Positions 1 through 33,431 of a DNA stretch of 33,431 nucleotides are shown here, one piece after another (within the stretch, counting starts at the first letter, position 1; every line of letters begins with the position of its first letter). Under the pieces are notes generated by a model. It saw only the letters and a list, made by a program, of their open reading frames with translations, searched no databases and had not been told where the DNA came from. Source of the DNA: Pseudonocardiales bacterium (GTDB lineage Bacteria > Actinomycetota > Actinomycetes > Mycobacteriales > Pseudonocardiaceae); assembly GCA_019241525.1 (NCBI GenBank), contig JAFAWY010000010.1:1-33431 (forward strand), given 5' to 3'. Made by a program: the position numbers and the translations under genes.

Positions 1-130
1 TCCACAGAAACCGGGCAAAGGTGCTCGCAGCAGGCGCGGAGTTCGCCGACATCGTCGAGCCACGGTGCGCACCCGCCCGCCCCTGCGTGCCGGGTCCAAA
101 TCGCCGAGGCGACGAGTTTCCTGTTGTCAT
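1..130 (-). CDS. Possible N-terminus of an unidentified protein, cut by the window edge
   Basis: An open frame starts at an ATG at 130 on the minus strand, directly behind a very good ribosome binding site (GGAGGACGGAA), and runs off the left end after 43 codons. The visible residues begin MTTGNSSPRRFGPG and end with ASTFARFLW, where a membrane segment or signal could be starting. No family is recognised. A competing plus-strand frame over the same bases also has high third-position GC and no visible start, so the strand call rests mainly on the ribosome binding site. Confidence 0.3.
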   Translation of the reverse strand, partial: MTTGNSSPRRFGPGTQGRAGAHRGSTMSANSAPAASTFARFLW

Positions 131-256
131 TTCCGTCCTCCTACCACCGTGGTACCGGTGGGTGTGCAAATCCGGGTAAGCCTCGACACCGATACAGCGA
201 GACGTCCGTTTCTGTCCTGATTTGCCAGGTGGTAGCGCACCTACCCGTGGTTTTCC

Positions 257-526
257 CTACGTCGCTTGTGGCTTGTGGTACTGGCCAGTCGTCGCCGCGG
301 CTTCATGGCATTTGTCCCGTTTTTCCCTCCCGAACCGGGGGTGGCTACCTGCCAGATCAGCTCGACGCCCGAGCAATGCCGCAGGCACTGCCGATTCGGC
401 GGTGGCGGCATCTTGGAGGCGGTGCCTGCCGGGGCGATCCACCGGTTGCGGGTCAGCCTCGCCGGCGGGCACGTCAGTGTTGATTCGCTCGCCACGCAGC
501 TGGTCATAGGTCGGTGTCTGACTCAC
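257..526 (-). CDS. Small hypothetical protein, probably leaderless
   Basis: An 89-residue frame starting at GTG 526. The N-terminus (VSQTPTYDQLRGERINTDVP) resembles the openings of small uncharacterised mycobacterial proteins, but I cannot name a family. The minus strand reads TACGGT at 539-534, seven bases before the GTG, which is the spacing of a mycobacterial leaderless transcript, and there is no Shine-Dalgarno sequence. The first half is rich in Asp, Pro and Arg and has G/C-ending codons. The last 30 residues are less convincing, so the C-terminus may be degenerate. The longer frame to 580 would need a TTG start and is not preferred. Confidence 0.45.
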   Translation of the reverse strand: MSQTPTYDQLRGERINTDVPAGEADPQPVDRPGRHRLQDAATAESAVPAALLGRRADLAGSHPRFGREKRDKCHEAAATTGQYHKPQAT

Positions 527-533
527 GGTGCGC

Positions 534-539
534 ACCGTA
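534..539 (-). promoter_or_regulatory. Probable -10 box of a leaderless promoter
   Basis: TACGGT on the minus strand, seven bases before GTG 526, fits the TANNNT -10 consensus and the spacing of mycobacterial leaderless genes. No clear -35 is seen. The palindrome at 563-577 lies just upstream, where an operator would act. Confidence 0.35.
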
Positions 540-562
540 GAGGCAGGCCAGCAAGGGCGGTC

Positions 563-577
563 TCCACATAATGTGGA
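563..577. promoter_or_regulatory. 15-bp palindrome overlapping a DnaA-box-like site
   Basis: TCCACAT-A-ATGTGGA is a perfect 7+1+7 inverted repeat. TGTGGACAA at 572-580 is the exact complement of the actinobacterial DnaA box TTGTCCACA. Two looser versions follow: CGTGGATAA at about 603-611 and CTGTGGATC at about 623-631. The cluster lies just upstream of the likely promoter of the 257-526 gene. It could be an operator, a DnaA-titrating or DnaA-regulated site, or chance. Confidence 0.35.
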
Positions 578-580
578 CAA

Positions 581-1403
581 CTAGTCGTGATTGTGCAGCG
601 GGCGTGGATAAGCTGTGGGAACTCTGTGGATCGGCTGCGAACGAGACGAAATTGGCCGGTCTCGACAACTGCCTTAAAAGAGCTCGATCACCCACAGCAA
701 CATCACTGGCAGCTACCAGTCTCATTGCGTGATGATGTCGGCCCGACTTCCCACCCTAATGGTGCAAGCTCGTACCTGCATGGCTGCGATGGTTATCCCG
801 CGCTGATACTGCCTGAAGTGTGCGAGTAGATCTGGTAGCCCGTGGCCCGCGCGGCGGTTACGCGCTGAGGGTGCGGCGCCGTGGATCCTCAACAATGCAG
901 AGCCGCTCGACCCTGGACCTCAGCCACCATCGATCGGGGCGTCGGAGCCGGGCGCGGTGAACTGGAGCGTCATGGTGCCACTGCCCGGCGAACCCCTGGT
1001 GAGGTGCTGTGCGGCGGCGGATCCGCACCGCGTCCGCGATGGTATCCAGCGCGATTCTTACCGCGGCAGGAAGGGCGGCGACGGCTGCAACACTTCAGGC
1101 GCCGTGCCATGCGGGTTGAGCGGTTTCGCGGTCCCCATCACGATTGGTGTCGCCGGCTATGCGGACGGAACGCGCTCGGTCCCAAGACAGTGGGGCGACC
1201 GTCGGTCGACTGGTGTGAATGGGGTGATTGAAAGGTATGCACCCGAACAAGAAGTCAGCTTCGGGAAGTGGCCGATCAGCTTCTCATGAACATTGCAAAC
1301 GGACCGTGAGCGGGACGAGGGCGCATTCACACCGGTCCCGCTCACAGCTATTCACCAACCGTCGTGAGTTATCCAGGTACAGCCGCGTAGCGATCCCGCC
1401 CTG
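581..1403. other. Stretch without a convincing gene; possible degenerate coding sequence at 807-1289
   Basis: No complete gene is supported here. On the plus strand, one frame open from 807 to 1289 has clearly raised third-position GC between about 870 and 1220, where it reads like protein (for example VNWSVMVPLPGEPLVRCC). It has no start codon before ATG 957 and its tail looks random. This could be a decayed or frameshifted gene, or a gene whose true start lies in another frame. No family is recognised. Confidence 0.25.
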
Positions 1404-2198
1404 TCATGGCCAAGGTGTTGGTTCAGGACCGTAATGTGTCCAGCGCGGGATCTTTGGACCGTATTCGTCCGCTTGCGACCACCACCGGAACGCCTCGTCC
1501 ATACCTGGCTGGCCCGCCTGGGCAGGTGTGGGTGCCGAGCCAGAATGTTGCGGCTGGGTAGTGGTCCGGTTGTTGTTTTGGGCAGCGTGGGATGCGGGGA
1601 CTGCGGCCCGTTCCGGCCGGACAGAATTCTCGGCTGGTGGGTTCGGCGCAGCAGGCGGGGCCGGTTGCACGAAGTTGACCGCTTCACTGAGCCGGTTGTC
1701 AGCGGGATCCGGTGCCTGGACCGCCACCGGCGGGCTTGCCGGTGCTGTCTTCCCCGCCGTCAGCTGCGGCGCCCCGCTGGAGGTGGCCAGCAGCGGCACC
1801 GACACTGCACCGCCCGCGAAGATGAGGCCAAGTGCACCAGCTGTGGCCCACCGGAACCGGCGCGATTTCACTCGGGATGCCCAATTCGAGGCCGCTGAAG
1901 AAGCGGGCTCATGACCGTCAAGGCCGTCAAGCCGGATCAGTGCGTCCTCTTTGACGTCCGCCGTCACGTCGTCCTTGACATCGGTAGGCGCAGCGGAGAC
2001 CGGGGAGAACAGCGGAGCTACCGTGGACACCCGCGACGACCCGAGCAGCGGCCGCACCTCGATGGACCGTGGGCCAGCGCTGGGGTCGGGTGCTGTCTCC
2101 ACGGGGTCGGGCAACCGCGGGCCGATCATGGTCTCGAACTCGGTGCGGCCTAGCCACACCTCTGACCGGACCAGTCGCACCGGACGTCTGGACTCCAT
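1404..2198 (-). CDS. Pro/Ala-rich single-pass membrane protein of unknown function
   Basis: 264 residues from ATG 2198, chosen because GGAAGGTGA sits just upstream; longer starts at 2222 and GTG 2231 lack such a site. Residues 1-115 are probably cytoplasmic, acidic and low in complexity. Residues about 117-138 form one hydrophobic helix preceded by a KSRRFR positive patch, giving an N-in orientation. The remainder is an extracytoplasmic Pro/Ala/Asn-rich linker ending in a short aromatic tail (MDEAFRWW, then PRWTHYGPEPTPWP). This is the layout of cell-envelope or wall-spanning proteins in actinobacteria, but no enzymatic domain is visible. The gene follows htpG on the same strand, about 100 bp away. 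Function unknown. Confidence 0.75.
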   Translation of the reverse strand: MESRRPVRLVRSEVWLGRTEFETMIGPRLPDPVETAPDPSAGPRSIEVRPLLGSSRVSTVAPLFSPVSAAPTDVKDDVTADVKEDALIRLDGLDGHEPASSAASNWASRVKSRRFRWATAGALGLIFAGGAVSVPLLATSSGAPQLTAGKTAPASPPVAVQAPDPADNRLSEAVNFVQPAPPAAPNPPAENSVRPERAAVPASHAAQNNNRTTTQPQHSGSAPTPAQAGQPGMDEAFRWWSQADEYGPKIPRWTHYGPEPTPWP

Positions 2199-2298
2199 GT
2201 CGTCACCTTCCGCTGGAAGCATGGCTGTCACACACCGTAGTAGCCAGATTACGCTGCGACACCATACTCACAGTGACGGGAAACGGTTTACGGGGTCC

Positions 2299-4224
2299 TT
2301 ACAAACTCCGCGCTAGACGATCCGACAGTACCCGGATGAAACGGGACGGATCACTCAACTCTCCCCCCTCGGCAAGCAGTGCCATCCCATAGATCAGCTC
2401 AGCTGTTTCGGCCAGTCCGGGATCATCCTTACGCTCGTCAAAGGCCTTTTGCAGGCTGGTCACCAGTGGATGGGTGGGATTGAGCTCAAGGATGCGCTTG
2501 GTGTGCGGCATGTCCTGCCCCATAGCCCGATACATCTTCTCCAAGGTCGGCGAGATGTCGTGCGCATCGCCGACGATGCAGGCCGCCGAACTGGTGAGCC
2601 GTGATGACAGTCGTACCTCTTTGACCTCGGTCTCCAGGGTATTCGTCATCCACGCCAACAAGTCGGCGAAGTCCTTCTGTTGCTGATCCCGCTGCGCCTC
2701 AGCAGCTTTCTTCTCCTCTTCGGTGTCCAGATCGACCTGACCCTTGGCGATTGACTGGAACCGCTTGCCGTCGAATTCACCGGCCGGTTCCACCCATACT
2801 TCGTCAACCGGATCCGTCAACAGCAGCACCTCGAAGCCTTTCGCGCGGAACGCTTCCATGTGCGGTGAGCTTTCGATGATCGCGCGTGACTCTCCGGTCA
2901 TGTAGTAGATATGTTGCTGGCCATCCTTCATGCGCTCCAGGTACTGGCGCAAGGTGGTCGGTTTCTCCGGGTCCGATGTTGATTCGAACGAGGCGATCTC
3001 CAGGATCGAATCCCGGTTTTCGAGGTCGTTGACCAGACCTTCCTTCACCACGCGGCCGAACTCTTTCCAGAAAGTCTCGTAGCGGTCGCGGTTGTTGGTC
3101 ATCATGTCCTTGACCGTCGAAAGCACCTTTTTGACCAGGCGTCTGCGCATCAACTGAATCTGGCGGTCCTGTTGCAGCATCTCTCGTGAGACGTTGAGTG
3201 ACAGGTCCTGCGCATCGACCACGCCCTTGACGAACCGCAGGTACTCAGGCATGAGCTCCTCGCAGTCGTCCATGATGAACACGCGCTTGACATAGAGCTG
3301 AACACCGCGCTTGCGATTGCGCATGAACAGGTCAAAGGGGGCTCGCGACGGGATGAACAGCAGTGCCTGGTACTCAAAGGTGCCTTCGGCCTGCATCCGG
3401 ATGATCTCGAGCGGATCGGTCCAGTCGTGGCTGATGTGCTTGTAGAACTCCTTGTATTCGTCTTCGGCAACCGAATCCTTGGGCCGCGCCCACAGCGCCT
3501 TCATCGAGTTAAGGGTCTCGGTCTCGCGCGTGACGTTGCCATCGGAGTCACGCCGCTCGACTTCCATCCTGATCGGCCACGCGATGAAGTCGGAGTACCG
3601 CTTGACGATCTCCCTGATCTTCCACTCGTCGGTGTAGTCGAACAGCTGGTCTTCTTTGTCCTCCGGTTTGAGGTGCAAGGTGACCGCGGTGCCCTGAGGG
3701 GCGTCATCGACCGGCTCGATCGTGTAGGTTCCGGCACCGCTGGATTCCCAGCGGACGCCGCGATTCTCGCCGGCCCGCCGCGTCACCAGCGTGACCTTGT
3801 CGGCCACCATGAAGGTGGAGTAGAAGCCGACCCCGAACTGGCCGATGAGCTCTGAGGATGGCGCAGCGGCCGCGTCTTTGCCCTTCAGGTCCTTGAGCTT
3901 GTGGAGGAACTCGACGGTGCCGGATTTTGCGATGGTGCCGATGAGCTGGACCACCTCGTTCCGTGACATGCCGATGCCGTTGTCCCGAACGGTCAGCGTG
4001 CGCTGCGCCTTGTCCACCTCGATGTCGATGTGCAGATCGGAGGTGTCGACGTCCAGGTCCTTGTCACGGAATGCCTCAAGCCGCACCTTGTCCAGCGCGT
4101 CGGAGGCGTTGGAGATGAGCTCCCGCAGGAAGGTGTCCTTGTTCGAGTAGATCGAATGGACCATCAACTGCAAGAGCTGACGCGCTTCGGCTTCGAACTC
4201 GAGCGTCTCGACCTGCGTATCCAC
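2299..4224 (-). CDS. htpG: Chaperone HtpG (Hsp90 family)
   Basis: 641 residues, the normal size for actinobacterial HtpG. It is a cytoplasmic ATP-dependent homodimeric chaperone. The N-terminal GHKL ATPase domain is complete: the Asn/Asp helix (ELISNASDALDK, residues about 35-46), the DNGIGM motif (about 81-86) and GQFGVGFYS (about 128-136). The middle-domain catalytic Arg region is present (LNVSREMLQQ), and the C-terminal dimerisation region ends without the MEEVD tail of eukaryotic Hsp90. The start is a GTG preceded by AAGGAA. The STAS-HATPase gene lies 48 bp upstream on the same strand, so the two may be cotranscribed. No HrcA or HspR operator was recognised in that gap. Confidence 0.97.
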   Translation of the reverse strand: MDTQVETLEFEAEARQLLQLMVHSIYSNKDTFLRELISNASDALDKVRLEAFRDKDLDVDTSDLHIDIEVDKAQRTLTVRDNGIGMSRNEVVQLIGTIAKSGTVEFLHKLKDLKGKDAAAAPSSELIGQFGVGFYSTFMVADKVTLVTRRAGENRGVRWESSGAGTYTIEPVDDAPQGTAVTLHLKPEDKEDQLFDYTDEWKIREIVKRYSDFIAWPIRMEVERRDSDGNVTRETETLNSMKALWARPKDSVAEDEYKEFYKHISHDWTDPLEIIRMQAEGTFEYQALLFIPSRAPFDLFMRNRKRGVQLYVKRVFIMDDCEELMPEYLRFVKGVVDAQDLSLNVSREMLQQDRQIQLMRRRLVKKVLSTVKDMMTNNRDRYETFWKEFGRVVKEGLVNDLENRDSILEIASFESTSDPEKPTTLRQYLERMKDGQQHIYYMTGESRAIIESSPHMEAFRAKGFEVLLLTDPVDEVWVEPAGEFDGKRFQSIAKGQVDLDTEEEKKAAEAQRDQQQKDFADLLAWMTNTLETEVKEVRLSSRLTSSAACIVGDAHDISPTLEKMYRAMGQDMPHTKRILELNPTHPLVTSLQKAFDERKDDPGLAETAELIYGMALLAEGGELSDPSRFIRVLSDRLARSL

Positions 4225-4272
4225 GGCGTTCCTTCCTGGCCGGCATTCTTCGGCGCCAGCCTCGATAAGGGG

Positions 4273-5040
4273 TTACGCCGACCGTACCTCATCTGCGATG
4301 ACAGCCCACGCGATCTTGCCTTGGGAGGCCATGTCGACGCCCCAGGCGGTCGTGAGATTCCCGAGCATTTCCAGCCCCAGCCCCAGCCCCCGTCCCCGGT
4401 GTAACGGGTCGGTCAGCTGGCCCGGTGGCCGGTACAGCGGTCGAGACAGCGGTGCGTCCTGAACGGACAATCGCAGCGCGCATGGTGCTCGTTCCAGAGT
4501 CAACTCGGATGCGCTGCCCACATCGCCGACAGCCACGTCAACCAGCTCGTTGACCACCACTTGCGCCGCATCTTGCAGTCCGGCATCGACTTCCCACAGC
4601 GGGCAGGTGTCGCGAATCAATTGCCGCGCCATGGCCGGCGCCCACACGTTGCCGGGTAATCCGGTGCGCCTGCGCACGACGTCGGGGCGCTCATCGATCG
4701 CGGCCTCGGCCTCCAGCTGCAGGTGACGCACCGGCACCAAGGTGGGCACCCCGCGAGCGGTCAATGCAGAAGTCATCTGGTCGTCGGGCCGGCAGAGCAC
4801 GATTTTTGCCGCCGGCCAACCACCGCATTCAGCCAGGACAGCAGGGAAGATCATCACCCACGGCGATTGCGATCCCACGGCGAACCCGTCGAGGTCGACC
4901 AGGACCCGGCCGTGGTCGCGCAGTTGCTGGACGAGGATCCGGCGCAATTCCGTAGCGGTAAGCACGTTCAGGAATCCGCGCGGGTGCACAATCACCACCT
5001 GCCCGTGGTGCCGCACCGTGACATCAAGCTCGCCGTCCAT
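4273..5040 (-). CDS. STAS - HATPase fusion regulatory protein with degenerate ATP site
   Basis: 255 residues from ATG 5040 (a TTG three bases earlier is also possible). Residues about 4-105 read as a STAS domain (anti-sigma antagonist fold: RVLVDLDGFAVGSQSP, then AAKIVLCRP). Residues about 130-245 match an RsbW/SpoIIAB-like HATPase_c_2 domain (QDAAQVVVNELVDVAVG and the glycine box RGRGLGLGLEML). In active anti-sigma kinases the N-box is ELVxNAxxH. Here it reads ELVDVAVGD: Val169 replaces the Mg-binding Asn and Asp replaces the His, so ATP hydrolysis is doubtful. Family knowledge suggests a partner-switching role in stress or sigma-factor control. It lies just upstream of htpG, so it may influence heat or envelope stress responses; that is inference. 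Confidence 0.85.
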   Translation of the reverse strand: MDGELDVTVRHHGQVVIVHPRGFLNVLTATELRRILVQQLRDHGRVLVDLDGFAVGSQSPWVMIFPAVLAECGGWPAAKIVLCRPDDQMTSALTARGVPTLVPVRHLQLEAEAAIDERPDVVRRRTGLPGNVWAPAMARQLIRDTCPLWEVDAGLQDAAQVVVNELVDVAVGDVGSASELTLERAPCALRLSVQDAPLSRPLYRPPGQLTDPLHRGRGLGLGLEMLGNLTTAWGVDMASQGKIAWAVIADEVRSA

Positions 5041-5129
5041 CAATCACCACCTGCCCGTGAAACAGTCCGGGCATCCTACGACTATGTGAGCCGTCTCGCA
5101 GCCCGGAAGCTGCTCATCTGGGCGAATCC

Positions 5130-6269
5130 TCATGGAGATTTCGCGGGTAAGACTTCGTAGCGCGCCAGCATGCCGGCGACGATGTGGTCGCTGACGTGGC
5201 AGTGAAAGCCCCACATGCCGGGCCCGTCCGGGACCATGTCAGCCGTCACCATGGTGGCGGGCAGCAGGCTGACGGTGTCGGTACGCATGCCGTTGACAAT
5301 GACCGTGTTGCCGTGCCAGTGCGGCGTGTGCAGATCCACCTCGTTGCCCATGCTCATCACATACCAGCGCACCCGCTGGCCTTGACGCATGCTCACGACC
5401 GGCCCATTGCCGTAGACATAGCCGTTGATCGAGTGCATCTTGTTGCTTTCCTGGAAAGCCGCGTCATCCGCAGCCGGAGGCTTGGCCAGCTTGGTGCGTT
5501 CGGCTTCCAGGTAGTGGGATTGATTTTCGTCATCCACGGTGAAGACCGCGAAGATCTCTCGATCGACGTCGTCGGGGCTGCCGTCTGGGCGGGCCTTACC
5601 CTGCGCGGTGATCTCCATGGGGCCCATGAGTCCGGAGAAGACATCGGGCACCTCGTCGGTGTGCGAGTGATACATCCACATCACCGAGCTACCGTCCATC
5701 GGACCGGGGCCGGCCCGATCGGGCACCTCCCAGATGTAGACGTACTGCTGGTGCGGTGCCACCGCGTCACCGGCCTTGTCCGCCGCGGACCTGCCGTCGT
5801 TGTAGGCAGCGCCCTCGTATTTTTTGTCGTAGAAGACACCATGCGGGTGGATGCTGGCCGGGAATGAGCAATTGTTCCGGAACGTCACTTTAATCGTGTC
5901 GCCGACCTGAGCTCTGATTACCGGCCCGAGCATTCCCAGGTACTGCTCGTCGTCTCGCCTCGGAATCGGCCGGGTGAACGTTTCATCGGTGTAGGCGTGG
6001 TAAAGGCATTTCGTATAGGTGGAGCCGATGCGGTCCGGACCGGCTTGCACGAACTTGTTGGCTTCGCCGTCGAACGGCGCGCCGGAGAACACGTTGGTTC
6101 CGGCTGGCGCGTAGTTCCATGCCACCTCGTCGGCCGCGATGAAATAATCCCTCGTTCGTGATTCGGCTTGCCGGCCGGCGCAGGAACTGGCCACCGCAAC
6201 GAGGAACACTACAGCGAGAAGGAACACCACCGTGAGGAACGACCGCAGGAACCTACCGTGAACCCGCAT
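5130..6269 (-). CDS. Two-domain multicopper oxidase, exported, possibly lipid-anchored
   Basis: 379 residues from ATG 6269, which has GGGGGAGG seven bases upstream. The N-terminus is a signal sequence (Arg-containing start, hydrophobic core about 10-27) ending in a lipobox-like ASSC at Cys30. All four copper histidine pairs of the trinuclear centre are present in order: HPHG, HSH, HWHG and HCH. The type 1 copper ligands are only in the second cupredoxin domain (HTPHWHG plus FHCHVSDHIVAGM), since the domain 1 HSH motif has no cysteine. That is the type-B two-domain, ceruloplasmin-like arrangement, which usually works as a trimer. Likely roles are oxidation of Cu(I), Fe(II) or phenols in the envelope. 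No mycobacterial RicR-type copper operator was recognised upstream. Divergent from tex. Confidence 0.93.
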   Translation of the reverse strand: MRVHGRFLRSFLTVVFLLAVVFLVAVASSCAGRQAESRTRDYFIAADEVAWNYAPAGTNVFSGAPFDGEANKFVQAGPDRIGSTYTKCLYHAYTDETFTRPIPRRDDEQYLGMLGPVIRAQVGDTIKVTFRNNCSFPASIHPHGVFYDKKYEGAAYNDGRSAADKAGDAVAPHQQYVYIWEVPDRAGPGPMDGSSVMWMYHSHTDEVPDVFSGLMGPMEITAQGKARPDGSPDDVDREIFAVFTVDDENQSHYLEAERTKLAKPPAADDAAFQESNKMHSINGYVYGNGPVVSMRQGQRVRWYVMSMGNEVDLHTPHWHGNTVIVNGMRTDTVSLLPATMVTADMVPDGPGMWGFHCHVSDHIVAGMLARYEVLPAKSP

Positions 6270-6443
6270 CTGCGCCTCCCCCAACGAGTTCAGACAGACA
6301 CAATTTACTAAATCTGCTTAGGCTCGGCGCGCTTTTTTCCAGTGAGTTCAGTTACGTCCAGGTTGCGCGGGCATTGGTAGCCCGCTCTGGGCTGGGCATA
6401 GGGTTGCCGGGTAGTGCACACCGGCTTCGGATGGAGGACCAGC
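6270..6443. other. Divergent intergenic region between multicopper oxidase and tex
   Basis: A 174-bp spacer that must carry promoters for both genes. It is AT-richer around 6300-6345. The only clear signals are ribosome binding sites at its two ends: GGGGGAGG for the oxidase, and TGGAGGA at about 6432-6438 for tex. No operator or hairpin is convincing. Confidence 0.4.
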
Positions 6444-8699
6444 GTGCTGACCCAGCGGATCGCCGAGGAGCTGGGCGTGCCCGAGCGGCAGATTCGTGCC
6501 GCCGTCGAGCTGATCGATGGGGGGGCGACCGTGCCGTTCGTCGCCCGGTACCGCAAGGAAGCGACCGGCGGCCTGGATGACGCTCAGTTACGCACGTTGC
6601 AGGAACGGCTGCAGTACCTGCGTGAGCTGGAGGACCGACGTACCGCGATCCTCAACTCGATCCGCGAACAGGGCAAGCTCGACGACGAGCTCGAAGCGCG
6701 GATCATGGCAGTGGACTCCAAGGCGCGGCTGGAGGACCTCTACCTGCCGTACAAGCCCAAGCGCCGGACCAAGGCGCAGATCGCCCGCGAGGCTGGCCTC
6801 GAGCCGCTGGCCGAGGCGCTACTTGCCGATCCCGATCTGGATCCGGCGACCGCTGCAGCCGGGTACGTCAATCCCGAGGCCGGTGTGGCCGACGCCGCGG
6901 CGGCGCTGGAGGGTGCCCGGGCCATCCTGGTCGAGCGCTTCGCCGAGGACGCCGACCTGATCGGTGACTTGCGCGAGCAGATGTGGTCGCGGGGCCGGCT
7001 GGTGTCCCGGGTGCGGGAAGGCCAGCAAGAGGCCGGCGCGAAATTCGCCGACTACTTCGAGTTTTCCGAGCCCTTTACCGCCATGCCCTCGCACCGCATC
7101 CTTGCGCTGTTCCGGGGAGAGAAGGAGGGCGTGCTGGACCTGTCACCCGAGCCCGGGGACGAGGACAGCGCTTACCAGCAGGCCATTGCAGAGCGGTTCG
7201 GCGTGCAGGACCGGGGTCGGCCGGCGGACCGCTGGTTGGCTGAAACGGTGCGCTGGACTTGGCGTACCCGGATCCTGCTGCACCTCGGCATCGATTTGCG
7301 CATGCGGTTGCGCCAGGCCGCCGAGGCTGAGGCGGTGCGGGTGTTCGCGGCGAACCTGCGGGATCTGCTGCTTGCCGCGCCCGCGGGTGCCCGCCCGACG
7401 ATGGGGCTGGATCCTGGCTACCGCACCGGTGTCAAGGTCGCGGTCGTCGACGCGACCGGCAAGGTGGTGGCCACCGAGACCGTCTACCCGCATGTGCCGC
7501 ACCGTCGCTGGGACGAAGCGTTGGCGGTGCTGGCCGGGTTGGTGCGAGAGCACAACGTCGAGCTGATCGCGATCGGTAATGGCACCGCGTCCCGGGAGAC
7601 CGACAAGCTCGCCGCTGCGCTCGGGGTCACCAAGGCGGTGGTGTCGGAAGCTGGGGCCTCGGTGTATTCCGCGTCGGCTTATGCCTCGTCCGAGTTGCCG
7701 GAGTTAGACGTGTCGCTGCGCGGTGCGGTGTCGATCGCCCGCCGGTTGCAGGATCCGCTCGCCGAGCTCGTCAAGATCGACCCCAAGTCGATCGGCGTGG
7801 GCCAATACCAGCACGATGTGCCGGAGACCGCCCTGTCCCGGTCGCTGGACGCCGTGGTGGAGGACTGCGTCAACGCCGTCGGTGTTGATGTCAACACCGC
7901 ATCGCCACCGCTGCTGCGCCGGGTGTCGGGCATCACCGCGGGGCTTGCGGAGAACATCGTGGCGCACCGCGACGCGCACGGCCCATTCCGGACCCGCACA
8001 GCACTGGCCGATGTGCCGCGGTTAGGTCCGAAAGCCTTTGAGCAATGCGCTGGCTTCCTGCGCATTCGCGGCGGTGACAATCCGCTGGATTGCTCGGCAG
8101 TACACCCTGAGTCCTACCCGGTGGTGCGCCGCATTCTGGCCGAGTCCAAGACGGATATCACCTCGTTGATCGGTAATACCGCGCTGCTGCGGCGGCTGCG
8201 ACCGGCCGATTTCGTCTCCGGCGCGGTCGGCCTGCCGACGGTCACCGACATCCTCAGCGAGCTGGAAAAGCCCGGCCGGGATCCGCGGCCGAGCTTTGTG
8301 ACGGCGCGCTTCGCTGACGGCATCGAAAAGGTCGCCGACCTCAAGCCCGGCATGGTCCTCGAAGGTGTGGTCACCAACGTGGCCGCGTTCGGTGCATTCG
8401 TCGATATCGGCGTGCACCAGGACGGTTTGGTGCACGTCTCGGCGATGGCCAACAGGTTCGTCAAGGACCCGCGGGACGTGGTCAAGCCCGGCGATGTCGT
8501 GCGGGTAAAGGTGCTCACCGTGGACGTGCCGCGTAACCGCATCGGGCTATCCCTGCGGCTCGACGACCACGCTGAAGCCAAGCCTGCGCCTACCTCATCT
8601 CCCGGCAAGGTCGCCAAACGACCACCAGCTCGCAGTAAGCCCGCTGGTGGTGCGCTCGCCGACGCCCTACGCCGCGCCGGTTACGAGGGCCGGGCTTGA
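6444..8699 (+). CDS. tex: Tex-family RNA-binding transcriptional accessory protein
   Basis: 751 residues from GTG 6444, picked because TGGAGGA sits about seven bases upstream; an in-frame GTG at 6414 lacks one. All Tex modules are visible in order: the N-terminal helical region ([15 protein letters not shown]), the YqgF/RNase-H-like fold around [17 protein letters not shown], helix-hairpin-helix repeats ([16 protein letters not shown] and [17 protein letters not shown]), and a C-terminal S1 domain ([21 protein letters not shown]) followed by a basic Pro-rich tail. Tex proteins are cytoplasmic nucleic-acid-binding factors related to eukaryotic Spt6, linked to transcription and toxin gene expression. 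The YqgF part is generally not a proven nuclease. Nothing looks broken. Confidence 0.97.
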
Positions 8700-8825
8700 G
8701 AAATCAGCGAACGCCGAGCCGGTCACCGCAAAGGTCGCTGACCAGCAACTGTTTGTTTACTGATCCTCTGCGGCGGGTACGCAACATTGACAGCGACGTC
8801 AAGTTCGAAAGAACGGTAATGAGCG

Positions 8826-9077
8826 ATGACTGAGACAGAGGGCACGGAGAACACCGAACTCAACGCACAGTCCGAGAGCTCCGAGAGCGACGCCGAACTC
8901 GACACCCAGCCCGAGGGCGACGACGAGACCACGGGCATCAACATAGAGGACGCAGAGCGGCGTGCGTCTGCCGACTACCAGGAGCGCATCAAGGAATTCG
9001 ACAGCGTCGACTCCACGCCGGTCGTATCGGTGCCGGCGACCGGAGAGTCGGGTCCCGTCGAGATGCCGAAGCCGTAG
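8826..9077 (+). CDS. Small acidic hypothetical protein
   Basis: 83 residues, strongly acidic and Glu/Ser/Thr-rich in the first half (MTETEGTENTELNAQSESSE), probably disordered, with one short amphipathic stretch (ERRASADYQERIKEFDSVDS). No domain is recognised. The ribosome binding site is weak. G/C-ending codons dominate, which supports translation. It follows tex by about 125 bp and may be expressed separately. A TTGACA sequence lies at 8787-8792, but no -10 box at the right distance was found. Confidence 0.5.
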   Translation: MTETEGTENTELNAQSESSESDAELDTQPEGDDETTGINIEDAERRASADYQERIKEFDSVDSTPVVSVPATGESGPVEMPKP

Positions 9078-9079
9078 TG

Positions 9080-9843
9080 AGTCCACCGCTATTCGCGGAG
9101 CCGGATTGGCTCTGGTGTGGAGTGGATTGCGGCATAGCAAGCCGCCCAGCCACGGTGGTGGATGGAATTGCGAAAATTCCGCTGGTCATCTCGATGCGCC
9201 AGTCGGAATGGTGCACCAGCTGGTGATGGTGGACCCCTGATCAGCCCCAGTGGATGCAGTGGTGGATGTCGCACCAGCGCGCTGCGACGGAACAGCCCGG
9301 AAAAGCGCGGCCACCGCGTACAGGATCACCGTGCGGCGAATCGCTGCTGGCACGGTGCGACTGGCGCGTCCGACGTCCAGCGGTTCGCCTCGGGGCCGAG
9401 CACAATGGGATGATCTCGTCGTCGCAGGCCAGACGGCGTGACCTCACGTTGATCGGCCCACCGAGCGCCAGTGATGCGGTGCCGAGGCGTCCCTGCAACC
9501 CGGGCAGGCGGATCGTCACCACCGTCTGCGAGCTGCCCGCTGAAGGCGGGCGGGCAGCTCGCCGCTGTCCAAGGTCCGTTGCGCGAGTACGACCAGAGCG
9601 TCGGCGTCGCGTTGAGCCGCCCATCCCATGACCGGGCAGCACATCGGCTGCAGCATCGAACCGCGCCCGCCGCACCAGCTCTACCGTGAACCGGTATTCC
9701 TTCGCTGCGGCGAGACCCCGGGAATCGACTTCAGCGATGACCGTCAACATCTGCGCCCAGGTGGTGTGCAACTGGGTTTCCAGCGCGCTCAGCTCAGCAA
9801 GCAACTGCTCATCACTGCTTTGCCACACCGGCGCCGTCGACAT
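9080..9843 (-). pseudogene. DUF222/HNH endonuclease-type (13E12 repeat family) pseudogene
   Basis: The frame from ATG 9843 begins like a DUF222 protein (DEQLLAELSALETQLHTTWAQ). It then loses most of the central DUF222 region and re-enters the family near LGTASLALGGPI. Frame changes disrupt the segment after ACDDEIIPL. The HNH end is recognisable as GRAFPGCSVAARWCDIHH, then stops at HWG. The last piece (LVHHSDWRIEM, about 9155-9220) is in another frame after a short deletion. Intact relatives are 400-500 residues and carry an HNH nuclease motif. They are multicopy and often mobile-like in mycobacteria. This copy is clearly dead. Confidence 0.85.
9529..9561. repeat. 12-bp inverted repeat inside the pseudogene
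   Basis: CGAGCTGCCCGC (9529-9540) and its exact complement GCGGGCAGCTCG (9550-9561) flank a 9-base loop. In a decaying DUF222 gene this may be a deletion scar or a chance product of high GC. No T-run follows, so it is a poor intrinsic terminator. Confidence 0.4.
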
Positions 9844-9994
9844 AACCCGACTCTAGAACACACCCCTGACAATCTCGGGGCAGCTTAGGTGCGCGGTCTG
9901 TAGGCCTGTCGTCAATGTTTAAGAGCAGCGCTGGCTTGCTGAAGAATGCAGCGGCCTCTTTGAGGCTGTCGATGGCTTGCCAGACGCCTTCCGG

Positions 9995-10300
9995 TTAGCT
10001 GCCGACTTCCATGACCCGGTATACATCCAGGTTGTAAAACTTCGGCGGGCCGTCGCACAACTTCACCATCTGCGCGGCGAATTCGCTGGTCTCAGGGCGG
10101 TTGGAGTTTTCCATGGCCGTCTCGTAGGAGTCGAATTCGGCGATGGTGAAGTAGTAACCTGGACGGTCCCGGTCAGCGGTGATGGTGACCCGGTGCACTG
10201 TGCTGCCAGCCTGCATCTGAGGGGAACGCTCATTGGCGAGCGCCTCGATCTCGTCAATTCGGGATGTTTTGAACTCGATGATTTGGACGAACCCCGCCAT
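9995..10300 (-). CDS. ABM-like (dimeric alpha/beta barrel) small protein
   Basis: 101 residues starting at ATG 10300, with a strong ribosome binding site (TGGAGGCAGGA). The pattern FVQIIEFKTS, then VHRVTITADRDRPGYYFTIAEFDSYETAMENSNRPET, then a short C-terminal strand with an aromatic (FYNLDVYRVME), is that of the antibiotic-biosynthesis-monooxygenase/EthD-like dimeric ferredoxin-fold group. Such proteins may be cofactor-free monooxygenases or simple small-molecule binders, and the substrate cannot be told from sequence. Its clear coding signal rules out the long plus-strand extension of the next gene over this region. Confidence 0.8.
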   Translation of the reverse strand: MAGFVQIIEFKTSRIDEIEALANERSPQMQAGSTVHRVTITADRDRPGYYFTIAEFDSYETAMENSNRPETSEFAAQMVKLCDGPPKFYNLDVYRVMEVGS

Positions 10301-10423
10301 TCCTGCCTCCAGTTGATCAGTCGCGAAGTCCCCCGGTACAGCGTCTACCGGCCATCACCGGGGCCGCTACGGCCGTTCGGCCCAATCACGGCAGGGCGTC
10401 TGCGCTCCTCCAGACTGACACGC

Positions 10424-11809
10424 GTGAGAGCTGCCACCGCACCCGTCATGTTCGCGCTTTTCGCCCTGGTCGCCACCTCCACCGGTTGCACGGCCATGCA
10501 GCCGGCAGCGCCGCCACCACCGCCGATGAGCAGCTCCCGGCCCCCAGGAACACCTGCGCCCGCCACGGTCAGTCCCGGCGACTGGCCGACCTACCACCAC
10601 GACAACGCCCGCACCGGCGTCGCCGGTCAGCTTGCCCCGCTGGGCACGCTGCGCCGCGGCTGGCAGACCAAGCTGGACGGCGCCGTGTACGGGCAACCGC
10701 TGGTGATCGGCGACAAAGTGATCGCGGCGACGGAGAACAACTCGGTGTACGCCATGTCCGCTGCCGACGGGCACGTGTTGTGGTCGGCGTCGCTGGGCAA
10801 GCCGATCACTGGTTCCCAGCTCCCGTGCGGGAATATCGATCCACTCGGGATCACCGGAACGCCGGCCTATGACCAGGCAACGGGGCTGATCTTCGTCGTC
10901 GCCGAGACCGAAGGCGGCCGGCACACCCTGGCTGGGGTGGACCTGACCAGCGGCGCGGTGATGCTGCGCCGCGCACTGCCACCCCCGCGGGGTGACGAGA
11001 TCGCCCACCAGCAGCGCGCCGCGCTGACGGTGCTGGACGGCTGGGTCTACGTCGCCTACGGCGGCTTATTCGGTGACTGCGGCAACTACATTGGTTCGGT
11101 GGTCGCCGCGCCGACCACCGGCACCGGTGCGCTGCGCAGCTATGCCCTGCCCACCACCCGGGAAGCCGGCATCTGGGCGACCGGCGGAGGCGTCGTCCAC
11201 AACGGACTGCTGTACTACGCGGCAGGCAACGGGGAATCCACACGGGGTTACGACCACAGCGACTCCGTGCTGGCACTGACCCCTGAGCTGAATCTCGCGG
11301 ACAGCTTCAGCCCGGCACAGTGGGCGGCTGACAACGCCGCCGATCTGGACCTGGGTTCGATGACCCCGGCCGTGGTGGGAGACCGGGTGCTCATCGTCGG
11401 TAAGCGCGACGTTGGCTACCTGCTCGACCCCAAGCGGCTCGGGGGTGTCGGTGGGCAGCTGACCCAGACGCCGGTTTGCAATGCTTTCGGTGGTAGCGCG
11501 GTGGCCGGCTCCACCGTCTACATCCCGTGCAGTGACAACACCCGCGCCGTTGAGGTCAGTCCCACCGGCGGGCTGCAGGTGCGCTGGAAGGCGCCGGTGC
11601 CCTCCGACGGCTCCCCGGCCGTCGGAGGCGGCGCGATTTGGGTGACCGACACCGACCGCGGCGTGCTCTACGCCCTCGACCCGGCGACCGGTGCACCCCG
11701 GGCCCACATCGATGTCGGCCAGATGCCGCACTTCGCATCGCCCACACTGGTAGGTGAGCACGCCTACCTGGGGACCACCAGCGGTGTAGTGGCAATCAAT
11801 ATCCGGTAA
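10424..11809 (+). CDS. PQQ-like beta-propeller lipoprotein
   Basis: About 461 residues from GTG 10424. The start is chosen because a signal peptide (MRAATAPVMFALFALVATSTGC) begins there and ends in a lipobox-like cysteine; ATG 10448 is an alternative. A Pro-rich linker follows, and then a propeller built from repeats of about 45 residues (GDWPTYHHDNARTG, VYGQPLVIGDKVIAATENN, VYAMSAADGHVLWSASLG, RGVLYALDPATG). These repeats resemble the PQQ_2/BamB group, but pairs of cysteines suggest a disulfide-stabilised extracytoplasmic protein. Residues needed for true PQQ dehydrogenase activity are not evident. The SnoaL-like gene follows 17 bp later, so they are likely one operon. Function unknown; a scaffold or substrate-binding role is plausible. 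Confidence 0.85.
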   Translation: MRAATAPVMFALFALVATSTGCTAMQPAAPPPPPMSSSRPPGTPAPATVSPGDWPTYHHDNARTGVAGQLAPLGTLRRGWQTKLDGAVYGQPLVIGDKVIAATENNSVYAMSAADGHVLWSASLGKPITGSQLPCGNIDPLGITGTPAYDQATGLIFVVAETEGGRHTLAGVDLTSGAVMLRRALPPPRGDEIAHQQRAALTVLDGWVYVAYGGLFGDCGNYIGSVVAAPTTGTGALRSYALPTTREAGIWATGGGVVHNGLLYYAAGNGESTRGYDHSDSVLALTPELNLADSFSPAQWAADNAADLDLGSMTPAVVGDRVLIVGKRDVGYLLDPKRLGGVGGQLTQTPVCNAFGGSAVAGSTVYIPCSDNTRAVEVSPTGGLQVRWKAPVPSDGSPAVGGGAIWVTDTDRGVLYALDPATGAPRAHIDVGQMPHFASPTLVGEHAYLGTTSGVVAINIR

Positions 11810-11826
11810 CAGAAATGGAGACGGCC

Positions 11827-12264
11827 ATGAGACTGGGATTTCGTCGGAATCCGGCGTCCGCGTGGCTCGACGACTATGTCGCAGCATGGAACGCGCACGA
11901 TCCGGTTGCCGTCACGGACTTCATGACCAACGACGTGGTCTATGCCGATTTCGGGCTTGGCGAGGAGTACCGGGGTATCGACGCAGTGCGGGATTTCGTC
12001 GAAGGCATGGAATTAGGTTTTTCGTCGAACTACCGCTTTAGGCTGGAGATGGCCATCGTCACCGATGATGCGTACGCCTGGGAATGGACCATGACCGGAA
12101 CAAACGATGGTGCAGACGAGGAGCACGGGTTTCCTGCCACCGGAGAGCGTTTCGAAATCCCCGGAATCTCGATCGGCATCCTGCGCAACGGCAAAATCAG
12201 AGAAAACCGCGACTACTGGAACATGAGCACCTACCTCAACCAGGTCGGCCTCGCCCCCGAGTGA
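11827..12264 (+). CDS. SnoaL-like / NTF2-fold protein
   Basis: 145 residues from ATG 11827, which has GGAGA upstream; the ATG at 11815 has no ribosome binding site. The sequence follows the SnoaL/NTF2 pattern: WLDDYVAAWNAHDPVAVTDFMTNDVVYAD, a central EYRGIDAVRDFVEGM helix, and C-terminal strands (GISIGILRNGKIRENRDYWN). Members are cone-shaped small-molecule binders, isomerases, cyclases or hydrolases. The conserved NRDYWN end is typical of ester-cyclase-like members. It is cotranscribed with the PQQ-propeller lipoprotein. The specific reaction is unknown. Confidence 0.85.
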   Translation: MRLGFRRNPASAWLDDYVAAWNAHDPVAVTDFMTNDVVYADFGLGEEYRGIDAVRDFVEGMELGFSSNYRFRLEMAIVTDDAYAWEWTMTGTNDGADEEHGFPATGERFEIPGISIGILRNGKIRENRDYWNMSTYLNQVGLAPE

Positions 12265-12277
12265 CCCACCCCCATTC

Positions 12278-12299
12278 CGCAGTCTGCATCCAGACTGCG
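12278..12299. repeat. Dispersed palindrome, copy 1 (between convergent genes)
   Basis: CGCAGTCTG (12278-12286), loop CATC, then the exact complement CAGACTGCG (12291-12299). It sits between the ends of the convergent SnoaL-like and Band-7 genes, where a bidirectional terminator would be expected, but lacks a T-run. Near-identical copies occur at 14044-14069 and 14087-14110. Confidence 0.8.
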
Positions 12300-12317
12300 C
12301 GGACAGGGGAGCGGAGC

Positions 12318-13088
12318 TCAGCTCGACGAGCCGGGGTTGCGGTCGAGGAAGCGGAGGAATTCGACGGGGAAGGGCAGGATGAAGACGGAGTTGCGCTCGG
12401 ACGCGACCTGCACGACCGTTTCCAGCATCCGCAGTTGCAGGGCGGCGGGGGTCTCGGACATGGCAGCTGCCGCCGCAGCCAGCTTCTCGGAGGCTTGCAG
12501 CTCACCGTCGGCGCTGATCACCCGAGCTCGCCGTTCCCGCTCGGCCTCGGCCTGGCGGGACATCGAACGCTTCATCGACTCCGGTAGCGCGACGTCCTTG
12601 ATCTCCACCCGGTCAATGTGCACTCCCCAGCCCAGCGCCGGGCTGTCGATGAGCAACTCCAGGCCTTCGTTGAGCCGTTCCCGGTTGGACAGCAGATCAT
12701 CCAGATCGCTCTTGCCGATGATCGAGCGCAGTGAGGTCTGGGCGACCTGGGAGACAGCCTGCAGGTAGTCCTGCACATCGACCACGACCTTGACCGGGTC
12801 GATGACCTTGAAATACACCACCGCATCGACCCGCACCGACACGTTGTCGCGGGTGATGCCGTCCTGCGCAGGCACCGGCATGGTGACGATCTGCATATTG
12901 ACCTTGCGGAGCTTCTCCACCCCCGGGGTGACCCAGGTCAAACCCGGAGGCCGGGGTGCGCTGGTCACCCGGCCGAACCGGAATACCACGCCGCGCTCGA
13001 ACTGGCTGATCACGCGCAGTCCCGAGACCAACCAAAGCCCTGCCACGGCCACAATCGCGATCAGCGCCGCAATGATGGTAACGGCCAT
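12318..13088 (-). CDS. SPFH/Band-7 (slipin/stomatin-like) membrane protein
   Basis: 256 residues from ATG 13088; in-frame TTG 13133 and GTG 13097 would lengthen it. One N-terminal membrane helix (TIIAALIAIVAVAGLWLVSG) is followed by a full Band-7 domain (VISQFERGVVFRFGRV, then DNVSVRVDAVVYFKVIDP, then SQVAQTSLRSIIGKSDLDDLLSNRERLNEGL) and a coiled, Ala-rich C-terminus with EAERERRARVISADGE, as in bacterial slipins. These proteins form membrane-bound oligomeric rings that organise membrane domains and modulate FtsH-like or serine proteases. No NfeD partner is next to it. It points toward the SnoaL-like gene and is divergent from ku. Confidence 0.9.
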   Translation of the reverse strand: MAVTIIAALIAIVAVAGLWLVSGLRVISQFERGVVFRFGRVTSAPRPPGLTWVTPGVEKLRKVNMQIVTMPVPAQDGITRDNVSVRVDAVVYFKVIDPVKVVVDVQDYLQAVSQVAQTSLRSIIGKSDLDDLLSNRERLNEGLELLIDSPALGWGVHIDRVEIKDVALPESMKRSMSRQAEAERERRARVISADGELQASEKLAAAAAAMSETPAALQLRMLETVVQVASERNSVFILPFPVEFLRFLDRNPGSSS

Positions 13089-13206
13089 AGCGACCACCGT
13101 CTGGACGAGTAGTTGACGGAGAAAACTGCCCAAACCACATCACGGTACGCCGTCTTGGCGAGATCTTGGGCTGGACACGCGGGCCGGAGTGTCGCAGTGT
13201 GGTGTC

Positions 13207-14043
13207 ATGCGGGCGATCTGGAAGGGCGCGCTGGCCTTCGGCATGGTCAGCATCCCTGTGCGGCTGTATGCGGCGACCGAGGACCGCGACGTCTCCTTCC
13301 ATCAGGTGCACGAGGACGATGCCGGCCGGGTGCGCTACCGCCGGGTGTGCGAGGAGTGCGGCGAAGAGGTGGCCTACGCCGACCTGGCCAAGGGTTACGA
13401 GCTCCCGTCGGGTGAGACCGTGGTGCTCACCGATGAGGACTTCGCAAGCCTGCCGCTGCCTACCACCAAGGTCGTGGAGCTGGTCGCCTTCGTGCCGGCC
13501 GACCAGGTCGATCCGCTCGCGATGGCTCGCGGTTACTACCTGGAGCCGGAACCGGCTGGTCGTAAGCCCTACGAACTGCTGCGAGCCGCCCTGGACCGCA
13601 ACCAGCGGGTGGGTCTGGCGAAGATCGCGGTACGGAACAAGGAGTCGCTGGCCGTGCTGCGACCGCGCGGCAACCTGCTTGCGCTGCAGACCATGGTGTG
13701 GCCGGACGAGGTGCGCAAGGCCCAGTTCGACGTGCTGGACCGGGAAGTCGCGGTCAGCGACGCGGAGAGCCGGATGGCCGACACGCTTGTCCAAGCGATG
13801 TCGACCGATTTCACCCCCGAGGAGTACCACGACGGGTACCGCGAGGCACTGCTGTCCGTCATCGAAGCCAAGGTCGCCGGCGAGCAGGTCGTCCCGCGAG
13901 CCGCTCCCGAACAGCCTGCACCGGCAGTTGATCTGATCGCCGCGCTGCAGGCGTCGGTCGAGGCCGCCAAGGCCGCCCGCACCAAACCCGTGGACGTCCC
14001 CACCCAGCGCGACCCCTCAGACAACCCCGCCCGCCGCCGCTAA
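13207..14043 (+). CDS. ku: Ku, DNA double-strand-break end-binding protein
   Basis: 278 residues from ATG 13207 (MRAIWKGALAFGMVSIPVRLY), the canonical N-terminus and close to the usual mycobacterial length. A GTG at 13189 only adds a non-conserved stub. The Ku core is intact: HEDDAGRVRYRRVCEECGEEV, then KGYELPSGETVVLTDEDF, then KPYELLRAAL and GLAKIAVRNKESLAVLRP. A short C-terminal tail of Ala, Lys and Arg follows, the part that in homologues recruits LigD and binds DNA. Bacterial Ku homodimers thread onto DNA ends in non-homologous end joining. The normal partner LigD is not seen here; instead the next gene carries a ligase-like module that has lost its catalytic residues. The stop codon touches the palindrome at 14044. 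Confidence 0.97.
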   Translation: MRAIWKGALAFGMVSIPVRLYAATEDRDVSFHQVHEDDAGRVRYRRVCEECGEEVAYADLAKGYELPSGETVVLTDEDFASLPLPTTKVVELVAFVPADQVDPLAMARGYYLEPEPAGRKPYELLRAALDRNQRVGLAKIAVRNKESLAVLRPRGNLLALQTMVWPDEVRKAQFDVLDREVAVSDAESRMADTLVQAMSTDFTPEEYHDGYREALLSVIEAKVAGEQVVPRAAPEQPAPAVDLIAALQASVEAAKAARTKPVDVPTQRDPSDNPARRR

Positions 14044-14069
14044 CCCGCAGTCTGGATCCAGACTGCGGG
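14044..14069. repeat. Dispersed palindrome, copy 2 (immediately after ku)
   Basis: A perfect 26-bp palindrome: CCCGCAGTCTGGA and its exact complement with no spacer. It begins at the base after the ku stop codon and could form a strong hairpin in the transcript. It has no T-run, so it may be an attenuator, an RNA-stabilising end or a protein-binding site. Confidence 0.85.
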
Positions 14070-14086
14070 AAACGGGCCGCTGAAAA

Positions 14087-14110
14087 CCGCAGTCTGCATC
14101 CAAACTGCGG
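14087..14110. repeat. Dispersed palindrome, copy 3 (upstream of the ligase-kinase gene)
   Basis: CCGCAGTCTG (14087-14096), loop CATC, then CAAACTGCGG (14101-14110), a 10-bp arm pair with one mismatch. It ends about 18 bases before the start codon at 14129 and just ahead of the ribosome binding site, so it could influence translation of the pseudo-ligase/kinase gene. Confidence 0.75.
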
Positions 14111-14128
14111 TAGCAGTGAGGGAGACGA

Positions 14129-15727
14129 ATGGAACTGGTGCGGCCGATGTTGCCGGTGACAGGGCCGTTGCCGGTGGGGGCAGGGTGGGCCTTCGAGTTC
14201 AGCTGGGACGGTATCCGGGCTCTGGGCTGCGCCCAGCCGGACGGTCTGAGGCTGTTCAGCGTCCGGCACCGCTGTATCACCGCTGCCTACCCCGAGTTGG
14301 CCGCATTCCTGGCCCGCCGCCGCGCGCTGCTGGACGGAAAGATCGTCGCGCTGGACTCCTGCGGCCGGCCCAGCTTCGGGCAGCTCCAGCGACGGATGAA
14401 CGTGCAACGTCCCACCTCGATCATGCTGTCCCGGTCACCGGTGACCTACTACGTATTCGATCTGCTGAGCTTGGACGGCGAATCCACCCTCCAGCTTCCT
14501 TACCAGCGCCGCCGGGAGCTGTTGGCGGCACTGCAGCTCACCGATGGGCCGGTCATGATGCCGCCATGCTTCATGGACGCCGACGGTCAGACGGTGCTGG
14601 ACACCGCCACCCAGCACGGCCTCCACGGGGTGATCGCCAAGCGGGTCGAGTCGACATACCAGCCAGGCCGCTCGCGCCACTGGGTACAGACCACCCTGCG
14701 GCAGACCCAGGAAGTGATCATCGGCGGGTGGCTACCGGAGCGCCGCCGGGCCGCGTCGATCGGTGCACTGCTGGTGGGCGTGCCGACCGAGGCCGGGTTG
14801 CGCTATGTCGGCCAGGTCGGTACCGGCTTCACCGAGGCAAACCGCCAAGAGCTGGGTGACCGGTTGGCTGGGTTGGCCGTACCGGCAAGCCCGTTCGCGG
14901 ATCTGGTGCCCAGTGAGGCGGGCCGGCGGGTGCACTGGGTGGAACCTCGGCTGCTCGGCGAGGTGGCGTACCGGCAGTGGACCCCGCAGGGTCGGCTCGG
15001 GCACCCCACCTGGCGCGGTCTGCGACCAGCCAAGCATGTCGCCGCCATCCAGACACCGGTCGTGCTGTGCGCGCAGGGATCCGGCCCCGAGCGTGAAGAT
15101 CAGCGGTTGCTCGCCGAGCTCGACCGTGCCGTCGCGCAGGTCCGCTCCGAGCTGCGGACGCTGCGCGACCAGATCTCCCCGCATTTCCTGCACAACACCA
15201 TCAGCAGCATCGTCGCCATGGTCAGCACCGATCCCACCCGGGCCCGCGACCTGCTGATCGTTTTCGCCGAATTCGCCCGCTACTCGCTGCGCTCGGCCAC
15301 CGAGACCACGCTGGCTGACGAACTGGAAAACATCGATCGGTACCTGACGTTGCAGAAGACGCGGTTCCGGGAACGGTTGCGGGTCCAGATCGAGGTCGCC
15401 CCCACCGTCTTGCCAGCTGTGTTGCCCTTTTTGGCGCTCCAGCAACTCGTCGACAACGCGGTCCGCAACGGCATCGAGCGCCAGCAACTCGGCGGCACCG
15501 TGACGCTCACCGCCCGCCAGGATGGCGATGACTGCGTGATCACCGTCTCTGACGACGGGCCTGGGACGCTGGATCCCAATGTTGCGGGCACTCTGCGCAC
15601 CATCAATGATCAGCTGCGGGAGCGGTTTGGTGCGCGCTACGGCGTGTTTTCGGATGTCATTCCGGGCGTGGGCACCGCGATTACGCTGCGGGTCCCGGCG
15701 ACACCGTCACACCGCGCCGGCGAATGA
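14129..15727 (+). CDS. Fusion of a catalytically dead ATP-dependent DNA-ligase module to a LytS-type histidine kinase
   Basis: 532 residues, with ribosome binding site GTGAGGGAGA before ATG 14129. Residues 1-195 follow the LigD/LigC adenylation domain and about 196-305 its OB-fold (QEVIIGGWLPERRR, then HPTWRGLRPAKH). Every catalytic position is changed. The KxDG lysine is Ser25 (FEFSWDGIR). The DGEIVAL glutamate is Lys71 (DGKIVAL). The EGVIAKR glutamate is His166 (HGVIAKR). The motif V lysines are Gln187 and Thr189 (WVQTT). Residues about 322-350 look like a coiled linker. The C-terminal part is a HisKA_7TM/LytS-like kinase: His352 in ISPHFLHNTI, N-box VDNAVRNG with Asn443, DDGPG at 475-479, and GVGTAITLRVP. 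No membrane helix and no response regulator are nearby. Probably a cytoplasmic sensor of DNA ends or nicks (inference). It overlaps the convergent gene by 21 bp. Confidence 0.93.
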   Translation: MELVRPMLPVTGPLPVGAGWAFEFSWDGIRALGCAQPDGLRLFSVRHRCITAAYPELAAFLARRRALLDGKIVALDSCGRPSFGQLQRRMNVQRPTSIMLSRSPVTYYVFDLLSLDGESTLQLPYQRRRELLAALQLTDGPVMMPPCFMDADGQTVLDTATQHGLHGVIAKRVESTYQPGRSRHWVQTTLRQTQEVIIGGWLPERRRAASIGALLVGVPTEAGLRYVGQVGTGFTEANRQELGDRLAGLAVPASPFADLVPSEAGRRVHWVEPRLLGEVAYRQWTPQGRLGHPTWRGLRPAKHVAAIQTPVVLCAQGSGPEREDQRLLAELDRAVAQVRSELRTLRDQISPHFLHNTISSIVAMVSTDPTRARDLLIVFAEFARYSLRSATETTLADELENIDRYLTLQKTRFRERLRVQIEVAPTVLPAVLPFLALQQLVDNAVRNGIERQQLGGTVTLTARQDGDDCVITVSDDGPGTLDPNVAGTLRTINDQLRERFGARYGVFSDVIPGVGTAITLRVPATPSHRAGE

Positions 15728-16312
15728 CGCGACACCGTCTGGCGTGTTCACCTTGAGGTCGAACTGGCCAGGCTTACCGAGGAATATCTTGTTCAGGGTC
15801 ACTGATGTGTGCGGCGCGATGGGGGATCGGTACATCCAGTCGCCTTCGGTGGATTCCGCCACTGGCGCCTGGTTGAGCGTGCCGACGAAGCCGGTTGACG
15901 CGGGATTCCAATCCCGTTCGCCGTTGTTGGTCAGCGTCACCGGCACCTGGATCATCGACTCGCCGGTCACCGCCGAAATGCCCACCGTGGGAACCCCGGC
16001 GACAACCGTGTTGCCGTTGCCGGAAGTCCACAGCTGGTCGAAGGCCAGCGTAGAACCGGCCGGCGTCGCTGGCGGCGTTGCGGGACGTACTGCCGTACCC
16101 TGGTGGATAGCGCCACCACGGTGGATGGCACCCACAACAGTGCCGCTGACGTGCTCGGCGGCCGTTGTTCCCATACCTGACGCTGCTGCCACCGCGGTAA
16201 TAGCCAACCAGGCCGCATACACCACCACGCCGACTGCGGCCACCAGGCCAAGGGTGAAGGTCAGGCCGCCTGCGCCACCACGCAACGGGCTTGGCTGTGC
16301 TGGTACCGACAC
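15707..16312 (-). CDS. Membrane-anchored protein with an Ig-like extracytoplasmic domain
   Basis: 201 residues from GTG 16312, selected for the GGGGAGG ribosome binding site five bases upstream; the longer frame to 16552 has no such site and a non-protein-like extension. A Pro/Gly cytoplasmic stub precedes one membrane helix (about 17-45, LTFTLGLVAAVGVVVYAAWLAITAV). After an Ala/Pro/Thr linker comes a beta-rich domain (VGISAVTGESMIQVPVTLTNNGERDWNP, SVTLNKIFLGKPGQFDLKV) that looks like the telokin/DUF4352 or MPT63-type immunoglobulin fold of secreted actinobacterial proteins. No catalytic motif is visible. Its 3' end overlaps the pseudo-ligase/kinase gene by 21 bp, so transcription of one may antagonise the other. 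Confidence 0.75.
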   Translation of the reverse strand: MSVPAQPSPLRGGAGGLTFTLGLVAAVGVVVYAAWLAITAVAAASGMGTTAAEHVSGTVVGAIHRGGAIHQGTAVRPATPPATPAGSTLAFDQLWTSGNGNTVVAGVPTVGISAVTGESMIQVPVTLTNNGERDWNPASTGFVGTLNQAPVAESTEGDWMYRSPIAPHTSVTLNKIFLGKPGQFDLKVNTPDGVASFAGAV

Positions 16313-16498
16313 GCCAACCTCCCCAGGAAGTGAAGTGGAACACTGCGTGAGCGACCACCACGTTCGGTTACCGCACGTACCAGTCACCTTGTTTTCGCCC
16401 GGCGCCGCCGATCCGTTAGCTGCACGAACGGGTGAACTAGTTACATAAAGTGATTGATTTGCCGTTGTTGCCGCGTTGTACAGCATGTTTGTGCCCAA

Positions 16499-16522
16499 CC
16501 TATGAACCGGCCTATGAACCGG
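16499..16522. repeat. Tandem 12-bp direct repeat
   Basis: CCTATGAACCGG occurs twice head to tail, upstream of moaA and of the divergent membrane-protein gene. It may be a slippage duplication or a pair of binding sites. No known regulator motif is recognised. Confidence 0.6.
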
Positions 16523-16578
16523 CGCCGCCTGGCCTGCGAACAAGGACATCAAGAGAAAAAAAGGGGTAGTGTGATCAA

Positions 16579-17601
16579 ATGGAAGCCATGAACACAGTGA
16601 GCGATACGTTCGGGCGCCGCCTACGGGATCTGCGGATCTCGGTTACCGACCGGTGCAACTTCCGCTGCTGCTACTGCATGCCGCGCGATGTCTTCGGCGC
16701 CGACTTCCCGTTCATGAAATCTTCCGAGCTGCTCACATTTGAAGAGATCGACAGGCTGACTAAATTGTTTGCCGGTCTGGGCGTCCGGAAAGTCCGTTTA
16801 ACCGGTGGGGAGCCGCTGCTGCGCCATGGCATCGAGCGGCTCGTCGAACAGCTGATCGGGATTGACGGCATCGACGAAGTCGCCATGACGACCAACGGGT
16901 CGCTGCTGGCCAAAAAGGCGCGCACGCTGCGGGATGCCGGTCTGGGGCGGGTCACGGTCAGCTTGGATTCGCTGGATCCGGAGATCTTCCGCGCCATGAG
17001 TGATGTGAAGCTCCCCCTTGACCGGGTGATCGAAGGCATCGCCGCTGCCGCTGAGGCCGGCCTGACCCCCGTGAAGATCAATACGGTGATCAAGCGTGGA
17101 GTCAATGACGGCCAAGGCATCCTCGACCTCGCTGCTTTCGGGCGGGATCACGGCTACGTGGTGCGCTTCATCGAATTTATGGACGTCGGTGCCACCAACG
17201 GCTGGCAACTGGACGAGGTCGTGCCAGCCGCGGAGATCGTCAACACCCTCAACGCCGTCTGGCCGATCGAACCACTGGACGCTAACTATGTCGGCGAAGT
17301 GGCCGCGCGGTACCGCTATCTCGACGGCGCGGGTGAGGTGGGCGTGATCACCTCGATCACCCAGCCGTTCTGCGGCTCATGCACCCGGGCGCGGCTGTCC
17401 GCCAAGGGTGAGTTGTACACCTGCCTGTTCGCGGGTATCGGTCACGACCTGCGCGGCCCGCTGCGCGACGGGGCTACCGATGAGGAGCTGCTCCAGCGGA
17501 TCACGGGTGTCTGGAAGGCCCGGACCGACCGGTACTCCTCCGAGCGGACCACCGCGACCGTAGGCCTGCCCAAAGTAGAAATGAGCTACATAGGCGGCTG
17601 A
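16579..17601 (+). CDS. moaA: GTP 3',8-cyclase MoaA (molybdenum cofactor synthesis)
   Basis: 340 residues. A radical-SAM enzyme making 3',8-cyclo-7,8-dihydro-GTP in the first step of molybdopterin synthesis. The SAM cluster motif is CNFRCCYC (Cys26, Cys30, Cys33). The second cluster is seen in CGSCTRARLSAKGELYTCLF, and the C-terminal GG needed for activity is present (YIGG). KVRLTGGEPLLR is the conserved SAM-binding region. The start is drawn at ATG 16579; ATG 16588 is also possible and has a nearer GGAAG. No other moa or moe gene lies in the window, so this is a solitary copy here. No Moco riboswitch was recognised upstream. The 3' end overlaps the aminotransferase gene by 16 bp, tail to tail. 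Confidence 0.97.
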   Translation: MEAMNTVSDTFGRRLRDLRISVTDRCNFRCCYCMPRDVFGADFPFMKSSELLTFEEIDRLTKLFAGLGVRKVRLTGGEPLLRHGIERLVEQLIGIDGIDEVAMTTNGSLLAKKARTLRDAGLGRVTVSLDSLDPEIFRAMSDVKLPLDRVIEGIAAAAEAGLTPVKINTVIKRGVNDGQGILDLAAFGRDHGYVVRFIEFMDVGATNGWQLDEVVPAAEIVNTLNAVWPIEPLDANYVGEVAARYRYLDGAGEVGVITSITQPFCGSCTRARLSAKGELYTCLFAGIGHDLRGPLRDGATDEELLQRITGVWKARTDRYSSERTTATVGLPKVEMSYIGG

Positions 17602-18656
17602 GCCGTCTTCAGCCAGTCGCGGGCAGCGGCGAGGAATGCCTCGTTTTCGGCGGGATCGCCGATGGTGACGCGGATCCCGTCGCCGGCGAACGGACGGATC
17701 ACGATCTTGCGCGCCAGGCAATGCTCGTTGAATGCCGCGCTACGGTTGCCCAAGGGCAGCCAGACGAAGTTGCTTTGCGATTCCGGGACGGCATAACCCA
17801 TCGCGAGCAACTCGCCGCGCACCCGATCCCGCTCCGCGGCGACGTCCTTGCAGTGGGCGAGTAGTTCATCCGCGGCGTCCAGGCTGGCCAGCGCGGCAGC
17901 CTGGGCCAGCGTGGTGACGCCGAACGGCACTGCCACCTTGTGCAGGGCGGTGATCACCGGCTCGGGTCCCACGCAATAGCCCACTCGCAGGCCGGCCAGC
18001 CGGTAGGCCTTGGAGAACGTGCGCAGCACGGCCAGGTTGTCCCGACCCCGGCTCAGGGCGACCCCGTCGGCGACCGCGGGATCGGTGACGAACTCGTGGT
18101 AGGCCTCGTCGAGCACGATCAGCACGCCGTCCGGCACCGCGTCGAGAAAAGCGACCAGCTCCGCACGCGGCACCGCCGTGCCGGTGGGGTTGTTGGGATT
18201 GCACACGAACACCAGCCGGGTTTGCGAAGTGATCGCGGCCAGCATCGCCGGTAGGTCGTGGGTATGGTCGCCGCGCAGCGGCACCAGGCGCCGGTGGGCG
18301 CCGGTCACGTGGGTGATGATCGGGTAGGCCTCGAACGAGCGCCAGGCGAAGACAACCTCGTTGGCCGGCCCGCAGGTGATACGCACCAGATGCTCGCACA
18401 GCGCCACCGACCCTGGGCCGGTGGCGACCTGGCTCGTGGGCACGTCCAGCTGGGCCGCGAGGCGTGCCCGCAGCGCAGTCACCGAATTGTCCGGGTAACG
18501 GTTGGCCCCCGCGGCGGCCTCCGCAATCGCCGCGATGACGCTGGGCAGCGGGGCCGCGGCGACTTCGTTACTGGCCAGTTTCACCGCACCCGGGATGCTG
18601 CGGCCCGGCACATAGCTCGGTAGCTGGTCGAGATCGGCCCTGATCACGCGACCCAT
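17586..18656 (-). CDS. pat: HisC2/Pat-type aminotransferase (histidinol-phosphate or aromatic)
   Basis: 356 residues from ATG 18656, matching the length of mycobacterial HisC2 proteins; the frame could extend to 18716, but the added 20 residues are not conserved in style. This is a fold-type I PLP enzyme. The pattern is intact: YPDNSVTALRARLA, then GSVALCEHLV, then VFVCNPNNPTG, then VLIVLDEAYHEF and the PLP-lysine motif TFSKAYRLAGLRVGYC. Close resemblance to Mycobacterium tuberculosis Rv3772 suggests aromatic aminotransferase activity (phenylalanine or imidazole-acetol phosphate family), acting in the cytoplasm. It is not in a his cluster, which fits the second, aromatic-type paralogue. Divergent from the dienelactone-hydrolase-like gene. 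Confidence 0.93.
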   Translation of the reverse strand: MGRVIRADLDQLPSYVPGRSIPGAVKLASNEVAAAPLPSVIAAIAEAAAGANRYPDNSVTALRARLAAQLDVPTSQVATGPGSVALCEHLVRITCGPANEVVFAWRSFEAYPIITHVTGAHRRLVPLRGDHTHDLPAMLAAITSQTRLVFVCNPNNPTGTAVPRAELVAFLDAVPDGVLIVLDEAYHEFVTDPAVADGVALSRGRDNLAVLRTFSKAYRLAGLRVGYCVGPEPVITALHKVAVPFGVTTLAQAAALASLDAADELLAHCKDVAAERDRVRGELLAMGYAVPESQSNFVWLPLGNRSAAFNEHCLARKIVIRPFAGDGIRVTIGDPAENEAFLAAARDWLKTAQPPM

Positions 18657-18746
18657 GGTCGCATACCTAGTCTTTCCCGCTGCGTTGTCGCCGAGCCCGC
18701 CAGCAGGGAGGGCCACGTGGTCCGCTCAAACAGGTGATCTTTCAGG

Positions 18747-18760
18747 GTGGTGAGCACCAC
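18747..18760. promoter_or_regulatory. Inverted repeat in the divergent promoter region
   Basis: GTGGTG-AG-CACCAC is a 6-bp inverted repeat with a 2-bp spacer, in the space between pat and the dienelactone-hydrolase-like gene. It has the size of a dimeric repressor site, but short inverted repeats are common at this GC content. Confidence 0.3.
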
Positions 18761-18813
18761 AACGGGTACCATGCGCCAACTCTATGTTTACCCACCGACG
18801 AGTGAGTGGGGCA

Positions 18814-19506
18814 ATGACGCAACGCACCGTTGAGCAGGTCCCACTTTTCGATGGCACCAGGTGTCCGATTTCCGTTGTCACGCCCGAATCTTCCGTCCGC
18901 GGTGGCATCGTCGTCGGCCCTGATCGCCGGGGTGTCACTGACGCCGTCTGGCAGCTTGCTACGGGATTGGCTGGTGAGGGCTGGCTGGCCGTGATCCCGC
19001 ACCTTTATCACCGCGACGGGGTGGACGTGGTGCCCGACGACCGGGACCGCGACGGGGAAGCCGCGCGCTGGTACGTCGAGCGGCTGACCGCGCAGTCCGT
19101 CCACGCTGACACCGATGCTGCGTTTCGCTGGCTGGCGCAACGCGGCGTGACCACCGACCGGCTTGGCGTGGTGGGCTTCGGCTTGGGCGGCACCGTGGCG
19201 CTCATGGTCGCCACCCAACGCGATCTCGGCGCTGCCGTCACCGTCTGCGGGATCGGGGTGGTCCAGCCGGTAGCGGCGACGTTGCCTGCGCTGGTGGACA
19301 TCGCGCCCGCGCTGCGCTGCCCCTGGCTGGGCATCTACGGCTGGGATGGCGGGGTGCCCGAGGAAGAGGTGCACAAGTTGCGGGACGCCGCGCATTCCGC
19401 GCACGTGGCCACCGATCTGGTGCACTGCTGTTTCCACGCAGACCAGTCCGTCGCACCCGAAGCCTGGGCTCGCACCCTGAACTGGTTTGGCAGCCATTTG
19501 CGCTGA
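18814..19506 (+). CDS. Dienelactone-hydrolase-like protein lacking the nucleophile
   Basis: 230 residues from ATG 18814; in-frame ATG 18784 adds ten residues and cannot be excluded. The alpha/beta-hydrolase layout of the DLH family is visible: IVVGPDRRGVTDAVWQLATGLA, the strand-turn VVGFGLGGTVALM, then GWDGGVPEEEVHKL and CCFHAD near the end. In active DLH enzymes the turn reads GxCxGG or GxSxGG; here it is GFGLGG with Gly123 at the nucleophile site. The usual helper Glu in the N-terminal HEIFG-like motif is also absent (GPDRRG). Asp178 and His208 of the triad remain. It may be a non-catalytic binder. It precedes acetoacetyl-CoA synthetase by 21 bp, so both are probably one operon. Confidence 0.85.
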   Translation: MTQRTVEQVPLFDGTRCPISVVTPESSVRGGIVVGPDRRGVTDAVWQLATGLAGEGWLAVIPHLYHRDGVDVVPDDRDRDGEAARWYVERLTAQSVHADTDAAFRWLAQRGVTTDRLGVVGFGLGGTVALMVATQRDLGAAVTVCGIGVVQPVAATLPALVDIAPALRCPWLGIYGWDGGVPEEEVHKLRDAAHSAHVATDLVHCCFHADQSVAPEAWARTLNWFGSHLR

Positions 19507-19527
19507 GGTCGTGCTACGAACGGGGTT

Positions 19528-21450
19528 ATGAGTGAGCCCCCGATCCTGTGGCGTCCCGACCCGGACGTTGTCGCTCGGTCCCGGATCGCGGCCTTTCGTG
19601 ACTGGTTGGCTTCCCACCGCGGTGTCGACCTGGCCGACTACGAAGCGCTGTGGCGCTGGTCAGTCGATGACCTGGAAGGCTTCTGGGGAGCAGTCGCTGA
19701 ATTCGCCGGTGCCCGCTTTCACAGCTCGCCGCCCAGCGTGCTTCGTGATGCCGCCATGCCTGGAGCGAAGTGGTTTCCGGGCGCGACGCTCAACTACGCC
19801 GAGCAGGCCGTGGCTCCCGGACCCGGTAAGGAAGACGACGACCTCGCGGTGATCTTCCGCCGGGAAGACGGGGCGCGGCAGGAGTGCAGCTTCGGCGTGC
19901 TGCGCCAGCACGTTGCCGCCGCCCGATCAGCTCTGATATCGCTGGGTGTGAGGCGAGGCGATCGGGTGGTCGCGTTGGCCCCGAACACTCTGGACACCCT
20001 GGTGGCCTTCCTCGCCACGGCCAGCCTGGGCGCGATCTGGTCATCATGCTCTCCGGACTTCGGGCCCCGGGCGATTGCCGACCGGTTCACGCAGCTCGCG
20101 CCGACCGTATTGATAGCCGTGGACGGGTACGTCTACGGCGGCAAGCATTTCGACATCCGCTCCACCGTGGACGGACTCGCGCGCGAGATGCCCTCGTTGC
20201 GTGCCACGGTGCAACCGGCGGACTGGGACCACCTGCTCACCGAGTATGCCGGTGCCGAGCTGGCGTTCGAGGCCGTCGAGTTCGACCATCCGCTGTGGGT
20301 GCTCTACTCCTCGGGGACCACCGGGCTGCCCAAGGGCATCGTGCACGGCCACGGCGGGATCGTCGTGGAATACCTCAAAGCATTGCTGCTGCAGGCAGAT
20401 CTCGGGCCGGGGGATCGCTTCTTCTGGTTCACCACGACCGGCTGGATGATGTGGAATCACTTGATCAGCGGCCTGTTGGTGGGCACCACCATCGTGCTCT
20501 ACGACGGCAATCCCGGGTATCCAGACTTGGGTGCGCTGTGGCGATTGGCTCAGGACGAGCGCATCACTTATTTCGGCACGTCAGCGCCGTTCATTCAGGC
20601 CTGCCGTAAGGCCGGCGTGCGCCCGGGCGCGGAGTGCGATCTGACCATGATGCGGGCGCTCGGGTCGACCGGGGCACCGCTGTCGCCGGAGGGGTTCCGC
20701 TGGATCGCCTCGGAGGTCGGTCCGCACGTGCAAATCTGCTCGGTGTCCGGGGGGACGGACTTGTGCGCGGCTTTCGTCTGCGCAGCACCGGACGTGCCGG
20801 TCTGGGAGGGCGAGATCTCCTGCCGTTCGTTGGGCGCCGCTGTGGTGGCGCTGGACGAGGCGGGCAACGAGTTGCTCGACGAGGTAGGCGAGCTGGTGAT
20901 CACCAAGCCGATGCCGTCGATGCCGGTGTGCTTCTGGAACGACCCGGATGGTTCGCGGCTGCGGGCGGCCTACTTCGACGTCTATCCGGGGATGTGGCGC
21001 CACGGCGACTGGATCCGGATCACCCCCCGGGGCTCGTGCGTGATCTACGGCCGGTCCGACGCCACGCTGAACCGAGGCGGCGTGCGGATGGGCACCGCCG
21101 AGTTCTACACCGTGGTGGAGAGCCTGGACGAGGTGCTCGACTCGCTGGTCGTCGACACCTCCGCCGTTGATCGTGATGATGGTGAGCTGCTGTGCTTTCT
21201 GGTGCTGGCGTCTGGCGCGGCGCTGGCCGACGTTGAGCCACAGCTACGCGCGGCGCTGCGGGAAAACCTGTCGCCCCGGCATGTGCCCAACAGGTTCATC
21301 GTGGTCGACGAGGTGCCCCGCACCCTCAACGGTAAGAAGTGCGAGGTACCGGTGAAGAAGATCCTGGCCGGCGTGGATCCATCCCGCGCCGTCAGCGCCG
21401 ATGCACTGCGCAACCCGGATGCGTTGAAGCCATTTCTCGCGCTGCGCTAG
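19528..21450 (+). CDS. aacS: Acetoacetyl-CoA synthetase (acetoacetate-CoA ligase)
   Basis: 640 residues. An ANL-superfamily enzyme that activates acetoacetate with ATP and CoA, in ketone-body or polyhydroxybutyrate-type metabolism. Landmarks: the N-terminal AcsA-like region (KWFPGATLNYAEQAV), the P-loop-like YSSGTTGLPKGIVHGHGG, FTTTGWMMWNHL, the adenylate-binding LGSTGAPLSPEGF and SVSGGTDLC, the hinge YGRSDATLNRGGVRMGTAEFY, and the catalytic lysine in LNGKKCEVPVKKIL. The overall length and the TTTGWMMWNH and SVSGGTD motifs separate it from ordinary acetyl-CoA synthetases. It follows the dienelactone-hydrolase-like gene by 21 bp. Its stop codon shares bases with the end of the LuxR remnant on the other strand. 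Confidence 0.95.
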   Translation: MSEPPILWRPDPDVVARSRIAAFRDWLASHRGVDLADYEALWRWSVDDLEGFWGAVAEFAGARFHSSPPSVLRDAAMPGAKWFPGATLNYAEQAVAPGPGKEDDDLAVIFRREDGARQECSFGVLRQHVAAARSALISLGVRRGDRVVALAPNTLDTLVAFLATASLGAIWSSCSPDFGPRAIADRFTQLAPTVLIAVDGYVYGGKHFDIRSTVDGLAREMPSLRATVQPADWDHLLTEYAGAELAFEAVEFDHPLWVLYSSGTTGLPKGIVHGHGGIVVEYLKALLLQADLGPGDRFFWFTTTGWMMWNHLISGLLVGTTIVLYDGNPGYPDLGALWRLAQDERITYFGTSAPFIQACRKAGVRPGAECDLTMMRALGSTGAPLSPEGFRWIASEVGPHVQICSVSGGTDLCAAFVCAAPDVPVWEGEISCRSLGAAVVALDEAGNELLDEVGELVITKPMPSMPVCFWNDPDGSRLRAAYFDVYPGMWRHGDWIRITPRGSCVIYGRSDATLNRGGVRMGTAEFYTVVESLDEVLDSLVVDTSAVDRDDGELLCFLVLASGAALADVEPQLRAALRENLSPRHVPNRFIVVDEVPRTLNGKKCEVPVKKILAGVDPSRAVSADALRNPDALKPFLALR

Positions 21451-21533
21451 TCGCGGCCGCGTCTGGTGGCCTCCGCAGCGAGTTGAGAGCGCGACAGGAT
21501 GCTTAGCTTGGCGAATATGTGCGAGAGTGGGGT
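21447..21533 (-). pseudogene. C-terminal remnant of a LuxR-type regulator
   Basis: The minus strand reads PLSHIFAKLSILSRSQLAAEATRRGRD and then stops. This is the end of a LuxR HTH domain: recognition helix, the typical HIFAKL-SR-QLAAEA pattern, then a short tail. Going upstream, the frame turns into unrelated sequence and meets a stop after about 60 codons. The rest of the regulator is missing, so this is a truncated relic lying against the end of aacS. Confidence 0.65.
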
Positions 21534-21628
21534 TTGGTCAGAGCATTTGCCAAATGGCAGACGTGCTGTCCGGGTCGAAATGAATTCCTGAGGTCTCGTC
21601 TTGTTTGTGATTATGCCGGCTGCTCAGA

Positions 21629-21790
21629 CTAAATTGCGCAACGCAGGGTGCGCTTGCCGCCGAGCGCGGCGGCTGGCGCACCGGAGGTGAGGGTGCACGC
21701 CGCGACCTGTAGGTGGAAGGTTGCGGACTGCGCGTCGGCTGGGTCCATGGGGGCTCTCCCCACATCAACGGCCGGCTCATTCAGCCGCAT
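21629..21790 (-). CDS. Possible very small protein (39 or 53 residues)
   Basis: A short frame with strong third-position GC. From ATG 21748 it gives 39 residues (MDPADAQSATFHLQVAACTL...GGKRTLRCAI), with an excellent ribosome binding site, GGGGAGA. ATG 21790 in the same frame gives 53 residues (MRLNEPAVDVGRAP added) but lacks one. It is not similar to anything I recognise. It lies in an area with a LuxR relic, so it may be a leftover of a larger gene, although its own start signal argues for a genuine small protein. Confidence 0.35.
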   Translation of the reverse strand: MRLNEPAVDVGRAPMDPADAQSATFHLQVAACTLTSGAPAAALGGKRTLRCAI

Positions 21791-21841
21791 GCCCCGGATT
21801 GTTTCATTTGACAGGACTGGAGCGCGCCCAATTTTCGGGAA

Positions 21842-22063
21842 CTAACGACCAGGCGCGGAGGATGTCGTTGCTCCTGCAGCGAGCATTGCGGCCAGAGCCG
21901 ATTCGACGACCGGGGTGGTCTCGCTGAGCCGGTCGCGTGCCATCAGGAAGTGATGGGCGGAAGGACACGAGATCCGTACGTGCTCGATGGGCTCACCACG
22001 ATCAGTGGCGAGGACGAATTGATCGGTCAACGTGGCGGGTAGGCAACATTGCGGGCAGGACAC
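21842..22063 (-). CDS. Small Cys/His-containing hypothetical protein
   Basis: 73 residues from GTG 22063. It begins MSCPQCC, followed later by RISCPSAHHF. This CxxC...CxxxxH pattern, with IEHVRISC before it, resembles small zinc-ribbon-like mycobacterial proteins in which a cysteine pair is followed by a GHWF-type motif. The C-terminal half is an Ala-rich amphipathic segment. The ribosome binding site is weak (GGGAGA about 18 bases away). No domain name can be given. The next 259 bp, up to the transporter start at 22323, hold nothing further that I can support. Confidence 0.5.
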   Translation of the reverse strand: MSCPQCCLPATLTDQFVLATDRGEPIEHVRISCPSAHHFLMARDRLSETTPVVESALAAMLAAGATTSSAPGR

Positions 22064-22309
22064 GTAGACATGGCTATCTCCCAGGGTGTTAGCGGTCGAT
22101 TACGGAGCGTTGATTTTGCTCTGCAACCCACGCTATGGCCGTAAGGCCAGCACTACATCTGCCTGATGGCATATCTGCCGGCACTGCGCGGGATATCGCT
22201 GGCTTTGACCGCTGGGCAGAGGCGGCTCGTATCACCCATCTGGGAACCTGTTGTGGCTGTCCGGCGTGAAACAGGCCTGACGAAAGTTGCATCGCCACCC
22301 GACCGTGTC

Positions 22310-22315
22310 TACCGT
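22310..22315 (+). promoter_or_regulatory. Probable -10 box for a leaderless transporter mRNA
   Basis: TACCGT fits TANNNT and ends seven bases before ATG 22323. There is no ribosome binding site in between, which suggests a leaderless transcript. Confidence 0.35.
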
Positions 22316-22322
22316 TAGTTGT

Positions 22323-24203
22323 ATGAAGCAACCAATGTCGCGCTCTGTGCGGGAGTCTGAACCCTCAGCCACGGCGCTGGCATCGGCGCGCCGGGCGCAG
22401 CGCCGGCAGGCGAGGGCGTCGGCGGACACCGCCAGCCCGCGCTACAAGTGGATCGCGCTGTCGAATACCACGCTCGGGGTGCTCATCGCCACGATCAACT
22501 CCTCGATCTTGTTGATCGCGTTGCCGGACATCTTCAAGGGTGTGCAGGTCAACCCGCTGGCGCCGGCCAACACCAGCCTGCTGCTGTGGTTGATCATGGG
22601 TTACTTGGTGGTCACTGCGGTGCTGGTGGTCAGCTTTGGCCGCCTGGGCGACATGTTCGGGCGGGTCCGCATGTACAACGCAGGTTTTGCCGTGTTCACG
22701 GTGTTTTCCATCCTGCTCGCCGCAACGTGGATGCACGGCACCGCGGGTGCGTTGTGGATGGTGATCATGCGGGTACTGCAGGGCGTCGGCGGCGCGATGC
22801 TGATGGCGAATTCCAACGCGATCATCACCGACGCGTTCCCGGTCGAGCAGCGCGGGCTGGCCCTGGGTCTCAACCAGGTTGCCGGGATCGCTGGTTCATT
22901 CCTGGGCCTGATCCTCGGTGGGTTGCTCGCGCCGGTGGAGTGGCATCTGGTGTTTCTGGTGTCGGTGCCTTTCGGGGTGTTCGGAACGTTCTGGGCGTAC
23001 TGGAAGCTGCATGACACCGGCGTCCGCCAGGCTGGGCGGCTGGACTGGTGGGGCAACCTGACCTTCGCCGCCGGCCTGATCGCGGTACTGGTGGGCATCA
23101 CCTACGGCATCCAGCCCTACGGCGGGCACGCGATGGGTTGGACCAACCCGTGGGTGCTGGCCATGCTCATCGGCGGCGTGGTCGTGCTGGGAATCTTCTG
23201 CGCGGTGGAGATCCGGACTCCTGAGCCGATGTTCCAGCTGCAGCTGTTCCGCATCCGGGCGTTCACCGCGGGGAACCTGGCCAGCCTGCTGTCCGGGTTG
23301 GGCCGCGGTGGGCTGATGTTCATCCTGATCATCTGGTTGCAGGGCATCTGGCTGCCCCAGCACGGCTACAGTTTCGCCGCCACGCCGTTGTGGGCGGGTA
23401 TCTACATGCTGCCGCTGACCCTCGGGTTCCTGGTCGCCGGACCGGTCTCGGGCGCGTTATCCGATCGTTTTGGGGCACGCACGTTCGCCACCGGGGGGAT
23501 GCTCGTGGCCGCCGCCAGCTTCGTGTGGCTGACGTTGTTGCCGGTGAATTTCAACTACCCGGAGTTTGCGCTGGTCCTGCTGATCAACGGGATCGGCATG
23601 GGGCTGTTCGCCGCACCCAACCGCGCCGCGATCATGAACAGCTTGCCGCCGAACCAGCGCGGTGTCGGCGCGGGGATGAGCAACACGTTCCAGAACTCAG
23701 CGATGGTGCTGTCGATTGGGATCTTCTTCAGTTTGATGATCCTCGGGTTGGCCCACACCCTGCCGCAGACGCTGACCAGCGGGCTCGTCGCGCACGGCGT
23801 ACCTACGGCGGATGCGAGCCGGGTGGCCGCGCTGCCCCCGGTCACGGTGCTGTTCGCCTCGCTGCTGGGCTACAACCCGGTGCAGTCCTTGCTGGGCTCC
23901 ACCGTGCTCGCGCAGCTGCCGCCTGGCGATGCTGCTTACCTCACCGGCCGCAGCTTTTTCCCCGAGCTGATCTCAGGACCGTTTGCCAGCGGGTTGGCCG
24001 TCGCCTTCGGTTTCGCGATCGCTGCCTGCCTCATCGCGGGAATCGCCTCCGCCTTGCGCGGTGGCACCTACGTGCACCGCGAACCTCCTGCGGTTCAGCC
24101 CGCACATCCGGACAAATCGCGCACACCTCAGCAGGCCGCAGCCGCCGACGAACCGATGATCCAGTGGCAACAACCGGTACGGAGCCGCAGTGAGTTCCCC
24201 TAA
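22323..24203 (+). CDS. MFS transporter, DHA2-like 14-TM family (first of a pair)
   Basis: About 626 residues from ATG 22323; an in-frame TTG at 22287 has no support. The cytoplasmic N-terminus is basic (SARRAQRRQAR) and about 14 hydrophobic helices follow. The opening TM1 resembles DHA2 (LGVLIATINSSILLIALPDIF). Motif A is GRLGDMFGRVRMYNAG. Later landmarks are RVLQGVGGAMLMANSNAIITDAFP and QRGVGAGMSNTFQNSAMVLSIG. A hydrophilic Pro/Gln tail ends the protein. Likely a proton-driven exporter in the cytoplasmic membrane; the substrate is unknown. Its last 14 bases overlap the start of the next transporter gene, so the two are translationally coupled and may work together. Confidence 0.9.
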   Translation: MKQPMSRSVRESEPSATALASARRAQRRQARASADTASPRYKWIALSNTTLGVLIATINSSILLIALPDIFKGVQVNPLAPANTSLLLWLIMGYLVVTAVLVVSFGRLGDMFGRVRMYNAGFAVFTVFSILLAATWMHGTAGALWMVIMRVLQGVGGAMLMANSNAIITDAFPVEQRGLALGLNQVAGIAGSFLGLILGGLLAPVEWHLVFLVSVPFGVFGTFWAYWKLHDTGVRQAGRLDWWGNLTFAAGLIAVLVGITYGIQPYGGHAMGWTNPWVLAMLIGGVVVLGIFCAVEIRTPEPMFQLQLFRIRAFTAGNLASLLSGLGRGGLMFILIIWLQGIWLPQHGYSFAATPLWAGIYMLPLTLGFLVAGPVSGALSDRFGARTFATGGMLVAAASFVWLTLLPVNFNYPEFALVLLINGIGMGLFAAPNRAAIMNSLPPNQRGVGAGMSNTFQNSAMVLSIGIFFSLMILGLAHTLPQTLTSGLVAHGVPTADASRVAALPPVTVLFASLLGYNPVQSLLGSTVLAQLPPGDAAYLTGRSFFPELISGPFASGLAVAFGFAIAACLIAGIASALRGGTYVHREPPAVQPAHPDKSRTPQQAAAADEPMIQWQQPVRSRSEFP

Positions 24204-25881
24204 TGGGATCGCCACCCGACCGGCCCGAGCGGCATCCGCGCCAGCTGCCCGGGCCGGTTGGGGGCTGCCGCTGGTGGTGCTGATCGTCGGGATGTTCATG
24301 TCCATCCTGGACACCAGCATCGTCAACGTTGCCATTCCGACCTTGCAAAACGAGTTTGGAGTGACCACCGACGACGTGCAGTGGGTGATCACGGCCTACA
24401 CCCTGATGCTCGGCGTGGTGGTGCCAGCCAGCGCGTGGCTGGGGGATCGGCTCGGGTTGAACCGCCTGTACAACATGGCGCTGATCGGGTTCGCCGCCGG
24501 CTCGGCGCTGTGCGGGCTGGCCTGGGATCTCAACAGTCTGGTGGTCTTCCGCATCCTGCAGGCGATCCCGGGTGGGATCCTGCCGGTGGTCTCGCTGCCG
24601 ATGGTCTACCGCATCGTGCCGCGGGAGAAGATCGGCGCCGCAATGGGTCTATACGGACTGGGCATCGTGGTCGCCCCGGCGATCGGGCCGACGCTGGGCG
24701 GTTACCTGGTCGAATATGTGGACTGGCGGTTGATCTTTTACATCAACGTGCCGGTCGGGATCATCGGTGCGGTCGCTGCGGCGCTGGTGCTGCCCAAGTT
24801 CCCGGGAGTTCCGGGGCGACGCTTTGACGTGCTGGGCTTTGTCACCATCGGAAGTGGGTTGTTCGCCCTGCTGCTGGCGCTATCGGAGGGTGAGTCCTGG
24901 GGGTGGACGTCGTACCGGATCATGGGTCTGTTCACCGTCAGTGTGCTTCTGCTGGCATTGTTCGTGGTGATCGAGTTGGAGGTCTCCGATCCGCTACTGA
25001 ATGTTCGGGTATTCCGATATTGGCCATTCACCAACTCGCTGCTTTTGATTTCAGTGTTGATGGTGGGGCTGTTCGGGGTGCTGTTTTACGTCCCACTGTT
25101 CCTGCAGGAGGTGCAGGGGCTAGGGGCGCTCGATGCAGGGCTCACACTGTTGCCTCAGGCGCTGGTGATGGCGGTCTTGATGCCCTTTGCCGGTCGCCTT
25201 TACGACCGGATCGGGCCGCGCTGGCCGGCGACCATCGGCGTGACCATCGTGGCCATCGCCACCTACCTGATGCACAACCTGACCATTGACACCTCCCGGG
25301 AACAGCTCATCTGGTGGCTCATGCTGCGAGCCGTCGGCTTGGGGATCGGCATGATGCCGATCATGACCGGGGGACTTTCGGCTGTCCCCCCAACTGAAGT
25401 CAATGCTGCGAGTGCGTTCAACAATGTCGCGCAACGGACCGCCTCCGCCTTAGGGGTAGCCGTACTGACCGCGATCTTCACCACCCAGTCGGCAGACCAG
25501 CTGGCCGGGCGCGCCGCGTTGCTGCCCGCCAATACCGCCACCCCGCCCCTCGGCCCCAACGTCCCGAATTGGCTGAGCATTTATGCCACCTACCACCAGA
25601 CTCAACTGCTGGTGTTCGCCGGTGCGCTGGATGATCTGTTGCTGATCGCCGCCGGACTATCCGCCGTGGGCGTGTTGGGCGCGCTCCTGCTGCGATCCGG
25701 ACCTGCCCCTGCTGTTTCAACCGGCGCGGCTTCCCCGCCACCGGCCCCTGCGTCAGCGGCACCCGCCGACGGTGGTTCCGGGCGCGACGGTTCGGACAGC
25801 GGTGAGTTGGTGCGTTCGGGTACGGCTCCGGAACGCGGTGCCCTAGATCTGCCGGCCAACGGGCCTCACGCCCCGCGATAA
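24190..25881 (+). CDS. MFS transporter, EmrB/QacA (DHA2) family (second of a pair)
   Basis: 563 residues from GTG 24190, inside the end of the previous gene. Typical 14-TM DHA2 features: FMSILDTSIVNVAIPTLQ (motif D1), GDRLGLNRLYNMAL (motif A), AIPGGILPVVSLPMVYRIVP, and GLGIVVAPAIGPTLGGYLVEYVDWRLIFYINVPVG (motif C plus the WRWIF-type signature). The C-terminal tail is long, soluble and Ala/Pro/Ser-rich. Such proteins export drugs, dyes or lipids. Unlike the upstream partner it keeps the classical IVNVAIP and antiporter motif C, which suggests that this subunit is the active exporter. Its end overlaps the convergent VOC gene by 16 bp. Confidence 0.93.
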   Translation: MSSPNGIATRPARAASAPAARAGWGLPLVVLIVGMFMSILDTSIVNVAIPTLQNEFGVTTDDVQWVITAYTLMLGVVVPASAWLGDRLGLNRLYNMALIGFAAGSALCGLAWDLNSLVVFRILQAIPGGILPVVSLPMVYRIVPREKIGAAMGLYGLGIVVAPAIGPTLGGYLVEYVDWRLIFYINVPVGIIGAVAAALVLPKFPGVPGRRFDVLGFVTIGSGLFALLLALSEGESWGWTSYRIMGLFTVSVLLLALFVVIELEVSDPLLNVRVFRYWPFTNSLLLISVLMVGLFGVLFYVPLFLQEVQGLGALDAGLTLLPQALVMAVLMPFAGRLYDRIGPRWPATIGVTIVAIATYLMHNLTIDTSREQLIWWLMLRAVGLGIGMMPIMTGGLSAVPPTEVNAASAFNNVAQRTASALGVAVLTAIFTTQSADQLAGRAALLPANTATPPLGPNVPNWLSIYATYHQTQLLVFAGALDDLLLIAAGLSAVGVLGALLLRSGPAPAVSTGAASPPPAPASAAPADGGSGRDGSDSGELVRSGTAPERGALDLPANGPHAPR

Positions 25882-26264
25882 GTACCGAAGCTCCATAGGT
25901 TGCCCTCTGGATCGCGCACGGTGAACCCGCGTGATCCATAGTCCTCATCCCTGAGGTCGCGGACTACCTCAGCGCCGGCCGCGGTGGCCCGGTCGAATAG
26001 TGCATCTGGCCCGTCGGTGACCACATAGGTTGACGTCGTACCAGGCTTGCGTTGGCTGAACTCGTTGTCGTTGCCGGTCGAGCCGATCATCACGCCGCCG
26101 CCTTCGGGCCAGCGCAACTCGGCGTGTGCGATCTCCCGGCCGCCTTCGCCGGGTACCACCAGCGTCTCGACGAATCCGAATGCCTCGACCAGGAAGCGGA
26201 TGGCGGCTGGCGCATCGGCGTAGGTCAGCGCGGGCCAAATCGTGGGTGCTGGAGTGTCGGTCAT
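25866..26264 (-). CDS. VOC (glyoxalase/bleomycin-resistance-like) protein
   Basis: 132 residues. The beta-alpha-beta-beta-beta fold of the vicinal-oxygen-chelate family is visible: PALTYADAPAAIRFLVEAFGF, then IAHAELRWPEGGGVMIGS, then DALFDRATAAGAEVVRDLRDEDYGSRGFTVRDPEGNLWSFG. The last motif, with GSRGFTVRDPEGNLWSFGTY, is typical of PhnB/EhpR-like members. These bind small molecules or metals; the substrate here is unknown. The ATG at 26264 overlaps the TGA of the AraC-family gene (ATGA), so the pair is one operon. The regulator probably controls this gene and perhaps the adjacent exporters; that is inference. Confidence 0.9.
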   Translation of the reverse strand: MTDTPAPTIWPALTYADAPAAIRFLVEAFGFVETLVVPGEGGREIAHAELRWPEGGGVMIGSTGNDNEFSQRKPGTTSTYVVTDGPDALFDRATAAGAEVVRDLRDEDYGSRGFTVRDPEGNLWSFGTYRGA

Positions 26265-27112
26265 GCCGTCGAGGATCCACCGCCTTCAGTGCGCCTGTCG
26301 TGGACAGATGGGAACTCCTCCGCCAGCCACCGCGCCGGGGTGCAGCCGGTTAACTGTCGCCACTCGCGGTGCAGGTGTGCCTGGTCGTAGAACCCGGCGC
26401 GGACTGCGACGTCGGCCAAACCGGGGCGCTGCGACGCGCGGAGCAACCGGTGTGCGACCTCAAAGCGCATCACCCGGCCGGCGACCTTGGGCGTCAGGCC
26501 GAATTCTCGCTGGAATCGCGCGGCCAGATGCCGCCTACTCCAGCCAACTTCGCTAGCGAGAGTGGTGACCTCCATGCGGCCGTGGTGGTCGATCAACCGC
26601 CGCCAAGCCCACCGGAGTTCTGGCGCGGGACCATCCTGCTGCCGGGCGATCCGGATCAGGATGTTGTCCAGTTCGCCGAAGCGGGCGGTCCATGTGCTGG
26701 CCGAGCGCAGCCGTTCGATGAGCTCGCGGGCAACCGGGCCTAGCAGCGTGTCCAACTCGACAACGGTGTTGGCCAGTTCACCAGCGGGTAGCCCGAGCAG
26801 GATCCGGGTGCCTAGCGGCGTGAGGTGCAGCTGGATGCCGTGTTGGTAGCCGTTGTGGCTGATCAGTGCAGGGCCGGCATGCAGACCGCCGGCAAGGGTT
26901 GTGAATGACCCGGATGGCTGCGCTGGATCGGGCATCGTCGCGATATCTACTGTGCCGTTGAGGGTGACGATGACGGTCAGGTGACGCGACGGCAGGCCAC
27001 GATGCATCCCTGGTGGTGCTCCCTCGATCCGGTAGCCGGTGTAGCGGGCGACGAAGGGGCTTAACGGTGCCCGTGGTCTGCCTGCGACCATCTCCATCAG
27101 TGGCTCATCCAT
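26261..27112 (-). CDS. AraC-family transcriptional regulator
   Basis: 283 residues from ATG 27112 (MDEPLMEMVAGRP); the longer frame to 27235 looks non-coding at its beginning. The N-terminal effector region (PLSPFVARYTGYRIEGAPPG, then LPSRHLTVIVTLNGTVDI) is of the DUF6597/ArgP-like type often found in mycobacterial AraC regulators. The two-helix AraC DNA-binding module is at the C-terminus: MEVTTLASEVGWSRRHLAARFQREFGLTPK, then LADVAVRAGFYDQAHLHREWRQLTGCTPARW. Translationally coupled to the VOC gene. The tRNA-Ser gene lies about 150 bp upstream in the opposite orientation. Confidence 0.92.
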   Translation of the reverse strand: MDEPLMEMVAGRPRAPLSPFVARYTGYRIEGAPPGMHRGLPSRHLTVIVTLNGTVDIATMPDPAQPSGSFTTLAGGLHAGPALISHNGYQHGIQLHLTPLGTRILLGLPAGELANTVVELDTLLGPVARELIERLRSASTWTARFGELDNILIRIARQQDGPAPELRWAWRRLIDHHGRMEVTTLASEVGWSRRHLAARFQREFGLTPKVAGRVMRFEVAHRLLRASQRPGLADVAVRAGFYDQAHLHREWRQLTGCTPARWLAEEFPSVHDRRTEGGGSSTA

Positions 27113-27261
27113 GGTGACGACGGTAGGGCGAGGGGCTGACAGTCTGGCGCGTCGCAGGTGTGAGCAGGGGAGACGGGGCAGCCGTGGATCAGCCACCCGC
27201 TTTGCCTGATCACCTGCGTGCTGTGTACCCTGCATGCCTGGCGGCCTCCGACGGGGCCCCG

Positions 27262-27351
27262 GGAGGCTTCGCCTAGTCTGGTCTATGGCGCCGCACTGCT
27301 AATGCGGTTGGGGGTTACGCCCCCTCCCGGGTTCGAATCCCGGAGCCTCCG
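27262..27351 (+). tRNA. tRNA-Ser (anticodon GCT)
   Basis: The 7-bp acceptor stem GGAGGCT pairs with AGCCTCC at 27344-27350, discriminator G. The anticodon loop around CACTGCTAATG gives GCT, which reads AGC/AGT serine codons. The long variable arm (about TTGGGGGTTACGCCCCC) is the class II feature expected for serine, and the T-loop GGTTCGAATCC is standard. CCA is not encoded. Confidence 0.95.
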
Positions 27352-27389
27352 CGGATGGTCGGATCATAGGTCGGCCCACAACAGAACAT

Positions 27390-27462
27390 GCGCCCGTAGC
27401 TCAATGGATAGAGCATCTGACTACGGATCAGAAGGTTAGGGGTTCGAGTCCCTTCGGGCGCG
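27390..27462 (+). tRNA. tRNA-Arg (anticodon ACG)
   Basis: Acceptor stem GCGCCCG pairs with CGGGCGC at 27455-27461, discriminator G. The D arm (GCTCAATGGATAGAGC), anticodon ACG (inosine-modified, reading CGN) and T arm (GGGGTTCGAGTCCC) are regular. It is followed 114 bp later by a tyrosine integrase in the same orientation, so its 3' end is the likely attachment site of the element to the right. Confidence 0.95.
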
Positions 27463-27465
27463 CCA
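27440..27465. other. Probable attachment site (attL) at the 3' end of tRNA-Arg
   Basis: Tyrosine integrases next to a tRNA usually recombine within the T-arm/acceptor half, so the element likely re-creates this stretch. The limits are a guess, because the second copy (attR) would lie beyond the right edge. No other copy of this 3' end was seen in the window. Confidence 0.45.
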
Positions 27466-27536
27466 CAGACTAGCCGTATCTGATCAGGCAGTTTCTTAAC
27501 TTTATAGATCAAGTCAGCTGAGTAAGGATGATCTTT

Positions 27537-27558
27537 GGCCACGAGTTCGGCCACGAGT
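27537..27558. repeat. Paired 10-bp direct repeats upstream of the integrase
   Basis: GGCCACGAGT occurs at 27537-27546 and 27549-27558, a 12-bp period, between tRNA-Arg and the integrase start. This is the expected position for integrase arm-type or excisionase binding sites. Confidence 0.5.
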
Positions 27559-27563
27559 GATGC

Positions 27564-27569
27564 TAACTT
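27564..27569 (+). promoter_or_regulatory. Probable -10 box for a leaderless integrase mRNA
   Basis: TAACTT fits the TANNNT consensus and ends six bases before ATG 27576. No ribosome binding site is present. Confidence 0.4.
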
Positions 27570-27575
27570 ACAGTC

Positions 27576-28907
27576 ATGACAGCGACCGGCCAGGGGCGAC
27601 AGGCAACGCATAACCCTCGTAAACGCGGCGGTATCCGGCGCCACGGCAATGGATTCCAGGTGCGTGTGTCGGCAGGAGCAGACCCGAGCACCGGCGAGCG
27701 CATCGTCTTGTATGAGACAGTGCCGATTGCTCTTGCCAGGACTAAGGCGGCCCAACAGCGGGCGGAGCGAGACGCCCGTCACGAGGCTGATAAAGTGCTC
27801 ACCCGCCTCCAGGCCGAGGCGGACTCGTTAAGAGTTGCCCGCACCAAATCGACGCTCGGCGCATTGCTCGACCGGTGGTTGCCACAGCACGAGCTTGATC
27901 CAACCACTCGAATGAATTACGAGTCGCAGATCCGTAATTACATCAAGCCCAATCTAGGCGATGTCCCTCTCGTGTTGTTCGTCCGCGACGCATCAGAGCG
28001 CCTGGAAACGTTTTACGCTCGGTTGCGACGTTGCCGCCAACTTTGCGCCGGGACGTCGATTATTGAGGAGCACGCGATAAACGGGTCGCACGACTGCTCC
28101 GCTCTCCAATGTCGAAGTCACGTCTGCAAGCCCTATGCGGCATCGAGTGTCCGTCAGATTCACGCAATTATCAGTGGAGCATTGAGCGCTGCGGTGCGCT
28201 GGGGTTGGATTTCTTACAACCCGATGCCTGCGGTGAAGCCTCCGGCCAAGAAACGTCCACAACCATGGCCACCCACCGCTGAACAGATGGCGCGTATCAT
28301 CAAGGCGGCGTGGCAAGCGTCATACGAATGGGGACTCTACATCTGGTTATCTGCTGTCACGGGGGCGCGTCGAGGCGAGGTACTCGCGTTGCAATGGGAC
28401 GACGTCGATCTAGATAATGGGGTTCTGCGGCTCGACGAGAACTACGTACGCACCTCTAGCGGTATGATCGTCAAAGACACCAAGACACATCAGATGCGCC
28501 GGGTTGCCATCGACCAGCCGACGGTGGAGCTGTTACACCTGTACAGAGAAAACTGCGCCAAACGCATGCTCCTGCTTGGCCTACCCCTCAACGAGAAGAG
28601 CTGGCTCTTCTCGGCACAGCCGGACTTTAGCAAGCCACGCGATCCCAGTGCGGTCACCCGTCGCTACAGCCGACTGGCGAGCAAACTGGGCATTAACACA
28701 CAACTAAAAGAACTGCGTCACTACTCCGCTACTGAGCTACTCACCGCGGGAGTAGACTTGCGGACTGTCGCCGGCCGCCTCGGCCACGGCGACGGCACCA
28801 CTACACTGCGCCACTACGCAGCTTGGGTGGGCTCTGCAGACCAAGCAGCTGCCAAGACAATTGGCTCTCGCATGCCGTCACCACCACAAGTGAATATGAC
28901 AGGCTAA
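27576..28907 (+). CDS. int: Tyrosine recombinase (site-specific integrase)
   Basis: 443 residues. The N-terminal arm-binding region is basic, followed by a core-binding SAM-like domain (TLGALLDRWLPQHELDPTTRMNYESQIRNYI). Catalytic residues: Arg265 in TGARRGEVLAL, Lys303, the second-box Arg381 (in LKELRHYSATELL), His404 in LGHGDGTTTLRHY and the nucleophile Tyr414. The first histidine of the second box is Lys378 here, a known tolerated variation. Residues about 153-184 are an unusual insert with five cysteines (CRQLC, CSALQC, VC), plausibly a zinc-binding loop seen in some actinobacterial element integrases. It lies just downstream of tRNA-Arg in the same orientation, which identifies the left end of an integrative element. 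Confidence 0.95.
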   Translation: MTATGQGRQATHNPRKRGGIRRHGNGFQVRVSAGADPSTGERIVLYETVPIALARTKAAQQRAERDARHEADKVLTRLQAEADSLRVARTKSTLGALLDRWLPQHELDPTTRMNYESQIRNYIKPNLGDVPLVLFVRDASERLETFYARLRRCRQLCAGTSIIEEHAINGSHDCSALQCRSHVCKPYAASSVRQIHAIISGALSAAVRWGWISYNPMPAVKPPAKKRPQPWPPTAEQMARIIKAAWQASYEWGLYIWLSAVTGARRGEVLALQWDDVDLDNGVLRLDENYVRTSSGMIVKDTKTHQMRRVAIDQPTVELLHLYRENCAKRMLLLGLPLNEKSWLFSAQPDFSKPRDPSAVTRRYSRLASKLGINTQLKELRHYSATELLTAGVDLRTVAGRLGHGDGTTTLRHYAAWVGSADQAAAKTIGSRMPSPPQVNMTG

Positions 28908-28982
28908 ATCTTAGCCAAGTCGGCCGAAGCTTTTTAGCGGGTTTTTAGTCTGTGCGAACAACTATACGGCTCCGCTGCACGC

Positions 28983-29504
28983 TCAGCAGTTGGTAAGACT
29001 CAAGCTGACAACCATTGACCAGTCAAATGAGACCAACCCCTCGGGAGTGCGAACCGTAATTGCATCCGGGTCGAGAACTCGAACACCACAGTTCTTTAGT
29101 GTTGCGATGCTGGCACTGTAGGCGGGATGGCTGCGAAGCGTTTGTTTCACGCATGGAGCAGTGATGATTCGCAAGCCTAAACCGAGAGCCTCATTTAGCA
29201 AACCGAGCGCGAGGGTGTCGCTGTGGCCGTGAGCCCACTTATTAATACTGTTGAAAGTTACGGGCGCGGCGAGGATCAGATCTGCAGGGGGTAGGGGATC
29301 CTCTTCGTGGGGCTTGCGAGGATAAACCCGAACTGGATAACCACTGGCTTCGGATAGCACATCTACGTCGATCCAGCTCGCTGCGGTCGGCGTTGCGATC
29401 ACATACGTCTTCCAGTCACGAGCGTGGAGCAGCTTCACCAGATCGCCCAGCTTTAGTACCGGCGGCGCTGCCGCCGCCACGATGTACATTGTTCGATCAC
29501 TCAC
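28983..29504 (-). CDS. Flavoprotein (HFCD/PPC-decarboxylase-like) within the element
   Basis: 173 residues, starting at ATG 29504 that overlaps the TGA of the upstream regulator (ATGA), so translation is coupled. The Rossmann-like flavin fold is recognisable: YIVAAAAPPVLKLGDLVKLLHARDWKTYVIATPTAASWID, then ADLILAAPVTFNSINKWAHGHSDTL. The PxMN substrate clamp of phosphopantothenoylcysteine decarboxylases is replaced by PCVK, so that reaction is unlikely. It is probably FMN-binding with an unknown activity. Pairing with an XRE regulator is common in actinobacteria. The job is unknown: defence, element control and peptide or secondary-metabolite modification are all possible. Confidence 0.85.
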   Translation of the reverse strand: MSDRTMYIVAAAAPPVLKLGDLVKLLHARDWKTYVIATPTAASWIDVDVLSEASGYPVRVYPRKPHEEDPLPPADLILAAPVTFNSINKWAHGHSDTLALGLLNEALGLGLRIITAPCVKQTLRSHPAYSASIATLKNCGVRVLDPDAITVRTPEGLVSFDWSMVVSLSLTNC

Positions 29505-30700
29505 CGCAATACCCCAGCGCGCGTTGCGAGAGCTCGCAAGCCGGGTGTCGCTGACCTCCGCTCGCGCTTAAGCATCTCGCGGAGCAGCTCCCGTACAATG
29601 ATGTTGTAACGCACCGTTTGAGGAGCGATCCGCTCTGCTTCCAATAGGTTGACCACTACCGCAGCGTCTTCGCGACCCTGGGAGTAAGCCCAAGCGGTAT
29701 CGATGTGAACCTGGGCGCGGCGGCTACGCAGACCAGCCGGAAGACCCGACGTGTCCATCGCTTCGGACAGCTCGATAGCGCGACTTGCATTGCCGAACTC
29801 GGTAGCGGCCGAGATCTGATGGATGGCGACGTTGGTGGGACCAAACGCAGTCCAGCCGTAATTGCCATCGACACCTAGCACATCTGCAAGGTACTGAGCA
29901 CGCCGAAGACGATCGGCGGCTTCACGTTGATCACTGCGGCGTGCGGCGATGACACTGCCGATCAGAAACAGCGCTCCTTGCAGCGATAGACTTATGGGGC
30001 CGTCGTCCACGATGCTTTCTGCGCTACCGATAGCAACCTGTTCTGCTGCATCAATGCGGTCGAGTTTGAGAAATGCGCAACTGAGCTGATATGCGGCTGC
30101 AGCGCGGAGGGTTGGTGACTCCGCTCGTGCTGCAGCGGTAGCAGCTCGGTCGGCGGCAATCCAAGCTAGATGTCCATCTCCAACCTTAGTTACCAGCTTG
30201 GCGGTAGCCACATATACCTCGTTCTGTACTTCGAGCGCACGTTGAAGCTCAGACGGCTGACATTCAACAACGTAAGCGTCAATGTTGGTGATCAACCGAG
30301 GGAGAATCGTGGCGGCGGCTCCATAGTCGGCGGCCTGATACCGGATATGCGCCTCCGCGGCCATGCGCGCGACGTCATCAAGGTTGCCTGTAGGCGGAGG
30401 GCTTAACCCGAGGCCTGGGTAGGCACTCAGCGCGGTACGAATAGCGCCCAAGCCACTGAGTTCGGGCGCACCGTTGGGTGCCAAGTCGAATGGCTGGCCT
30501 GCGAGCGTCTCGACGCTTGTCTTTAATACGCGGGCAATATCGATTAGAACCGACAGCCGGTCTACCGATCGAACACCACGCTCGACCTGAGATAACCATG
30601 ATTCCGATCGATCAACCAGACCTGCAAGCTCCCGTTGGCTGAGGCCGCGCCGTCTCCGATATATCCGGATCCGCTCGCCAATCGGTCCGTCCGTCACCAT
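29501..30700 (-). CDS. XRE-family regulator with a long helical-repeat C-terminus
   Basis: 399 residues from ATG 30700 with GGGGTGGTGAC upstream. Residues about 5-65 are an XRE helix-turn-helix (IGERIRIYRRRRGLSQRELAGLVDRSESWLSQVERGVRSVDRLSVL). The remainder is alpha-helical with TPR-like repeats (AAEAHIRYQAADYGAAATIL, TAWAYSQGREDAAVVVNLLEAERI), as in actinobacterial regulators that sense peptides or partner proteins. Probably represses or activates itself and the coupled flavoprotein gene. The divergent region just upstream carries a nested inverted repeat (30726-30794), a good candidate operator. Confidence 0.9.
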   Translation of the reverse strand: MVTDGPIGERIRIYRRRRGLSQRELAGLVDRSESWLSQVERGVRSVDRLSVLIDIARVLKTSVETLAGQPFDLAPNGAPELSGLGAIRTALSAYPGLGLSPPPTGNLDDVARMAAEAHIRYQAADYGAAATILPRLITNIDAYVVECQPSELQRALEVQNEVYVATAKLVTKVGDGHLAWIAADRAATAAARAESPTLRAAAAYQLSCAFLKLDRIDAAEQVAIGSAESIVDDGPISLSLQGALFLIGSVIAARRSDQREAADRLRRAQYLADVLGVDGNYGWTAFGPTNVAIHQISAATEFGNASRAIELSEAMDTSGLPAGLRSRRAQVHIDTAWAYSQGREDAAVVVNLLEAERIAPQTVRYNIIVRELLREMLKRERRSATPGLRALATRAGVLR

Positions 30701-30725
30701 GTCACCACCCCACCACGCTCTCCGA

Positions 30726-30794
30726 CTACAACCCGCATTTTTGTACCAGCTCAAGCCGCACTGCTATGCGGTAGTCGCCGACTGCGGGTTGTAG
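30726..30794. repeat. Nested inverted repeat in the divergent promoter region
   Basis: Outer arms CTACAACCCGCA (30726-30737) and TGCGGGTTGTAG (30783-30794) are exact 12-bp complements, with centre near 30760. Nested inside are CCGCA (30756-30760) and TGCGG (30767-30771). It lies between the XRE regulator (-) and the small plus-strand gene at 30858. It may be an operator array for the XRE protein or a structured RNA/DNA element. Confidence 0.75.
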
Positions 30795-30857
30795 GCCGCG
30801 TGCTGCTCCAGAGTACGGACCTGCAAGCACGATGCGTCAGGGCGAGGAGTAGTAGAT

Positions 30858-31097
30858 ATGGTGACCGACACTCATGATCATCGGGAGGGGTTGGTCGTGG
30901 CTGCTGACCGTGGGGGACAGGATCCTGCAGCACACACCATCCCGGAGGCTTCAACTGCGACCGCCTCCAAGCGACGGCAGGAGCATCTTGCCCGATTCCA
31001 GCAGCGCCTCGATGAAGTGGAGAACGCCCTCATCGGCTTGAGGCGGGCGCGTCTTCGAGAGCTAGCCACTGCTCGACGACAGCGAGCCGAGATTTGA
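30858..31097 (+). CDS. Small coiled-coil protein of the element
   Basis: 79 residues from ATG 30858, with GAGGAG about 8-12 bases upstream. The N-terminus is hydrophilic. The C-terminus is a charged helix (HLARFQQRLDEVENALIGLRRARLRELATARRQRAEI) likely to form a coiled coil. Its last 68 bp overlap the end of the minus-strand gene at 31030, tail to tail. The same helix, degraded, is encoded again near 31640-31732 without a start, the other side of the duplication. Which strand is really translated in the overlap is uncertain. Confidence 0.45.
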   Translation: MVTDTHDHREGLVVAADRGGQDPAAHTIPEASTATASKRRQEHLARFQQRLDEVENALIGLRRARLRELATARRQRAEI

Positions 31098-31174
31098 TCT
31101 CCTGGAGTTGATCGTGGATCTCACCAAGCGCGACCAGGACCGGTTCAGTGCGCTCATCCTCGTGGGCTTTGGCC
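31008..31174. repeat. Diverged duplication, copy A
   Basis: Aligns without gaps to 31644-31810 (offset 636 bp), about three quarters identical by eye. It contains the tail codons of the minus-strand gene at 31030 and the helix of the plus-strand gene at 30858. A gapped resemblance continues a little further upstream. Confidence 0.8.
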
Positions 31175-31389
31175 CTAAAAATTCGCCCCCATTTGATCAC
31201 AAGCCAGCAGGCGAAGGTAAAGCTGCAACCACCAGCAAGGGCCCCAGACTGGCCGGCACCATCGGCGAGATCGTCGCCGGATTCGCCCGCACCAACACCT
31301 TTCTCGGTTACCGCTACCAGCGGCTCGATAAAACGACGAGGTACCAACTGAGCCATCGTCGCGGCCGGTAACTCGGTGATGATCATCAT
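31030..31389 (-). CDS. Small protein with one hydrophobic segment and a repressor-like tail
   Basis: 119 residues from ATG 31389; ATG 31356 is an alternative. A central hydrophobic stretch (ALAGGCSFTFACWLVIKW) could cross the membrane. The last 45 residues (KAHEDERTEPVLVALGEIHDQLQEIKSRLAVVEQ...) closely resemble the C-terminal tail of the XRE repressor at 31666-32037, including conservative changes. Many substitutions between the two copies fall at minus-strand third codon positions, which supports coding. It is the third gene of a probable operon with that repressor. Possibly a partner sharing the repressor's oligomerisation helix. Confidence 0.5.
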   Translation of the reverse strand: MMIITELPAATMAQLVPRRFIEPLVAVTEKGVGAGESGDDLADGAGQSGALAGGCSFTFACWLVIKWGRIFRAKAHEDERTEPVLVALGEIHDQLQEIKSRLAVVEQWLALEDAPASSR

Positions 31390-31399
31390 CTGGCACTGG

Positions 31400-31669
31400 T
31401 TATCCCAGCCCAGGGCCCGCCATCGCGAGCTCGACACCCATTTCCATCACACCACCGCCCGCACCGCGCGCCGTCAACGCGAGCTCATCTGCAAACTCGA
31501 AGGCCTCACCAGCAAAAAGTCGCCCTGTACCCAGGACCCCAAACCGCAGCCAGCTAACCACTAATGACACCCAACCCGGTTCTGCTGGCTCCTCCGGGTA
31601 TTCAAGCCAGCCATCCCCTTCCGATTTTTCGAGCGAGGAACATCTCGATGAGGTGGAGAAGGTGGTCAT
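31400..31669 (-). CDS. Small hypothetical protein coupled to the repressor
   Basis: 89 residues. Its ATG at 31669 overlaps the TGA of the XRE repressor (ATGA). After a hydrophilic start it has a Pro/Glu stretch (GWLEYPEEPAEPGW), a hydrophobic segment (VSLVVSWLRFGVLG) and a Gly/Ala-rich end. No family is recognised. The codon pattern is protein-like but not decisive. Because its first codons lie in the duplicated segment, the start region resembles the minus-strand sequence just below 31033 (both open with FSTSSR). This could be a real small membrane protein or a remnant made by the duplication. Confidence 0.35.
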   Translation of the reverse strand: MTTFSTSSRCSSLEKSEGDGWLEYPEEPAEPGWVSLVVSWLRFGVLGTGRLFAGEAFEFADELALTARGAGGGVMEMGVELAMAGPGLG

Positions 31670-31810
31670 CGGCTTGCGGAGGACCCATCTTCGCGCGCTA
31701 GCTGCTGTTCAACGGCAGCGAGCCGGGCCCTGATTTCCGTGAGTTGATCTTGGATCTCATCGAGTACGCCCAAGACCTGATCACTGCGTTCGTCCTCATA
31801 GGGTTTGGCC
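31644..31810. repeat. Diverged duplication, copy B
   Basis: Partner of 31008-31174. It holds the coiled tail of the XRE repressor and the first codons of the gene at 31669 on the minus strand, plus a start-less plus-strand copy of the coiled helix. This suggests tandem duplication of the repressor end, with later divergence. Confidence 0.8.
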
Positions 31811-32037
31811 TTCTTGCCGGCAAGGACATCGTTCAGGTATTCCGCGGGCCACTCCAAGGCGGTCGAGACCGCTTCAAGCGTTCGTGGATGACGTCGCCGG
31901 GGAAGTTTGTTGTACTGCAGCTCACGGATCGTCGCAGGAGAAACCTTCGACTTTGCCGCGAGTTCAAGCTGGGTCATGCCCAGCTCGTCCAGGCGAGCGG
32001 TGATGGCCTTGCCGACTGCCACCCAATCGTCGGCCAT
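31666..32037 (-). CDS. XRE-family repressor-like protein with a coiled tail
   Basis: 123 residues from ATG 32037, with GGATGGAGC upstream; an upstream in-frame start to 32055 is less likely. Residues about 1-65 form a lambda-repressor-like HTH (AVGKAITARLDELGMTQLELAAKSKVSPATIRELQYN, then PRTLEAVSTALEWPAEYLNDVLAG). A short charged coiled tail (DERSDQVLGVLDEIQDQLTEIRARLAAVEQQL) follows. It is divergent from the excisionase-like gene at 32254, the classic arrangement of a prophage or element immunity repressor controlling excision. The operator is probably in 32038-32253, but I cannot point to one. Confidence 0.85.
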   Translation of the reverse strand: MADDWVAVGKAITARLDELGMTQLELAAKSKVSPATIRELQYNKLPRRRHPRTLEAVSTALEWPAEYLNDVLAGKKAKPYEDERSDQVLGVLDEIQDQLTEIRARLAAVEQQLAREDGSSASR

Positions 32038-32253
32038 CGAAGCTCCATCCTTCATCGCGAGAACAACATCCGTTGCCCTGTCCCTAGCACGTCCACCAAG
32101 TCTGCCTGCTGGCTGACATTAGCCGCTAGGTAGCCACTAGCAGCTCCAGTGCCGCGTAACCACCTGCATCACCACGTCGTTACCAGTCGTGCTAGCCAAA
32201 ATCAGCTATATCAGCTACTTTGTCTACTACTCACTCAAGTGAAGGGAACCACG

Positions 32254-32634
32254 ATGCAAGACACCTCGCAGTCGGTCGTAGTGACCGAGCCGTGGGACGG
32301 TCATACGCTGCCTGTTCTCGAAGCTTTGCAGCCTGTCTTCTACACAGCAGCAGAGACGTCGAAGATCGTTCGTCTCGACGAATCCACGCTGTACCGCCAC
32401 CTTCGCAACGGCACCTTCCCTGGCGTCAAGATCGGCGGACGATACGTGGTCCCACACGTGGTCCTTGAACGCCTGATCTCCGACGTGTTGGCCACAGGAC
32501 GATGCGTGGACCTTGCGGATTGGACCGAGCGGTGGCGCGGCGAGCAGAACACCGCAGCTCGACAGTTTTCCACGCATCGGCAGTCGGCCGGGACCAACTC
32601 CGGACCCAAATCAGAAGCAGAGGTGATCGCGTGA
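32254..32634 (+). CDS. xis: Excisionase-like helix-turn-helix protein
   Basis: 126 residues from ATG 32254, with AAGGG about 11 bases upstream. The HTH_17/MerR-like excisionase fold is visible in FYTAAETSKIVRLDESTLYRHLRNGTFPGVKIGGRYVVPHVVLERLI: a winged helix where the wing binds DNA. Such genes in actinobacterial elements act as recombination directionality factors or regulators of excision. The C-terminal tail is hydrophilic. The stop codon overlaps the start of the next gene (TGATG), so it heads an operon of small genes. Confidence 0.85.
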   Translation: MQDTSQSVVVTEPWDGHTLPVLEALQPVFYTAAETSKIVRLDESTLYRHLRNGTFPGVKIGGRYVVPHVVLERLISDVLATGRCVDLADWTERWRGEQNTAARQFSTHRQSAGTNSGPKSEAEVIA

Positions 32635-32927
32635 TGCCAGCGGCGACTGAACTGCCGGTGACTACACAGGTGGACGCCGCGCTGGACCAGGTGCAAAAGG
32701 ACCGCGAGCGTGTGCTGGCCGCGCGATCTGGGCCAGATCGTTCGGCTCGAATGGCCGAGCTTTATGAGATTGAGGCTAAGTGTTGGGCTGTGTTATTTGA
32801 ACACTCTCGCAGTCGGGTGTATTGGCGGGCTGCATTGTCCGCTCGCGAATACGCTCGTGACAACGCCCGCAATTGGCGAGACCGCGCTGCTACCGAAGGT
32901 GCTTTGAATGCCGGCGGTACGCCATGA
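32634..32927 (+). CDS. Small helical protein of the element
   Basis: 97 residues from ATG 32634, overlapping the stop of the excisionase-like gene. Almost entirely helical and charged: VDAALDQVQKDRERVLAARSG, then ARMAELYEIEAKCWAVLFEHSRSRVYWRAALSAREYARDN. The pattern matches small proteins found between xis and replication genes in actinobacterial integrative elements, but no function is known. Its stop overlaps the next start (ATGA), so the genes are coupled. Confidence 0.75.
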   Translation: MPAATELPVTTQVDAALDQVQKDRERVLAARSGPDRSARMAELYEIEAKCWAVLFEHSRSRVYWRAALSAREYARDNARNWRDRAATEGALNAGGTP

Positions 32928-33196
32928 CTGGCGAGCACGGGCGTCACGTGATACGCCTGCTTCACCGATTTCCGTTAATCAAGTTAGCGTGCACCACCTG
33001 CCAACTCATCTATGAGCCCGACTTGGCCGATTTCAGCACCGGGAATACCGGCTGTCCGCAATGCCGAGGCTGGACATGGATCGCGCAGCTAGATAGTACC
33101 GAGTGGCCGGTCACTCCGCCAAGAACGCCCGCCAGGTTGGTGCCCAACTACGTCGAGGTAATCGAGGAATGTCGTAGTGATGGAGGTCGACGCTGA
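32924..33196 (+). CDS. Small zinc-ribbon-like protein of the element
   Basis: 90 residues from ATG 32924, coupled through ATGA to the previous gene. Two cysteine pairs, CTTC and CPQC, separated by about 22 residues (LACTTCQLIYEPD, then GNTGCPQCRGWTW) form a likely zinc ribbon. Such proteins may bind DNA or RNA, or modulate a replication protein. The function is unknown. Confidence 0.7.
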   Translation: MTGEHGRHVIRLLHRFPLIKLACTTCQLIYEPDLADFSTGNTGCPQCRGWTWIAQLDSTEWPVTPPRTPARLVPNYVEVIEECRSDGGRR

Positions 33197-33197
33197 A

Positions 33198-33431
33198 ATG
33201 CCTGTCCGCTGTGACCAGTATGAAGACAGATTGGGGAACGATAGTGGGGTCTGCGGGCAACTGCGGGTGATGGCCCGGCCTGCGGTGGGTGTGGGTCCGT
33301 TGTCGGTGCGGGAAGCTCGGGAGCTGACTCGGGAGATTGCGCAGGCGTTGGCGGTGGCGTGGGACAAGGTGGTGGAGGCGTATCAGCGGCGGGTGTGGGA
33401 GCCGTTGGGGTATGGCTCCTGGGATTGCTAT
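33198..33431 (+). CDS. Start of an element gene, truncated by the window edge
   Basis: The frame opens at ATG 33198, one base after the previous stop codon, with GGAGG 11 bases upstream; a second ATG is at 33270. 78 residues are visible: a short Cys-containing N-terminus, then a helical segment (SVREARELTREIAQALAVAW, then DKVVEAYQRRVWEPLGYGSW). The VWEPLGYGSWDCY end resembles the helix found in DNA-binding or partition-like proteins of phages and integrative elements (a WxxLGYxSWxxY motif). The rest is outside. Confidence 0.7.
   Translation, partial: MPVRCDQYEDRLGNDSGVCGQLRVMARPAVGVGPLSVREARELTREIAQALAVAWDKVVEAYQRRVWEPLGYGSWDCY

Follow-up and report, generated by a model that had tools for sequence, protein, structure and literature searches.

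The window analysed here, a stretch of 33,431 nucleotides from a Pseudonocardiales bacterium (contig JAFAWY010000010.1), carries a ku gene and, next to it, a gene that joins a ligase-like module to a histidine kinase. The features are as follows, with positions counted from the first nucleotide of the window.

13189..14043 (+), ku (TIGR02772, E 1e-91), with an ATG at 13207 as a possible alternative start
14045..14110 (no strand), two palindromes between ku and the fusion gene (14045-14068 and 14087-14110), their starts 42 bp apart
14129..15727 (+), fusion of a pseudo-ligase and a LytS-type histidine kinase, 532 aa (open frame and orthologues)
14129..14698 (+), nucleotidyltransferase (adenylation) domain, residues ~1-190 (Pfam PF01068, residue tallies, model)
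within 14129..14698 (+), active site of the adenylation domain, with S25, V45, K71, H166 and Q187 as altered residues
14699..15043 (+), OB-fold domain, residues ~191-305 (Pfam PF04679 at 208-302)
15095..15163 (+), predicted helix connecting ligase module and kinase, residues 323-345 (DSSP on the model, low confidence)
15149..15379 (+), His_kinase domain (dimerisation/phosphoacceptor) with His352, residues 341-417 (Pfam PF06580, E 1.8e-21)
15434..15697 (+), HATPase_c domain with Asn443 and the DxGxG box at 475-479, residues ~436-523 (Pfam PF02518 at 436-486)

The frame of the fusion gene is unbroken, and Pfam recognizes in it two ligase domains, a LytS-type His_kinase and a HATPase_c domain; the ligase-kinase fusion described in the original prediction, which was made from the sequence of this stretch, is thus confirmed as an observation. 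The first part has the nucleotidyltransferase and OB fold of an ATP-dependent DNA ligase (the ligase domain of LigD), and the structures listed by a structure comparison were ligases only, aligned over residues 1-314 of the protein. The kinase half, which is of poor quality in the predicted structure, was barely probed by this comparison. In NCBIfam the ligase part belongs to the NHEJ ligase domain TIGR02779, with 243 bits against a cut-off of 228, and as a consequence automatic annotation may label the fusion a working ligase. The protein is predicted to be soluble, with no clear membrane helix, in keeping with the earlier claim.

Homologues of near full length (71-100% identity) occur in 10 of the 11 genomes of the window's genus (g1), its own included. 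A profile built from 20 fusions, applied with a family cut-off of E 1e-130, matches in 80 of 390 genomes of the family, giving 81 rows from four genera only: g1 (10 of 11 genomes), g45 (2 of 2, one of them with two copies), g5 (17 of 18) and g30, which is taken to be Pseudonocardia (51 of 62), these counts assuming that the unlisted handles G265-G326 all belong to g30. The original prediction had made much depend on related genomes also carrying the fusion, and they do. All but one of the 81 rows (79 of 80 genomes) include the kinase half; the exception is G273, whose sequence stops at a contig end before the kinase. The profile match comprises the ligase part only in three rows, from G273, G274 and the second G388 (g45) copy, and for the latter two the kinase part was read directly from the sequence. 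Among sampled genomes outside the family (397 of the order at E 1e-110 and 345 of the class at E 1e-100, cut-offs that, like the one for the family, weak fusions may escape), the kinase half was not found in any match, all of which stop at or before profile position 345, ahead of the kinase histidine. A tree of 63 ligase modules has one branch, with support of 100/100, that separates 30 fusions from 33 non-fusion ligases (a set that holds one gene twice, L041 and L175, at zero branch length), and on this ground a single origin fits the fusion family. A tblastn search of PLSDB for a plasmid-borne fusion hit 1469 records but aligned over 80% of the query in none of them, and PADLOC, run on the fusion and on Ku, returned no anti-phage defence family at E 0.001.

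That the fusions form a real protein family is practically beyond doubt. Missing active-site residues, described below, might be taken as the mark of a decaying pseudogene or of an assembly artefact, but this is ruled out by conservation of the match in 80 genomes and by dN/dS values well below 1 in both halves (0.08-0.38 in the ligase part and 0.11-0.37 in the kinase part, 45 pairs within g1). Judged by these ratios, the ligase part is under purifying selection.

Residue roles in the LigD active site follow section 6 of the review PMC8656161, and LigD numbering is used for them. In all 33 non-fusion ligases, Lys481, Arg486, Arg501, Glu530, Glu613, Lys618 and Lys635 are constant. Three of these are missing from every aligned fusion row: the motif I nucleophilic lysine Lys481 (0/80; Ser25 in the window), Arg501 (Val45) and the glutamate of the motif III DGE, Glu530 (0/80; Lys71). 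The metal-binding Glu613 of motif IV survives in 14 of the 81 rows (seven from g5 and seven from Pseudonocardia; His166 in the window), and the first lysine of motif V, Lys635, in six of 81, all of them Pseudonocardia (Gln187 in the window). Compared with the M. tuberculosis LigD ligase domain (1vs0/6nhz), therefore, the lysine nucleophile, Arg501, the DGE glutamate, the motif IV glutamate and the first lysine of motif V are all altered in the fusion, and a kinase is attached. The domain remains, its chemistry apparently lost, and self-adenylation should no longer occur. Thr189, which had also been counted as a catalytic loss, was dropped from the argument, as only six of the 33 non-fusion ligases have a lysine at that position.

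Could the motif III lysine, K71, substitute for the lost nucleophile, leaving the protein a ligase after all? All 13 rows from g1 and g45 have it, as do three of the 51 from Pseudonocardia. However, all 16 aligned g5 rows have a valine there, and the residue that corresponds to His166 of the window, Glu613, is one whose change to alanine leaves LigD without nick sealing according to PMC8656161. An active ligase with a relocated lysine is judged very unlikely on these two grounds.

The loss is also selective: among the non-fusion rows 46 module positions reach a constancy of 97% or more, and only six of these drop below 20% in the 30 rows from g1, g45 and g5, namely four active-site residues and positions 87 and 208. 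(These 30 rows include the second G388 copy, on contig C188, and two g5 rows, G042 and G043, from outside the ku survey described below.) Despite the active-site losses, the fusions retain E23, R30 and K171. Among the aligned rows of the three genera, the residues that in LigD touch adenine or ribose hardly vary: Glu479 stands in 29/29, Arg486 in 28/29 and Lys618 in 30/30. This conservation favours an adenylate sensor, in which the module, itself doing no chemistry, would bind AMP or another adenylate, or abortive 5'-adenylated DNA, and would report it through the kinase. The contact roles are those given in section 6 of PMC8656161. A motif IIIa phenylalanine in all 30 rows and an altered triphosphate/metal site, with Lys481, Arg501, Glu530 and Lys635 gone, agree with such a sensor. 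On the other hand, contact residues may persist for folding, and Pseudonocardia lacks the phenylalanine in 51/51 rows and Lys618 in 24 of 51; we regard adenylate sensing as quite unlikely. The mean net charge of the ligase module is +9.0 in 15 rows from g1, g45 and g5, +5.0 in 15 Pseudonocardia fusions and +1.8 in the 33 non-fusion ligases, in a comparison that ignores relatedness. At residues 239 and 303 every aligned fusion of g1, g45 and g5 has Arg and His, respectively, where the commonest non-fusion residues are Leu (94%) and Asp (52%); both are candidates for a new interface.

The phosphoacceptor His352 is present in all 80 aligned fusion rows, and Asn443 together with DxGxG in 30/30 rows of g1, g45 and g5, so that these kinase motifs are intact in the window, as the original prediction had it, and throughout these three genera. 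The last glycine box is retained in only one of the three g45 rows. Pseudonocardia fusions lack the kinase Asn in 49 of 50 aligned rows. In that genus (among loci L082-L158) His352 has outlasted the erosion of the ATPase part, and some rows have a long, low-complexity linker. Without an ATP site of its own, such a conserved histidine may receive its phosphate from another kinase. The flanks of the Pseudonocardia fusions are themselves conserved, with a helicase-like gene upstream and phosphorylase-like and HAD-like genes downstream (names guessed from sequence).

Linkage to ku follows a similar division between genera. Neighbouring genes were called by a simple codon-composition script. In g1, ku lies directly upstream of the fusion and in the same direction in 10/10 fusion genomes, with a gap from its stop to the chosen start of 7-22 bp in eight and 82-85 bp in two, so the position directly after ku that was claimed for the window holds for all ten. 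In g45 the two genes are adjacent and convergent in both genomes, and the second G388 copy, one of three in g45, is on a contig without ku. In g5 the distance is 8.0-13.7 kb on the same contig in 15/15 genomes examined (17 carry the fusion). Overall, ku is adjacent to the fusion or within 14 kb of it in 27/27 examined genomes of g1, g45 and g5, which share ancestry and so represent few independent events. Pseudonocardia is different: ku is not near the fusion in 12/12 genomes examined (51 carry it), the nearest being 0.49-3.98 Mb away in nine, with none on the fusion contig in the other three. Loss of the ku link and loss of the ATP site are found in one lineage and may be one event.

The two palindromes between ku and the fusion gene were considered as operators of a ku-fusion operon. 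This is ruled out, since their pattern, CCGCAGTYTGGATNCANACTGCGG, occurs at 22 places in the window's genome, including four pairs whose starts are 42 bp apart, and the reversed control pattern gives zero matches in the same genome. They are probably a dispersed genomic repeat that lies outside the ku-fusion system.

Other end-joining genes of the window's genome lie elsewhere. Contig C88 encodes an intact-looking ligase and a LigD PE-Pol protein; on C5 lie a gene for a Pol protein and another ligase-like gene, and on C134 a second ku. With the rest of the set encoded in this way, the fusion is probably dispensable for sealing. It is nonetheless rather probable that the fusion functions in the Ku pathway. 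One form that this could take is a modulator of end joining with no signalling role, in which the dead module, at ends bound by Ku, competes with the split LigD enzymes or positions them, while the kinase half serves chiefly as a dimerisation device or titrates a stand-alone kinase. The operon-like spacing of ku and fusion, the ligase, PE-Pol and Pol proteins encoded on other contigs, and the Pseudonocardia fusions, which have kept the His part with an eroded ATP site, would all suit a modulator. It explains poorly why every row of the three ku-linked genera has an intact His, Asn and DxGxG and why dN/dS of the kinase part is as low as it is, and we hold it to be unlikely.

The kinase half shares 54% identity with a stand-alone kinase in the window's genome, whose gene is adjoined by genes for an S49 peptidase and a LytTR regulator. 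In this assembly, which is 98% complete, the search for LytTR genes found a single one, which lies close to that kinase and on a different contig from the fusion. The same arrangement of two LytS-type kinases (fusion and stand-alone) and one LytTR gene, the latter 1.6-4.1 kb away from the gene of the stand-alone kinase, occurs in four genomes, namely the window's own (G000), G008, G036 (one contig) and G045. From two kinases and one regulator, we infer that a shared LytTR regulator is the most economical partner of the fusion in these four genomes; the argument is limited to 4 of the 15 genomes searched, since the remaining 11 have 2-5 LytTR genes each. A search of the 15 for LytTR genes alone found none on the fusion contig in eight, some of these contigs being short, and in the other seven the nearest on that contig is more than 190 kb away.

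A closer tie to the stand-alone kinase can also be envisaged, in which mixed dimers modulate that kinase and its LytTR regulator, any link to DNA or Ku being secondary. The 54% identity and the location of the sole LytTR gene point in this direction. Against it, a kinase tree places 20 fused kinases outside a group of 30 stand-alone ones with support of 97/97, to which long-branch warnings apply; the separation looks old, and such a partnership is decidedly improbable.

The reading that we prefer, with a probability of about 0.45, is a cytoplasmic LytS-type kinase with a pseudo-ligase as its sensor, acting beside Ku. The input domain would be a former LigD-like DNA ligase (nucleotidyltransferase and OB domains) that is not expected to adenylate itself. 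It would still clamp DNA at nicks or breaks, by itself or together with the Ku of the neighbouring gene, and its closure or dimer state would be relayed through the connecting helix to the kinase, which would autophosphorylate on His352 and hand the phosphate to a LytTR response regulator. That the module binds DNA, contacts Ku and switches the kinase, and that a LytTR regulator takes the phosphate, we infer from the gene and its surroundings. The last step, signalling of breaks through a LytTR regulator, is doubtful when taken by itself. Against the preferred reading stand the lack of a nearby LytTR gene in the 15 genomes searched, the g45 copy (C188 of G388) whose contig has no ku, and the retention of the last glycine box in just one g45 row of three. 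Pseudonocardia, which accounts for 51 of the 81 rows, argues against a break-reading kinase as a general property of the family, given its lost Asn and distant ku. From the interpretation first put forward for this stretch, the dead ligase module, the intact kinase motifs in the window's genus, the soluble protein and the recurrent linkage to ku have stood, and the argument from Thr189 has fallen.

The fusion resembles LytS-type histidine kinases (PF06580 with HATPase_c) in His352, Asn443 and DxGxG, and differs from them in its ligase-module input, the absence of a clear membrane helix and the lack of a LytTR gene found nearby. To our knowledge, no two-component kinase described from bacteria senses DNA breaks directly. 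In eukaryotes, DNA-PK is a Ku-recruited kinase with serine/threonine chemistry, and its kinase fold is unrelated to that of the fusion, which has histidine chemistry and a pseudo-ligase sensor; the likeness, if the model is right, would be that of a Ku-associated kinase reporting DNA ends. A bacterial counterpart of DNA-PK, in which a kinase of the Ku operon has a dead ligase that reads the break, and the DNA end sets off a phosphorelay to a LytTR regulator, is a tentative and on balance unlikely proposal. Bacterial end joining by Ku and LigD, described with no signalling arm in the available part of PMC8656161, shares with the fusion a ku gene and the ligase fold, and differs in that the fusion should not seal DNA. 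The original prediction knew of no described protein of this design, and a search of the PMC literature for ligase-kinase fusions, inactive bacterial ligases and DNA-break-sensing histidine kinases likewise returned none.

The carriers are a group of soil bacteria in which the fusion may report DNA breaks to the cell. If so, a conserved ku-linked pseudo-ligase kinase would supply bacterial end joining with a signalling arm and would be a clear example of a repair enzyme converted to a sensor. Bacterial signalling from Ku-bound ends thereby becomes a testable question, for which the ku-linked genera with intact kinase motifs, and Pseudonocardia with its eroded ATP site and ku elsewhere, are natural comparison groups.

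A shorter ligase-like gene, with the nucleotidyltransferase domain only, lies less than 1 kb from ku in 13 of 26 genomes (g5 6/6, g45 1/2, Pseudonocardia 6/6, g1 0/4; loci L219-L231). Two examples are given with positions in their own loci.

L167:14826-15647 (+), nucleotidyltransferase-only ligase-like gene
L159:3907-4614 (-), nucleotidyltransferase-only ligase-like gene

The motif I lysine of this gene is gone in g5 (DWAG or DWSG) and in G388 (RWTG), and is present in the six Pseudonocardia genomes (KWDG). On contig C543 of G388 the nucleotidyltransferase-only gene, ku and a fusion gene are neighbours.
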